A model generated the notes under the pieces. That model worked only from the letters and a program-made list of their open reading frames with translations. It ran no database searches and was not told the DNA's origin. From positions 3,446,936 through 3,510,935 of the forward strand of contig NC_007796.1 of NCBI RefSeq assembly GCF_000013445.1: a DNA stretch of 64,000 nt, written 5' to 3'. The stretch comes from Methanospirillum hungatei JF-1 (GTDB lineage Archaea > Halobacteriota > Methanomicrobia > Methanomicrobiales > Methanospirillaceae). Shown in pieces: positions 1 to 64,000 of this stretch (the stretch's first letter is position 1; each line of letters starts with the position of its first letter). The position numbers and the translations under genes were made by a program.

Positions 1-272
1 TCGGACCCAATACTTGCATTGACAGAGGCCTGTTTGGAAAAAATACATATATTGGCCCTCGATCAAAGATAGGAGAACATGTTCATATTGGACATAACAT
101 TTGGATCGGACCAGACAGTATTATAGGAAATAAAGTCACTATCGGGGGTAACACTCTCATCGGTGAAAAAGTGCACATTGGAAATAATTCCGTGATATCC
201 AACCGAATCAATATCTCTTCTCACTCTGTTCTGAAACCGGAAACTATTGCAACACGCGGTATATCAGGATAA
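1..272 (+). CDS. Hexapeptide-repeat acyltransferase, C-terminal part (LpxD-like)
   Basis: This is the 3' end of a gene entering from the left edge, read in the frame whose first full codon is at base 3. The about 89 visible residues are a run of imperfect hexapeptides of the [LIV]-G-x-x-x-x type (IGPRSKIGEH, IGHNIWIGPD, IGGNTLIGEK), which fold as a left-handed parallel beta-helix. Enzymes of this class transfer acyl or acetyl groups to nucleotide sugars. The closest familiar relative is the C-terminal half of LpxD/UDP-acylglucosamine N-acyltransferase. It lies 6 bp before a second beta-helix gene on the same strand, so the two are probably one transcript. The substrate cannot be told, because the N-terminal domain is outside the window. 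Confidence 0.8.
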   Translation, partial: GPNTCIDRGLFGKNTYIGPRSKIGEHVHIGHNIWIGPDSIIGNKVTIGGNTLIGEKVHIGNNSVISNRINISSHSVLKPETIATRGISG

Positions 273-278
273 TCAATT

Positions 279-1145
279 ATGAAGATTTCAGATTTTGCCG
301 AATTAGAGAATAAAATAACCAATGATGCGAACTTTTCAACTATTGGTCATCTACATGGAAAAGGAGAAAAAAGGCTTGTTCCAATTAATTCAGAGCAGGA
401 TTTTCAATATGCCGTACTGTCAGAAACCATTGCAGGTTTCATAATTCCAATGACTATTCTTCTCCCAATTGATACAGAAAAAGGCTTATTAATCTCCCCA
501 AATCCTCTGAAAACAGCACTATTTATTCAAAAAGAGATTTACCAGAAATCCGGAGAAAGCAAAAAACCGACTAAAATACATCCCTCTGCAAGCATACACC
601 CTACTGCAATCATCTCTGAAAACGATGTAAGTATCGGTAAAAAAGTACAGATATATGAACATGTAATTATTCATGAAGGTTCAATAATTGAAGATAACTC
701 CATTATCGGACCAAATACTCTAATCGGTTCAATCCCTCAATCAGATGATTCAGATCAATCATTAAAAGAATATCATCTATTTGGATCGGTCCATATCAAA
801 CAGGATGTTGTTATCCACGCAAATTGTTGTATAGAGAAACCATGGTTTCAGGATACAACTATCATAGGTAAAAGATGCCATATCGACAATCTGGTCACTA
901 TCAGACAGGGAGCCGTTGTCAATGATTGTTCCCTTATCACAGCAAATTCTGAGATCGGAGAGTATGTAACTATCGGAAAAAACTGCTGGATAGGGCTTCG
1001 AGCCACCATCCACCCTGGAGTGAACATTGGAGACTCCTGTTATGTTACATTAGGATCCAGGGTCACGAAAAATATTGGTCCTGGAATGGTGGTAAAGGAT
1101 AATTGGACAATAAAACGTGAACGATTTAAAGGGATAATTACCTGA
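279..1145 (+). CDS. Left-handed beta-helix acyltransferase (LpxD-like)
   Basis: The 288-residue protein has a non-repeat N-terminal domain (about 1-95) followed by hexapeptide repeats from about residue 98 to 275 (for example IHPSASIHPTAI, IGPNTLIGSI, IGKNCWIGLR). This two-part layout resembles LpxD, where the N-terminal domain recognises the nucleotide sugar and the helix forms a trimer that binds acyl-ACP. A His typical of catalysis is plausible at H179 or nearby but cannot be fixed by eye. The start follows the previous gene by 6 bp. The last 8 bp overlap the convergent deacetylase gene. Given the acyl carrier protein genes a few kb away, a role in acylating a surface sugar is likely; this is inference. 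Confidence 0.8.
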   Translation: MKISDFAELENKITNDANFSTIGHLHGKGEKRLVPINSEQDFQYAVLSETIAGFIIPMTILLPIDTEKGLLISPNPLKTALFIQKEIYQKSGESKKPTKIHPSASIHPTAIISENDVSIGKKVQIYEHVIIHEGSIIEDNSIIGPNTLIGSIPQSDDSDQSLKEYHLFGSVHIKQDVVIHANCCIEKPWFQDTTIIGKRCHIDNLVTIRQGAVVNDCSLITANSEIGEYVTIGKNCWIGLRATIHPGVNIGDSCYVTLGSRVTKNIGPGMVVKDNWTIKRERFKGIIT

Positions 1146-1896
1146 TACAACTCAGTACCTTTTTCCCTGCATTTACGACAGTATCCACTCCCCCTAAATA
1201 TATCCATTCCCCGGATGAACCTGCCCATCGTTCCGGATGAGTCAGAATATACACAATATGGGGTTTATTATCATCAATAGCCCGGATAAGATCCCATGTC
1301 GAATGCACATCTTCAGATGAACTATTTATCTGGTTCTGCAATCTATCCCGTATTTTATGAGTATTACTCCAGGTTCGGCCGGTATCTGAATAATAATACA
1401 CACAATTTATCGACAGGTAGGCTTCACCTAAAAGGTCAAATTCTTCAAAGGAATAATGATTCCAGAAATCACGGTTATCATATTTTGATAATGGAGCACC
1501 ATGCATACAAACAGTTTTAACTGGAAAATATTTTCTAAAGTCATTTAATTCCTGTTGAAATAACTTACCCGCCAGATCAGGATCGCCATCAGCTTTACTT
1601 ATTACTTCATAATGATAACCGATTTCATGACCCATATCTCTGACTTTTTGAATGACTGGAGGCTGAAAAGTATACGGATGCCGGAAATAATACGTTGCAC
1701 GGATACCTAAATCACGTTCAATATGTGCAAAATCAACTGCTTTGTAAATCCGGCGGTCAATATCATGTCTCATGATTACCGTATTCCGGGCATCATTGCT
1801 CCCGGAAAGATAATCATCAACTGAACATATCGTATATCCGGAGGTTAAAAAAAACCGTACCAACTCCCTATACATTTCAAGGGTAAAATCTTTCAT
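1138..1896 (-). CDS. Polysaccharide deacetylase-like protein (NodB fold)
   Basis: The 252-residue protein has the NodB-type opening motif MRHDIDRR at about residues 42-49, where the D-I-D and later histidines (HPYTF, GHEIGYHYE) would bind the metal. Further signatures are VCMHGAP and ILTHPERW near the C-terminus. The family removes acetyl groups from N-acetylated sugars. Many short members in archaeal surface-polysaccharide loci have no proven substrate. No signal peptide is visible, so it should act in the cytoplasm, probably on a nucleotide sugar or lipid-linked sugar. It ends inside the last 8 bp of the convergent acyltransferase gene and lies 22 bp beyond the end of the reductase gene upstream of it on the same strand, so it may be the last gene of the acyl operon. 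Confidence 0.8.
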   Translation of the reverse strand: MKDFTLEMYRELVRFFLTSGYTICSVDDYLSGSNDARNTVIMRHDIDRRIYKAVDFAHIERDLGIRATYYFRHPYTFQPPVIQKVRDMGHEIGYHYEVISKADGDPDLAGKLFQQELNDFRKYFPVKTVCMHGAPLSKYDNRDFWNHYSFEEFDLLGEAYLSINCVYYYSDTGRTWSNTHKIRDRLQNQINSSSEDVHSTWDLIRAIDDNKPHIVYILTHPERWAGSSGEWIYLGGVDTVVNAGKKVLSCIR

Positions 1897-1918
1897 ATTA
1901 TTGTCAACTTAAAAATAA

Positions 1919-2668
1919 TCAGATCACCTGACCGCCATCAACCCCAAGAATCTGGCCATTCACATATGAGCCAAGATCTGATGCAAGGAAGACTACGGCT
2001 TTTGCAATATCATCCGCCTGCCCGATTCTTCCTAAAGGGATATGAGATAATAAATCCTGGCGGGTTTCATCCTTCACATCATGAGTTAGATCAGTATCGA
2101 TAAAACCAGGAGCAATAGCATTAACAGTGATTCCGAAAGGCCCTAGTTCTTTTGCGAGTGATTTAGTAAAAGCAATCAAAAATGATTTTGTGGCTGAATA
2201 AACCGACTGACCCTTACTGCCATAAACCCCGACCACAGAAGAAATATTAATAATACGTCCTGATTTATGTTTAAGCATAAGTTTTGCAGCAGCACGGGAA
2301 TAGAGAAACGGTCCTTTACAGTTTGTTGCAAGTAATAAATCAAACTCTTCTGTTTTTGTCATAAGAAGTAGGTTATTTTTCATTATCCCTGCATTATTCA
2401 CAAGAATGTCAAGTCTTCCATATTCCCCTTTTATTTTATTTATTACCTTTTTAACATCATCTTCATTCCGGACATCAGCCTGAATTGCCATAGCCGAACC
2501 GTTTTTATGATGAATCTCGTTTACCACATTCTTTGCTGACTCTTCATGTGATTCCCAAGTTATTACAACTTTTGCACCTTCGTCAGCACAGCGAAGAGCG
2601 ATGGCCTTACCAATACCCCGGCTACCACCTGTTACTAATAATACCTTATTCTCAAGTAAACCCGTCAT
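1919..2668 (-). CDS. SDR-family 3-oxoacyl-ACP reductase-like protein (FabG-like)
   Basis: This is a classical short-chain dehydrogenase of about 249 residues. It has the cofactor motif TGGSRGIG, the NNAG motif (LVNNAGIM), the catalytic Ser (INISSVVG), the YSATK active site (SVYSATKS) and a C-terminal VNGQILGVDGG. It most resembles FabG, which reduces a 3-ketoacyl group on acyl carrier protein with NADPH. I place the start at 2668 rather than at an in-frame ATG 57 bp upstream. At 2668 the start overlaps the stop of the LuxC-like gene as ATGA, which suggests translational coupling, and the SDR fold begins right after it. The acyl carrier protein and ligase in the same operon support an acyl-ACP substrate; other SDR substrates remain possible. 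Confidence 0.85.
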   Translation of the reverse strand: MTGLLENKVLLVTGGSRGIGKAIALRCADEGAKVVITWESHEESAKNVVNEIHHKNGSAMAIQADVRNEDDVKKVINKIKGEYGRLDILVNNAGIMKNNLLLMTKTEEFDLLLATNCKGPFLYSRAAAKLMLKHKSGRIINISSVVGVYGSKGQSVYSATKSFLIAFTKSLAKELGPFGITVNAIAPGFIDTDLTHDVKDETRQDLLSHIPLGRIGQADDIAKAVVFLASDLGSYVNGQILGVDGGQVI

Positions 2669-3960
2669 TTTTTCACCACCGCAATCCACCGGACCATCCT
2701 TCCGGCTCCAAGCATCCCATCCCATGGCTGAGTAAATTCATGCATCGCCCCTGGAGCCATCACCCGGTCCACTCCCCGGTAAGCAAGTTCCCGGACATAT
2801 CTCTCTTTCCTGACTTGATCAACCATCCCCAAAGCAACCGTCTGAACCTTCCGGGTTACAAGGGGAAGAACCTGATCAATATCGGATACTTCCTTCACAA
2901 AAACACACCTTCCCTGAACCGGTTCCTCAAGAGAGATGGTATCATTTATACAGACAGTCCATTTCAAATCATCAGATAAAAGAATATCCTTGGAACTATC
3001 AAGCAGATATCGGGCACGGGTATTAATAACCGAGATGGCGATCCCCTCATCCAGGGGATAAAACATTCTTTCAGGAAGAGTTTGAAAAGCCGATTTTAAC
3101 TGCTCTGCAATGTCATGAAGTAACATTTTACTCTTTTCGAAAAATATCGTATGAGGCGAAGAACAGGCTGCCTGGTTATAAAGAACAATATCCTGAGCAA
3201 GTCCCTTCAGCATCGAAGAGAATTCAGGTGACTCAACCGCTTCCTTATCAAAAACCGCAAAAGAATATTTGGGACCATATACTATTGTATCAGCATGGAC
3301 CTGATGTGGGAGACAGGATATCGCCTGCACTGCCTCATGACTGCCATAGATTACCCTGCAGTCTGCAGACAATGAAAAGTCCCGGCTCATGATCTCATTT
3401 TTTCCAGGAAAGGAAACCAGCGAGACTGATAAGGTTATGACTTTCCCGCTATATGATACTCTATCAATTTCAATGGTAACCTCCTCAAGTTTCTGTAATA
3501 ACGGGTTGAGATATTTATAGACTGATGGATGAATTTTCAAAATACTGGCATTTTTTCCAAGAGTTGCTAAAACCAGAGAGAAAAAACCAAGAAGCGGAAT
3601 GTTTCCTGCAATCCAATGACAGACGACTCCCCGGGGAACATGAATCATCTCACTTCGGGAATCTACCTGGATAGAATCCCTTATGCCCGGTTTTATCCCA
3701 AAATTTGCCAGATAGATTGCATGGAGGTTTTCCTTCCGAAGCCACAGGGAAAGGTAAGAAAGACCAGGAATATATGCCAGAGAAGAATCTTTAATAATCT
3801 CCTTTCCAAAGTGTGCAAACAGGTGAATGATGATCTCATCCGGACACTCAAACAGGGCACGACGATTCTCCTCCAGTTCCTGTATCAATTCGGTGAATGA
3901 TTCAACATATCGTTCTTTGTCTACACAACCCCCTGCATAAATATGAATATTATCTTCCAT
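2665..3960 (-). CDS. LuxC-like acyl-CoA/acyl-protein reductase
   Basis: The 431-residue protein has the LuxC layout of an aldehyde-dehydrogenase-related acyl reductase. It shows the motif VPRGVVCHWIAGNIPLLG around residue 108-125, LKIHPS around 141-146, and a likely acyl-accepting cysteine at C266 in NQAACSSP. LuxC reduces an acyl group handed over from LuxE to an aldehyde with NADPH. The start at 3960 is preferred to one 42 bp upstream because it reduces the overlap with the LuxE-like gene to 11 bp and has GGGTGG a few bases before it. No luciferase genes (luxA/B) are present, so the aldehyde or alcohol product must serve another purpose, probably sugar or lipid modification. Confidence 0.85.
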   Translation of the reverse strand: MEDNIHIYAGGCVDKERYVESFTELIQELEENRRALFECPDEIIIHLFAHFGKEIIKDSSLAYIPGLSYLSLWLRKENLHAIYLANFGIKPGIRDSIQVDSRSEMIHVPRGVVCHWIAGNIPLLGFFSLVLATLGKNASILKIHPSVYKYLNPLLQKLEEVTIEIDRVSYSGKVITLSVSLVSFPGKNEIMSRDFSLSADCRVIYGSHEAVQAISCLPHQVHADTIVYGPKYSFAVFDKEAVESPEFSSMLKGLAQDIVLYNQAACSSPHTIFFEKSKMLLHDIAEQLKSAFQTLPERMFYPLDEGIAISVINTRARYLLDSSKDILLSDDLKWTVCINDTISLEEPVQGRCVFVKEVSDIDQVLPLVTRKVQTVALGMVDQVRKERYVRELAYRGVDRVMAPGAMHEFTQPWDGMLGAGRMVRWIAVVKK

Positions 3961-5068
3961 GATCCACCCGGAAGGTATCCCCGCATCCCCGTATTTCTGC
4001 ACGTTCGACCCGGTTTAAAAATTCAAAAAACACACCCCTTCTTCCACAGGGGCATCCATCCCACCCGATAATTCTCCCGGTATCTTCAGTCAAAAGAGCC
4101 TGCCCATAATAACTATTGGGAAGAATACTCATTACTTCTATAAGTCCGCGCTCTCCTTCCCCACAAGGCTTTAATGTCTGAATATTCCGGATAATGATCT
4201 TCGCACAGGCTGGGACGTGCTTATATCCGCACTCACAATCAGGAAAGATGATCCCGGTCTGTTCTGCCATCCCATAGAAATCCAAAACCCGGTATGAAGG
4301 TATTCCAAAAAAATCACGTATATTCATGGTAAAAAAATCCTTCCCGACAGCAATATTCTGAAGGTTTTTCCATCCTCCGCCATGAAACAGGGTCCCTCCG
4401 GAAAGATGAAGATGGATATCATGTTTCTTGAAATACGGTATGCACACCGACCAGATAATCCAGGTAAAACCAAACAGATAAACCGGTATACCCCGATCGA
4501 GCTGCCTGATTTCTTCAAGAGCCTCGGGGTTAACAGTAAGATAATCCCCTTCTTTTTTCAAAAGATAAATTGTCTTCCTCGCATAGAGAGACAAACCCCT
4601 TACTCCGGCAGTCCTGGCTGAAAATTCATGTGCAGGATCATTTATCTCCGGATGATCTATCACGATAAAAATCAGACGCTTCGGGCCGAGATAGTGTGCT
4701 AGAATTTTCGAGAGAGATCTGTTCTGATTCTGAATGGTAATTTTATCTAAGGGAATTTTACTCGTCTGCTGACCGGTTGTTCCGGATGAACGAAGAATCT
4801 TTACAATATCATCAGCTGGCACCGTTGCGAGGTCGAACTCCTTGAACATGGTTACCGGCACCCAGGGGACATCGGCAAGAGAAGAGATATCTTCCGGGTT
4901 CATTGAAACTTTTTCATAATATGAACGTATATGTGGATTGATGAGAGCATTCCTGATCTGCTCTTTGATAATGGGAAGGAGTATGTTCTCTCGCTCAATT
5001 TCAGTAAGATCATACACCCCATACTTCCATATCAGGGAGATCAGATGATCATTCGGATTTACAGTCAT
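3950..5068 (-). CDS. LuxE-like acyl-protein synthetase
   Basis: The 372-residue protein carries the adenylate-forming P-loop LRSSGTTGQQTSK at about residue 88-100. It also has DFYGMAEQTG and a C-terminal CPCGRRG segment followed by RVERAEIRGCGDTF. LuxE activates an acyl group with ATP and passes it to its own cysteine and then to LuxC. The cysteine of RGCGD is a candidate acyl carrier, by analogy only. It overlaps the ligase gene upstream by 20 bp and the LuxC-like gene downstream by 11 bp, so the three are one operon. The CxCGR motif is also found in the PaaK/coenzyme F390 synthetase branch, but the adjacent LuxC-like partner favours LuxE. Confidence 0.85.
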   Translation of the reverse strand: MTVNPNDHLISLIWKYGVYDLTEIERENILLPIIKEQIRNALINPHIRSYYEKVSMNPEDISSLADVPWVPVTMFKEFDLATVPADDIVKILRSSGTTGQQTSKIPLDKITIQNQNRSLSKILAHYLGPKRLIFIVIDHPEINDPAHEFSARTAGVRGLSLYARKTIYLLKKEGDYLTVNPEALEEIRQLDRGIPVYLFGFTWIIWSVCIPYFKKHDIHLHLSGGTLFHGGGWKNLQNIAVGKDFFTMNIRDFFGIPSYRVLDFYGMAEQTGIIFPDCECGYKHVPACAKIIIRNIQTLKPCGEGERGLIEVMSILPNSYYGQALLTEDTGRIIGWDGCPCGRRGVFFEFLNRVERAEIRGCGDTFRVDHGR

Positions 5069-6521
5069 ATGAAGAGTAAAGTCTTTTAATGGCGTCCCTA
5101 TCAGGCTTTCCAGATGAATTCAAAGGAAGATTTTGAAGGACTAATATATCTGTCGGTTGTTTATGGGAGGGAAGATGACCAGCACAGTGTTTTTTTACCT
5201 CAGATATTAGGGATTCACTATCATAATCCGATTGAATACAGGCAACTATTGCTTCTCCCAGAATCGGATGAGGAATACCAAACACCACACATACACCTAC
5301 ATATTCAACCTGCATTATTACGTCTTCAATCTCCTGCGGTGATACCCGAAAACCTGCAGATTTAATAAAAGTACCTTTCCTTCCGATTATATAAATAAAC
5401 CCTTCTTCATCAACAGTCGCAAGATCTCCGGTATAATACCACCCATCTTTGATAACCTTGGCAGTCTCATCCGGATCCTCCAGATACCCGGCCATGATAT
5501 TATCCCCGGCTGCGACAATCTCACCTACTTCACCGGGTTTGACTTTTTTGCCATCCTTACCACGGACCTCAAGAGTAACCCCGGGAATCCCTTTCCCGAT
5601 AGAATCAGGTTTTTTAAACAGGAACTCAGGAGGAAGATATGATAATCGGGCCGTTGCCTCCGTTGCTCCATACATCACAAAAAATTTTTTATCAGCAAAG
5701 GTTCTGGCAATTTCATGAATCACTGAACAGGCGAGATGTCCTCCGGCCTGGGTTAAATATCGAAGGCTTGGAAACCTCATTGTGAGAAAAGGGGTTTTTT
5801 GAACCAGGATTAAAAAGGTACTCGGAACACCAGCAAATCCGGTACATTGAAACTCATGTATTCCTTTTAACGCTCCTCCCAGAAATGGAGACTGATTAAG
5901 AACGAGACTACCCCCAACCCGTATGTGAGTATGAAGAAGTGACGCACCATAACAATAAAAGAAAGGTAGAACAACCATCATCCGGTCATCTGAAGAGAGA
6001 TTCAGGTATTGAAGAATTGAATTGGTGTTTGCAATGAGATTTTTATGAGTCAACATTACCCCTTTTTTGACCCCGGTACTTCCTGAGGTAAAAATGATTA
6101 CTGCACATTCATCCTTTGGAATATGGGAATGAAAAGACATATCACTATGAGTGATATCGACGGGTTGAGAAGAGAGTACCTTTACTCCGGCCAGCAATGA
6201 TTCATATTTCTGATCCGCGAAAACAATCTGAATAGAACATCGGGTAATTATCTGTTCGATATCTTTTGGAGAACTCTTTGTATCAATTACGACAGCAGTA
6301 TTTCCTGAATGAATTATTCCTGCATATGCCTGGATAAAAAAAGTAGAGTTATCTGCAAGGATTCCAATCCGACTATTCGTTCCAATGGAATTCTGTATCC
6401 ATACAGATATTCGGAGTATAGAACACCAGATGTCACGATATGAACAAGACTTGTCCCCGGATAAAATAAGAGATTTATCTGAATCCTTTGTATGTTCAAA
6501 TAAGAAATCGATAAAATTCAT
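5049..6521 (-). CDS. AMP-dependent acyl ligase (acyl-CoA/acyl-ACP synthetase)
   Basis: The 490-residue protein has the whole set of ANL-superfamily motifs: the phosphate loop IIFTSGSTGVKKGV (about 145-158), VMYGATEATARLS, YYTGDLATVDEEG, the hinge IIGRKGTFIKSAGFRVSP and the catalytic Lys in LPLNSSGKPDRDA. The family makes an acyl-adenylate and transfers it to CoA or to a phosphopantetheine carrier. The acyl carrier protein gene ends only 3 bp upstream, so loading of that carrier is the simplest reading. The type of acid cannot be inferred. It is one of two adenylating enzymes in the operon, the other being LuxE-like, which suggests the acyl group is activated twice or that two acyl groups are handled. 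Confidence 0.88.
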   Translation of the reverse strand: MNFIDFLFEHTKDSDKSLILSGDKSCSYRDIWCSILRISVWIQNSIGTNSRIGILADNSTFFIQAYAGIIHSGNTAVVIDTKSSPKDIEQIITRCSIQIVFADQKYESLLAGVKVLSSQPVDITHSDMSFHSHIPKDECAVIIFTSGSTGVKKGVMLTHKNLIANTNSILQYLNLSSDDRMMVVLPFFYCYGASLLHTHIRVGGSLVLNQSPFLGGALKGIHEFQCTGFAGVPSTFLILVQKTPFLTMRFPSLRYLTQAGGHLACSVIHEIARTFADKKFFVMYGATEATARLSYLPPEFLFKKPDSIGKGIPGVTLEVRGKDGKKVKPGEVGEIVAAGDNIMAGYLEDPDETAKVIKDGWYYTGDLATVDEEGFIYIIGRKGTFIKSAGFRVSPQEIEDVIMQVEYVGVCVVFGIPHPILGEAIVACIQSDYDSESLISEVKKHCAGHLPSHKQPTDILVLQNLPLNSSGKPDRDAIKRLYSSYDCKSE

Positions 6522-6524
6522 TTT

Positions 6525-6758
6525 TTATGTAAGATATTTTAATACAATTTCACGGACTTTCTTATAAGAACTCATATCAATAATGTCATCCATCTCAAAC
6601 TCAATACCCAGTTCTTCTTCCAACATGGACACTAATTGAAGGTGTTTGAGAGAATCCCATGGTTGATAGGAATTATAAGCAATGTCATCATGTACTTCTT
6701 CTTCAGGAATTTCAAATGCTTGAGCAAATATTTTTTTAATTTTTTCTTCATGCATCAC
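6525..6758 (-). CDS. Acyl carrier protein
   Basis: The 77-residue acidic protein has the phosphopantetheine attachment motif WDSLKHLQL with the modified serine at S36. The four-helix layout is predicted, with acidic helix II (EEELGIEFEMDD). Holo-ACP carries acyl groups as thioesters. Most archaea lack acyl carrier protein and fatty-acid synthase, so a free-standing ACP with its own activating enzyme is notable. It lies between acpS (4 bp overlap) and the acyl ligase (3 bp gap). The start could be either of two adjacent ATG codons. Confidence 0.92.
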   Translation of the reverse strand: MMHEEKIKKIFAQAFEIPEEEVHDDIAYNSYQPWDSLKHLQLVSMLEEELGIEFEMDDIIDMSSYKKVREIVLKYLT

Positions 6759-7165
6759 ATATCACACCAATACACAACCAATGCATTACTGACTGCTGCC
6801 TGAGCAGTATGTGAGATACTTATCTTTATCTCAACCCGGTCTAAAAAATCTGTTGAAAACTGTTTACCTATAATGATCGCCTTCGGACCTTTTTTATCCA
6901 CATGCAATATCTCAATATCTGTAAAAGAGATGACCGTTTGATCAAGTGATGAAAAAGCTTTGATTATCGCTTCTTTAGCACAAAAACGCCCACATAAACT
7001 CTGTGCAGGATCTATTTTAGAAAAACAATAATCCAGTTCATTCTGTGTGAAAATTCGTCTTAATAAGTTACTATGTGATTCGAGAGAAATTTTTTCAAAC
7101 CTTTCAATCAATTCCATATCAATACCAATAGAAAATTTTGGTATTCTGAAATTATTGTTGAGCAT
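6755..7165 (-). CDS. acpS: Holo-ACP synthase (4'-phosphopantetheinyl transferase)
   Basis: The 136-residue protein matches AcpS. It has the N-terminal IGIDMELIERFEKI (metal-binding Asp), the central FTQNELDYC and RFCAKEAIIKAF (catalytic Glu and Lys), and the C-terminal KISISHTAQAAVS. It transfers the phosphopantetheine arm of CoA to the serine of ACP. It overlaps the ACP gene by 4 bp (ATGA), so enzyme and substrate are translated together. It is the first recognisable gene of the acyl operon, and the glycosyltransferase gene lies 32 bp upstream on the same strand. Its presence argues that the ACP is active and that the cluster is self-contained. Confidence 0.93.
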   Translation of the reverse strand: MLNNNFRIPKFSIGIDMELIERFEKISLESHSNLLRRIFTQNELDYCFSKIDPAQSLCGRFCAKEAIIKAFSSLDQTVISFTDIEILHVDKKGPKAIIIGKQFSTDFLDRVEIKISISHTAQAAVSNALVVYWCDM

Positions 7166-7197
7166 GTTCCATATCCACTTGAAGAAGAATTATTTTC

Positions 7198-8148
7198 TCA
7201 ATACCACACCCCTTTATTCTCCTCCTGCATATCAAACATCATTGCGGAAAGTAAAAACTGCACCCCAATCCCAAACACTATCACCGAAACAACCGCCGGA
7301 ACAAATATCGAATTATTCATTATAAACTTAAACCATAGTGCATACAAACCAAACAAAAACGAAATAAACGTAAAAAATACACCTGCACAATAAAAAAACA
7401 CGAGTGGATGAAATGATAATACAATATATTTCGTCTTCATCCGCCAGATAAACGCATTCAATAATAACCAGGATAAACGGACAATATACGTTGAATACTT
7501 TATTTTTGATCGTTCTAAACCATACCTTGCAGGATGAGGAACATTTCGGACCCTGAATCCAAACGTATTCAGCCAGACCAGAAGATCATTACAGTATCCG
7601 TAACCAGGATAGATTTCATCTAATGAAATTGTCTCCAGAGCACGACGCGAAATCGCCGTGTACCCATTTTGGGGATCCATTAATTGCCAGTATCCAGACG
7701 CAATTTTCGTCAGTAATGTCAAAACAGAGTTCCCGACAAACCGCCACTTTGACATTCCCTGCCTGAACTTCTCATTTACTAACCGGTTCCCAACCGAGTA
7801 ATCCACAACACCCTCAACCACTGGATCCAGGAGTTCAGGAAGGAAAGTTGGATCCATCTGATTGTCCCCAGCCATCACCGCAACAATATCCATCCCATCA
7901 GAAAGGGCTTCTTTATATCCGGAGATGATTGCACCCCCTACCCCTTTGTTTTTTTGATGATGGATGGGGACCACCCGGCTGTCCCTCTCCGCATATGAAT
8001 CGATGAGAGATCCGGTCCGATCTGGTGATGCATCATTCACAGCATACACCCGGTCAACGAAATCCGGAACAGACTCCAGAGTAGGCACAATAAGCAATTC
8101 CTCTTTGTATGCAGGAATAACAACACCGATTTTTTTATTTCGATACAT
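7198..8148 (-). CDS. Family 2 glycosyltransferase (polyprenyl-phosphate type)
   Basis: The 316-residue protein has a GT-A domain (about 1-225) with VVIPAYKEE at the start, AVNDASPDRTG and VMAGDNQMDP as the nucleotide-sugar and metal-binding D-x-D-like motif, and MDPQNGYTAISR. Two hydrophobic membrane segments follow (about 245-270 and 282-305). This layout is that of dolichol-phosphate mannosyl/glucosyltransferases, which load a sugar on a polyprenyl phosphate at the inner face of the membrane. It lies 32 bp upstream of acpS on the same strand and probably starts the transcript. GAGGT directly before the ATG is the likely ribosome site. Confidence 0.88.
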   Translation of the reverse strand: MYRNKKIGVVIPAYKEELLIVPTLESVPDFVDRVYAVNDASPDRTGSLIDSYAERDSRVVPIHHQKNKGVGGAIISGYKEALSDGMDIVAVMAGDNQMDPTFLPELLDPVVEGVVDYSVGNRLVNEKFRQGMSKWRFVGNSVLTLLTKIASGYWQLMDPQNGYTAISRRALETISLDEIYPGYGYCNDLLVWLNTFGFRVRNVPHPARYGLERSKIKYSTYIVRLSWLLLNAFIWRMKTKYIVLSFHPLVFFYCAGVFFTFISFLFGLYALWFKFIMNNSIFVPAVVSVIVFGIGVQFLLSAMMFDMQEENKGVWY

Positions 8149-8387
8149 CAGACCTCATAGGTATCAATTTTTGATGGATTATCCATGATTGTATTGATTG
8201 AATAAAATTTGTATATACAAATATGAACGCCCAAAGAGATTTACTTCTTTAATATTATAAATATCTGTCAAAATACTGGAACCGCCGAATAAAAGCCCCA
8301 TGAGCTCCTTTCACCTATCAAATTAAGAAAGGTATTCACCACGATATACTATACATTTTACACAGATACCCCAGAGGGAGGAACAAT
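8149..8387. promoter_or_regulatory. Divergent intergenic region with TATA-like box
   Basis: This 239-bp gap separates the minus-strand polysaccharide operon from the plus-strand acylphosphatase-like gene. An A/T-rich element TATTATAAATAT at 8253-8264 is nearly symmetric and could serve as a TATA box in either direction. GGGAGGAACAAT sits directly before the ATG at 8388 as a strong ribosome site. No other structure was recognised. Confidence 0.5.
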
Positions 8388-8753
8388 ATGAAACGGGTAA
8401 AAATTATCTCCAAAGGTTACGTTCAGGGTGTAGGATATCGGGAGCATGTCCGAAATGCTACCTTCAGGAAGAACATATCAGGTTATGTTCAATATCTTGA
8501 GTCAGACGACGTTGAAATAATCGCAGAGGGACAAGAGAGTGATCTTAGAAACTTTATTAAGGAGATCAATGTGAGTGAATACCCGATTGATGTCCAAGAT
8601 ATGAACGTCACCTGGCAGGAACCAACAGGAGATTTAAAAAAGTTCGAAATAATCCGTGGTGATAAAGACCAGGAGTTATTTGAATTAATAGATGTGGCTG
8701 TAACACGCCTCTGCCGAGTATTTGAAAATACATCAATGAACCAGGAAAAGTAG
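8388..8753 (+). CDS. Acylphosphatase-like protein with C-terminal extension
   Basis: The 121-residue protein begins with an acylphosphatase fold (about 1-90). It has the phosphate loop VQGVGYR with the catalytic Arg at R18. The second catalytic residue, an Asn in the G-x-V-x-N motif, is replaced: the sequence reads GYVQY with Tyr at 36. The protein is therefore probably a binding protein, or inactive as a phosphatase. After the fold comes FEIIRGD and a short helical tail that recurs in the paralogue at 10709. A strong ribosome site precedes it. It converges on a AAA-ATPase/nuclease gene 55 bp downstream, an arrangement repeated once more in the next 2.5 kb. Confidence 0.8.
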   Translation: MKRVKIISKGYVQGVGYREHVRNATFRKNISGYVQYLESDDVEIIAEGQESDLRNFIKEINVSEYPIDVQDMNVTWQEPTGDLKKFEIIRGDKDQELFELIDVAVTRLCRVFENTSMNQEK

Positions 8754-8808
8754 GATCAGATGTTTAGAAAACGGGATGAGACGATCCCTTTCCTGATAGT
8801 TTCCATAA

Positions 8809-10503
8809 TCACTCCACCTCATGTATCCGGACACATCGATCCCCGGTAAACACCAATACCCATTTCTTCAGGTTCTTAAGCCCCGCAAGTTCAGGGGGTG
8901 CTGAATACTTTTTGAGCTGCATGATTCCATCATTCAAAACCTCCTGAACCCTCTCCTCACATGCATCTTTCATTTTCAGGTACTTGAGCTCGAAAAAGGC
9001 ATTGTAATCAGGATTCCAGGGCTCCCGTGCCAACAGAGCAATGTCGATATATCCATCCGGCACCTCATATTCTGACTTGACCAGGTAGAGGTTACTCATT
9101 TGAGCGAAGGTAAAAATAATGATCTTGATATATTTCTCATCAAATCCGATATAATCCCGGTTTGAAAATGAATGAAGCAGTTCTTCTACGAGGACAACCA
9201 GTTTGTCACACCTTCCCTCCCATGCGATCTCTTCGATTGCATGCAATATTGACCCGGTATCCGGGTGGTACTCTGCTTTTCGTGAGATGACATCCAGGAA
9301 AAAATCTGAATATATCCCCCGGATAACAAAATTCGGGATCTGAAGACTTACCCTCCCCGGCATATTATCCCTGATTGTCAGAAACCCTAGGTAGAAAAGG
9401 AGGGATTTAAAGTCATCCGGAGTAAACCTTCTCTCCATGGAGAACTGATCGGTCAGCCGTGCAGTAACACACCCGGCATCAAGAATCTCCTGCAATACAG
9501 CAATATTTTGTTCAGGGGATTTCAGTCTCATAAGCCGGTCTATCTTACCATAATCACTGGCAATATTCATATCCAGTAGTTTTTCCGGGGGTTTGTGCCG
9601 TGCAAGATAACTTTTGATATAATAGAGGATCATATCACTGTTAAAAAGCCGGACATCTGCATCTTCCGAGAACAGGTACCCATTATAATACTCACGCAGC
9701 GTTCTGACCAGGTCAGGAGTATACATATCAGCAGGTAAGATCTGTCCGATGAGGCTCCTGATTTCCTGTTCAGTAAACCCCATCATCTCATGGAAGACCG
9801 GATTTCTGGTAAGGTCATCTGCAATATTAAACCCGGATGTAAGACTATCAAGGGTTACCGGAGAAACCCCGGTTGCAAAAATTCTTCCTACAAATTCTTG
9901 TGTCCCGATCTTAAGAGCTTCATACCATTTCCTTATAAAGCCCTGCCTGCTTAAGGTATCCTGAAAGAGATCCAGATCAAAACTGAGAAGTTCATTTGCA
10001 AAATGATCATACTCATCAATGAGGACAAAAACCCGCCCCCTCATTTCTGAAGGTAATCGTGAAAAAAAATCGGCAAGCATATCTGCCGGATAACCGGAGA
10101 AGTCCGGTATGAAATCAAGATGATACAGTTCAATAAATCGAACCAGAGACTGCTTTGTCCTGGCAGAGATACTGGCAAAGAGGGAATCCTCAGAGCTGGT
10201 CGTTAACGCAGAAAAGTTAAAACTTAAGATATAGTAGGAGTTATGTTTCGATGTTGGGTTTTTTCCGATATCGGTCCCTGAGAAGAGCGAAGAAAAACTA
10301 TCGCATTGATTGATATCATAGTAGTTTTCTAACAAAGAGACAAAGAGGCTTTTTCCAAACCGTCTGGGGCGAAGGAAAAATACATATGGAGCAGGATTCT
10401 CCTCAAGAAGACGGATAAAAGGAGTTTTATCTACATATACATATCCCTCTTCTATGATAGTCCTGAAATTACTGATACCATAGGGGATCCTTTTTTGCAC
10501 CAT
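8809..10503 (-). CDS. AAA-ATPase-like/PD-(D/E)XK nuclease fusion protein
   Basis: The 564-residue protein belongs to the AAA-ATPase-like plus PDDEXK_9 family. Its N-terminus has IPYGISNFRTI and YVYVDKT, then a Walker A-like RPRRFGKSL (K51-S52) and Walker B VFVLIDEYD (about 158-166). The C-terminal nuclease fold shows GYIDIAL with a metal-binding Asp and FFELKYLK as the E-x-K, about residues 486-513. The family is abundant and mobile in methanogens and Bacteroidetes, and its function is not settled; defence, DNA repair and selfish roles have all been proposed. It is 55 bp from the convergent acylphosphatase-like gene. It is related to the protein at 11389, but they are clearly divergent copies. 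Confidence 0.88.
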   Translation of the reverse strand: MVQKRIPYGISNFRTIIEEGYVYVDKTPFIRLLEENPAPYVFFLRPRRFGKSLFVSLLENYYDINQCDSFSSLFSGTDIGKNPTSKHNSYYILSFNFSALTTSSEDSLFASISARTKQSLVRFIELYHLDFIPDFSGYPADMLADFFSRLPSEMRGRVFVLIDEYDHFANELLSFDLDLFQDTLSRQGFIRKWYEALKIGTQEFVGRIFATGVSPVTLDSLTSGFNIADDLTRNPVFHEMMGFTEQEIRSLIGQILPADMYTPDLVRTLREYYNGYLFSEDADVRLFNSDMILYYIKSYLARHKPPEKLLDMNIASDYGKIDRLMRLKSPEQNIAVLQEILDAGCVTARLTDQFSMERRFTPDDFKSLLFYLGFLTIRDNMPGRVSLQIPNFVIRGIYSDFFLDVISRKAEYHPDTGSILHAIEEIAWEGRCDKLVVLVEELLHSFSNRDYIGFDEKYIKIIIFTFAQMSNLYLVKSEYEVPDGYIDIALLAREPWNPDYNAFFELKYLKMKDACEERVQEVLNDGIMQLKKYSAPPELAGLKNLKKWVLVFTGDRCVRIHEVE

Positions 10504-10708
10504 TGGATACAGAGGGTATGATCATATAACAGTATAGGTTCACCGCTCGTGTCAGGAATGCTGAACTATAATTCCGACTATTTTCTTTTGGGCAATCTCA
10601 CTTTTTAATAATCGGTTTGTCGGGAAAGAAAGACCAAATGATTCAAGAATATCCAATAACCTCTCATCTACCATGTATTTATGCAAAGATACTCTATAAT
10701 TATGCAAG

Positions 10709-11362
10709 ATGGATCTCATTCGCTCCAGATATATCATTCATGGAGATGTCCAGCGTGTCGGATATCGTGATGTTGTTCAGAAACTGGCTATAAAAAATGG
10801 TATTAAAGGAGAAGTAAGGAATCTCGAAGATCTTGACGTTCAGATCATTGCAGAAGGAACAAAAGAAGCAATATCCCACTTTTCGAATATAATATATATA
10901 CAGGATTTTCCAATCAACGTCGAATCGATTGAAACACGGGAAGAACCATACACCGGGGAGTTTCGAACGTTCAAGATAATCAGGGGTGACACGGGTGAAG
11001 AGATGGCTGAACGGATGGATACCGCAATCCAACACCTTAATCTTATTGGTAAATACAGTAAGACCGCAGCTGATAATTCAACAACATTGATAGAGATGAT
11101 GCATACCTCTCTGGATAAACAGGATCGGATGCTTGAAAAACAGGACCAGATGTTGCAAAAACAAGACCAGATGCTTGAAAAACAAGACCAAATGATTGGG
11201 AAACAGGATGACATGATCTCTGTCCAGCATGAAACCGTCGATGAGATCAAAGGCCTTCGAAAAGACTCCAAATCGTATCTTGAGAAAGAATTTTCAGAGA
11301 TCCACAAAAGGCTTCATTCTATAGAAAACGCCCTTAATGACGCCGGAATAAAAATCCATTGA
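10709..11362 (+). CDS. Acylphosphatase-domain protein with heptad coiled coil
   Basis: The 217-residue protein starts with an acylphosphatase fold. It reads VQRVGYR (Arg at R20; the usual Gly of VQGV is Arg) and GEVRN with the catalytic Asn at N38, so both catalytic residues are present. FKIIRGD and a helical segment follow, as in the 8388 gene. The second half has five or so copies of a seven-residue unit, (M/L)EKQDQM (about residues 128-165), a textbook heptad that should form a coiled coil, then a charged helix to the C-terminus. A phosphatase domain on an oligomerising stalk is an unusual architecture. It converges on the second AAA/nuclease gene 26 bp downstream. Confidence 0.82.
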   Translation: MDLIRSRYIIHGDVQRVGYRDVVQKLAIKNGIKGEVRNLEDLDVQIIAEGTKEAISHFSNIIYIQDFPINVESIETREEPYTGEFRTFKIIRGDTGEEMAERMDTAIQHLNLIGKYSKTAADNSTTLIEMMHTSLDKQDRMLEKQDQMLQKQDQMLEKQDQMIGKQDDMISVQHETVDEIKGLRKDSKSYLEKEFSEIHKRLHSIENALNDAGIKIH

Positions 11363-11388
11363 GCTCTAGAAATCATCTCCCAAAAACC

Positions 11389-12942
11389 TCACCGCCCCGT
11401 CTCCCATGAAACAATATTTCTCGTTTCAGGATCAAAAACCACCCCGACTTCAACAACCGGCCGCCCATCAGCCCGGTACTTTTCTGCATACCTTTTCTCC
11501 TGAATCTGTGCAAGAGGACTCTTTCCCTTGTTTCCATCAGATGACTGAACCTTAAATTCAAAAACCCAGATGGAATTCTTTGTTATGACGGTAAGATCAA
11601 TTCTGCCACGGTTTGTTGTGTCCTCTGCAATAACCTGGTACCCGAGACTTGCAAAGTAGGCATATACAACACTTGCATAGTACCCCTCAAAACCGGATAA
11701 CTGGTTTTTTCGATACCACTCATGAGGTATGGAGGCAAAGAATGAGTAAAATACTTCCCGAAGGTTATCCGCATCACCAGTGCTCATGACACGATCCAGA
11801 TTTCTCTGTATAATACTGGTCCCGGAGTTTTTCGTAAGCACCTCCAGCATGAGAGAGGAGAAGGCACTTTTCACTTCCAGGTTTGGAAATCCTAAGCGAT
11901 AGAATGCCTTTTCTCCAATATGGGTAACATCTTTTATCGTCAGGTACCCTGCCTGAAAAAGCAGTGTTTCAGGTTTTATGTCATCTATCTGGAATGAACC
12001 AAGGAGCTCTTCTCCGGTAATCAGCGTGTCAAGATCAGGAAGGGAACGGGGGGTTTCAGCAAGTATTTTTACAAGAAATCCCGGGGTTCCCGTTTCAAAC
12101 CAATATGGACGAATTGTTCCCTCGTCCAGGAAGAGAAGAATATCAAACGGATTGTATACCGACTCACCCGCCCATGAATAGCCATTATACCAGCTGGCAA
12201 CAAGATCCGAATCATACGCTGCCATCAGGGAACCAAACATCTCCCGGACATCAGACTCAGTATACCCACAGATGGATGAGTACCGCCGGTCAAGGGTGAT
12301 ATCTTTCAGATTATTCAGACCTGAAAAGATACCTGTCTTACTGAACTTTGAGACTCCGGTCAGAAAAACAAACCGAAGGTGTACATCCAGCGGTTTTATA
12401 GCACCATAAAAATCCCGGAGCAGGTCCCGGAGCTCAAGAGAAAGATCAGGTTTTTCCAGATTATCCAGGATCGGCTTGTCATACTCATCAACAAGGATGA
12501 CCACGTGTTTTCCAGTCACTTCGGCAATCCGGGGAACAAGATATACCAGTCGTTCTCCAGGCGATCCCTCTGTTCTTTTTACGTTGAACTCTTCTTCCCA
12601 CAGATCAATAATCCGGTGTAATCTGCCGGTCAGGTCATCTGCAGATCTGATCGTGCCCCCGGAGAAATCAATCCGCAGAACTGGTGAGGCCCTTGTAAAG
12701 TCCCATATCGAATCCGGCTTTGTCAGTGCAAGACCCTCAAACAGGTAAGCCTTCCCTGAAAAGGCACAATCAAGCGTATCGACAAACAGGCTTTTTCCAA
12801 ACCGGCGTGGCCTTGAAAGAAAGTAATATGACCCCCTCTGAACCAGATCAAGGATGAACGGGGTTTTATCCACATATACATACCCCTCACGACGGATTTT
12901 TTCAAAGGACTGGATACCGATAGGGAGGAGAGTTCTGGCCAT
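11389..12942 (-). CDS. AAA-ATPase-like/PD-(D/E)XK nuclease fusion protein, second copy
   Basis: The 517-residue protein has the same plan as the gene at 8809. The N-terminal IGIQSFEKI and YVYVDKTPFI are followed by Walker A-like SRPRRFGKSL (K50-S51), Walker B HVVILVDEYDKP (about 146-157), and a C-terminal nuclease core with GRIDLTV (Asp) and WVFEFKVQ (E-x-K) near residues 447-468. All expected metal-binding residues are present, so it should be an active ATPase-nuclease. Nothing marks a signal peptide or membrane segment. It is convergent with the acylphosphatase-coiled-coil gene, mirroring the pair upstream. Confidence 0.88.
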   Translation of the reverse strand: MARTLLPIGIQSFEKIRREGYVYVDKTPFILDLVQRGSYYFLSRPRRFGKSLFVDTLDCAFSGKAYLFEGLALTKPDSIWDFTRASPVLRIDFSGGTIRSADDLTGRLHRIIDLWEEEFNVKRTEGSPGERLVYLVPRIAEVTGKHVVILVDEYDKPILDNLEKPDLSLELRDLLRDFYGAIKPLDVHLRFVFLTGVSKFSKTGIFSGLNNLKDITLDRRYSSICGYTESDVREMFGSLMAAYDSDLVASWYNGYSWAGESVYNPFDILLFLDEGTIRPYWFETGTPGFLVKILAETPRSLPDLDTLITGEELLGSFQIDDIKPETLLFQAGYLTIKDVTHIGEKAFYRLGFPNLEVKSAFSSLMLEVLTKNSGTSIIQRNLDRVMSTGDADNLREVFYSFFASIPHEWYRKNQLSGFEGYYASVVYAYFASLGYQVIAEDTTNRGRIDLTVITKNSIWVFEFKVQSSDGNKGKSPLAQIQEKRYAEKYRADGRPVVEVGVVFDPETRNIVSWETGR

Positions 12943-12990
12943 GTATGTATAAGGATAGGATGTATAGTGCTTTCACCTTTCCTTTTGCCA

Positions 12991-13000
12991 GATTTATAAC
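12991..13000 (+). promoter_or_regulatory. TATA-like box upstream of the receiver-PAS gene
   Basis: GATTTATAAC lies about 40 bp before the ATG at 13040 in an A/T-rich stretch. This is the expected distance for an archaeal TATA box with a short leader. It was assigned by position and composition only. Confidence 0.4.
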
Positions 13001-13039
13001 AATAAATTTAATAGGAAACAAACATACACTAACCCATTC

Positions 13040-14491
13040 ATGCCCGTTTCAGTCCTGTATGTAGATGATGAACTTCCGCATCTGATGCTTGCCCAGGAGT
13101 ATCTTGGTGCCTCTGGAAAAGTCACCTTAACCTGCGTTTCTTCAGGAAAAGAGGCAATAGATGCGTTGCGAACCGGGAAGTTCGATGTTATCGTATCTGA
13201 CTATCTGATGCAGGATATGGACGGGATACAACTCCTCAAGTATGTACGGGCTAACTATGAGAGTACCCCGTTTATCCTCTTTACCGGCAAAGGAAAGGAA
13301 GATATCGTCATTTCTGCCCTGAACAGCGGCGCAGATTACTACATCAGAAAAGGAAGTGATCCGGTTGTTCAGTTCAGTGAACTTGAACAGCGGATCCTGC
13401 AGGCATATGAAGGACATCATGTAAAAGAAGAACTTGCTGCCCGTGAACAACTTTATCACTCCGTCCTGACCGTTCAGACTGAACTCTTTGTTGACATCCT
13501 CCCTGACCTTACCATCATCAGAGCAAATGACTCCTACGGTGCCCTCTATGCCATGCCTGCGACCGATCTCATCGGAAAAAAGTTTTTCCATGACATATCT
13601 GATGAAGACCGGGCAGGACTTGTTGAAACGGTCCGGTCCCTGACACCAGAAAACCCGTCAACCGATCTTGAGACGGTAGTCACCTATCCGGACGGAAAAA
13701 AGAGCGAGATCCTCTGGCATATTGAAGGTGTATTCAGCTCTGACGGAATGGTCGTCAGTGCCAAGGCAACCGGGCGGGACACCAGCCAGGCAGAGATGGC
13801 ACGTGAGGTCCTGCAGCAGTCTGAACAGAAATACCAGCAGACCATGACCGATGTCCCCCAGCATATCGGTGACTTTGATGAGAATGTTCCATTGAACTTT
13901 ATCATCGAAAACACACATCCCCTGGGTAACTGGCTGCTTCCAGAACTGGTCAGGGAGATGAAAGCCCAAAAAGCCTATGGTATCGCAGCGACAGCAGGGG
14001 CGGAAGGTTTTCGGGCATTTCTCATCTTTATGAAGGGGGAACCGGAAGGGGGCATATATATTGACCGGTCCGGGGTTCTGTATGGTGACCGGAGTGTCCT
14101 GTTCCTGAAAAACAGCCAGAACTTCACCTTCTATCCGACTGAACCTGAGATCGCGAACAGGTTTGTAACCGGCTGCCGCATCTATGATAAAAGTCATCTC
14201 CGGGTCCCGGCATCAAACCCCATCCCCGAGATCTCCTCAGTCAGAAAAGGGATTGGAAATATCATCATCAACCTGGTAAGAGGCGGAATGCCTGTAGCCG
14301 GTCTGCGGGTTACAATCAAGAGCGGAGGCAAGATTGTCGGCAATGATGTCACCTCTCAGCAGGGCCAGACTACATTCCAGTTACTCTACGGCCAGTATAC
14401 CGGGGTAATCCACAACGAAACTGGTATTCTCCGGTCCTTCTCTTTTACGGTTGATAAACCTGAACTCATCCACACAGTCGATCTCTCCTGA
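13040..14491 (+). CDS. Response regulator-PAS protein with unusual C-terminus
   Basis: The 483-residue protein has a receiver domain (1-120) with the acidic pocket YVDDE, the phospho-acceptor D54 (VSDYLMQDMDG) and the conserved Lys in FTGKGKED. A PAS domain follows (about 135-255). There is no kinase or DNA-binding domain. Instead residues 290-385 (from LPELVREMKA to about VTGCRIYDKS) form a domain I do not recognise, and the last 90 residues (GMPVAGLRVTIKSGGK) resemble a carboxypeptidase-regulatory-like beta domain that is usually extracellular. The protein may act as a soluble signalling output. A sensor kinase gene lies 190 bp downstream on the same strand and could be its partner. Confidence 0.75.
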   Translation: MPVSVLYVDDELPHLMLAQEYLGASGKVTLTCVSSGKEAIDALRTGKFDVIVSDYLMQDMDGIQLLKYVRANYESTPFILFTGKGKEDIVISALNSGADYYIRKGSDPVVQFSELEQRILQAYEGHHVKEELAAREQLYHSVLTVQTELFVDILPDLTIIRANDSYGALYAMPATDLIGKKFFHDISDEDRAGLVETVRSLTPENPSTDLETVVTYPDGKKSEILWHIEGVFSSDGMVVSAKATGRDTSQAEMAREVLQQSEQKYQQTMTDVPQHIGDFDENVPLNFIIENTHPLGNWLLPELVREMKAQKAYGIAATAGAEGFRAFLIFMKGEPEGGIYIDRSGVLYGDRSVLFLKNSQNFTFYPTEPEIANRFVTGCRIYDKSHLRVPASNPIPEISSVRKGIGNIIINLVRGGMPVAGLRVTIKSGGKIVGNDVTSQQGQTTFQLLYGQYTGVIHNETGILRSFSFTVDKPELIHTVDLS

Positions 14492-14681
14492 ACCAATACT
14501 GAGCTCAGAACTTTTTTCCCTTACCGGGTGGGATTATCCTATGAGATAGTCTGGTTTTAAAAAACCGGCATCGTGAGATATGAACTGAACGATCACAAGG
14601 TATCAGGTCAGTTCCCGGGACAATTCCACTCACCCATATCTGCACCTTACGAAGTCACGTGGGATTCTCAGGGAGGTTATC

Positions 14682-16718
14682 ATGCGGCTCTACCCAAAGA
14701 TGATTCTAATCATTGCATGCACGTTCTTTGCAGTCATGTTCGTGCTTCTGTTCTCGTTTGAGTTGACCATCATGGACTCATTCTCCTCCCTTGAGGAGAA
14801 GTACGTGGAACGGGATCTGATACGGGCTGAACATGCCATTGATGAAGAAATAAAAAGGCTGCAGCAGATTGCAACAGACTGGGGAGAATGGGATACCACC
14901 TATGACTTTGCCCAGAGCCGTGATCCGAAATATATCTCATCGAACCTTGCTTTATCAACATTTGAGGCATTACAGATAACCTCCTTAATTATTCAGGACC
15001 TGAACGGATCGGTTATTGTCGGGAGAGGAGTAGGAGAAAGGAAGGATCATCTGACCGGTGTTCCCACCGAGCTTGTGAAGGCGGTTATGCAGATCAGCAG
15101 CACTCCGCAGGAGAAGCACTCAGGTATTCTTGAATGGAATAATTCAGCATGGGTATTTGCTCAGAACCCCATACTTACCACGCATCAGGGAGGGCCATCC
15201 AGGGGGACCATCACAGTATTAAACCCTCTTGACCAGGACAAACTCTCTGATATATCTGATCAACTGCTTCAGAATGTGACGGCCAGGATCCTCACCCCCG
15301 AAGAGAGGAGCCAGGGATACCCGGACCTGAGCGGATCTCAGATAACTGGTGACACGATTCTGTCGAACAGGATTCTTTCAGATGTTCATGGTTCTCCGTT
15401 TTTACTCCTCCAGGTACAGAGTGTCCGTGACCTGTATGAGAGCGGGTTGTTGACACGGGACTATCTCTTCTTCTCACTCCTGCTTCTGGTGGTATGTTTC
15501 ATGGGGGTTGCCATCACCCTCATCAACCTGATTGTAATAGCACCCCTTTCAGAACTGAATGCCGAACTTGCACAGATCGGAAAAACCGGACTCTTGTCAG
15601 GTCGTCTTAAAACCGGACGGGACGATGAGATCGGTGACCTGAGCAGATCCATAAATCAGATGCTTGACCAGATTGAGCAGGCGGTAGAGCAGCGACATGC
15701 AACCGAACAGCGCCTCTCACGGCTTATCGCCCTTGCCGAAGAAGGAATCTGTCTTGTCGGGCCGGATTTCCGGATCTGGTTTGCAAATCCAAAACTTGCA
15801 TCCATCTTTGGCAGGACGCCAGGTGAACTGAACGGGATGGAGATCACGGATCTTCTCGAAGGTGAACCCATACCGGTGAATGAACTCCTTAGTAATCAAT
15901 CGGTTCACATCGAACTGCACACCAGAAAGAAGGATGGCTCTGAGCTCTACGTCAGGGTGGTTTCAGCACCCTATCCCCTCGACACCGGACAGGAAGGGCA
16001 CCTGTGTGTGATCAGCGATATAACCACCTTCAAGGACAATGAAAAGGCACTCCTCCTTTCTAATAAGAAACTCAGCCTGCTCGGGAGTATGACCAGGCAT
16101 GATATCGTCAACCAGCTCACCACTATCAGAGGGATGCTGGGTCTGGTCCATCGGAAGACAACCGATGAAGTCATCTTAAACCTGGTAGAAGCTGCAGAGG
16201 AGGCTGCTGACCGGGTCAACAAACATATCGAGTTCTCCAAGGAGTACCAGAAGGCCGGGATGCAGGCACCCATCTGGCAGAACCTTCGGACCTGCTGGAG
16301 TCTTGCCTATGCAATGACAAAGAAAAAGGGCCTTACCTTCACGTATGAAGGGGGAGACTATGAGATATTTGCCGACCAGTTGTTGCAGAAAGTATTCTAC
16401 AACCTCATCGATAACAGCCTCAAGCATGGGAAGAATGTCTTTTATATCACGATTCATACCCGCCTGCAGGATAAGGATCTCATCATCAGTTACGAGGATG
16501 ATGGTGAAGGGATTCCGGAGAATATGAAAGAACGGGTATTTGAACGGGGAGTTGGATCAGGTACTGGATGGGGCCTCTTTTTTGTCCGGGAGGTCCTTTC
16601 GCTGACCGGGATTACCATCACCGAACAGGGAACATTCGGGATCGGGGCACGGTTTCTGATAACAGTTCCGGAGGGAGGATACCGGCCGGTGGAGGTGCTG
16701 CAGGTAGAAGAGGACTGA
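14682..16718 (+). CDS. Membrane sensor histidine kinase (CHASE4-HAMP-PAS-HATPase)
   Basis: The 678-residue protein has an N-terminal membrane segment (about 7-29) and an extracellular CHASE4-type domain (ATDWGEWDTTYDF motif, about 50-250). A second membrane segment (about 262-290), a HAMP linker, a PAS domain (about 340-450) and a kinase core follow. The phospho-acceptor His is in MTRHDIVNQLT, the N box reads NLIDNSLKHG, and the G boxes are DDGEGIP and GTGWGLFF. This is the usual architecture of methanogen hybrid sensing systems. The ligand is unknown. An ATG precedes the first membrane segment and GGGAGG a few bases upstream serves as ribosome site. Its likely target is the receiver protein just upstream, by proximity only. 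Confidence 0.9.
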   Translation: MRLYPKMILIIACTFFAVMFVLLFSFELTIMDSFSSLEEKYVERDLIRAEHAIDEEIKRLQQIATDWGEWDTTYDFAQSRDPKYISSNLALSTFEALQITSLIIQDLNGSVIVGRGVGERKDHLTGVPTELVKAVMQISSTPQEKHSGILEWNNSAWVFAQNPILTTHQGGPSRGTITVLNPLDQDKLSDISDQLLQNVTARILTPEERSQGYPDLSGSQITGDTILSNRILSDVHGSPFLLLQVQSVRDLYESGLLTRDYLFFSLLLLVVCFMGVAITLINLIVIAPLSELNAELAQIGKTGLLSGRLKTGRDDEIGDLSRSINQMLDQIEQAVEQRHATEQRLSRLIALAEEGICLVGPDFRIWFANPKLASIFGRTPGELNGMEITDLLEGEPIPVNELLSNQSVHIELHTRKKDGSELYVRVVSAPYPLDTGQEGHLCVISDITTFKDNEKALLLSNKKLSLLGSMTRHDIVNQLTTIRGMLGLVHRKTTDEVILNLVEAAEEAADRVNKHIEFSKEYQKAGMQAPIWQNLRTCWSLAYAMTKKKGLTFTYEGGDYEIFADQLLQKVFYNLIDNSLKHGKNVFYITIHTRLQDKDLIISYEDDGEGIPENMKERVFERGVGSGTGWGLFFVREVLSLTGITITEQGTFGIGARFLITVPEGGYRPVEVLQVEED

Positions 16719-16746
16719 TCCTCTGTACCTGCCGGGATCTGATCCT

Positions 16747-17745
16747 CTATACCATGAACCGGAAGGTTGCCCAGGCGATGATAAGCATAAGGACAGAGTA
16801 TTTCAGACCGGCAGTCACCCGGCCCTCTCCCATAACTCCTGCCACAAGCCCTGAGAAGAACCCCTGGAACATGCCGGCATGGGAGAATACCCGGATATAG
16901 AGGGCGAGATCAAAACCTCCGAGATTAAACCCGGCCTGACCGGATACCCCGCTTTCTGCTCCGAGATCTGCCATGGTCTTTAAGAACGAAGAGACGAGGA
17001 TCATAACGACGAAGAGGAACACGGCAAAAGAGGCAAGGATGATGATAACATAGATGAACATGTTGTTCTTCCGGTCAGTCTTCATGACCACGTACTCTGC
17101 CGAGTCCTTTCCGGCCGCACGAAGAACCTCAACGATGTCACCACCGGCATCACTGGCCCGCGCAACAAGATCCACACTCCGCTCCACAAGAGGGATGGGG
17201 ATCTCTTTTCCCAGCTGGCGGATGGCATCGATGAATGCAAAGTTCCAGGATATCCGCTGGTCAAGCTGACGGATGTGGGGAGTCAGAGCACCGTACTCTG
17301 CCTGTGAGACCAGGTGAATTGCTCCGGGAAGGGTCATCCCGCTCTCATGCATCCCGGCAAGGTCCCTGAAGAAGTTCGGAAGCGCAACCTCAATACTGGA
17401 TATCCGTCGTCCCTCCAGAAGGTCGGTTATCGCGAGCGGTCCGACGATGATGATAGTGGTAAAGACTGCAATATCATCAATGAAGGAATTGGTAAGTATC
17501 GCCTCAGGACCGCCTTGCTGAATGACCATAGAAAGCCCGATGATAAAGACCAAAAGCCCTGCCGGGACAGATACATAGAGGATATTAATCGGCTTTTCAA
17601 ACAGGGTCCTGAAGGGGTGCTTGACAAACCGGAGTGCACCTTCAGAGTAGTGGTGATAGGTATCTATCTTTTTATAGATCTCATCACTCTTCGGATCTGT
17701 CGAAGGTTCTACTTTCTTCTTCTCAAATAGCCCCATCCTCACCAC
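16747..17745 (-). CDS. Type II/IV secretion membrane protein, TadC/FlaJ-like (second)
   Basis: The 332-residue protein is an archaeal T2SS F-domain protein. It has hydrophobic segments near 55-75, 90-112, 230-252 and 312-330, with the conserved cytoplasmic F-domain between (IRQLGKEIPIPLVERSVDLV). Such proteins form the membrane platform of type IV pili and archaella, on which the hexameric ATPase turns. It overlaps the gene upstream by 7 bp and is the last gene of a three-gene motor operon. Having two separate F-domain proteins in place of one long FlaJ is the TadB/TadC-like arrangement. Confidence 0.85.
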   Translation of the reverse strand: MVRMGLFEKKKVEPSTDPKSDEIYKKIDTYHHYSEGALRFVKHPFRTLFEKPINILYVSVPAGLLVFIIGLSMVIQQGGPEAILTNSFIDDIAVFTTIIIVGPLAITDLLEGRRISSIEVALPNFFRDLAGMHESGMTLPGAIHLVSQAEYGALTPHIRQLDQRISWNFAFIDAIRQLGKEIPIPLVERSVDLVARASDAGGDIVEVLRAAGKDSAEYVVMKTDRKNNMFIYVIIILASFAVFLFVVMILVSSFLKTMADLGAESGVSGQAGFNLGGFDLALYIRVFSHAGMFQGFFSGLVAGVMGEGRVTAGLKYSVLMLIIAWATFRFMV

Positions 17746-18680
17746 TCCGGAGTCATTGAATCGATCAGCACCACAAACATAACACTCCCGAAGGGGATGA
17801 TGAGGTAGATGATGATGTACAGAAACAGGGGAGTTGATTCGCCTGAGAGGATCGCCATAATCGACTGGATAAGGATCATAAAGAGCGTTCCTGCCACAAG
17901 CGCCGTGACATAACTCTCTGCAATCAGTGCCAGAGTGTCAAGGAACTGCTTTTGTGTCTGCCTGTTCTCACCGGTATACTGCTCAGCTTTTGTCCTGAAA
18001 TAGTCGGAGATATTACTCCCCGCCGCAACACTTCCGATACACCCCTGCAAAAAGTCGCGCATACGGGGGCTCGGGGTGCTCATCGAGACGTTCTTGAGTG
18101 CTTCAATCAGATCCCGGCCAAAGACATCCACCTCAAGGATGATGTATCTGGCCTCAACCGAGGACTCGCCATAAATGGTAGAGTTGCCTAGCTGCCTGAA
18201 GACCTCTGCCGGTGTGATACCTGCCGTCGACATGGCTGCAAGATAATTGATCGCATAGGGGAGGGTTGTCTCAATATCACGCCGCCTCCCCCCGGCGACG
18301 ATGGAGGGGTAGACCAGGTAAATGAGAAACGTGATCCCGTACAGGACTACGAACGAGACGATTCCGGCGATGATGGTTCCAAGCAGAAGATAATGCCCCT
18401 GGAACTCATTGATGGTTGCTGCAATGTCTGTCGGGATGTTACCGCGAAAGGTGATGAGTCCGGGGACATCAAGGAGAAAGACCAGGAGCGCAATCAGAAA
18501 TGAACCGATGATACCAACAAGGACTGAGGTAAAGATAGCGGTTGCAAGGTAGGCTTCAAAGGTGATCCCCATGCGTGCAGATTTGAGATTCTCAATAAGC
18601 TCATAGTACTTCTCACGCCTCCCTGACATCCGGCTCCCGAGAAGGGAGAAGCAGAACCGCTCATATGAATTCATTGCCAC
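17739..18680 (-). CDS. Type II/IV secretion membrane protein, TadC/FlaJ-like (first)
   Basis: The 313-residue protein has strongly hydrophobic segments near 45-70, 105-130, 245-270 and 285-305, with a cytoplasmic F-domain between. That domain includes the motif AAMSTAGITPAEVFRQLG and EVDVFGRDLIEAL. It is the first platform subunit of the pilus motor. The start overlaps the end of the ATPase gene by 20 bp, so translation is likely coupled. Two ATG codons lie close together at the start (18680 and 18674) and either could be used. Confidence 0.86.
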   Translation of the reverse strand: MAMNSYERFCFSLLGSRMSGRREKYYELIENLKSARMGITFEAYLATAIFTSVLVGIIGSFLIALLVFLLDVPGLITFRGNIPTDIAATINEFQGHYLLLGTIIAGIVSFVVLYGITFLIYLVYPSIVAGGRRRDIETTLPYAINYLAAMSTAGITPAEVFRQLGNSTIYGESSVEARYIILEVDVFGRDLIEALKNVSMSTPSPRMRDFLQGCIGSVAAGSNISDYFRTKAEQYTGENRQTQKQFLDTLALIAESYVTALVAGTLFMILIQSIMAILSGESTPLFLYIIIYLIIPFGSVMFVVLIDSMTPEW

Positions 18681-20490
18681 CAGACCGTATCTGCTCCATC
18701 AGGGTTTCGGCATCCCTGAAGTACGAGACGACAATCTTGCTCACATCACGGAAGTCACGGATCTTCTTCTCACGCATCCATTCAAGGACCTCCTGTCGCT
18801 GGAGCAGGTCACGCCTGATCCGTTCCTCATCCCACCCGTGTGCCTCCATAATCTCTTCAAGAATGAATGACTTTCCTGAGTAGGAGATCTCATCGGTTGC
18901 CTGCCGCCACCTGAACACCTCATTCGTGATCAGTTCATTTGTCCTGGGATCGATGTCAAGAACCTCGATGATCTGTTTGTTCCTCCTGATGCGCTGACCA
19001 CCTACCCGTGCCTGTATCTGAACACACACCAGGTTCAGCGCTGAAAGCATGTTCCTGGGCACAGAGATGGGCGGGTTTTCAAGACGATGGACTGCTGAGG
19101 ATACCGAATCCGCGTGCATGGTCGAGTAAGTGACGTGGCCGGTTGACATCGCCTGAAAGAGGGTGAGCGCTTCACGGCCACGGACCTCACCCACAATCAG
19201 ATACTCCGGACGCTGACGAAGCGCAGCCTTCAGGAGCTCATACATATCAATCTCCCCTTTCCCACTCACATCAAAGGACTCACGAGTGACACTCGGGATC
19301 CAGTTGGAATGAGGCAGTTTCAGTTCACGAGTATCTTCTAGGGTGACGATCTTTGCAAGCGGCGGGATAAAGAGGGATATTGCGTTCAATGAGGTGGTCT
19401 TTCCTGATGCCGTCCCCCCGGCAAAGATACATGACTTTCCGTTCTCGACCGCAAGCCAGAGAAATGCAATAGAGAGAGGTGAGAATGTACCCCACTCAAT
19501 CAGGTCGGTCGGGGTGATGGGTTCATCCTTGAACTTACGTATGGTAAAGGTAGAGCCATGAGCAGTCACCTCAGAGCCGAGTGTCATCTGGATACGGGAG
19601 CCATCCTGCATAGTGGCATCGAGCATGGGATCTGCAACTGATATGTGCTTTCCTGCCCTCTGGGCCAGTTTGGTTACAAATGAATCAAGTTCAGCAGCAT
19701 CGGTGTAAAAAAGGTTTGATTCTATAGATTCATATCTGGAGTGATAAACAAAAAGCGGCCTTCCCACACCGTCACAGGAGATATCTTCGATATACCGGTC
19801 ATGCATCACCGGATCGACAAGACCGTCACCAAGAAAATCCTTTTTCAGATGGTAGTGGATCTTCTCATAGGTCAGGGGATCCAGAGAGATGGCATAATCG
19901 GCAAGAACCTCATTCATCATAGACTCAAGGGTCTCTGCCGCAGTCTCCCTGGAGATCTGCCGGGTGTTCACATTCACCCGCTCAAAGATCCCTTTTTTAA
20001 TCTCGTCAAGGAGTTTTTTTTCTGCATCGGTATAGATGGGCTCAACAACCTCGTAGAGGTATTCGTGCGTGATATAATTGTAGGTGATACGGATGTATGC
20101 AAATGGGGGATTGACCGGATATACCTCAATCTCCTCGGTCCCCGGCGGCGGTTCAAAGGTGAGGTTGACCATCATCCCATGAACCTTGGGATCATACTGC
20201 TCACGCTTCTTTGCAAGTGGAGCTATCTTACTAAATGAACTGAACAGGGACTTCTTTTTCGGTTCAGAGGAAACGGATTCAGGAACTTGCGGCACTTGTA
20301 CATCCTTTTTCCCAAGACGACGAAGCCCGGACGGTTTTTCAGCAGCCTCTTTCTTTTTTCCACCGAGCGCGGATAATTTCAAGGGTTTTGTCGGAGGGGC
20401 AGGTTTTGCCGCAGCTGGATCTCCAGCTCCCGTATCCTTCCCCTTGACACCATTTTTCTCTTTTTTTAAACTCCCCACCCTGACTTTCAT
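18661..20490 (-). CDS. Type II/IV secretion ATPase (archaeal type IV pilus motor)
   Basis: The 609-residue protein has a low-complexity Lys/Ala/Pro-rich N-terminus (1-80), an N-terminal cap domain, and the RecA-like core. Walker A is GGTASGKTTSLNA, the Asp box VTLEDTRELKLPH, Walker B EYLIVGEVRGRE and the His box GHVTYSTMHADS. All catalytic residues are present. The core belongs with archaeal FlaI/GspE-2 type ATPases that drive assembly of pili or archaella. Genes for pilins and for a prepilin peptidase are not in this window, so the filament it assembles must be encoded elsewhere. The long basic tail is a common variation and may contact a partner. Confidence 0.92.
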   Translation of the reverse strand: MKVRVGSLKKEKNGVKGKDTGAGDPAAAKPAPPTKPLKLSALGGKKKEAAEKPSGLRRLGKKDVQVPQVPESVSSEPKKKSLFSSFSKIAPLAKKREQYDPKVHGMMVNLTFEPPPGTEEIEVYPVNPPFAYIRITYNYITHEYLYEVVEPIYTDAEKKLLDEIKKGIFERVNVNTRQISRETAAETLESMMNEVLADYAISLDPLTYEKIHYHLKKDFLGDGLVDPVMHDRYIEDISCDGVGRPLFVYHSRYESIESNLFYTDAAELDSFVTKLAQRAGKHISVADPMLDATMQDGSRIQMTLGSEVTAHGSTFTIRKFKDEPITPTDLIEWGTFSPLSIAFLWLAVENGKSCIFAGGTASGKTTSLNAISLFIPPLAKIVTLEDTRELKLPHSNWIPSVTRESFDVSGKGEIDMYELLKAALRQRPEYLIVGEVRGREALTLFQAMSTGHVTYSTMHADSVSSAVHRLENPPISVPRNMLSALNLVCVQIQARVGGQRIRRNKQIIEVLDIDPRTNELITNEVFRWRQATDEISYSGKSFILEEIMEAHGWDEERIRRDLLQRQEVLEWMREKKIRDFRDVSKIVVSYFRDAETLMEQIRSGGNEFI

Positions 20491-20666
20491 GATGAACCCG
20501 GCTGATCAGGACAAACAACAGTATAAGACCCCACCTCTGCTCTGACCCTGACCAAAAGAGACACCCCCTCTTCTTCTACTACCATAATTACATAAGCCGC
20601 AATAAATAGATAATGGCGTAACTATCCATGGCAGTGTGCATGGATTCTCCATATTGACAGACCATC

Positions 20667-21290
20667 ATGACAGAAGAGTCTGATGACAAGGCCGGATCAA
20701 TGGTCCGGACCTATGTCGGAAGAAATAGAACAGGTATTAACGGATTTGATCTGGCTCTTGACGGGGGATTTCTCCCAGGGAGCACAATCCTGCTAATCGG
20801 TTCAGCTACTTCAGGGATCGATCAGTTTGCCCGCCAGTTCTGGGAGATACTTCCTGAGCACCGGAGATTTTTCATGCTGGACGGGTACCTTCTTGACGGG
20901 ATGGTCCATGCACGGGGGCTATCTACAGCAGAAATTTTTGCCCATGCCGGAGACGGCGGACTCATTATTGACTCCCTGTCAACCCTCATCATGCGTGAGG
21001 GGATAGATCCCGTCCTTGCCGGAGTGGTCTCATGCAGGGCTACCATTCAGGCATCACGGGACAATGCTCTCTTCACCCTGTACGAAGGCCTCCATGCCCC
21101 ATACAATGAGATATTACTCATCAGACTCTGTGATGTTGTTATTCACCTGCATGAAGATATGCATGGGAACGAGATCATCAGAACACTTGATGTAAAAAAA
21201 CTGACCGGACTGCAGCCTCCGGGAAGACTGCTCCCGTTTATCATCACCGGAAAGGGTATCGAGCTCTCAACCACATCACGGGTGGTATAA
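20667..21290 (+). CDS. KaiC/RecA-superfamily-like protein with degenerate P-loop
   Basis: The 207-residue protein follows the plan of short archaeal KaiC-like ATPases: TGINGFDLALDGGFLPG, a P-loop position, then a Walker B-like GGLIIDSLSTL. The P-loop reads GSATSGIDQF where a GxxGxGKT would be expected, so the Lys and Thr needed for ATP binding are missing. It therefore may be a non-catalytic member, perhaps binding a partner in signal transduction. It is divergent from the pilus ATPase gene, with 176 bp between them holding promoters for both. A functional link to the pilus motor is only suggested by position; FlaH, a KaiC-like protein, works beside FlaI in archaella. Confidence 0.75.
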   Translation: MTEESDDKAGSMVRTYVGRNRTGINGFDLALDGGFLPGSTILLIGSATSGIDQFARQFWEILPEHRRFFMLDGYLLDGMVHARGLSTAEIFAHAGDGGLIIDSLSTLIMREGIDPVLAGVVSCRATIQASRDNALFTLYEGLHAPYNEILLIRLCDVVIHLHEDMHGNEIIRTLDVKKLTGLQPPGRLLPFIITGKGIELSTTSRVV

Positions 21291-21291
21291 A

Positions 21292-21663
21292 TCACATCCA
21301 GTCAAGAAATCTTTTCAGACGGCCCGTTTTTTTCTCCTCATCATCCTTTGGTGAGTGACCGAACCGGCTGTTAATATCGGCAAAGTCTATGTAATCAGGA
21401 TCGGTTTCCGGGAGCCTCTCTTCTGCCAGGATAATACCGGATGAACCAGTCCGCTCCCTGACATTCATCGGAATTTTCGAAACCGGGATTTCAGGCGGTG
21501 AGGGAGTAATTGGCTGCAGAGACTCATCTTCATCCTCATCAGGAAGAGAAAATCCTGAAAAATTGTCCTGTCCTGCCGTTCTGCTCACCAGGAAGTCGAC
21601 ATAATCTTCAACCTGGGCTCTGAGCCGGGGACTTAAACCTGCAATCTTCTCCTCAAGACTCAT
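21292..21663 (-). CDS. Small acidic protein, DUF2281-like N-terminus
   Basis: I start this 123-residue protein at the ATG at 21663 rather than at one 120 bp upstream inside the aldolase gene, because the conserved helix MSLEEKIAGLSPRLRAQVEDY begins there. That helix resembles the DUF2281/antitoxin-type segment LSPxxRxEVxDFxxFL. The rest is acidic and low in complexity, ending in a basic-aromatic tail GRLKRFLDWM. No function is recognised. It directly follows the class II aldolase gene on the same strand (4 bp gap), so it is probably the last gene of the aldolase-npdG-thioredoxin operon. Confidence 0.6.
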   Translation of the reverse strand: MSLEEKIAGLSPRLRAQVEDYVDFLVSRTAGQDNFSGFSLPDEDEDESLQPITPSPPEIPVSKIPMNVRERTGSSGIILAEERLPETDPDYIDFADINSRFGHSPKDDEEKKTGRLKRFLDWM

Positions 21664-21667
21664 ACAA

Positions 21668-22204
21668 TCACCGGAATGTTGGAACCAGGGAGAGCACTCT
21701 GCAGGCATGTTCTGCCAGTGAGGTATACAGATAAGCCTCTTCAAGAGTTTTCCCGGTTGCAAAGGTCCCATGACCCCTGGCAATGCACAGACCGGTCAAT
21801 GCCAGACAGTCAGCCACGTCATCGGCCAGTTCCCTGCTCCCCGGCTCACCAACGGCAATCGGAATCGTAGGACAGAACATCTTCCCCTCACTATCAAGGG
21901 GAGTTATCTCATCAAGGACTAAAGATGCAGCGACGGCATAGGGGGGATGGGCATGCACGATGGCCCGGTGCCGTGTCTGCTGGTACACTGACCGGTGAAC
22001 CCGCCATTCACTCGATGCTTCAGAGGGGACATCCCCAAAGAGGGGGACACGGATAAGATCACCTGGCTCATCCAGGTATGAACCGGATCTCGTGATAAGA
22101 AAACTCTCCTCTTCGTCACGGATACTCATATTTCCAAAGTTTCCCCCGACCAGATGCTCTGAAAAGAGACGTTTTCCTATCCGGGTAAATTCTTCAGATG
22201 TCAT
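21668..22204 (-). CDS. Class II aldolase/adducin-family protein (fuculose-phosphate aldolase-like)
   Basis: The 178-residue protein shows the family core: GGNFGNMSIR near residue 20, ITRSGSYLDE, a metal-binding HAHPPY motif at about residue 98-103, and ARGHGTFATG with a third His near 143. Class II aldolases cleave sugar phosphates with zinc; the best-known archaeal member is L-fuculose-1-phosphate aldolase, which can supply lactaldehyde for the lactyl group of coenzyme F420. The gene sits 3 bp from npdG, which uses F420, so a link to F420 is attractive but unproven. A broader role in sugar metabolism is equally possible. Confidence 0.8.
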   Translation of the reverse strand: MTSEEFTRIGKRLFSEHLVGGNFGNMSIRDEEESFLITRSGSYLDEPGDLIRVPLFGDVPSEASSEWRVHRSVYQQTRHRAIVHAHPPYAVAASLVLDEITPLDSEGKMFCPTIPIAVGEPGSRELADDVADCLALTGLCIARGHGTFATGKTLEEAYLYTSLAEHACRVLSLVPTFR

Positions 22205-22207
22205 ATC

Positions 22208-22858
22208 TTACACAAACCGGATTCCGACATCCTTCATTTTGTTGAACCGTGCAATATTCAGAAGGAGCGGAGTGATACTCTCTACAATATGTGATGAAGA
22301 GAGCGGGCCGGCATCATATGCCTTCAAAGAAGATATCTGATTTACCAGATCCATAACGATCTGCTTTGCCTCTGCATCATCCCCACAGACGGGAACCGAA
22401 TACTCAAGTTCGCTTGAGATATCTCTCCACCGGTTTCCTGCAATATTATTAAATGCCGTGCATATCCGGGTGGTTTTCGGAAGAATGTTCTGGAGGAAGA
22501 GTGCTGCCGAACCCTCCGCCGGGGGAGTATATACAAAGCACTCACGCCGCTCCATCGGGTTTACCGGACTGATAACTATCTTTCCTTCCCAGCCTGATAT
22601 GCCTTCGACGGTGGATTTCAGATGTTTAAAGGGGATTGCCAGTATGATTACATCAGACTCCCTTACAACGTCCTGATTATTTCCGGATCTGACCGAGCAG
22701 TCAATACCCCGTTCTTTGGCAGAGATAAGACAGGTATCACAGGTCTCCTGTGCTTTTCCCGGATCCCGGGATCCGACACAGACATCCATGATCCAGGACA
22801 GCCGCATCGCCATCCCTTCACCAATCTCTCCGGTCCCTCCGACGATTCCAACCCGCAC
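22208..22858 (-). CDS. npdG: F420H2:NADP+ oxidoreductase
   Basis: The 216-residue protein starts with a Rossmann motif MRVGIVGGTGEIGEGMAMRL and continues with VCVGSRDPGKA (NADP phosphate-binding Ser-Arg), VIILAIPFKHLK and the C-terminal helical region containing CGDDAEAKQIV. This is the pattern of NpdG/Fno, which moves a hydride between reduced F420 and NADP+. In methanogens it supplies NADPH for biosynthesis. It lies 1 bp downstream of the thioredoxin gene on the same strand. The residue spacing is normal and no defect is seen. The NADPH it makes would suit the LuxC- and FabG-like enzymes elsewhere in the window, but no direct link is shown. Confidence 0.88.
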   Translation of the reverse strand: MRVGIVGGTGEIGEGMAMRLSWIMDVCVGSRDPGKAQETCDTCLISAKERGIDCSVRSGNNQDVVRESDVIILAIPFKHLKSTVEGISGWEGKIVISPVNPMERRECFVYTPPAEGSAALFLQNILPKTTRICTAFNNIAGNRWRDISSELEYSVPVCGDDAEAKQIVMDLVNQISSLKAYDAGPLSSSHIVESITPLLLNIARFNKMKDVGIRFV

Positions 22859-22859
22859 G

Positions 22860-23132
22860 TTATGCCACCAGGGGTCGGAGAACCGATTCCAGGGTATCTG
22901 CCTCTGTCACTCCCTGGAACTTCTGAACCACAATACCATCTTTCTCAATGATGATTGTCGGAACAACAGAGATGTGGTAATTCTGGGCTTCAGCCATATG
23001 CTCATCAACATTGATCTTGCGTATCTCCACAAGATCCCCCATGCGGTTTTTGAGCTCTTCAAGAATCGGGCCCATTCGCTTGCACGGTCCGCACCATTCA
23101 GCATAGAAGTCCATAAGAATCGGTTTTGACAT
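22860..23132 (-). CDS. Thioredoxin
   Basis: The protein has 90 residues from the ATG at 23132. It has the classical thioredoxin fold: MDFYAEWCGPCKRMGPIL with the redox pair C-G-P-C, then KINVDEH, the cis-proline loop ISVVPTII and a C-terminal helix. I chose this start over one 87 bp upstream, which would add an unrelated Cys-rich leader. It is the first gene of a minus-strand group with npdG, the aldolase and the small acidic protein. It reduces protein disulfides in the cytoplasm, and its partner reductase is not in the window. Confidence 0.9.
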   Translation of the reverse strand: MSKPILMDFYAEWCGPCKRMGPILEELKNRMGDLVEIRKINVDEHMAEAQNYHISVVPTIIIEKDGIVVQKFQGVTEADTLESVLRPLVA

Positions 23133-23184
23133 GCTGCACCTTAGCTGAATTGCGTTAAAAAAACAGATAAAAGTATGGTATCGG

Positions 23185-24639
23185 TTATTTGGAGAGGATA
23201 GACATGATAATCCGCCCATATGCCGGACGAGTTACCAGAACACCCACTAAAACACCGAGAATGGTAATGATTGCAAAGCCACGCAGGGTTGAAAGATCCA
23301 TAACAGCCAGGGGAAGCATGGCGATAAGAACCGTTCCTGCGGATGCTACAATGATACCAAGAGCCCGTTTCAGCCGTTTCAGATACAGATTCGGCGACGG
23401 CACCTTTCCTTCATGCAGGATTTCATCAGTGATGATCACCAGCTGGTCAATTCCTGTACCCAGAACCGCAATCAGACCGGCGATGGTCGCAAGGTCCAGC
23501 TGCATGAAGAAGGTCGTGAATGCAAGTAGGATGATGATTTCAGAACCATTGATGAGCACCATAGGGAAGACGATACCCGGCTCGCGATACCTGATAAACA
23601 CACTGAAAGCAACAGCGAGAAGTGCAAATACACCGGCAAGGACGCTCCAGAATTTGAACTGATCACCAAGTTCAGGTGAAACAGACCCGGATCCGGCAAT
23701 GGTCACACCAACCGGCAGCGCACCATTTCTCAGATGAATCTCAAGAAGCTTGGCCTGCTCCCGTCCTTCTTCACCCACACCGGTTGAGGCAAGCAGGTTT
23801 GAGGTTGGCCGTGTCTGCAGTTCTGCAGCAAGGTCTGGTGAAAGCGGAGCGGAATAGACCACATTTCCATCAAGGATCATATCCAGATTATGGCCTTCTG
23901 GTTTCTTGGTTGCACCAACTCTTATGGCAGCCTGCCGAAGCTCCTCTGCTGCATCATGAGTTATGACAAAGGACACTCCCCAGTTATTACTATTCGGCGG
24001 TGTCTGGGAGGGGTTTGCAACAGACTGGATGGCATCACCAAAGAGGACATGTTCTGTCTCATTGCCGGTGGTGTGGATACGAATCTCAAACTTACCCTGT
24101 TTTCCGACAATCTCCTGGGCTTCTCCCATCGAGACCCCGGCCATCTCAATACGGATGTACCGGCTGATGCCATTGAGAGCAGTGATGACGTAGACCTTTG
24201 CATCACGGGTCCCAAGACTGTTGATCTTGTTCTCCAGGATGCGCTTCACATCATCTGCGGTCTCCTTAGTCACTCCGGGATTGAACGAGACAAGTTCGGT
24301 GTTCAGCTCGGCCATTATCGCACGAAGATCTTCTTCAGAGATGCCGCTCCTGATTTCAACCGTATTCTGATCAATCAGGTTCACTTCTGCATCAAGACGG
24401 GTCTTCAGCTCAGGGATGAGTTTATCAAGCGTCTGATCTGACTTGAACGTCACGATGGCTGACTGAAACTCAAGCTGAATCCAGGAGCCACCATCAAGGT
24501 CAAGGCCAAACTGAAGATTAGTATCAAGTCCGGACGGGCCCGGGTGGGGAAAGATAACAATTATCGATGCAATCAGCAGAACCAGGTACAGTGCTACCCG
24601 GTAATCCTTTATCATGTCAACAAAGGTGTCTTTATCCAT
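23185..24639 (-). CDS. secD: Protein translocase subunit SecD
   Basis: The 484-residue protein has an N-terminal membrane helix (about 15-31), a large extracytoplasmic P1-type region with GLDLDGGSWIQLEF, and five C-terminal membrane segments. The conserved SecD/F motif (GIDQLVIITDEI in the membrane domain) carries the functional acidic residue. SecDF uses the ion gradient to pull exported proteins. It follows secF directly with TAA and ATG adjacent. This secF-secD order is typical of archaea. The length is slightly under the bacterial size, as is usual for archaeal SecD. Confidence 0.92.
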   Translation of the reverse strand: MDKDTFVDMIKDYRVALYLVLLIASIIVIFPHPGPSGLDTNLQFGLDLDGGSWIQLEFQSAIVTFKSDQTLDKLIPELKTRLDAEVNLIDQNTVEIRSGISEEDLRAIMAELNTELVSFNPGVTKETADDVKRILENKINSLGTRDAKVYVITALNGISRYIRIEMAGVSMGEAQEIVGKQGKFEIRIHTTGNETEHVLFGDAIQSVANPSQTPPNSNNWGVSFVITHDAAEELRQAAIRVGATKKPEGHNLDMILDGNVVYSAPLSPDLAAELQTRPTSNLLASTGVGEEGREQAKLLEIHLRNGALPVGVTIAGSGSVSPELGDQFKFWSVLAGVFALLAVAFSVFIRYREPGIVFPMVLINGSEIIILLAFTTFFMQLDLATIAGLIAVLGTGIDQLVIITDEILHEGKVPSPNLYLKRLKRALGIIVASAGTVLIAMLPLAVMDLSTLRGFAIITILGVLVGVLVTRPAYGRIIMSILSK

Positions 24640-25518
24640 TTATGCACCCCGCTGACCGGATGATAATCGGCCTTTGCCCTCGGTCATGTACCACTTGATA
24701 ATACCTGCATTGGTAAGCCAGGTGTTCATGACATCAAAGAAGAGACCAATCAGCAGAACTGACGCAATCTCAAAGATGATCTGAATGCCCCCGATGGCCG
24801 AAACCGCCCACATGGCAAGGATGGCACCAAGTGTTGTGGTGGTCATGATGATACCGGTCCGAAAAGCACCCTCCATCTTCTCGTCAAATTTGCCCTTCCG
24901 TTTCAGGACACGGGATGTCAGCAAGATATCACTATCCACCGAATAACCGATAAGCATTAACAAAGCAGCCGTTGTTCCAAGGGAGAGCTGAATCCCCAGG
25001 ATATTCATAGCTGCACCGGTCATGACCATGTCAGCAAACGCCGAAATAACCACTGCAGCTGCCGGGACAAAGGTCCGGAATACGGCAAACACAACAATGG
25101 CCATCCCGATGAACGAGATGATCAGCGCGATTATCGCCTGTTCCTGAAGAGTTTTTCCAAATGATGAGCCGATCTGATCTATTTTTGCACCGGAATATTT
25201 CTCTTCAACCTTTTTGGTAAATGCTCTGGCGGTCGTATCATCCATAGGCCCGAACTTCAGATACTTGCCGTTGTTAATCCCTTCATTTATGCTGATAAGG
25301 GGATATCCTGAAAAATATTCCTTTAGTACTTCAGGACTTTCATCGGTTACAATCGTAACACTGATACCGCCCTGAAATTCTATCCCCGGACTAACCGGAA
25401 GACCGGTCTGCATCCACATCATCCCGACTGACACTAGTGATAATACCAGGATCACCATCGGAATGATACAGAGCTTCATCGGAGAGATGGAGCTGATATC
25501 ATAGGTGAAAAAATTCAT
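24640..25518 (-). CDS. secF: Protein translocase subunit SecF
   Basis: I start this 292-residue protein at 25518. A start 51 bp upstream would add a non-hydrophobic leader MKRCANYYNDRAL that has no place in SecF. It has a first membrane helix (about 16-36), an extracytoplasmic part with PGIEFQGGISVTIV, and a five-helix domain with the motif GYSVDSDILLTSRVLK, whose Asp is needed for proton-driven function. It is the upstream partner of secD. No clear ribosome site is visible before either start. Confidence 0.9.
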   Translation of the reverse strand: MNFFTYDISSISPMKLCIIPMVILVLSLVSVGMMWMQTGLPVSPGIEFQGGISVTIVTDESPEVLKEYFSGYPLISINEGINNGKYLKFGPMDDTTARAFTKKVEEKYSGAKIDQIGSSFGKTLQEQAIIALIISFIGMAIVVFAVFRTFVPAAAVVISAFADMVMTGAAMNILGIQLSLGTTAALLMLIGYSVDSDILLTSRVLKRKGKFDEKMEGAFRTGIIMTTTTLGAILAMWAVSAIGGIQIIFEIASVLLIGLFFDVMNTWLTNAGIIKWYMTEGKGRLSSGQRGA

Positions 25519-25745
25519 GCGCAGAAGGGTTAGAGCCCTATCATTATAGTAATTGGCACACCGTTTCAAAAGTCCATTTCCGAAAAGTGCGGATATCGTT
25601 CAGACCCTGACGCAATCTCATTCTTACTCATGCTACTTGCGGATTCTATGGAGGCACCATACATGATTCAGACAATGTACAAATCAGAGTGATTCAGGTT
25701 ATTTGAGAAGAAACCTTATGATCGGCGGATTTGAAACCGGATGAT

Positions 25746-26054
25746 ATGACATTCCACTCAAGACAGCATGTAGTAGAGCAGAGACTGAAAGCCTGGTTAT
25801 CAGGGGATCCAAATGGCGTCAGGCGTGCTGCTCTTTCATTATTTCTCCAGTATGGAGATCTCACCATCGAGGATGTATATGAGCGGCTGGCTCCCGTATA
25901 CCCGGTCTCGTACCATGGTGTTGGGGGGATGATCGGACTTATTTCATCGAGGATTGGCATTCTGCAAGGGATTAGGGATGATAAGAGGCGATGCAGATCC
26001 TACCGGCTGAGAGAGAAGGATCGTGCCTCAGTCAGAGAGATCATGACCGCTTAA
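25746..26054 (+). CDS. DUF2551-like winged-helix protein
   Basis: The 102-residue protein has a first half of helices (VVEQRLKAWLSGDPNGVRRA) and a winged-helix-like second half (YGDLTIEDVYERL, SYHGVGGMIGLISSRIGIL). It ends in a basic Arg-rich segment KRRCRSYRLREKDR. This matches my recollection of the DUF2551 family, small and limited to methanogens, with no known function. It could bind DNA. A TTG start at 25731 is equally allowed. It may be transcribed with the archease-RtcB genes that begin 49 bp later. Confidence 0.7.
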   Translation: MTFHSRQHVVEQRLKAWLSGDPNGVRRAALSLFLQYGDLTIEDVYERLAPVYPVSYHGVGGMIGLISSRIGILQGIRDDKRRCRSYRLREKDRASVREIMTA

Positions 26055-26102
26055 AACCTGAAGGCACAACCATTTTTTCCCATCCGGTATCACCTTTTTT
26101 GG

Positions 26103-26414
26103 ATGTCCGAACTGAAAGCCGGCCTGTACGAGGAGGCTGGTTATCACTCGATTCATATCGACGACGATGTGATCGAGTATATGAAAGAACGAAATACTGA
26201 TTTTCGAATCTCAACCTCATGTGGCGGGCCGGTCCTTCTTCCCATCTCATACAAACCACCAAAACCAAGTGACCTTGCATTACGGGCAGGTGAGCGCACT
26301 ATATATATCTCTATGTACCAGGCTAGATACATTGACCATATCCATATGGGTCTGATCCCCTACCACATCGGGATGAGGGACGAAGGATTCTCTGAAGATT
26401 ATAACGGGTTCTGA
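26103..26414 (+). CDS. Conserved hypothetical protein upstream of archease
   Basis: The 103-residue protein has no motif I can name. It has an N-terminal helix, a central ISTSCGGPVLLPI with a Cys-Gly-Gly turn, and aromatic/His-rich strands (MYQARYIDHIHMGLIPYH). A metal-binding role for the clustered Tyr, His and Cys is imaginable but not shown. Its stop overlaps the start of the archease gene by 1 bp, so it is co-translated and may work in the same RNA ligation process. Confidence 0.65.
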   Translation: MSELKAGLYEEAGYHSIHIDDDVIEYMKERNTDFRISTSCGGPVLLPISYKPPKPSDLALRAGERTIYISMYQARYIDHIHMGLIPYHIGMRDEGFSEDYNGF

Positions 26415-26821
26415 TGAGCTTTGAAGAGAGGGACCATACTGCAGATATTCTGATGCATATCAGGGCAGCGGATACTATCGGGCTTTTTACCGATGCAGGC
26501 CATGCCCTCATGAAGACGATGTACCGGGGCCCTGCAAGACCCATTGAAGAAGTGTCTGTCACCATTACCGGCCAGTCTCTGGAACACCTCCTTCATGGAT
26601 TCCTCTCTGAACTCCTGTTTGAATCAGAGGTTCAGAATATCGTCTTCTGCGAGTTTGAATTTCAGATACGCGAAGGTGAAGTCAGAGCAATCCTCCGGGG
26701 AGAGCCATTTGATCCTGCGATCCACGGGGGAGGGACTGAAGTGAAGGGGATCTCCTGGTATGGGCTTTCCATCAGGCAGGAACAGAATGAATATGCCTGC
26801 GACGTATTGTTTGATGTGTGA
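26414..26821 (+). CDS. Archease (tRNA ligase activating protein)
   Basis: The 135-residue protein has the archease signature: FEERDHTADILMHIRA at the N-terminus, LLHGFLSELLFESEVQN in the middle, and a KGISWYGLSIRQEQNEY region and the C-terminal acidic DVLFDV. Its three metal-binding Asp/His positions (DHTAD and the final Asp) are present. Archease makes RtcB ligase cycle and lets it use GTP or ATP with bound metal. It lies 9 bp before the rtcB gene, which is the best support for the assignment. Confidence 0.93.
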   Translation: MSFEERDHTADILMHIRAADTIGLFTDAGHALMKTMYRGPARPIEEVSVTITGQSLEHLLHGFLSELLFESEVQNIVFCEFEFQIREGEVRAILRGEPFDPAIHGGGTEVKGISWYGLSIRQEQNEYACDVLFDV

Positions 26822-26830
26822 GGGACTGGT

Positions 26831-28264
26831 ATGATTGAAGGTGTTGTAAGAAAGGGAGAATATGAATGGGAGTTGCCGGTCGGGTTTATCCCTGGGATGC
26901 ATGTTCCGGGCCGGTTTTTTCTATCTGATGAACTGACAAAGACACTGGAGGAAGGTGCCCTTCAGCAGCTTGCACATGTCGCAACCATGCCGGGAATAAT
27001 TCATAACTCCCTTGCCATGCCGGATATCCACTGGGGATACGGCTTTCCCATCGGGGGTGTGGCTGCATTTGAATATGAGACCGGCGTCATCTCCCCCGGC
27101 GGGGTGGGGTTTGATATCAACTGCGGGGTCAGACTTCTCACAACACCCCTGAAACCATCAGACCTTGCTCAAAAGAAAGAGATCCTGGACAATCTGTTCG
27201 ACGCAGTCCCCGTCGGAGTGGGTGCACGCTCTTCCCTTCGTCTCTCAGAAAAGCAGCTTGAGAAGATGATGACTGATGGTGCCCGCTTTGCAGTTGCAGA
27301 GGGGTATGGAAATTCTGATGATATCACCCACTGTGAAGAACAGGGACGGATGAAAGAAGCTGACCCTGCCCATGTCTCGCGAAAAGCCAGGTCACGAGGG
27401 GTTCCCCAGAGCGGGACACTGGGCGCGGGGAATCACTTTCTTGAGATACAGGTCGTCGAGGAGATCTATGATGAAGAGGCCGCACGGACCTTTGGAGTTG
27501 AACAGGGCCAGGTCTGCATGATGGTACATTGTGGATCCCGTGGCCTTGGTCACCAGGTCTGTACTGATCATCTTCAGGTGCTTGAGCATGCAGTCTCAAA
27601 ATATCACATCCAGCTCCCTGACAAGCAGCTTGCCTGTGCCCCCCTCACATCACCGGAGGGAAAAGCATACTTTGGCGGGATGGCTGCAGCAGCGAATTAT
27701 GCCTGGGCCAACCGGCAGATCATCACCCATCAGATTCGGTCAGTCCTCACCAGAATGTCCGGAATCGGCTATGATGACATCCGGCTTGTCTATGATGTTG
27801 CTCACAACGTTGCAAAGATTGAAGAGCATGAGATAGATGGAAAGACAAGGAAGGTCTGTGTCCACCGGAAAGGTGCAACCCGTGCCTTTGGTCCAAAATG
27901 TCCGGATGTTCCTGCAGATTACACACATGTCGGCCAACCGGTAATAATCCCGGGAAGCATGGGCTCATCCTCGTATTTACTCAAAGGGACCGATGTTGCC
28001 ATGAACCGGACCTTTGGCTCTACCTGCCATGGCGCAGGTCGGGTGCTCTCCCGATCCCAGGCCAAGAAGAAGATCCAGGGGAAAAATATCAGGGAAACTC
28101 TCGGAAGAGCGGGAATCATGGTTAAGGCACCCCATGACGGGGCGATTGCAGAAGAGGCGCCGGATGCATACAAATCATCATCTGAAGTGGTATCGGTGGT
28201 CCATAACCTCGGGCTGTCAAGACTTGTGGCGCGGCTTGAACCACTCGGCGTAATCAAGGGATAA
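26831..28264 (+). CDS. rtcB: RNA-splicing ligase RtcB
   Basis: The 477-residue protein has the RtcB set of motifs: MPDIHWGYGFPIGGVAAF (metal-binding His), GGVGFDINCGVRLL (metal-binding Asp and Cys), GTLGAGNHFLEIQ, MVHCGSRGLGHQV (metal-binding His), RKGATRAFGP and the C-terminal GSTCHGAGRV whose His is the guanylylation site. No residue is lost. RtcB joins tRNA exon halves after intron removal, which fits the intron-bearing tRNA-Met at 40321. It directly follows archease. Confidence 0.95.
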   Translation: MIEGVVRKGEYEWELPVGFIPGMHVPGRFFLSDELTKTLEEGALQQLAHVATMPGIIHNSLAMPDIHWGYGFPIGGVAAFEYETGVISPGGVGFDINCGVRLLTTPLKPSDLAQKKEILDNLFDAVPVGVGARSSLRLSEKQLEKMMTDGARFAVAEGYGNSDDITHCEEQGRMKEADPAHVSRKARSRGVPQSGTLGAGNHFLEIQVVEEIYDEEAARTFGVEQGQVCMMVHCGSRGLGHQVCTDHLQVLEHAVSKYHIQLPDKQLACAPLTSPEGKAYFGGMAAAANYAWANRQIITHQIRSVLTRMSGIGYDDIRLVYDVAHNVAKIEEHEIDGKTRKVCVHRKGATRAFGPKCPDVPADYTHVGQPVIIPGSMGSSSYLLKGTDVAMNRTFGSTCHGAGRVLSRSQAKKKIQGKNIRETLGRAGIMVKAPHDGAIAEEAPDAYKSSSEVVSVVHNLGLSRLVARLEPLGVIKG

Positions 28265-28849
28265 ATGACATTGCAGGTCGCGGTCATCTGGGAAGGCCCG
28301 GTACTCTTTACCCGCCTCATTGAAGAATGCGGCCACTCCTGTGAACTGGTAACCCCGCATCTTCTGGCCGCCCCGTTTTTCAGACGCAGACTGCACGGGC
28401 TTGTAATTCCTGCCGGATTTGCATCTCCCGGACATACGCCGGTTCTTGCAGCATTACGGGCGATACGTCCTCGAATCAGAAGATATGTGGAAGAAGGCGG
28501 GACACTCCTCTCATTTGGGGCAGGAGCAGATCATCCCACTGCATATGACTGGCTGCCGGTCCAGGTCTTGTACCGGTATGGGTTTGCCACGACAAGAGTG
28601 GAGAGTCAGAAGAGCCATCCCTTTCTTTCCATTATTGAAGATGGGGAAGAGGAAGTCTCAATCGATGGCATTCTGGACCCCTGTGCCGGTGAAGAGGACA
28701 GGCAGGTCATCCTGCAGGCACCGAACGGTCCGGTCATGCTGGATATCCCATTTGGAAAAGGCAGGATTCTGATTGCCAGCCTGCATGAATACCCGTCCCG
28801 GCGGTTTGTCCGTGAGTTCTGCGCTGGTGAAGGCGAAGGATTATTGTAA
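28265..28849 (+). CDS. Hypothetical protein, glutamine-amidotransferase-like fold
   Basis: The 194-residue protein starts one base after the rtcB stop. It has the alternating hydrophobic strands of a class I amidotransferase/flavodoxin-like fold, with a G-x-G-x-G-like turn FGAGADHP at the position of the nucleophile elbow, but no catalytic Cys-His pair of amidotransferases is visible. Similar domains occur at the N-terminus of some biotin-protein ligases (BPL_N). Since birA is just downstream, that link is worth noting, but it is not shown by any motif I can see. Confidence 0.55.
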   Translation: MTLQVAVIWEGPVLFTRLIEECGHSCELVTPHLLAAPFFRRRLHGLVIPAGFASPGHTPVLAALRAIRPRIRRYVEEGGTLLSFGAGADHPTAYDWLPVQVLYRYGFATTRVESQKSHPFLSIIEDGEEEVSIDGILDPCAGEEDRQVILQAPNGPVMLDIPFGKGRILIASLHEYPSRRFVREFCAGEGEGLL

Positions 28850-28877
28850 TCAGACACAAGGGAATTATTGAGGGAAG

Positions 28878-29303
28878 ATGATGAGCCGTTATATCTTATC
28901 TGATCAGGCCGAGGCAACCGACTGGATACCGGTCTGTATGGCCATTCATGAGATGGTCGGAAAACTGCCGGTGACAGCCCGATCTCTTGAGAAACGGGGT
29001 ATCCGGATAGAAGACGGGGTAGTTGTTGATGATGATTACTCAGGACCAATTCTTGAAGAGGTGCTGGCAGCCGGAGAGATCCGCAAAGTTACTCCATCAA
29101 CAGGTCAATATAAAGGGATCCCGGTTATTGTAGCCCCCCTGAAAGATGATACCGGAAAGACCATTGCCGCAATCGGTCTGGTGGATATAACAGGAATATT
29201 TGACCTTGCAACGCTCATGGAGCATCAGTCCACCATCATCAGACAGGTCTGTGGCAAAGACCCCTGCCCCCTTCCGACAGAGCAGATCAGGGCAAAGCGG
29301 TGA
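28878..29303 (+). CDS. DUF2111-like methanogen protein
   Basis: The 141-residue protein shows a pattern I associate with DUF2111 of methanogens: CMAIHEMVGKLPVTARSLEKRG, followed by GVVVDDDYSGPILEEVL and a C-terminal KGIPVIVAPLKDD with IGLVDITGIFDL. It seems to be a small ligand-binding (PAS-like or GAF-like) domain. Function is unknown. Two ATG codons lie in a row at the start. It sits 7 bp upstream of birA and may be co-transcribed with it. Confidence 0.7.
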   Translation: MMSRYILSDQAEATDWIPVCMAIHEMVGKLPVTARSLEKRGIRIEDGVVVDDDYSGPILEEVLAAGEIRKVTPSTGQYKGIPVIVAPLKDDTGKTIAAIGLVDITGIFDLATLMEHQSTIIRQVCGKDPCPLPTEQIRAKR

Positions 29304-29310
29304 TATTCAC

Positions 29311-30291
29311 ATGTATACGCAGGCATTTAAAGTCCTTGAGATTCTTGAGAGATCCGATAAACCAGTTGAGACCAGTGAGATAGCAGAGGCGCTGTCCCTT
29401 TCAAAATCGGCAGTCTGGAAACATATCAATGAGCTGCGCCAGCTTGGATATGATATTACCGCGAGTGGTGAGGAGGGGTACGTCCTCCATGACAAGAACC
29501 AGGACTACCGTCCGCATATCATCTATAAACACCTGAAAACCAAATTCATCGGCAGGAAAATGCGGTTTTTCGAGAGCATCCCGTCCACCATCTGGTATGG
29601 CAAGGATCTTGCCGAGCAGGGCGGTATTGATGAGATGAACGGGATGGTCATCATCGCAGAGGAGCAGACCGGAGGCATTGGCAGAATGGGGAGGGCCTGG
29701 GTATCCCCCGCCGGTGGTATCTGGGTGACAATAATCCTGCAGCCCCAGATCCCGATTGAACAGCTCTTCATGCTCACCCTTGCAGCATCAGTCTCTGTTG
29801 CCCGGGTGCTTCGCAAGATGTATGACATCGGTGCCCTCATCAAATGGCCCAATGACATCATCATCGGTGACAAGAAGGTCGCCGGTATCCTCCTTGAACT
29901 CGGCGCAGAGGAGAGGAAGGTTGAGTATTGTCTGGTTGGCATCGGCATTGATGCGAACGTGAACCTTGAGTCATTAAACCAGACCATCAGGAGCACCATG
30001 ACCTCCATCAGCCAGGAAGTGAACCAGAATGTGGACCGTGCCGTTCTTCTTGCTGCCATCCTGAAAGAGTTTGAGAACCGGTATGAGATGATATCACAAG
30101 GAGAGTTTGATGCGGTCATCAGGGAATGGAAAAACTTCTCTTCAACAATAGGTCGGCGAGTCAGGATTGTCACGTTGAGGACGCATTTTGAGGGAGAAGC
30201 AATAGACATCGACCCAAACGGTGCGCTCGTCGTCAAGAAGGACAACGGGAAGATAGAGCGGGTTATTGCAGGGGACTGCATTCATATCTGA
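29311..30291 (+). CDS. birA: Biotin-protein ligase/biotin operon repressor BirA
   Basis: The 326-residue protein has an N-terminal winged helix (about 1-60, TSEIAEALSLSKSAVWKHI) followed by the biotin ligase domain. It shows the biotin/AMP loop EQTGGIGRMGRAWVSP, KWPNDIIIGDKKVAGIL and a C-terminal SH3-like domain. It attaches biotin to carrier proteins and probably represses the biotin genes. I start it at 29311, where GGTGAT sits 6 bp before the ATG. An upstream ATG in the same frame is inside the DUF2111 gene. The substrate is most likely PycB, encoded 3 kb downstream with the biotin transporter between. Confidence 0.92.
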   Translation: MYTQAFKVLEILERSDKPVETSEIAEALSLSKSAVWKHINELRQLGYDITASGEEGYVLHDKNQDYRPHIIYKHLKTKFIGRKMRFFESIPSTIWYGKDLAEQGGIDEMNGMVIIAEEQTGGIGRMGRAWVSPAGGIWVTIILQPQIPIEQLFMLTLAASVSVARVLRKMYDIGALIKWPNDIIIGDKKVAGILLELGAEERKVEYCLVGIGIDANVNLESLNQTIRSTMTSISQEVNQNVDRAVLLAAILKEFENRYEMISQGEFDAVIREWKNFSSTIGRRVRIVTLRTHFEGEAIDIDPNGALVVKKDNGKIERVIAGDCIHI

Positions 30292-30292
30292 A

Positions 30293-30829
30293 ATGGCCGG
30301 AAATTATCATCGATCGATCATCATCACCCATACCACCCTCTTTATCGCGATGACCACGGTCTTCTCCTGGATCTCAATCCCTTTTATTCCGGTCCCGATA
30401 ACGCTGCAGACCATGGCAGTGCTCCTGACCGGCACGATTATGAAACGGTATGCAGGCATCCCGATGGCGCTCTATCTCCTTCTTGGTGCGATCGGCCTTC
30501 CGGTATTTCATAACGGGACTGCAGGCCTTGGGGTGCTTCTCGGACCAACCGGAGGATACCTGGTCGGGTTTATTCCGGCTGCAATTCTAGTTGGTCTCTG
30601 CTATGAGCAGGTTTCGGAAAAGATTCAGATAGCAGGACTGGCCCTTGGAACGTTCATAATCTATCTCTGTGGCCTCTCATGGCTCGTCATTTCAGTTCCT
30701 ATGAATCTGACTGCTGCCATCACCGCCGGGATGCTGCCTTTTCTTCCTGGTGACATCATCAAAGCGGCTGCGGCATTTCTCATCACCAGGCGTATCCTGC
30801 CTTACACAACGCGGCTTTCAGATCCATGA
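30293..30829 (+). CDS. bioY: Biotin transporter substrate-binding subunit BioY
   Basis: The 178-residue protein has about six hydrophobic helices and the BioY signature: FSWISIPFIPVPITLQT, GLPVFHNGTAGLGVLLGPTG and GGYLVGFIPAA. BioY is the S-component of an ECF transporter and binds biotin directly. The start at 30293 follows the birA stop by 1 bp. A start 27 bp upstream lies within birA. The next gene begins 4 bp before this one stops (ATGA), so the transporter genes are coupled. Confidence 0.92.
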   Translation: MAGNYHRSIIITHTTLFIAMTTVFSWISIPFIPVPITLQTMAVLLTGTIMKRYAGIPMALYLLLGAIGLPVFHNGTAGLGVLLGPTGGYLVGFIPAAILVGLCYEQVSEKIQIAGLALGTFIIYLCGLSWLVISVPMNLTAAITAGMLPFLPGDIIKAAAAFLITRRILPYTTRLSDP

Positions 30830-31524
30830 TTGAGATTCGATCGGTCAGGGCAGGTATACTTAAAATCCCGTCCTGTACGATTCATCCCGGTATCTGTGCG
30901 ATAGCCGGCCCCAACGGTGCAGGAAAGACTACTTTTTTAAAACTCCTCTCAGGGATTCTGCCTGCGAAGAGTGGTTCTGTAAGCATTGACGGAAAAGAGC
31001 CGTCTGCATGTACGATTGGGTGGGTTGGTGAGTACCCTGACCGGAACATCCTCTTTCCACGAGTCTATGATGAACTGGCAAGTTCGCTCAGATTTACCTG
31101 GCAGTCCTGTGAGTCTTCTGATCTGAAGGTCAGAAAATGTGCTCATGATCTTGGTATCACCCATCTGCTGGATCGTGACATCCATGGCCTTTCTGGCGGT
31201 GAACTCATCCTGGTCGCCTTCGCCGCCGCCTGCATCGCATCACCTGACCTGCTCATCCTTGACGAGACTGATTCCCACCTTGACGAGCGATTCTGCCACC
31301 ATCTTGAGGAATTTATCAGAAGCTCAGGAATACGGTATGTCGTCTTCTCCACGCACCGGCCTGAACAGATGGCGATTGCAGACGAGATGATACGGCTGGT
31401 CAGGGGAGAGGTTGCCGAGCATCTCTCCCTCACAGAGGAGTCAGACTATGCATTCCCGGATCACCTGAGTAACCCCTGGTTCTGGAGGAAGGTTCAGACC
31501 GAACTGTCGAAAGGGGGCACATGA
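30826..31524 (+). CDS. ECF transporter ATPase, first subunit (BioM-like)
   Basis: The 232-residue ABC ATPase has Walker A GPNGAGKTT, a Q-loop region (GWVGEYPDRN), the signature LSGGELILVAF, Walker B LLILDETDS with Asp-Glu, and the switch His in STHRPEQM. It supplies half of the ATPase pair that drives biotin uptake by BioY. It overlaps bioY and the second ATPase gene by 4 bp each. The two ATPases of this cluster differ in sequence, which suggests a heterodimer as in other ECF modules. Confidence 0.9.
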   Translation: MIEIRSVRAGILKIPSCTIHPGICAIAGPNGAGKTTFLKLLSGILPAKSGSVSIDGKEPSACTIGWVGEYPDRNILFPRVYDELASSLRFTWQSCESSDLKVRKCAHDLGITHLLDRDIHGLSGGELILVAFAAACIASPDLLILDETDSHLDERFCHHLEEFIRSSGIRYVVFSTHRPEQMAIADEMIRLVRGEVAEHLSLTEESDYAFPDHLSNPWFWRKVQTELSKGGT

Positions 31525-32225
31525 ATACACCCCAGATAAGGCTGACCGGAGTGAGCAGAAAGAGAGGTGCATTCACCCTTCAGGCCGATGCAGAGTTCGG
31601 AGCTGGTATCCATCTCCTGACCGGACGGGTGGGATCAGGGAAAACCACACTGGGAGAACTCCTGGCTGGAATCGGAGAACCTGATTTTGGAACCATCCAA
31701 TGGAACGGGGGCAGGAGAGTCATGCTTTTGCAGGATACCAGTTATCATATCAGCACCATGACCGTGCAGGAAGAGGCAGGAAGCTGGCAAGGTGATGCTG
31801 AAAGAATCATCCGGACTGCCGGGCTGACCGGAAAAGAACATACCGATCTCCTGAGGCTTTCACGGGGAGAGGTCCGAAGACTTGAGCTGGCTGCCATTCT
31901 CACCGGGCAGTATGATCTCATCGTCCTTGATGAACCATGGGCAGGGCTTGATGAAGAGGCACGCCGCTGGGTCAGGCAGCTCATTGACTCTCATGCGCAT
32001 GAGATCATCGTGATCATCAGCCATGATCTCACCTCGCTCCCGCATATAGACCAGCTCTGGGAGATGGAATGCGGAAGACTGAAACGGCTTGGGCAGGTAC
32101 CTGCATGTCTTTCTAAGTGGACAAAGGCGCCTCCCCTTGTCAGATATCTCCTGAATAAGGGAGTGCATCTATCCGGGCTGTCACGGGAGGAACTAGAGGA
32201 GGCGGTATGCAGGATCCCCGGATAA
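31521..32225 (+). CDS. ECF transporter ATPase, second subunit
   Basis: The 234-residue protein has Walker A GRVGSGKTT, the signature LSRGEVRRLEL (the usual LSGGQ has an Arg), Walker B LIVLDEPWAGLD and the switch His in IISHDLTSL. It pairs with the preceding ATPase. It overlaps the EcfT gene that follows by 19 bp, so translation is tightly coupled through the cluster. Confidence 0.88.
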   Translation: MNTPQIRLTGVSRKRGAFTLQADAEFGAGIHLLTGRVGSGKTTLGELLAGIGEPDFGTIQWNGGRRVMLLQDTSYHISTMTVQEEAGSWQGDAERIIRTAGLTGKEHTDLLRLSRGEVRRLELAAILTGQYDLIVLDEPWAGLDEEARRWVRQLIDSHAHEIIVIISHDLTSLPHIDQLWEMECGRLKRLGQVPACLSKWTKAPPLVRYLLNKGVHLSGLSREELEEAVCRIPG

Positions 32226-32872
32226 GACTGGTTACAACAATCCTGCTCTCTGCTGCAGCCTGGATCTCGCTCCCCGGTGCCGTCCTCTCCGTCCTCTGGT
32301 GGCTGATATGCGGAAAAGCACGGACCTCAATCCGGTCTATCCGATCCTTTTTCATCATCCTCATCGTGCCGGGATTGATGGGACTTGCTGCAGTATGGTC
32401 TGGTGAAGACGGTCTCTCATATGTGGTCAGGATCATGGCGGTGCTCATCATCGCGTCATGGATGTATGCCGAGCGGTATCCGGGAGAACTTCTTGATGTG
32501 GGAGTCTGGTTTCTCGGAACAAAAACCGGATTTGATCTCGGGCTTATCGGGGAGCTGAGTATGTCTTCCCTTGATACCCTTGCACGGGAGACAGACCGGA
32601 TTTCTGTCGCCCTTCGGCAGAAAGGAACACCCCTTTCTCTGCGTATGATCCCGGCTGTCTTTTCAGGCATACTCATCAGGCAGCTGAATCTGGCTCATGA
32701 ACGGGCAATTCTTCTGACACTCCGGGGATATACCAGGGGAGGCATGCATTGCCCGTCCTTTTCCTCTCCGGGTATAGACCGGATAAACGGGGCCTTTTCA
32801 TGCACCATTTTCCTTTTATCCCTGATTGCAGGTGACTTTTTTAATATAGCCGGATCAACCTTTATTGTTTGA
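32207..32872 (+). CDS. ECF transporter transmembrane subunit (EcfT/BioN-like)
   Basis: The 221-residue protein has four or five predicted membrane helices (about 10-30, 42-66, 75-93, 190-210), and the conserved basic motif of EcfT is present in a cytoplasmic loop (ALRQKGTPLS region). EcfT couples ATPases to the S-component. Its place at the end of bioY-ATPase-ATPase indicates a biotin-specific module. A minor stretch before the stop is again hydrophobic. Confidence 0.82.
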   Translation: MQDPRIRLVTTILLSAAAWISLPGAVLSVLWWLICGKARTSIRSIRSFFIILIVPGLMGLAAVWSGEDGLSYVVRIMAVLIIASWMYAERYPGELLDVGVWFLGTKTGFDLGLIGELSMSSLDTLARETDRISVALRQKGTPLSLRMIPAVFSGILIRQLNLAHERAILLTLRGYTRGGMHCPSFSSPGIDRINGAFSCTIFLLSLIAGDFFNIAGSTFIV

Positions 32873-32903
32873 ACCGCACCCTGGCGGTATAATAGGTGTC
32901 CAT

Positions 32904-34637
32904 ATGAGTTCTGACCGACAAAAACGGCTTTATATAACAGATACAACACTTCGGGATGCGCACCAGTCACTCATCGCAACCAGAATGCGAACTGAGGACA
33001 TGATCCCGCTGACCCGCTCAATTGATAAGGCCGGTTTCTTCTCGGTTGAAGCATGGGGAGGGGCCACGTTTGACAGCTGTATCAGGTTTTTGAACGAAGA
33101 CCCCTGGGAACGTCTGCAAAAACTCAAGGCAGAACTGAAACACACGCCAATACAGATGCTTCTGCGTGGGCAGAACCTGGTCGGATACCGGCACTATTCT
33201 GATGATGTGGTGGATCGGTTTGTTGACCTCGCCCATAAAAACGGGGTAGATATCTTCCGGGTCTTTGATGCCCTGAATGATATCAGGAACATGGAGCGCC
33301 CGATGACCAGGGTAAAGGAGACTGGTGCCCACCTTCAGGGAACCATATCATATACAACCAGTCCGGTTCACTCAGTCAGGGGATTTGTGGATCTCGCCCG
33401 TGAACTCTATGCCCGTGACTGCGACTCCATCTGTATCAAGGATATGGCCGGACTTATCATGCCGGCTGTTGCAAAAGAACTCATCATGGGCATCAAGGAT
33501 GAGATGGATGTGCTCGTTAACCTCCACAGCCATTGTACGAGCGGTATTGCGCCGATGTCATATAGCGCTGCCATCGATGCAGGGGTGGATATTCTCGATA
33601 CCGCCATGTCACCCTTTGCCCTTGGAACCAGCCAGCCACCTACCGAGAGTGTTGTTGCATCAGTTCAGGGAACAGCCAGGGATACCGGTATCAATCTCAT
33701 GGATCTCAGAGTGATCAGGAACGAGTGCCTGAAGATTCGGAATAAATATGAGGGACTTTTCACTCCGATTGCCGAGCGGGTGGACAGCGATGTCCTCATC
33801 TACCAGCTGCCTGGTGGAATGATCACAAATCTTGTCTCCCAGCTGCAGGACCAGGATGCGCTCGATAAAATGGAAGCAGTGCTTGACGAGATCCCAAGAG
33901 TCAGACAAGACCTCGGATATCCCCCCCTGGTCACCCCGACCTCGCAGATTGTCGGAACCCAGGCAGTATTCAATGTTCTGACCGGAGGGAGGTACAAGAC
34001 GATCTCAAACGAGGTCAAGGACTATGTAAAAGGGCAGTATGGAAGATCTCCCGGTCCGATATCAGATGAGATCCGAACGATCATCATCGGGGATGAGGAG
34101 GTCATCACCGTTCGGCCTGCAGACCTGCTTGCACCAATGTACGAGAAGATGAAGGCAGAAGCAACTGGTGCAGGTCTGATAAAAAAGGAAGAAGATGTCC
34201 TCACCTATATCCTCTATCCTGCCATCGCGCCCTCATTCCTGAAAGGAGAGCGGAAAGCAGAGCCGATTCCCTCCGCTGTCCAAAAGAAGGAGACCAGTCT
34301 TTCAATGCCTTCATCCATGCAGGTCGAAGTTGACGGGGAGACATTCACCGTCAGGATTCTCGCCATTGGGGATCAGCCGGTTGAAGGAAAACAGAAAGCA
34401 GCCGAACCACCAAAATCGGACATTCCAGGCGGGGTCAAGAGTAATATGCAGGGAATGGTTCTGAAGATCATGGTCGGCAGGGGTGACAAAGTAAAGGCAG
34501 GTGATACTCTGGTTGTTCTTGAAGCCATGAAGATGGAAAACCCCATCTCAAGTCCACGGGACGGAGTGGTAAAAGAGATCTTTGTCGATGCCGGAGACAC
34601 CGTCCTTGCCGGTGATGTGCTCCTGGTGGTTGAATGA
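32904..34637 (+). CDS. pycB: Pyruvate carboxylase subunit B (carboxyltransferase and biotin carrier)
   Basis: The 577-residue protein has the carboxyltransferase TIM-barrel start [12 protein letters not shown], the metal-binding NLHSHCTSG, and a C-terminal biotinyl domain with EAMKMENP, where the biotin Lys is about K543. A Pro-rich linker joins them. It moves CO2 from carboxybiotin to pyruvate to give oxaloacetate, the feed for the incomplete citrate pathway of methanogens. I start it at 32904 with GGTG before it; an ATG 39 bp upstream lies within the EcfT gene. The order biotin transporter-PycB-PycA with birA just before makes a coherent biotin unit. Confidence 0.93.
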
Positions 34638-36112
34638 AATATTTCGAGAAGATACTGATCGCAAACCGTGGTGAAATCTCCATCCGTGTCATGCGTGCCT
34701 GCCGTGAGTTAGGCATTGATACGGTTGCTATCTACTCCGAAGCAGACAAGGACTCCCTTTTTGTCCATTATGCAGACGAAGCCTTTCCGGTCGGGCCGGC
34801 ACCTCCTTCAAAATCATACCTGAACAAGGAACGGATCATATCAGTTGCAAAGAAGGCAGGCGCCGAAGCGATCCACCCGGGCTATGGATTTCTTGCAGAG
34901 AATGCGGAGTTTGCCAAACTCTGTACCGAAGAGGGCATCACCTTCATCGGTCCGAAATCCAAAACCATCGCCGCGATGGGATCAAAGATCCGGTCAAAGC
35001 AGACCATGAAAGGTGCCGGTGTCCCAGTTCTTCCAGGAACTGACGGAGGGATTGATGATCTTGATATGGCTGCAACGGTTGCTGACTCCATCGGATACCC
35101 GGTTATCGTCAAGGCAAGCGCGGGTGGCGGCGGTATCGGGATGCAGATCGTTCATGATCCCTCTGAAATAGAATCCGCCATCGAAGGTGCCATGCGGATC
35201 GCAGAGTCGGCATTCGGTGACCGGACAGTATTCATCGAGAAGTATCTTCAGAAACCACGGCATGTTGAAGTGCAGGTCTTCTGTGATGAACATGATAACC
35301 GCATCCATATGTTTGAACGGGAGTGCTCCATCCAGCGCCGACACCAGAAGCTCATTGAGGAGGCACCCTGTCCGGTCATGACCCCTGAGTTGCGTGAGAG
35401 GATGACCAATTCTGCGCTCCGGGTTGCCGAGGCGGTGGATTACGTCAATGCCGGCACAGTTGAGTTCCTCTATGACAATGGCGAGTATTACTTCATGGAG
35501 ATGAACACCCGACTGCAGGTGGAGCATACCATCACCGAACTGGTCACCGGGATCGATATTGTGAAGGAACAGATCATTGTCGCGTCAGGAGATCCCATCG
35601 AATACGGCCAGGAGGACATTACTCTGCGCGGTCATGCAATCGAATGCCGAATCAATGCAGAGGATCCCATGAACAATTTCGCTGCAGATCCCGGCAAGAT
35701 CACCAGGTACCGGTCACCAGGTGGTCCGGGGATCAGGCTGGATTCTGGTATTCATGCCGGGTATACCATCCCGCCATTCTATGACTCAATGATCTCCAAG
35801 CTCTGCGCGTGGGGAATGAGCAGGGAGTATGCCATTGCGCGGATGAGACGCGCAATTTACGAGTATGTCATCCTGGGAGTTAAGACCACTTTGCCCCTGC
35901 ACCATGCCATCATTCACAACCCAGAGTTCATCGCTGGCAACACGCACACCCACTTCCTGCAGGAGGAACATATCAGCCGGACCCTTAAGCGGTACATTCA
36001 GGAAGAGGAGACCAGGATGACCCAGCTGGCAACGCCCCTTCGTGCAGACAAAAAAGTTGCCGCGATTGCTGCCGGACTTGTGGCGGTTATCGAACAGAAC
36101 AAGCAGAACTGA
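34634..36112 (+). CDS. pycA: Pyruvate carboxylase subunit A (biotin carboxylase)
   Basis: The 492-residue protein is a full ATP-grasp biotin carboxylase. Its N-terminus is [20 protein letters not shown], the glycine-rich ATP loop is [11 protein letters not shown], and the catalytic Glu/Asn region reads [13 protein letters not shown], with RINAEDP further on. It carboxylates the biotin of PycB with ATP and bicarbonate. It overlaps pycB by 4 bp. The length and residues are those of the archaeal family, and no defect is seen. Confidence 0.94.
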
Positions 36113-36578
36113 TGCGGCGAAAGGACAAGGAACTTACCGATACGGAACGGATCGAAGAGATCCTAACCGGCGCACTTTTTTGTCATGTCGCTCTGTGTGA
36201 TCATGACCGGCCTTATTGTGTTCCAATGTGTCTTGCATACCATGACGGGAAGATCCTGCTTCACTCAGCAGATGCAGGAAGAAAGATCGATATCCTTCAC
36301 ACCAATCCACACGTGTGCATCATAGTCGAGACCGGGATCCAATGATCACCGGAGAGCGCCCATGCGAGTATGGTATGGCATATGAGAGTGTGATGATCGA
36401 AGGGACTGCATCATTTCTCAGAGGCGACGGGAAAGTCCGGGCACTGGAGCAGATAGCCATGCAGTATGCACATGAAACTGGCGCGCCGTACACAAAAGAA
36501 CAGAACTCCGGTATCGCCGTGATAGAAGTTATCATCACATCCTGCACCGGCCGAAGATCAGGATCTGTTCCCTCCTGA
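36112..36578 (+). pseudogene. Flavin split-barrel (pyridoxamine oxidase-like) gene, frameshifted
   Basis: The reading frame from 36112 encodes TGALFCHVALCDHDRPYCVP and LHSADAGRKIDILHTNPHVC, the first half of a pyridoxamine 5'-phosphate oxidase-like flavin-binding barrel. It stops at 36345 after VETGIQ. The second half continues in another frame up to 36578 (CEYGMAYESVMIEGTASFL, IAMQYAHETGAPYT). The join is near 36338-36345, and a one-base deletion would explain it. The start overlaps the pycA stop by 1 bp and the gene's last 21 bp overlap the convergent PAS regulator. It is either a recent pseudogene or a sequencing error. Confidence 0.8.
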
Positions 36579-39500
36579 CCTGACCAGAAACACAATCTCA
36601 CCACCCCATGGGCAGAACCTGATCAGGTATGGTGGCATCGGCGCTGATCGTGAACAGGTGATCTCGTTGCCGGTTATGAGCGCAGCATGATTCTCCCGGA
36701 TACACCTCATGACCTCTTGTGGAGCTGATGACTGGTTCTCCCAGAGGGACCCTTCAATGATAGATCCATCGGATTTAACGACTGCATACCCGTTTATAGA
36801 ATTATCAGCCCTGGAATGAATAAGGCGGGCCAGAGTTTTCCCAAGCCACCCGGACAATGCCTCAAGAAATGGGCGCTCACGAACCGGGATCTCCGGAAGG
36901 GTATGGGATCCCAGATTCAGACACCCAATAAGAATGCTGTGTTCATATAGGGGAATGAGAACATATGACAGGATTCCTTCCTTCTCCAGAAGAGTGCGAA
37001 TCTTTTCTGCCGAAGGGTCAGAGACGGAAATATAGCGGGGCGCCCCGTTGTCAAACAATGTCAGGATATATTCGTTTACAACCATCTCACTGACTGCACT
37101 GATGTACTCCTCTGAAAGCCCGGCATGACAGTGGAGATGTAAAACCGGGACATCGTCGTATTTATGGAGGATGTAGAGCCCCCCGGAATCTATGCCAGGG
37201 ACTTCAAGTGCTGTGCGCAATATGAGATCCAGAGCATGATGCATATCGGTCGTTGCCGCAAGTTCCCTGGCAAGATCGCGGTGTGCCTGCAGATGCTCAG
37301 AACGCCGTATCTGATCAGTAATATCACGAATCACCACCCCGATAAGATCTTCACCCACAGGGAAGGCCTTGAAAGAATAATTCCCTTCAAATAATTCAGA
37401 AAACCCCTCAAACTCGACTTCATCACCAGAACGGGCTACCTGCAGCAGGGCATCCCGCCACCGGTGATCAATATCAGGACGGAAATCAGAGAGGTTCCTT
37501 CCGATCAAATCCTTTTTCTGCCATTTAATCCGATGAACTGCAAACTGGTTCAGATCCGTGATGCAGAAATCACAAACTGTCCCGTCAGATGCATGAACCG
37601 GTGAAAAAACAACATACCCTTCGTGCATTGCATCAAAAAGCCGTCGATACCGTTGTTCATTCAGCGTCTCCCTGCGCTTTTGATGGATGAAATTATGAAC
37701 ATCGATAGCTGCCCCGATAAGTCCGGTTATCTCATCACGTTCATTTCTGAACGGTCGTATGTACAATTGTGTTGGGTAGGGTTTCCCCCCAAACTGAATT
37801 GAACACTCACCAGCGAAACCTTCACCAGATTCAAGAACCCGTTTTTTTATCGCATATAATTCACGCGCAGTATCCGGGGGAAAGATCTCATAATCGGTAT
37901 ATCCGATGATATCAGAGGTGCTTAGATTAATTGAGGGATTAACCACCCACTGATACACCATATCCGGATCCTGGCCGAAAATGGTAACCGGCGCAGCATG
38001 GACTGCCAGTTGAAACTTTTCATTAATCTGCCTTATCTCATCCTGAATCCGTTTCTCATGGGTGATATCCGTAACAACCCCTATCTCCCGGACCGGGGTT
38101 TGACTCTTGTCACGGACATAGTGGATCTTTACCCGAACCCATCTGACCTCGCCGGATGGAAGTACAATCCGGTATTCCATCCTCTTCCGGTCTCCTACTG
38201 GAACACCTGCCTGCGCTACCACCCGGTCATAATCATCCGGATGAATAGAGGAGGTCCAGGATTCGGGATCATCATACAGCTCTTTCACCGGCTTTTGATA
38301 GATCTCCTCATATGCCTGGTTCAGATACTCGATCGATCCATCACGTAAGTTTTGCACATACACAACGTCAGATATGGTCTCTGCAAGCTCCCTGAACCGG
38401 TTCTCACTCTCAACCAAATTGTCGAGGGCATGTATCCGCCCCTGGACATCTCTGGCCACACAACAACAGTACTCCCTCCCCTTGTATGGGATAAGAGTAA
38501 ACCTGATCTCAACAGGCATTGGTGTTGAATCGGCTCTGACCATGCATGTCTCAAGGACAAGACTTCCCTGTTCACGTAAAGAAGAGAACAGGAGGTTCCA
38601 GTCACCAAAAGGCGGATGGGTGAGGTAGGTACTGATCCAGAGCTTATCGGTCTTCTCCGGGATAGAAAGCGCATTTCTGGCTGCTGTATTGTAATACGCG
38701 ACCAGACCATCATCCGTGAACCAGAAGACCAGATCACCTACATTCCGGATGGTATGTTCATACATCCGAAGGGTCTCTTCTGTCTGTCTGCGGTCAGATA
38801 TTTCATTGTATAATCGTCGGTTGATCTCACGAAGGTCCTGTGTCCTTTTCCCAAAGATCATCTCGGCTGATTCAAAGAACTGATGAAACTGTTCTCTCTG
38901 AAAGAACTGCTCGGTATGATCCTTCCCGATTGCCAGATAGTGCCATACCTCATCCTCATACGAGGCATGAAAGGTCCAGTGGTAGAGCCTGATGTCACCT
39001 GATGGATGTATGATCCGGAGATCAGTTCCGTATTCACCAGTATCTCTTGCCTGACAGAGTGCGTCATTCAGGTTTTCCTGGTCATGGACTATCATATCAA
39101 AGGGAAGAAATCCTTCGGTTCCAACAGACGGGGCTCTTGAAAATGTCCTGATAAAACCTTCATTTGCAAAGGATATCTCAAACGAAGATGAGAAATTCAC
39201 AATTACCGGATCGGTCAATGCAAAGAACCGGTCAAGGAGTTTTTCACAACATACAAGGCGCTCACTGATCCCCTCCTGAGGGGCAGTCTCATGAATTATG
39301 ACCGCCGCTCCGGATCTTCCTGAATCAAGCTGAACGGGAATTCCTTTGATGGTATATACAATCCGGCTGCCCCTGATGTGTTTCATAACAGTGAATGAAC
39401 AGGACTGTCCCCGAAGAGAGGGGGCAATGCCATCAGATATTCCCGTGCATATCTGCTCATCAAGCATCACCGCCGGACGACCGATTAAATCCTCTTCTGA

Positions 39501-39803
39501 TAGACCCAGCAGATCAAGCGCTGCACTATTTGCTGACCTGATTATCTTCCCTCTGTCTACTCCGAATACCGGTTCAGAGAAAAGGCGCAGAACACAGGAG
39601 AGAGGAGTTCTTCGACTGGAGTAGTAGAGTTTGGTTACACCGATCTTCCGGACCTCAGCAAGGCCCTGGCTATGAAGAATCTCAAGATACTTCGCAGCAG
39701 TGTTCCGATGAATACCAAGGTGCTCTGCAACCTCATGAATGCTGATTCCTTCCGGATTATCGGCAATCAGATCATGAACCGCATCAAATCCATCAGACAG
39801 AAT
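36558..39803 (-). CDS. HTH-PAS-GAF multi-domain sensory regulator, no ordinary start
   Basis: The protein has about 1081 residues. The N-terminus is a winged helix (SIHEVAEHLGIHRNTAAKYL). Several PAS domains follow, seen as TRAARNALS-like and DGSIEYLNQAYEEIYQ motifs, and the C-terminus has a GAF domain (about 800-960) with the motif SYVLIPLYEHSILIGCLNLG. No kinase motifs were found, so the output is probably DNA binding. A GTG at 39470 is the only standard start nearby, but clear coding sequence continues for over 330 bp upstream. The frame is closed by a TGA at 39807-39809 and contains no ATG, GTG or TTG before the helix-turn-helix. An ATT (39803) or CTG (39800) behind a GTGAT ribosome site is the likely start. 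Confidence 0.75.
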   Translation of the reverse strand: MLSDGFDAVHDLIADNPEGISIHEVAEHLGIHRNTAAKYLEILHSQGLAEVRKIGVTKLYYSSRRTPLSCVLRLFSEPVFGVDRGKIIRSANSAALDLLGLSEEDLIGRPAVMLDEQICTGISDGIAPSLRGQSCSFTVMKHIRGSRIVYTIKGIPVQLDSGRSGAAVIIHETAPQEGISERLVCCEKLLDRFFALTDPVIVNFSSSFEISFANEGFIRTFSRAPSVGTEGFLPFDMIVHDQENLNDALCQARDTGEYGTDLRIIHPSGDIRLYHWTFHASYEDEVWHYLAIGKDHTEQFFQREQFHQFFESAEMIFGKRTQDLREINRRLYNEISDRRQTEETLRMYEHTIRNVGDLVFWFTDDGLVAYYNTAARNALSIPEKTDKLWISTYLTHPPFGDWNLLFSSLREQGSLVLETCMVRADSTPMPVEIRFTLIPYKGREYCCCVARDVQGRIHALDNLVESENRFRELAETISDVVYVQNLRDGSIEYLNQAYEEIYQKPVKELYDDPESWTSSIHPDDYDRVVAQAGVPVGDRKRMEYRIVLPSGEVRWVRVKIHYVRDKSQTPVREIGVVTDITHEKRIQDEIRQINEKFQLAVHAAPVTIFGQDPDMVYQWVVNPSINLSTSDIIGYTDYEIFPPDTARELYAIKKRVLESGEGFAGECSIQFGGKPYPTQLYIRPFRNERDEITGLIGAAIDVHNFIHQKRRETLNEQRYRRLFDAMHEGYVVFSPVHASDGTVCDFCITDLNQFAVHRIKWQKKDLIGRNLSDFRPDIDHRWRDALLQVARSGDEVEFEGFSELFEGNYSFKAFPVGEDLIGVVIRDITDQIRRSEHLQAHRDLARELAATTDMHHALDLILRTALEVPGIDSGGLYILHKYDDVPVLHLHCHAGLSEEYISAVSEMVVNEYILTLFDNGAPRYISVSDPSAEKIRTLLEKEGILSYVLIPLYEHSILIGCLNLGSHTLPEIPVRERPFLEALSGWLGKTLARLIHSRADNSINGYAVVKSDGSIIEGSLWENQSSAPQEVMRCIRENHAALITGNEITCSRSAPMPPYLIRFCPWGGEIVFLVRSGGNRS

Positions 39804-39854
39804 GTATCACAGTCGTACTATATGCTGTGCATCAGGAAAATAAATCGTGATTCA

Positions 39855-39870
39855 CTGTGATTATGCACAG
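39855..39870. promoter_or_regulatory. Inverted repeat, possible operator
   Basis: The 16-bp element CTGTGATTATGCACAG is a near-perfect palindrome (CTGTG-N6-CACAG). It lies between the PAS regulator start and cutA, which are both read leftward, so it is upstream of the regulator gene. Further half-sites (GCTGTGCATCAG, GACTGTGATAC) lie closer to the regulator. It could be an autoregulatory site for the HTH protein; this is inference. Confidence 0.4.
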
Positions 39871-39889
39871 CGTAATATTAGAGGCAGCA

Positions 39890-40225
39890 TTATGGCCGAA
39901 CTGATACCTCACCTGCAACCCATGAAAGGTACCGATCATACCCATCCTTTACCGGGAGACAGAGCACTTCAGGGATATCATAGGGATGCATGCTGACGAG
40001 AGCTGATTTGAGTTCGTCAACTTTTGCACAGGTTGTCTTGATGACAAGCAGATCTTCAGGTTCATCACAGACCGCTCCTTCCCACCGGTACACCGAACGT
40101 GCTGCAAGGATATTCACACAGGCGGCCAGGTGTTTGTCAAGGACCTGGGTTGCCAGGGTATGCGCCATACCGGGTGGAGCAGTACACAGGATAACCATAA
40201 CCTGATTTTCGGTATTGTCTTGCAT
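39890..40225 (-). CDS. cutA: CutA1-like divalent ion tolerance protein
   Basis: The protein has 111 residues from the ATG at 40225. It shows the CutA1 core: VMVILCTAPPGMAHTLATQV, HLAACVNILAARSVYRWEG, LLVIKTTCAKVDEL and HPYDIPEVLCLPV. The family forms trimers and is broadly conserved; copper tolerance in bacteria is the named role, but the cellular function is unsettled. I use 40225 because the longer in-frame extension (90 bp) has no CutA-like content. Confidence 0.9.
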   Translation of the reverse strand: MQDNTENQVMVILCTAPPGMAHTLATQVLDKHLAACVNILAARSVYRWEGAVCDEPEDLLVIKTTCAKVDELKSALVSMHPYDIPEVLCLPVKDGYDRYLSWVAGEVSVRP

Positions 40226-40320
40226 GATCTGACTGTTTCTCCTGAAAAGACTTGAGGAATATGGAGAGAAAATAACGATATATTTATTAGTGCAAACGGC
40301 ATTCTTATAATGCACTTTGT

Positions 40321-40410
40321 GCTGTTGTGGCCTAGCTGGTTAGGGCGCCAGACTCATAAGTTCAAGACTGAGATATCTGGAGGTCGCGGGTTCGGATCCC
40401 GTCAACAGCA
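40321..40410 (+). tRNA. tRNA-Met (CAT) with 16-nt intron
   Basis: The acceptor stem is GCTGTTG with CAACAGC at 40403-40409, and the discriminator base is A. The D arm is GCCT...GGGC, the anticodon stem CCAGA (40348-40352) pairs with TCTGG (40376-40380), and the T arm GCGGG...CCCGT follows. The loop reads C-T-CAT-A-A, giving anticodon CAT. A 16-nt insert GTTCAAGACTGAGATA at about 40360-40375 lies just 3' of the anticodon loop, the canonical archaeal intron site. The elongator type is favoured, because tRNA-Met with an intron is usual there. CAT could also be tRNA-Ile2. Confidence 0.9.
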
Positions 40411-40442
40411 TTAGAACAACTAGTTTGGATCTCTTACATCCC

Positions 40443-40450
40443 TTTTTTTA
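40443..40450 (+). terminator. Oligo-T terminator after tRNA-Met
   Basis: A run of seven T in CTTTTTTTA lies about 30 bp downstream of the tRNA. Archaeal polymerase ends transcription on such runs without a required hairpin. The run is also the boundary of the integrase remnant. Confidence 0.55.
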
Positions 40451-40473
40451 AGAGGCAGTTTATACCTTCAGCT

Positions 40474-41320
40474 ATGCCCCTGACTCCTTTCGCAAGCGAC
40501 AATGATCGCTTTCACCTCATGAAAAGTGACTATCCGGACCGTTCACTTTCACGCGCAATTGAGAGCGGCACCGTCACTGAGTAGGACAAAAACTCATTCT
40601 CGAATTCATCGCTGAACGGAAGAACACCAAGGGAATCAAATGCAAGCGGGTTCTCAAAATCATCTCAAGCCTGATCACCTCCAGGCGATTCATCGGACCG
40701 TATTTCCAGGACACATACTTCGATATCTATCAGGGGATTGATGGGATCGTGAACGGTGGTCCGGTAAAGGGCAGGCAATTCACCCAGAACACCAGGGTGG
40801 ACCTTATCATGATTCTGAAATCCTTCGTCCTCTGGATGATCGTTAATAAGTACCTCCCCAATGTACCGGAAAAGAAGAACCGGGCGATCAAAGTCCCCCG
40901 TATAGCCCCTACCAAGGAAGCATCTGATCTCCTCTCGGTTACAGAGATCGAAGCTCTGATGAAGGCCTGCACCTTCAACCGGAACCGGGCGATGATCATG
41001 ATGCTCTATGAAGGGGCATTTCGTGCCGGTGAGATCGGGGAGATGAGATGGAAGGATCTCAAGATTGACGGGACCGGTCTTGTGGTGCGTGTGACCTTCA
41101 AGACCGAAAAGCACCGGTATGTCCGGCTTGTTATGGCACGGGAACATCTCATAAATGGAAATCAGAATATCCCGGCGAGATCGTTGATGATGGATTTGTC
41201 TTCGTATCTGGCAAGATGAAACCGCTTTCTCATGCCGCAATCACCAGACTTATCCAGCGACTGGTAAAGAGGGCTCAGATCAACAAGCACATTACTCCCC
41301 GGATCGTTTCGAAGATTTGA
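40474..41320 (+). pseudogene. Tyrosine recombinase (integrase) remnant beside tRNA-Met
   Basis: The reading frames join into a broken integrase. The first piece from ATG at 40474 encodes PFASDNDRFHLMKSDYPDRS and stops at TAG near 40583. A second frame (LILEFIAERKNTKG, then RVDLIMILKSFVLWMIVNKY) continues to KKNRAIKVPRIAPTKEAS. A third piece after about 41160 reads FVFVSGKMKPLSHAAITRLI and ends at 41320. The catalytic Arg region (FRAGEIGEMRW) is present, but the H-x-x-R and Tyr regions are missing. There are at least two frameshifts plus a truncation. Placement just 3' of a tRNA gene suggests an old integration of a mobile element. Confidence 0.8.
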
Positions 41321-41465
41321 TGGATCTCCTTGAAGATATTAGTGTTAAAGTCAGGTATCATCCAATGAGAAAGAGCAAAATAACTGAGTGATTCTGAAAT
41401 GAATTTTTTTATATCGTAAAAATTAAGATTATTATAAATAGAATTACAAATCTGACCCAGATTAT

Positions 41466-42263
41466 ATGGGTCTTCGCAGAGATCTGACTGGCATCATCCC
41501 TGATGATCTTCTGATCCTCCTTCCGGATGGATATGAAATTATCGGCACGATCGCTATCATCAGCATTCCTCCAGAACTAACGCTATTCAATGAACAGATT
41601 GTCACTGCACTCCGGGCAAGAAGACCTTCAATTCAGACCATATTGAATAAGACCGGGGATGTGAACGGACTATTCCGGACCTCACAATACACACCCATAT
41701 TTGGTGAAAACACCATCACCGAACATCGGGAATATGGATTCAGGTACCGCCTTGATGTCAGCAAGGTCTATTTTTCATCAAAGATGGGATCAGAACGCAA
41801 GCGAATCGCGGACCTTATCAAATCGGGTGAAACTGTATTTATCCCATTTGCAGGAGTAGGACCATATGCCATCCCTGTCGCGGCACGAGGTGCTGAGGTA
41901 TTGGCAATCGAGATCAATAAAAGTGCGTGTTCCTGGATGACAATCAATGCTTTAGAAAATGGAGTGTCTTCACGTCTTCACATCATCAGAGGAGATGCCA
42001 TGCAGGCAAACCAGACCCTCCGCCGGAAATTCTCACGGATAATTATTCCAACACCCTATGGACTCCTGAATGGCCCGGATATATTTTTATCCATGCTTTC
42101 CGAGGGGGGAACCGTCCATTGGATTTCTTTTTCAAATTCTATGCAGATGAAAGAGATAATTGACAGGCTAACCGAGCGGGGTTATCAAGTATTGCGCTGT
42201 CATCAGTGTGGAAATGTTGCGCCATCTGTTTATCGGTGGATCCTTGATATTAAGGCAAAATGA
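41466..42263 (+). CDS. Trm5/TYW2-like class I methyltransferase
   Basis: The 265-residue protein has the SAM motif I FIPFAGVGPYAIPVAARGAEV (about 130-150) and the following acidic AIEINKSA, both as in Trm5, which methylates G37 in tRNA. The N-terminal part has LFRTSQYTPIFGENTITEHR, typical of Trm5 too. The normally conserved N-P-P/P-R catalytic motif is replaced by IIIPTPYG, so activity on G37 is uncertain. TYW2, which modifies wyosine precursors, is an alternative. It stands alone, with a TATA-like ATTATAAATAG about 30 bp upstream. Confidence 0.8.
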   Translation: MGLRRDLTGIIPDDLLILLPDGYEIIGTIAIISIPPELTLFNEQIVTALRARRPSIQTILNKTGDVNGLFRTSQYTPIFGENTITEHREYGFRYRLDVSKVYFSSKMGSERKRIADLIKSGETVFIPFAGVGPYAIPVAARGAEVLAIEINKSACSWMTINALENGVSSRLHIIRGDAMQANQTLRRKFSRIIIPTPYGLLNGPDIFLSMLSEGGTVHWISFSNSMQMKEIIDRLTERGYQVLRCHQCGNVAPSVYRWILDIKAK

Positions 42264-42380
42264 CTGTTCTTTACGAAAATTTTACAATTTTTCGTTTTTA
42301 ATGGGTTCGCAGGATTGAAACAGAACGATTTGAAATCTTTTTTTTATTGTTAAGAAAGTATATAATGAAGATAAGACTAG

Positions 42381-42390
42381 CCTTAAATAT
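42381..42390 (+). promoter_or_regulatory. Promoter of first repeat protein gene
   Basis: The TATA-like box CCTTAAATAT lies about 31 bp upstream of the ATG at 42421, with TGAGG as ribosome site next to the start. The same box and flanks recur before the second repeat gene (43210-43219), so the two genes probably share regulation. Confidence 0.6.
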
Positions 42391-42420
42391 CTCCCTATCC
42401 AACGAAAACTGAGGTTTAAT

Positions 42421-43116
42421 ATGGCATCCATCGGTTCTGGCGTAATCTTAATGGGTATCGTTGTAGTGATTGGGTCACTGTTCTGTTTCGCATATGCTGA
42501 TGATGAGATCTACCCTGGTGGAATGGTAATCACCAAATTTAACAGTTCTGAAATAGGGACAATGCAGGCTGCTGAAAAGTTCAACTCATCTGAAATTGGA
42601 ACTATGCAGAACTCTCAAAAGTTCAACTCGTCTGAAATAGGGACAATGCAGAACTCTCAAAAGTTCAACTCATCTGAAATTGGAACTATGCAGAACTCTC
42701 AAAAGTTCAACTCATCTGAAATTGGAACCATGCAGAACTCTCAAAAGTTCAACTCGTCTGAAATTGGAACCATGCAGAACTCTCAAAAGTTCAACTCATC
42801 TGAAATTGGAACTATGCAGAACTCAAAAAAGTTCAACTCATCTGAAATTGGAACCATGCAGAACTCTCAAAAGTTCAACTCGTCTGAAATTGGAACCATG
42901 CAGAACTCAAAAAAGTTCAACTCATCTGAAATTGGAACTATGCAGAACTCAAAAAAGTTCAACTCATCTGAAATTGGAACCATGCAGAACTCTCAAAAGT
43001 TCAACTCGTCTGAAATTGGAACTATGCAGGACGCTACCAAATTTAACAGTTCCATGATCGGTACTATGCAAAACACCGTCTCAAATATTCCTCTCCCGCC
43101 AGGAGTGACAGTTTAA
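42421..43116 (+). CDS. Secreted repeat protein, 13 x 14 residues
   Basis: The 231-residue protein starts with a hydrophobic signal peptide (about 1-26, ending FCFAYADD), then YPGGMVIT. From residue 39, thirteen copies of a 14-residue unit follow, K-F-N-S-S-E-I-G-T-M-Q-N-S-(Q/K), the first and last two slightly changed. A tail PLPPGVTV ends it. Every unit has an N-S-S sequon, a potential N-glycosylation site. The Ser/Asn/Gln-rich regular repeat could form a beta-solenoid or amyloid-like fibre. No function is known to me. The nearby paralogue at 43251 has a similar beginning and end but a different repeat. Confidence 0.85.
   Translation: MASIGSGVILMGIVVVIGSLFCFAYADDEIYPGGMVITKFNSSEIGTMQAAEKFNSSEIGTMQNSQKFNSSEIGTMQNSQKFNSSEIGTMQNSQKFNSSEIGTMQNSQKFNSSEIGTMQNSQKFNSSEIGTMQNSKKFNSSEIGTMQNSQKFNSSEIGTMQNSKKFNSSEIGTMQNSKKFNSSEIGTMQNSQKFNSSEIGTMQDATKFNSSMIGTMQNTVSNIPLPPGVTV
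42535..43080 (+). repeat. 42-bp tandem coding repeat, 13 copies
   Basis: Thirteen 42-bp units in the same frame code for the 14-residue repeat. Units 2-11 are nearly identical in DNA, differing mostly in one codon (TCA/TCG Ser, ATA/ATT Ile) and in CAA/AAA at the last residue. The first and last two units differ more. Such near-identity across the array, with changes at the ends, is what unequal crossing-over or slippage produces. Confidence 0.9.
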
Positions 43117-43140
43117 ATTTATTCCAATTTTTTTTATTCA
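43117..43140 (+). terminator. Oligo-T terminator after first repeat gene
   Basis: An eight-T run in AATTTTTTTTATT lies about 15 bp beyond the stop of the repeat gene, fitting archaeal oligo-T termination. The second repeat gene starts over 100 bp later with its own TATA box. Confidence 0.5.
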
Positions 43141-43209
43141 TTTTAGGGTAACTAAATCATTTTATTTATTATCGCATTTCATCTCTCATTTTCTTAAAAG
43201 AAAGATTAT

Positions 43210-43219
43210 CCTTAAATAT
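43210..43219 (+). promoter_or_regulatory. Promoter of second repeat protein gene
   Basis: CCTTAAATAT again lies about 32 bp before an ATG, with TGAGG as ribosome site. It nearly duplicates the box and spacing of the first repeat gene (42381-42390), flanks included, and points to common origin and control. Confidence 0.6.
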
Positions 43220-43250
43220 CTCTATCACAAACGATTTCTGAGGATATATT

Positions 43251-43736
43251 ATGGCAACCCTCCGATCAGGTATACTTGCTTTGATAGTATGCGCAATAGT
43301 TGCTTCTTTGCTCAGTTTTGCATACGCAGATGATGTGATCTACCCAGGTGGGATGATCATTACAAAATTTAACAGTTCTGAGATTGGATCAATGCATCCA
43401 CCTGAAAAGTTCAACAGCTCAGAGATTGCATCAATGCACACACCTGAAAAGTTCAACAGCTCAGAGATTGCATCAATGCATCCACCTGAAAAGTTCAACA
43501 GCTCAGAGATTGCATCAATGCATCCACCTGAAAAGTTCAACAGCTCAGAGATCGCATCAATGCATCCACCTGAAAAGTTCAACAGCTCAGAGATTGCATC
43601 AATGCATCCACCAGAAAAGTTCAACAGCTCAGAGATCGCATCAATGCACACACCTGAAAAGTTCAACAGCTCAGAGATCGCATCAATGCAGAAACCAAAT
43701 TCAACTGTCCCCCTTCCACCAGGGGTTTCTATCTAA
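43251..43736 (+). CDS. Secreted repeat protein, 8 x 14 residues, paralogue
   Basis: The 161-residue protein has a signal peptide (about 1-26), the same YPGGMIIT segment, then eight units K-F-N-S-S-E-I-A-S-M-H-P-P-E (residues 39-149; the last ends early as M-Q-K-P) and a tail PLPPGVSI. The core KFNSSEI is shared with the neighbour, but each unit ends S-M-H-(P/T)-P-E. The Met-His pair in seven of eight repeats could bind metal. Every unit has the N-S-S sequon. The head and tail match the first paralogue, so the genes arose by duplication followed by repeat replacement. Confidence 0.85.
   Translation: MATLRSGILALIVCAIVASLLSFAYADDVIYPGGMIITKFNSSEIGSMHPPEKFNSSEIASMHTPEKFNSSEIASMHPPEKFNSSEIASMHPPEKFNSSEIASMHPPEKFNSSEIASMHPPEKFNSSEIASMHTPEKFNSSEIASMQKPNSTVPLPPGVSI
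43365..43697 (+). repeat. 42-bp tandem coding repeat, 8 copies
   Basis: Eight in-frame units of 42 bp encode the SMHPPE-type repeat, the last three bases shorter. Differences are few (ATT/ATC, CCT/CCA and TCC/ACA), indicating recent homogenisation separate from that of the neighbouring gene. Confidence 0.9.
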
Positions 43737-43796
43737 TTTTTCCCGATCTTTGTCGCTTTGAGTGCTATTTTTTTACTTATACATCGATGAGATGAT

Positions 43797-45494
43797 ATGC
43801 AGGCTCATCATGTCCTATTTATCTTTCTTATCCTGCTTCTCCTGTTCTGCGGTTGTATTACAGATACAAATGTAACCGCTCCAGATACAGAATCAGGCAC
43901 ACCGGATACCCTTGCAACTCTTCAGAGTTTACTGGAATCAGATCCTGAAAACCCTGATCTCTGGTATGCAATGGCTGAGATACTAAAAGAACAAGGTGAT
44001 AACGAAGGGGCAATACATGCAATCACCAGAGCCGCTGAATTCAGCCCTGGAAACAGCACAATCCTGCTTGCAAAAGCGCACCTCCACATAACGAAAGGAG
44101 AGAGAGATCAGGCAAACCGTGCCATCCTGAAAGTCCTTGATATCCTTCCCGGGAACAAAACCGCTTTAGACCTTTTATCATCCTTGCGAATGAACACAAC
44201 AACTCCCCTGAACTATATCCTGGTCGAACATGATCTCCTGATCGAACCAAATAATACTTGGTCAGCCTTTAATAAAGGGCGCCTGCTTTTTGAAGAGGGG
44301 AAACACCGTGAGGCACTTGCCTGGTTCATCAAAGCTACCACCTATGATCAGAAGAACGCACCTGCCTGGTACTTCACCGGAACAACATATACCGAACTGG
44401 GAAATTATGCGCAGGCAATCGATGCTTTGCAATCGGCACTGACACTTGATCCCTCAAATGCCGGTGCCTATTATGAGATGGGCAGGGCGTATGAAAAACT
44501 GGGAAACCGCACCGCAGCCAGGAATTATTATGAAACTGCGATAAAATTAAATCCGGATAATGTATGGACACGATTTGTTTATGGAAAAAACCTGGCCATC
44601 TCTGGTGACTACGAATCTGCAATAAAGGAGCTGAAAACAAGTCTTAAAGGATCATCATGTCAGGCATCAGCCTGGTATGAACTCGCCAATGCATATTACC
44701 AGACCGGACAGTATGACCAGGCTCTTGAGGCTATCAACTCTGCACTCACCATTGACCCATATACAAAAGAATACCGGGCTTTGTACCTCTCTATACGGGC
44801 AGCACAGGATCCCGCCTCCTGGTCACTGCAAAATGTAACAAAAAGAGCTGTTGATGCACCTGAAAATGCATCGGTTTGGTTCTATCAGGGCGCGATTGCA
44901 TATCATGACGGGAGGTATGCAGATGCACTCACGTACCTCACCTCTGCGGTCAGTCTGGATCCGATGAATCCGGAGGCATGGTACTACCGGGGAGTGACCC
45001 AGTATGAACTTGGCAGGTATCAGGATGCATTATGCAGCTTTGATAAAACGATACTCCTGGATCCCGGAAATGCATGGGCATATTACTACCGGGGTGATAT
45101 CCTGCAGAAAGGGGGACAGTGTGAATACGCTATTGCCTATCTGAATAAGGGAATACAACTGGATCCTACTATTCCCTGGACATATTATGTGAAAGGGAAC
45201 TGTTACCTGAACCAGAGCAGATATCAACTTGCTGCAGATGAATTTGACAGATCAATTGACCAGTTCCCCTGTAACCGCTGGGCATGGTTCTTTGGAGGGC
45301 AGAGTTATTACGGACTCGGAAAATTTTCCATCGCCTATGATTACTTTACAAAAGCCCTGTCATTTGATCCTGAAAATGAGGAGTTCAGAAGGTGGAAGGC
45401 ACGGGCAGCTGCAGAGTCATCGTATCCGGATGAGGCAATCTATCACTACAACCAGACCCTCCCGTTCTCAACCGGTGCCTGTGGCATCATGTAA
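43797..45494 (+). CDS. TPR-repeat lipoprotein
   Basis: The 565-residue protein begins with a lipoprotein signal (about 1-22, LLFCGC lipobox with acylated Cys at about 20) and then carries many 34-residue TPR units, for example AWYFTGTTYTELGNYAQAID, AYYEMGRAYEKLGNRTAARN and AWYYRGVTQYELGRYQDAL. TPRs bind protein partners. Being anchored outside the membrane, it may scaffold an envelope complex. It lies just downstream of the two repeat-protein genes and is convergent with a membrane glycosyltransferase. A cell-surface assembly or glycosylation role is suggested by that position. Confidence 0.88.
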   Translation: MQAHHVLFIFLILLLLFCGCITDTNVTAPDTESGTPDTLATLQSLLESDPENPDLWYAMAEILKEQGDNEGAIHAITRAAEFSPGNSTILLAKAHLHITKGERDQANRAILKVLDILPGNKTALDLLSSLRMNTTTPLNYILVEHDLLIEPNNTWSAFNKGRLLFEEGKHREALAWFIKATTYDQKNAPAWYFTGTTYTELGNYAQAIDALQSALTLDPSNAGAYYEMGRAYEKLGNRTAARNYYETAIKLNPDNVWTRFVYGKNLAISGDYESAIKELKTSLKGSSCQASAWYELANAYYQTGQYDQALEAINSALTIDPYTKEYRALYLSIRAAQDPASWSLQNVTKRAVDAPENASVWFYQGAIAYHDGRYADALTYLTSAVSLDPMNPEAWYYRGVTQYELGRYQDALCSFDKTILLDPGNAWAYYYRGDILQKGGQCEYAIAYLNKGIQLDPTIPWTYYVKGNCYLNQSRYQLAADEFDRSIDQFPCNRWAWFFGGQSYYGLGKFSIAYDYFTKALSFDPENEEFRRWKARAAAESSYPDEAIYHYNQTLPFSTGACGIM

Positions 45495-45505
45495 CCTTTT
45501 TTTTA
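45495..45505 (+). terminator. Oligo-T terminator after TPR gene
   Basis: A run of eight T lies directly after the TAA of the TPR gene, in the 8-bp gap before the convergent glycosyltransferase gene ends. It is the likely termination site of the plus-strand transcript. Confidence 0.5.
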
Positions 45506-48049
45506 GAGAGACGAATCTATCACAGGGATCTGTGCGCCGGTCCTGAGTACTCTGAATACCTTCACCTGGGTAACTCCGGAACCACCATTCAGGGAGAGTG
45601 TTCCTGGTGTAGTATCGATATTTTTCGAATACTCCCTCTCTCCTGAGCCGATAGTGACCACATAATAGTCACCTTCCGGAAGACTCTTTTCTGCAGTTAT
45701 GATAATCCGGTTTACCAGGGGATCATATCTGACGATAAGACCAGGCTCTCCAGGTGCGGAGATCTTGCTTGCAGGCCTGTCTGGTTGGAACGTAGGACCA
45801 GCGGTGATCTCCTGCGTTAAAGTAGGTTTAGGAAGTATGACCGGTGGTGAGGTTGAGTACGGACCGGGTATTGCTTCATAATTGAGAAGCCTCACATCCC
45901 TTCCGGACTGATAATCTTTCAGCGGTTTCATCACCTGGTTTAATCCTGGGATCTTTGTAATCGTGAAATGGTCTGTCACCGGCTTATATTCTAGTACACC
46001 AAAGAGAACCAAGGCAAAAAGGATGAGGAGAACGGTAAGCCCCACCGAGAATGCAATCTGCGTTCCGGTGGCTTTTCGCGCGCCCCGGTCAACCTCCGGA
46101 GATTTCACCTCTATCCACTTGATCGGTTTTGAAAACCGCTCAGGGTGTTCTATCAATAACTGCTCGTGAACAATCTCAGTGCCATGGCTGGTCTTCTCCC
46201 ATTTATAGGGCTTAAAGATAAGCTGCAGGGTTCCCTTCCATGCGCCGATACTCATGAGTATCCAGTATATCGGTGAAAAGAACGCATACAGAAGAAGATC
46301 CCGTTGTTTCTCCTTCCATGTTGCAACCACCATCATGGTGAGGAAGAAGAGATTACCAATCAGCAGGTTAAAGACTGCAATCGCCGCAAATGGCCAGAAG
46401 TCAAACCAGCTGGAGAAATATTCCGGTATGATAAACCCTGCCGCAAAGACCAGCCAGAGGAAGAGGTTCATCAGGGGGAGGTAAAAGTTGCCCCCAAAGC
46501 CGGTCTGAAAGATAAAAAAATTCTTGATTCCGATATCTTTCAGGACTTTTATCGGGTGTCGCATCGTCACAAACCAGGTGATCACAAACCCTTTCACCCA
46601 TCTTGAGCGCTGCCGGATCCATGAGGGGACCCTTGTGACCGCCTCTTCATAGGTATGTGAATTCAGCACTGCTGTGTGCAACTTTTTACGCGCGATCCGC
46701 ATACCAAGGTCAGCATCTTCAGTTACGTTGTAGGGATCCCATGCACCCAGCTCACGGAGGGTCTTCATCCTGAAGTGGTTGCTTGTTCCACCAAGAGGGA
46801 TAGGCGCATCAATTTTATCCAGGCCCTGGATGTAAAAATCATAGTAATAGGAATATTCTATTGAAAACCACCGGGTCAGCATATTCTTCCGTGGGTTGTA
46901 GAAATTCAAAAGGCACTGGACACAGGCGTATTTTGGACCAAGACGCTGGAATGCTATGACGACCTTTTTTAGCTGATCCCGGTCAGGGAGATCCTCCGCA
47001 TCGTAAATGACGACAAACTCGCCACGTGAGCGTTTCAGCCCATAATTGCAGGCCCGGGGTTTGGTAGTGATATCTGCCTTTGGGATGACAACCGGATGAA
47101 AGATACTTAAGAATGCGTGATATTCGGGCTCTGACATCGGGGAGATGATCTCTTCCACATTTCCAAAGAGTCCTAATTTTCGCGCCTTTTCAATCGTCTC
47201 CGTATCTTCCTCTTCCATCAGGATTTTTACATCGAGCTTATCACGAGGATAATTGATATTGGCAATATTCTGAAGGATATGGGGGAGCATCTCCTGCTCA
47301 TGGAAGAGTGGAACAAGGACGGTATAAATGGGGAGATCCTCATCTTTGAGGTTTTGAATATCCTCATCAGAGATGTGAATGACATTCTTCTCTCCCATCA
47401 TCCCCTGCATAGAGACATAGAATTTCACCGGGTTCATCACGAAATACGTGATATTAACGATAGTAAAGAGGACAAAAAGCCAGAAATAGGGATTTATTGC
47501 AATGAGAAGGAGAAGAAGGATAGTACCAATGATAATTACCGCTTTCTGCCAGGGTACAAGGATACGGAACGCCGACTCATCAGGCTGACGATCCACCAGT
47601 TCACTGAGCGCACTATATGCGTGGGGACCCTTATAACTCGTATCAGTGATTGTAAGGATGGCATCGAGTGGCGTTACTACTTTTTCAATTTTTTTTCCGA
47701 ATATCTCTTCGAGCCGGGTGAATAAGGGAGTGTCCAGGGGATTTGCCGTTGCTACCTTCAGGTAGGTCGGTTTGGATTCAAGAAGAGCTATAAGCGTCTC
47801 CTCACCGACTGCATATGGAAGAACAGAGCCGATCCGTGGATTTGCAAAAAGAGTATCGCGCTCCATGAAAGCCAGCCCCAGCCGGTCAGCAAGATATGCA
47901 TAGAAATCATCCGGAGCCTGAATCCTGAATTTTTTTATTGCAAGTATGAAAGTATCAAGAGTGATGGATGGATCTTCAAGCAGGACTGTATTGGGAACAT
48001 CCATCTGCTGTAAGGTAGTGATTAACTCTTCCTTGGTAAGGTCGCTCAT
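45503..48049 (-). CDS. Membrane family 2 glycosyltransferase with MshEN-type N-domain
   Basis: The 848-residue protein has an N-terminal region (about 1-150) like the MshEN/GspE_N domain (TYLKVATANPLDTPLFTRLE), two hydrophobic segments (about 165-210), a GT2 domain (about 235-470) with VIYDAEDLPDRD and the processive motif QRSRWVKG, then several membrane segments (about 515-620 and 690-710) and an extracytoplasmic C-domain. The plan resembles phage N4 receptor protein NfrB and cellulose-type synthases, so it probably extends and exports a polysaccharide. The MshEN part could bind cyclic di-GMP in bacteria; here it is only a fold match. Genes for a receiver and a kinase follow upstream. Confidence 0.88.
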   Translation of the reverse strand: MSDLTKEELITTLQQMDVPNTVLLEDPSITLDTFILAIKKFRIQAPDDFYAYLADRLGLAFMERDTLFANPRIGSVLPYAVGEETLIALLESKPTYLKVATANPLDTPLFTRLEEIFGKKIEKVVTPLDAILTITDTSYKGPHAYSALSELVDRQPDESAFRILVPWQKAVIIIGTILLLLLIAINPYFWLFVLFTIVNITYFVMNPVKFYVSMQGMMGEKNVIHISDEDIQNLKDEDLPIYTVLVPLFHEQEMLPHILQNIANINYPRDKLDVKILMEEEDTETIEKARKLGLFGNVEEIISPMSEPEYHAFLSIFHPVVIPKADITTKPRACNYGLKRSRGEFVVIYDAEDLPDRDQLKKVVIAFQRLGPKYACVQCLLNFYNPRKNMLTRWFSIEYSYYYDFYIQGLDKIDAPIPLGGTSNHFRMKTLRELGAWDPYNVTEDADLGMRIARKKLHTAVLNSHTYEEAVTRVPSWIRQRSRWVKGFVITWFVTMRHPIKVLKDIGIKNFFIFQTGFGGNFYLPLMNLFLWLVFAAGFIIPEYFSSWFDFWPFAAIAVFNLLIGNLFFLTMMVVATWKEKQRDLLLYAFFSPIYWILMSIGAWKGTLQLIFKPYKWEKTSHGTEIVHEQLLIEHPERFSKPIKWIEVKSPEVDRGARKATGTQIAFSVGLTVLLILFALVLFGVLEYKPVTDHFTITKIPGLNQVMKPLKDYQSGRDVRLLNYEAIPGPYSTSPPVILPKPTLTQEITAGPTFQPDRPASKISAPGEPGLIVRYDPLVNRIIITAEKSLPEGDYYVVTIGSGEREYSKNIDTTPGTLSLNGGSGVTQVKVFRVLRTGAQIPVIDSSL

Positions 48050-48058
48050 GATGGCACT

Positions 48059-48490
48059 TTATCTGATTGAGAGAAGGCGTTCTTCTAAGAATTCTGCCAC
48101 TTTGTCGCCATCGACAATTTGATCCTTCTCCTGCTCGTCCAGTTTTTCCTTTATCTTTTCCAGAAGATCTCTCGGGTTAACCGGTTTCATAATATATGCA
48201 TCAGCCCCGGCATTCAGTGAGAATACAGAGTTCTCAAGGCTTGCATATCCGGTGACCATGATCTTCTTCATTCCCGGCCGGAGTTTATGGGCTTTTTCAA
48301 GAAGTTCAGTCCCTTCCATATCAGGAAGTTTTATGTCAAAGAGTGCCAGGTTAAAAAACTCATTCTCTATCTTTGCAAGACCTTCCCCTGCCGTCGCAGC
48401 AATTTCAACTTCATACCCTTCAAATTCAAGGATTTGCTTTGTACTGTCAAGGATGGCTGTATCATCGTCTACAATAAGTATTCTCTTCAT
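48059..48490 (-). CDS. Response regulator, single receiver domain plus tail
   Basis: The 143-residue protein has the receiver core: LIVDDDTAI at the N-terminus, the phospho-acceptor D52 in LFDIKLPDMEG, the Thr of MVTGYAS, and the switch Lys in IMKPVNP. A short acidic helical tail follows. It ends 9 bp before the glycosyltransferase start, and the gene after it upstream is a kinase, so it likely relays a signal to the glycosyltransferase. Confidence 0.9.
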   Translation of the reverse strand: MKRILIVDDDTAILDSTKQILEFEGYEVEIAATAGEGLAKIENEFFNLALFDIKLPDMEGTELLEKAHKLRPGMKKIMVTGYASLENSVFSLNAGADAYIMKPVNPRDLLEKIKEKLDEQEKDQIVDGDKVAEFLEERLLSIR

Positions 48491-48510
48491 GTGAACCTCC
48501 CATAATACCC

Positions 48511-49686
48511 CTATGATGCCGGAAGAGAGACTTCAAATGTAGTCCCTGCAGGTGATGTTTCCACAAGGGTAATTTTTCCTCCATGTGCTTCAATCAATCG
48601 CTTGGTCACCGATAATCCAAGGCCAGTCCCTTTCGGTTTTGTGGTAAATAAGGGATCAAATATCCGGCTCTGCGCTTCTGCGGAGATCCCTGGCCCGGTA
48701 TCACGAATCGAGATAATGATATCGTCTTCGGCAATGTGCGAGGTAAGGGTAAGCGTCCCTCCGGTATCCATTGCCTGGATGGCATTGATCATCAGATTTT
48801 CCATAACCCTGGAGAGAAGAACCGGATCTACCAATACTATCATACCGGATTGTATCTCGATTTTTACCAGAACTGAAGGAGGAGGAGATATCTTCAGGAT
48901 CAGGTCCTCAATGAATGTTTTCAGATTAATGCGTGATTTTTCCGGGTTTACCTCACGGGCATAGTCCTGAAGATCAGAAATAATTTTATTAAGATATTGA
49001 ATTTCAGTACCAATCCTATCGAAGATTTCAGGAATTCCATTCCGATGAAGTATTTCTAGCTCTTCTTTGCTCATCTTCTGCATTCTCATCTCCAGCAGAT
49101 ACTGCATATTGGTTATAACCTGGAGAGGGTTTCTCATATCATGACCGATCATCGTCGCAAGTTCACCGATTACCGCAAACCTCTGGGCGACCTGTAACTG
49201 CCTTGTCCGCTCTTCGACAAGTTCTTCGAGATGACGGGTATAGAGTTCAAGCCGGTTTCGCGTTCTGAATAATTCAACAGACTGGGCGATCTTCTGCGCC
49301 TGCTCATTAAAAATGATACAGACATCATGTTCTGCAGGTGAATTCGGAACAGGATTTTGCGAAAACGTTTCCAGGATCTCACGATCACGGTCCGTGATGT
49401 TAAAGAGAAGAAAGGGTTTTTTCTGATCAAACTGTTGTAATTTCAAATGCAGGGTGATGGCATCCATGTCATCAAGATCATAATCTGAAAGAATTACATC
49501 ATAGGGAGTATTGCGCACAAGATCCTGGGCCATAGCCCCAGAAGTACACACGGTGACGTTCAGGAGCCCGGGGCGTTCAAGATATGTTTTGGAGAGCTCA
49601 CCCAGAGGTTTGGAACTTATTACAAAGAGGACCTGAAACTTTTCTCCGGTGGTGATTGGTAACGGAAAACCAAGTTCAGGGTCCAT
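48511..49686 (-). CDS. Receiver-histidine kinase hybrid
   Basis: The 391-residue protein has a receiver-like N-domain (about 15-130, phospho-acceptor in VILSDYDLDDMD), a helical coil, and a kinase core. The His is in MIGHDMRNPLQVI, the N box reads NLMINAIQAM, and the G boxes are DTGPGIS and GTGLGLSVT. It has no membrane segment. It likely phosphorylates the adjacent response regulator, which begins 20 bp downstream. No ligand domain is visible, so the signal may come through its own receiver domain. Confidence 0.9.
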   Translation of the reverse strand: MDPELGFPLPITTGEKFQVLFVISSKPLGELSKTYLERPGLLNVTVCTSGAMAQDLVRNTPYDVILSDYDLDDMDAITLHLKLQQFDQKKPFLLFNITDRDREILETFSQNPVPNSPAEHDVCIIFNEQAQKIAQSVELFRTRNRLELYTRHLEELVEERTRQLQVAQRFAVIGELATMIGHDMRNPLQVITNMQYLLEMRMQKMSKEELEILHRNGIPEIFDRIGTEIQYLNKIISDLQDYAREVNPEKSRINLKTFIEDLILKISPPPSVLVKIEIQSGMIVLVDPVLLSRVMENLMINAIQAMDTGGTLTLTSHIAEDDIIISIRDTGPGISAEAQSRIFDPLFTTKPKGTGLGLSVTKRLIEAHGGKITLVETSPAGTTFEVSLPAS

Positions 49687-49746
49687 GTTCTTCTCCTAGT
49701 GTGATACAAGAATTATTATCGGAGGGCATGGATAATAATTCAGAGT

Positions 49747-50850
49747 ATGGTACATTCTGCATTCCAGGAATTATTTCATCCGATTCATGCAGAAAAAAAC
49801 CATACTTACTTGTATTCAGGTAGAGTATTCATTCTCTTATTTCTTCTTATCTGGATCCCCGGTTGTTCAGGTGATATGATCCATCTTTGCATTCCAAAAG
49901 AAGGAACACTCTGGAATGGTGCATTTTCCCCAGTGAAATATCATCTGCATGAGATGGATATAACAAATGAGAGCATTCGTTCATATGTAAATAGTTCGGG
50001 GAAAAACCTTGGGGTTATTGCATTTTCTCATGAGTGGAGCATAAACAGAAGCTTCCCGATTGAAAAGGTGCAGATGATTCATGCAAATGGAGCAATCCCT
50101 TATATCAGACTGATGCTTCGCTCTGATAATAATCAATACCGACCCGAATCACTCTTTACTCTGAAACGGATTTTCAACGGGATATATGACAGAGACCTTA
50201 TCGAATTTGCCCGTACAGCAAAGAGAATGAATTTTCCAATAGTAATTGAGTATGGAACTGAGGTGAATGGCTGGTGGTTTTCATGGAACGGATACTGGAC
50301 CGGAAAGGAGAAAGGTGCAGAATTATTCCGTTCAGTGTACCGCCATATCATCACCCTTATGCGTGAAGAGGGGGCAGATAATCTTATCTGGGTATACCAT
50401 ATTAACTGGCATTCAAACCCGGAAGAAGACTGGAATACCCCGGAGGCCTATTATCCCGGAGATGAGTATATTGATTTGATTGGTGTCTCCGCGTATGGTG
50501 CCTTATCTCCGAATGAAGACAATATACTCCCGTTTTCACGGATGATGGATGAAGGATATGCAGCAGCACAAAATCTTTCAGTAAATAAGTCAGTGCTTAT
50601 TTCTGAAATGGGAACTGATCTTCGAAATCCACATAAACCTGCCAGTATTTGGATTGATGAGGCATTTTCAGCAATAATCAATGAACAGAGATGGCCAGGT
50701 GTTATCGGATTTGTCTGGTGGAATGCAGGGTGGCCGAATGATAATAATCCTGTAAATAATACCACAATGCGAATTGAAGATGACAGAGAGGTACAGAAGA
50801 TTCTTCAGAGACACCTTTCCTCTGATCAGGTGCTGAGTGCATACTGCTGA
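49747..50850 (+). CDS. Secreted GH26-like glycoside hydrolase
   Basis: The 367-residue protein has a leader with a hydrophobic core (about 27-40) and an IPGC lipobox-like motif, so it is probably exported and may be lipid-anchored. The catalytic domain has the acid Glu in IEYGTEVNGWWFSW and the nucleophile Glu in VLISEMGTD, the clan GH-A/GH26 pattern of beta-mannanases. In a methanogen it is more likely to trim or process a self-made polysaccharide than to feed on one. It sits next to the glycosyltransferase and signalling genes. Confidence 0.85.
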   Translation: MVHSAFQELFHPIHAEKNHTYLYSGRVFILLFLLIWIPGCSGDMIHLCIPKEGTLWNGAFSPVKYHLHEMDITNESIRSYVNSSGKNLGVIAFSHEWSINRSFPIEKVQMIHANGAIPYIRLMLRSDNNQYRPESLFTLKRIFNGIYDRDLIEFARTAKRMNFPIVIEYGTEVNGWWFSWNGYWTGKEKGAELFRSVYRHIITLMREEGADNLIWVYHINWHSNPEEDWNTPEAYYPGDEYIDLIGVSAYGALSPNEDNILPFSRMMDEGYAAAQNLSVNKSVLISEMGTDLRNPHKPASIWIDEAFSAIINEQRWPGVIGFVWWNAGWPNDNNPVNNTTMRIEDDREVQKILQRHLSSDQVLSAYC

Positions 50851-50909
50851 TCATGATGAGAAATGAGTGCCAGTATGGGATACCATTCTATAAAACGGTC
50901 TTGCTGTAC

Positions 50910-51031
<122 letters not shown>

Positions 51032-51104
51032 AAACTGAACACCGGTATGACCCGGTTAAGCCTCGTGCTTTTAAATCAGTTACAATAGAATTTTCTCGTT
51101 GAAC

Positions 51105-51226
<122 letters not shown>

Positions 51227-51228
51227 AT

Positions 51229-51299
51229 AGCCAAACTCCGGGTTCGAACCGGAATTGAGTTGACCTGCTGTCAACCGCGTGACTGCTCAGCCACTTGGC
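51229..51299 (-). tRNA. tRNA-Cys-like gene with odd features, operon 1
   Basis: This 71-nt gene folds with acceptor GCCAAGT against GTTTGGC, anticodon stem GTTGA against TCAAC, and a T arm TCCGG-TTCGAAC-CCGGA. The anticodon loop is CAGCAGG, giving GCA (Cys), but position 33, universally U, is A. The D stem is imperfect and only one base joins it to the acceptor stem. It lies between 23S and 5S, where Methanomicrobia often keep tRNA-Cys. It may be a degraded copy or a tRNA of an unusual type. Confidence 0.7.
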
Positions 51300-51379
51300 C
51301 TGGCTTGGATGTGTGGAAGATGCGAGATATAATTACACCAGCGTTTAAGGATTTCGTCTGGGTTTGAGAAACATGAATT

Positions 51380-54285
<2,906 letters not shown>

Positions 54286-54448
54286 AGAACGTCTTTTTGT
54301 AGTTTCTTCAAACCCATGTAACGTCCAGAAACGCCTAGTGATTTTCTCTACGCATCTCCTCTACACAGCGTATCATCGCCCCGATTTCACGGGGTCTCAA
54401 GCCCTTCCCCGGTTCTGTCGCCAGACCGGGTGCATCGAAAAATACCAG

Positions 54449-54521
54449 TGGACCCGTGGGGATTTGAACCCCAGGCCTCGGCGTTGCAAACGCCGCGCTC
54501 TTCCAGCTGAGCTACGAGCCC
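54449..54521 (-). tRNA. tRNA-Ala (TGC), 16S-23S spacer, operon 1
   Basis: This 73-nt gene has acceptor GGGCTCG pairing with CGGGTCC, D arm GCTC...GAGC, anticodon stem CGGCG/CGCCG with loop TTTGCAA (anticodon TGC), and T arm TGGGG-TTCAAAT-CCCCA. Spacer tRNA-Ala is the archaeal norm. No intron. Confidence 0.96.
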
Positions 54522-54557
54522 TCTGATTCCATTCCGGAACACTGATAACTCTATGGT

Positions 54558-54580
54558 CTGTCTCCATCTGCCACAACTTT
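54558..54580 (-). other. 16S processing stem, 3' half, operon 1
   Basis: The 23 nt at 54558-54580 (CTGTCTCCATCTGCCACAAC in its first 20) are complementary to the 16S leader at 56085-56107 with three mismatches, forming a long helix around 16S. Such helices with bulges are cut by the archaeal splicing endonuclease. The other operon has the same pair at 60642-60664 and 62169-62191. Confidence 0.7.
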
Positions 54581-54589
54581 CATTTCGTT

Positions 54590-56055
<1,466 letters not shown>

Positions 56056-56084
56056 TTCTAAATTTCTCGCACACTGTATCTCTT

Positions 56085-56107
56085 AAAGTATTGGCAGATG
56101 CAGACAG
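56085..56107 (-). other. 16S processing stem, 5' half, operon 1
   Basis: The leader partner of 54558-54580. It begins about 30 nt upstream of 16S and pairs over 23 bp with three mismatches. Confidence 0.7.
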
Positions 56108-56207
56108 ATATCCACATTACCAGTATTCCTATGTCAGAACCGATACTGCACCACAGTGCATTCGTCGGGTCTCCATTAAAACGGCCTCTTACGTTGCTCG
56201 CTGAAGG

Positions 56208-56216
56208 TTATATACT
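56208..56216 (-). promoter_or_regulatory. rRNA operon 1 promoter (TATA box)
   Basis: Read leftward, CGAAAGTATATAACC contains BRE-like CGAAA and TATA box AGTATATAA, about 155 bp from 16S. It is followed by a leader conserved with operon 2 up to about position 56290, beyond which the two copies diverge. Confidence 0.65.
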
Positions 56217-56487
56217 TTCGTATTGCCCTTCCCGAACAATCATTCCCCGGCCGCCGGCTCCTGATGTTTCAGGAAGCGTGTGGGATACAATAGTTGATCG
56301 AATTCACATATATAGATAACGAGGTTCTGAAGGAAAATTTCTGTCACTTCATCACATTCACTCTATCTGCGTTACATCGGTCAATATTTTCCAACTCGGT
56401 TTTATGAAGATATTTTTTCGGAATTATACTTCCGATGCAGGAGCCGGGAGGATCTCCGGAGGTCTCTATTCTCTCTAGAGCGCAGAT

Positions 56488-57102
56488 TCAGATCATACCT
56501 GATCCGGTCGCATGCTGAATCGCCGCATACGTGGCTGGATTGGGCTCAATATATACCTCGCCAAAAAACGTATCCTGGGAAATCTCCAGGTATCCTTCAT
56601 GCATAAGGAAGAGCAGCGGGATAAATACATGAACGACCGGCCATTTCAGACGGTTTGCAATCTCCGATAAAGTGACTTTCCTGCCCTGAGACACACAGTC
56701 CACACAGCAGGTTAATACTTCCATGGCATTCTCCTGGTACGCTTCCTCATGGGCGAGTGAGACGACTTCTTCAGTATACACGAGCCCATCATAACTCCAG
56801 ACTTCGCGTTGTCGCCTTCGCTCTTCTTTTTCTGCATTCCGAAGAAGGTTGATGAGATCGTAAAGGGTAATCGGCTGTTTGCACATACTCTTTCGTTCCA
56901 GCCGGCGCGTGATCTCATGTTCAAGCAGCTGGACTGGATTGTGAATCCGTGACAGAACATCATCGTCCGGACTCTCAGGGATATCCCCCCCGTCATCTTC
57001 TTCCTCAAATCCCCAGGAGCGATCTTTCAGATAATCGGATTTGATCCGCAGAAGAGTTGCGGCATACAGAAGAGTTCTCGCTGAAAGGCGGAGATCAAGC
57101 AT
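56488..57102 (-). CDS. scpA: ScpA-like segregation and condensation protein, N-terminally shortened
   Basis: The 204-residue protein matches the middle and C-terminal parts of ScpA. LDLRLSARTLLYAATLLRIK corresponds to the helix that follows the SMC-binding N-domain, and VTLSEIANRLKWPVVHVFIP is the C-terminal winged helix that contacts the other condensin arm. Codons upstream (VSDYKYLSS) still resemble ScpA and extend to the 5S gene of operon 2, but no start codon occurs there, so ATG at 57102 is the only choice. A TATAAATA stretch lies 20 bp upstream. The usual N-terminal domain of about 40-60 residues is absent, apparently lost where the rRNA operon joins. Confidence 0.75.
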   Translation of the reverse strand: MLDLRLSARTLLYAATLLRIKSDYLKDRSWGFEEEDDGGDIPESPDDDVLSRIHNPVQLLEHEITRRLERKSMCKQPITLYDLINLLRNAEKEERRRQREVWSYDGLVYTEEVVSLAHEEAYQENAMEVLTCCVDCVSQGRKVTLSEIANRLKWPVVHVFIPLLFLMHEGYLEISQDTFFGEVYIEPNPATYAAIQHATGSGMI

Positions 57103-57188
57103 AAACCGCGATGATAAATATTTATAATCAGATACAGAATAGAAACAGTAATTCAGAATGATTCGTACAAAAGAGTCTCTCGTTGAAC

Positions 57189-57310
<122 letters not shown>

Positions 57311-57312
57311 AG

Positions 57313-57383
57313 AGCCAAATTCCGGGTTCGAACCGGAATGGAGTTGACCTGTTGTCAACCGCGTGACTGCTCAGCCACTTGGC
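57313..57383 (-). tRNA. tRNA-Cys-like gene, anticodon ACA, operon 2
   Basis: The gene is 71 nt with the same frame as the operon 1 copy, but the anticodon loop is CAACAGG, giving ACA in place of GCA, and U33 is again A. Acceptor pairing is better here (T7 with A). ACA would read Val, but A34 is very rare in archaea, so this is probably a mutated, non-functional copy of tRNA-Cys. Confidence 0.65.
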
Positions 57384-57463
57384 CTGGCTTGGATGTGTGG
57401 AAGATGCGAGAGATAATTTCACCAGCGTTTAAGGATTTCGTCTGGGTTTGAGAAACATGAATT

Positions 57464-60369
<2,906 letters not shown>

Positions 60370-60532
60370 AGAACGTCTTTTTGTAGTTTCTTCAAACCCA
60401 TGTAACGTCCAGAAACGCCTAGTGATTTTCTCTACGCATCTCCTCTACACAGCGTATCATCGCCCCGATTTCACGGGGTCTCAAGCCCTTCCCCGGTTCT
60501 GTCGCCAGACCGGGTGCATCGAAAAATACCAG

Positions 60533-60605
60533 TGGACCCGTGGGGATTTGAACCCCAGGCCTCGGCGTTGCAAACGCCGCGCTCTTCCAGCTGAGCTACG
60601 AGCCC
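60533..60605 (-). tRNA. tRNA-Ala (TGC), 16S-23S spacer, operon 2
   Basis: This 73-nt gene is the same as the operon 1 copy at 54449-54521, with anticodon TGC. Stems and loops are identical. Confidence 0.96.
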
Positions 60606-60673
60606 TCTGATTCCATTCCGGAACACTGATAACTCTATGGTCTGTCTCCATCTGCCACAACTTTCATTTCGTT

Positions 60674-62139
<1,466 letters not shown>

Positions 62140-62291
62140 TTCTATTTTTCTCGCACACTGTATCTCTTAAAGTATTGGCAGATGCAGACAGATATCCACA
62201 TTACCAGTATTCCTATGTCAGAACCGATACTGCACCACAGTGCATTCGTCGGGTCTCCATTAAAACGGCCTCTTACGTTGCTCGCTGAAGG

Positions 62292-62300
62292 TTATATACT
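62292..62300 (-). promoter_or_regulatory. rRNA operon 2 promoter (TATA box)
   Basis: The same AGTATATAA box as in operon 1, with BRE-like CGAAA. The leader is conserved with two or three substitutions, and the copies diverge upstream at about 62370. Confidence 0.65.
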
Positions 62301-62373
62301 TTCGTATCGCCCTTCCCGAACAATCATTCCCCGGCCGCCGACTCCTGATGTTTCAGGAAGCGTGTGGGATAAC

Positions 62374-62687
62374 AAAGTTGTATTGATCCAGATATATAAT
62401 CATCGATTTGCGATCCGAAATCCTCGAATTCTGATTACACTCTGATATCCAGGTGATCAGGTACGATATCAAAGATTGCATTTAATCACATAAAATCATC
62501 CAGATTCTAAAAATAGAGTATTTATGAGGTTTTGCGCGGATATAACGGATCATCTTAATCTACCAAATTAAATAATAATTCAGCCTGAAATATCCAATAT
62601 ATTGCATGAGTTTCGAAAAATTATCCCCAAAACTTTTTTGATCAAATTTATTAACAATAAGACAAAATTTGTTTAGGAGTTTAAATT
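62374..62687. other. Intergenic region upstream of cbiM
   Basis: This 314-bp A/T-rich gap separates the rRNA promoter from cbiM. GGAG lies 10 bp before the ATG at 62688 as ribosome site. A/T-rich stretches (AATTTATTAAC) near 62645 could be the TATA box. I saw no conserved riboswitch and no further gene. Confidence 0.5.
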
Positions 62688-63377
62688 ATGCACGTCATGG
62701 AAGGATTTCTCCCCCCACTCTGGGCGGCTATCTGGTGGATTATTTCACTGCCATTCATCATATACGGGTTTGTTCAGCTAAAGAAAATCATCAATGAAAA
62801 CAAGGATGCACTCCCACTTCTTGGGATCTGTGGCGCACTTATCTTCATCCTTTCAGCGCTCAAACTCCCGTCAGTAACCGGGAGTTGTTCGCATCCCACC
62901 GGAACAGGTCTTTCTGCAATAGTCTTCGGGCCCTTCATCACCACCATCATCGGTTTTATCGTCCTCCTCTTCCAGTCCCTCTTTCTGGCACATGGTGGAC
63001 TCTCAACTTTGGGTGCAAACACATTTTCAATGGCAATTTGTGGGCCCTTTCTGGGGTACTATGTCTACCGCGCTCTTCGCGATACCACATTAAACATGTA
63101 TATCACGGTCTTTATCGCCGTTGCACTCGCAGACCTATTCACCTATGTCATCACCGCCTTTGAACTCACGCTGGCCGTGCCGGCTGGAGACCTTGGATTC
63201 GGAGGCCTGTTTGCAACTTTCCTTGGTGTCTTTGCTGTAACACAGATTCCACTGGCAATCCTGGAAGGAGCAGTGCTCGCACTAGTATTCAAGTATATTG
63301 TGGATATTAAACCGGACATTATTGTCAGAATGAATATATTTTCTGAAGAGAAGATCAAAGCCGCACGGGGGGAGTAA
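62688..63377 (+). CDS. cbiM: Cobalt/nickel ECF transporter S-component CbiM
   Basis: The 229-residue protein begins with the CbiM signature MHVMEGFLPPLWAAIWW, whose N-terminal Met-His residues bind the metal, and has about seven hydrophobic helices. It contains SCSHPTGTGLSAIVFGPF, another conserved region. CbiM binds cobalt or nickel; cobalt is needed for the corrinoids and nickel for F430. cbiN and cbiQ follow directly. Confidence 0.93.
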   Translation: MHVMEGFLPPLWAAIWWIISLPFIIYGFVQLKKIINENKDALPLLGICGALIFILSALKLPSVTGSCSHPTGTGLSAIVFGPFITTIIGFIVLLFQSLFLAHGGLSTLGANTFSMAICGPFLGYYVYRALRDTTLNMYITVFIAVALADLFTYVITAFELTLAVPAGDLGFGGLFATFLGVFAVTQIPLAILEGAVLALVFKYIVDIKPDIIVRMNIFSEEKIKAARGE

Positions 63378-63380
63378 GAA

Positions 63381-63683
63381 ATGAAATATCAATTTGAGAT
63401 TATTGTTGGAATAATAGTAATCCTGTTCGTCGGATTGTTTCTTTACACCGCCTCCATCAACCCGGATGCAGAGTTCGGAGGTTCAGATGGCGTTGGATCA
63501 GCGATTGTTTCAGAACTTACCGGTGTTGCAGAAGACGATGTAACCCCCCTGATTCCCCAGTGGGCACCCCCATCCGGTGAGGTTGAATCAGGAATATTTG
63601 CACTTCAGGCAGCATTTGGTGGGATAATTCTCGGACTTGGCTTTGGATACCTGCTTGGACAGAGAAAAATAAACCAAAATTGA
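63381..63683 (+). CDS. cbiN: Cobalt transport protein CbiN
   Basis: The 100-residue protein has one membrane helix at each end (about 5-25 and 75-95) and an extracytoplasmic loop with FGGSDGVGS and the acidic-proline segment VTPLIPQWAPPSGEVESG, the CbiN pattern. It assists CbiM in metal uptake. It starts 3 bp after the cbiM stop. Confidence 0.9.
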   Translation: MKYQFEIIVGIIVILFVGLFLYTASINPDAEFGGSDGVGSAIVSELTGVAEDDVTPLIPQWAPPSGEVESGIFALQAAFGGIILGLGFGYLLGQRKINQN

Positions 63684-63696
63684 ACAATAAAGAATA

Positions 63697-64000
63697 ATGT
63701 TTGCGCATGATTTCCTGGAAGAAGCAGCACAACATAACGCCCTTCTCCAGGTACATCCATATACCAAACTTCTCCTAGGTATTGGATCAATCATCCTTGT
63801 TTTATTCACATCAAATTATATTGTACCCTGTTACATTGCCATAACCCTGAGTAGTGTAACAATTCTTCTCGCAAAGATAAACATGAGGTTTTATTTGAAA
63901 CTGCTCGGAATTCCGCTCAGTTTTGCATTCATGAGTGCACTCATTATCATTTTTCTCTCCGAAGGGGTGACGGAAATATGGTCACTCCAGCTTTTCCCCA
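63697..64000 (+). CDS. cbiQ: Cobalt transport membrane protein CbiQ, N-terminal part
   Basis: The gene starts at ATG 63697 and runs out of the window. The 101 visible residues, MFAHDFLEEAAQHNALLQVH and then several hydrophobic helices, match the beginning of CbiQ/EcfT. It should link CbiMN to the ATPase CbiO, which would lie beyond the edge. Confidence 0.85.
   Translation, partial: MFAHDFLEEAAQHNALLQVHPYTKLLLGIGSIILVLFTSNYIVPCYIAITLSSVTILLAKINMRFYLKLLGIPLSFAFMSALIIIFLSEGVTEIWSLQLFP

Follow-up and report, generated by a model that had tools for sequence, protein, structure and literature searches.

Two neighbouring genes of Methanospirillum hungatei JF-1 encode proteins built from a 14-residue unit in which an N-x-S sequon recurs, and the question arises what kind of family they represent and what such regularly spaced sequons could serve in the cells that carry them. 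The genes were analysed within a window of 64,000 nucleotides, which corresponds to bases 3446936-3510935 of the single-contig JF-1 genome (3,544,738 bp).

Organization of the two repeat genes

Gene A (ORF 42421-43116, 231 aa) contains 13 units and gene B (ORF 43251-43736, 161 aa) contains eight, with a spacing of 14 residues kept throughout both genes without error (Table 1). The mature proteins share the start DD-x-IYPGGM(V/I)IT and an 11-residue tail including PLPPGV, and FNSSEIGTMQNSQK and FNSSEIASMHPPEK are examples of their peptides. An earlier note on this DNA had described paired ORFs with a signal peptide, YPGGM(V/I)IT, 13 or 8 copies of a 14-mer and PLPPGV, and this architecture was recovered in full. 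It had also assigned KFNSSEI to every unit; N-S-S is indeed present in 21 of the 21 units, but the final unit of A reads KFNSSMI. In gene B a ninth sequon, NST, stands immediately ahead of PLPPGV, and the four copies of this paralogue all retain the extra sequon, either as NST or as NSS (4/4). The 42-bp arrays of A and B are the top tandem repeats of the window, with TRF scores of 789 and 563 against 112 for the runner-up. Further ORFs called in the 42-bp array (one at 43340-43666 of the minus strand, two others in plus frames) were discarded as reading-frame shadows of the period, that is, by-products. If the ORFs at 32865-36112 are the pyruvate carboxylase genes, Mhun_3189-3190 (PMC4704411), as we assume, counting onward from them gives an estimate of about Mhun_3194-3196 for the locus tags of the pair.

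Table 1. Positions of the features of genes A and B in the window
Feature	Position	Strand	Remark
Gene A, TATA-box-like TTAAATA	42383..42389	+	38 nt 5' of ATG
Gene A, Shine-Dalgarno-like GAGG	42411..42414	+	
Gene A, signal peptide, 26 aa, ...CFAYA/DD (cleavage at the slash)	42421..42498	+	hydrophobic stretch and A-x-A site, by inspection
Gene A, mature N-terminal segment DDEIYPGGMVIT	42499..42534	+	DD-x-[IL]-[YW]P in all orthologues with such an end
Gene A, array, 13 x 14 aa (42 bp), one N-S-S sequon per unit	42535..43080	+	
Gene A, C-terminal tail SNIPLPPGVTV and stop	43081..43116	+	tail compared with sheath proteins
Gene B, TATA-box-like TTAAATA, own promoter	43212..43218	+	
Gene B, Shine-Dalgarno-like GAGG	43240..43243	+	
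Gene B, signal peptide, 26 aa, ...SFAYA/DD (cleavage at the slash)	43251..43328	+	from the sequence
Gene B, mature N-terminal segment DDVIYPGGMIIT	43329..43364	+	
Gene B, array, 8 x 14 aa, one N-S-S sequon per unit	43365..43700	+	
Gene B, tail STVPLPPGVSI and stop	43701..43736	+	extra NST starts on the array's last residue

Elsewhere in the window, a tRNA gene at 40320-40411, to which ARAGORN assigned no anticodon, looks like an intron-containing tRNA-Met (CAT), and just past it lies a fragment of the phage integrase family (40749-41219), which an integrated element may have left behind. Two tandem rRNA operons with equal scores occupy 50909-62139, with two 5S genes in the operon closer to the repeat genes.

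Distribution of the family

The earlier note proposed a search for the repeat among archaea. Nine of the 12 Methanospirillum genomes carry the family, which was not found in any of the 220 other genomes of the class; the three Methanospirillum genomes without it are 64-75% complete. Orthologues of both A and B occur in G001, G008, and G009, and family fragments lie at the ends of contigs in G010 and G005. The sister-clade species G002, G003, and G007 carry a single gene with units KFNSSDVKSMQPSE or near to it, present in 10, 2-3, and 8 copies, respectively. Orthologues in different species have related ends and unequal unit numbers, which over the whole family amount to 3 (G003, the third incomplete), 8, 10, 11, 13, and 20. 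All copies with an intact start have a signal peptide by inspection, A and B included, and the two proteins are predicted to be secreted, in agreement with the earlier note.

The search of genome contigs matched one M. hungatei MAG, and no family member was found in the viral contigs searched. Sequence searches against Pfam, NCBIfam, and PDB gave no relative of the repeat proteins: the weak matches obtained (e.g., viral heptad repeats) were sub-threshold or composition-driven, and an off-genus match in G012 proved, on reading the sequence, to be an unrelated low-complexity repeat. The literature search for the unit peptide or the estimated tags Mhun_3193-3198 found no paper, nor did it find proteomic or transcript evidence for genes A and B, and the texts of the sheath-preparation papers do not report the repeat proteins (PMC6242892, PMC11641113). 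The family is consequently regarded as new, as had been supposed, in the sense that no description turned up in the literature searched.

Selection and turnover of the arrays

Differences between units inside the arrays are mostly silent: pN/pS is 0.17 in A and 0.08 in B, and the remaining arrays of the family span 0.00-0.32 (0.00 in G007), with most values falling between 0.07 and 0.32. TTAAATA lies 38-40 nt and GAGG 10-12 nt upstream of the ATG in each of the six genes measured in JF-1, G001, and G009 (6/6 for both motifs), and GAGG also precedes the sister-clade repeat genes. Judged from their sequences, the arrays are real genes under purifying selection, in which the block of promoter and ribosome site is kept. 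Homogenization of each array, likewise claimed in the earlier note, is borne out by gene-specific Ser codons, which are TCA/TCG-TCT in A of JF-1 versus AGC-TCT in A of G001, and by edge units that diverge from the inner ones. Since the interior is homogenized and the edge units differ, unequal exchange probably takes place within the arrays.

Conservation of the unit and its sequon

Over 38 distinct unit types, F2, N3, and S5 are the sole unvarying positions, thus the invariant core consists of Phe and an N-x-S sequon. Position 4, the X of the sequon, is S, T, or G, position 7 is I/V, position 9 is S/T, and position 10 is M/T, with the greatest variation at positions 11-14. Pro is absent from the sequon X and from the position that follows the sequon, yet it is common elsewhere in the unit. 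Protein A contains 13 sequons compared with 6.4 expected from shuffles of the same residues, and a sister-clade orthologue contains 10 compared with 2.6. Two traits expected of a tandem-repeat N-glycoprotein, namely a selected sequon in each unit (N3 and S5 invariant; pN/pS 0.00-0.32) and a signal peptide together with an oligosaccharyltransferase in the genome, were found, the JF-1 genome having five STT3/AglB genes. The S-layer protein of M. hungatei gives glycoprotein staining (PMC11641113). The idea that the repeat-unit Asn carries a glycan is strengthened and appears plausible on these grounds.

A eukaryotic system of comparable design is provided by the fish-egg hyosophorins/polysialoglycoproteins, which are secreted and have, as here, short near-identical units, a glycan site per unit, and homogenized arrays. 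They are not homologous to the repeat proteins, and for them glycosylation is proven.

Link to the mspA locus

With an SH-type (sheath protein) query from the G002 locus, MspA of JF-1 was retrieved, a protein of 377 aa with Cys at position 271, the position published for it (PMC6242892). The gene order is RecJ-PUA-NAC-TrmI-mspA-aglB-SH2 in JF-1, G001, G009, and G010, and a contig of G008 covers mspA-aglB-SH2. In G003 and G007 the order is RecJ-PUA-NAC-TrmI-mspA-SH2-repeat gene, and G002 (NAC-TrmI-mspA-SH2-repeat gene) has the same order from NAC onward; STT3/AglB, PUA, and DHH (RecJ-like) were confirmed by Pfam, and NAC and TrmI were named by reading the sequences. Because this order is shared, the single repeat gene in the sister clade occupies a locus orthologous to that of JF-1 mspA, which encodes the major sheath protein. 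The pair of JF-1 and its near relatives is not near any sheath gene: it is located after a TRM5/TYW2-like methyltransferase and, where the contigs reach, is followed by a TPR lipoprotein and a family-2 glycosyltransferase (GT2). Given about 20 SH genes per genome, we estimate the chance adjacency of a repeat and a sheath gene at about 1%; the linkage to mspA is a single evolutionary event of one clade.

A second and weaker connection concerns the C-terminus. The tail G-[VILFM]-[TSKRQ]-[VILFY] was found in 8 of 10 repeat proteins, 20 of 22 SH proteins, and 4 of 204 other ORFs (one of these four itself an SH relative), counts that cover the ORFs of selected loci and refer to a resemblance spotted by eye after the fact. 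The sister-clade repeat proteins are without the sheath-like tail. MspA (Mhun_2271, WP_011449234.1; PMC6242892, PMC10593813), of the SH family, is an exported component of the Methanospirillum envelope, as the repeat proteins are predicted to be, and it shares with the repeat family the locus in the sister clade and the similar tail. MspA differs from the repeat family in its length of 377 aa, in an amyloid-like fold, and in having neither a sequon nor a short-repeat array. The two families are not homologous in sequence: the SH query returned no repeat genes from the genomes, nor did the reverse search return SH genes. Since MspA has no N-x-S/T sequon, the sheath is not necessarily a substrate of the AglB encoded next to it.

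Some features of the mspA locus are recorded here in their own right. Upstream of mspA lies a 5' leader, TGCTGAGAGTATCAGCATGAAATGTAGGAGG (G000:C1:2538042-2538072; L046/L072), with a perfect 6-bp inverted repeat. Eight mspA loci of Methanospirillum, those of the sister clade among them, have this leader without a difference, and it occurs nowhere else in the JF-1 genome; it possibly forms an mRNA-stabilizing or regulatory hairpin. The STT3/AglB gene between mspA and the SH paralogue (L046:8222-10759; L064-L067) occurs in five Methanospirillum genomes and is far less conserved than its neighbours (35-55% to JF-1). The encoded MspA (L046:10904-12034) has two Cys, at 257 and 271; PMC6242892 gives a single Cys, at 271.

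Fold of the repeat chain and alternative explanations

According to the earlier note, the periodicity and composition pointed to a beta-solenoid or functional amyloid. On such a reading each unit would form one rung and the proteins would be fibrous subunits of the sheath or plug. AlphaFold2 (AF2), run on A with three closely related sequences, indeed drew a beta-solenoid with 12-residue strands per unit (pLDDT 83.5, pTM 0.70), unit positions 3, 5, 7, and 9 are broadly better conserved than 4, 6, and 8, as in the alternation of a strand, and the genus possesses an amyloid-like sheath (PMC6242892, PMC10593813). But the five models of A disagree, spanning pLDDT values from 83.5 to 32.8, and paralogue B, which has the same core, was modelled alone at pLDDT 56 with short helices and no strands. 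For perfect repeats, AF2 has been documented to produce beta-solenoids that are confident yet unrealistic (PMC11795689). Foldseek comparison of the solenoid with PDB gave a best E of 0.063, none at or below 0.001, and no TM-score above 0.33 among the matches listed. The arrangement of the MspA/SH family, two six-stranded amyloid-like sheets with a cap domain, was seen in neither AF2 model, both of which are unreliable. The moments computed from conservation and from hydropathy have their maximum close to 140 degrees, a value that favours neither strand nor helix. The units of B contain Pro-Pro, and the orthologue with only two to three units in G003 argues against a cooperative solenoid. Stacked Lys/Glu ladders with a sequon on each rung would be unfavourable, and a solenoid would conflict with a glycan per unit, because stacking at about 4.8 A leaves little room. 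Repeat amyloids of the CsgA/FapC type resemble A and B in being exported N/S/Q-rich repeats, but their units are longer (19-48 aa; PMC6242892) than the 14 residues found here, and a nucleator/export operon of their type is absent at A and B, which have their own promoters and the methyltransferase, TPR lipoprotein, and GT2 as neighbours. The solenoid or amyloid is thus not backed by trustworthy evidence, and we consider it unlikely.

In charge-hydropathy analysis, four of four repeat proteins fell on the disordered side, if barely, and MspA on the ordered side. Because of the unreliable AF2 models, the lack of a structure match, this composition, and the two to three units of G003, the chain was taken to be probably flexible, at low certainty.

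A surface adhesin, or a decoy for syntrophic partners or viruses, with a repeat number varying as in surface antigens, would agree with predicted export, with the differences in unit number between species, with the syntrophic life of the genus (PMC4704411), and with the lipoprotein and glycosyltransferase genes downstream of the pair in the JF-1 clade. The core of the unit is conserved rather than diversified, an adhesin domain is lacking, and the searched viral contigs held no relatives, all of which speak against this role and make it quite improbable in our judgement.

Alternatively, each unit could be a short helix followed by a turn, the whole forming a flexible rod or a binder of several partners. 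F-N-S-S-E-I fits a hydrophobic staple with a capping box (F as N', N as N-cap, E/D as N3, I/V as N4), the pattern F-N-x-x-[E/D]-[I/V] is shared by 27 of the 38 unit types, FNSSDV among them, and in the single-sequence model of B helices begin at SSEIAS in several units. This model has a pLDDT of only about 55, the box is broken by Met at position 6 in 11 of 38 unit types, and an N-cap Asn bearing a glycan would forfeit its capping role; such helix-capped segments seem more improbable still. Finally, a multicopy precursor whose units are cleaved apart to yield a secreted signal or an antimicrobial peptide, comparable to tandem pheromone precursors, is very improbable: it could account for the signal peptide, the near-identical units, the separation of conserved cores by a variable linker (positions 11-14 and 1), and the Lys ahead of each core in most copies, but G009 and G010 have Ala or Ser in place of Lys at position 1, so there is no conserved cleavage site, the end segments are conserved, and no processing or receptor gene adjoins all copies.

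Proposed role in the cell envelope

The best explanation, which we advance as a tentative one, is that the repeat proteins are exported, carry glycans on Asn, and serve as a largely unfolded spacer of the sheath or envelope. A and B would be exported by the Sec route to the cell envelope, where, after removal of the signal peptide, AglB may glycosylate the Asn of every 14-residue unit. The glycosylated chain would then be an extended comb acting as a hydrated, flexible spacer or filler, and the number of its glycans (2-3 to 20) would equal the number of units as set by recombination within the array. The ends DD-x-IYPGG and PLPPGV-T-V could fasten the chain in the envelope, for which the sheath, the gap between sheath and S-layer, or the plug would be the likeliest places. 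An additive spacer is preferred to a fold of fixed minimum size since the unit numbers range from 2-3 to 20. The ordered solenoid predicted by AlphaFold2 counts against the spacer, as do the distance of the JF-1 pair from any sheath gene and the silence of the sheath-preparation texts about it.

A narrower version of the spacer, in which the proteins are accessory glycoproteins of the sheath or plug, with an N-glycan comb tuned by repeat number and missed by standard proteomics, seems doubtful to us. In most copies a trypsin site precedes every Phe, leaving one sequon per peptide; as such tryptic peptides would be missed if glycosylated, the absence of the proteins from sheath lists may be technical. 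In M. hungatei GP1, phenol-soluble polypeptides are reported to account for about 20% of the sheath and to give it rigidity (Southam & Beveridge, 1992, as cited in PMC6242892). As far as that account goes, no gene has been assigned to them, and a small, exported, genus-specific family would fit; their identity with the repeat proteins would be a guess. The family is a candidate for these rigidity-conferring polypeptides, nothing more.

Significance

Methanospirillum builds its sheath and plugs as protein structures of exceptional resistance, and few of their parts have been identified beyond the SH proteins and some S-layer paralogues. In a 2024 survey, genomic context yielded no candidate for an assembly or plug protein (PMC11576556). 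The repeat family offers a concrete candidate for the sheath or plug, being genus-restricted, predicted to be exported, and, in one clade, placed within the mspA locus. If it is true that all units are glycosylated, these proteins would represent a natural, length-tunable archaeal N-glycan comb, useful for the study of AglB.
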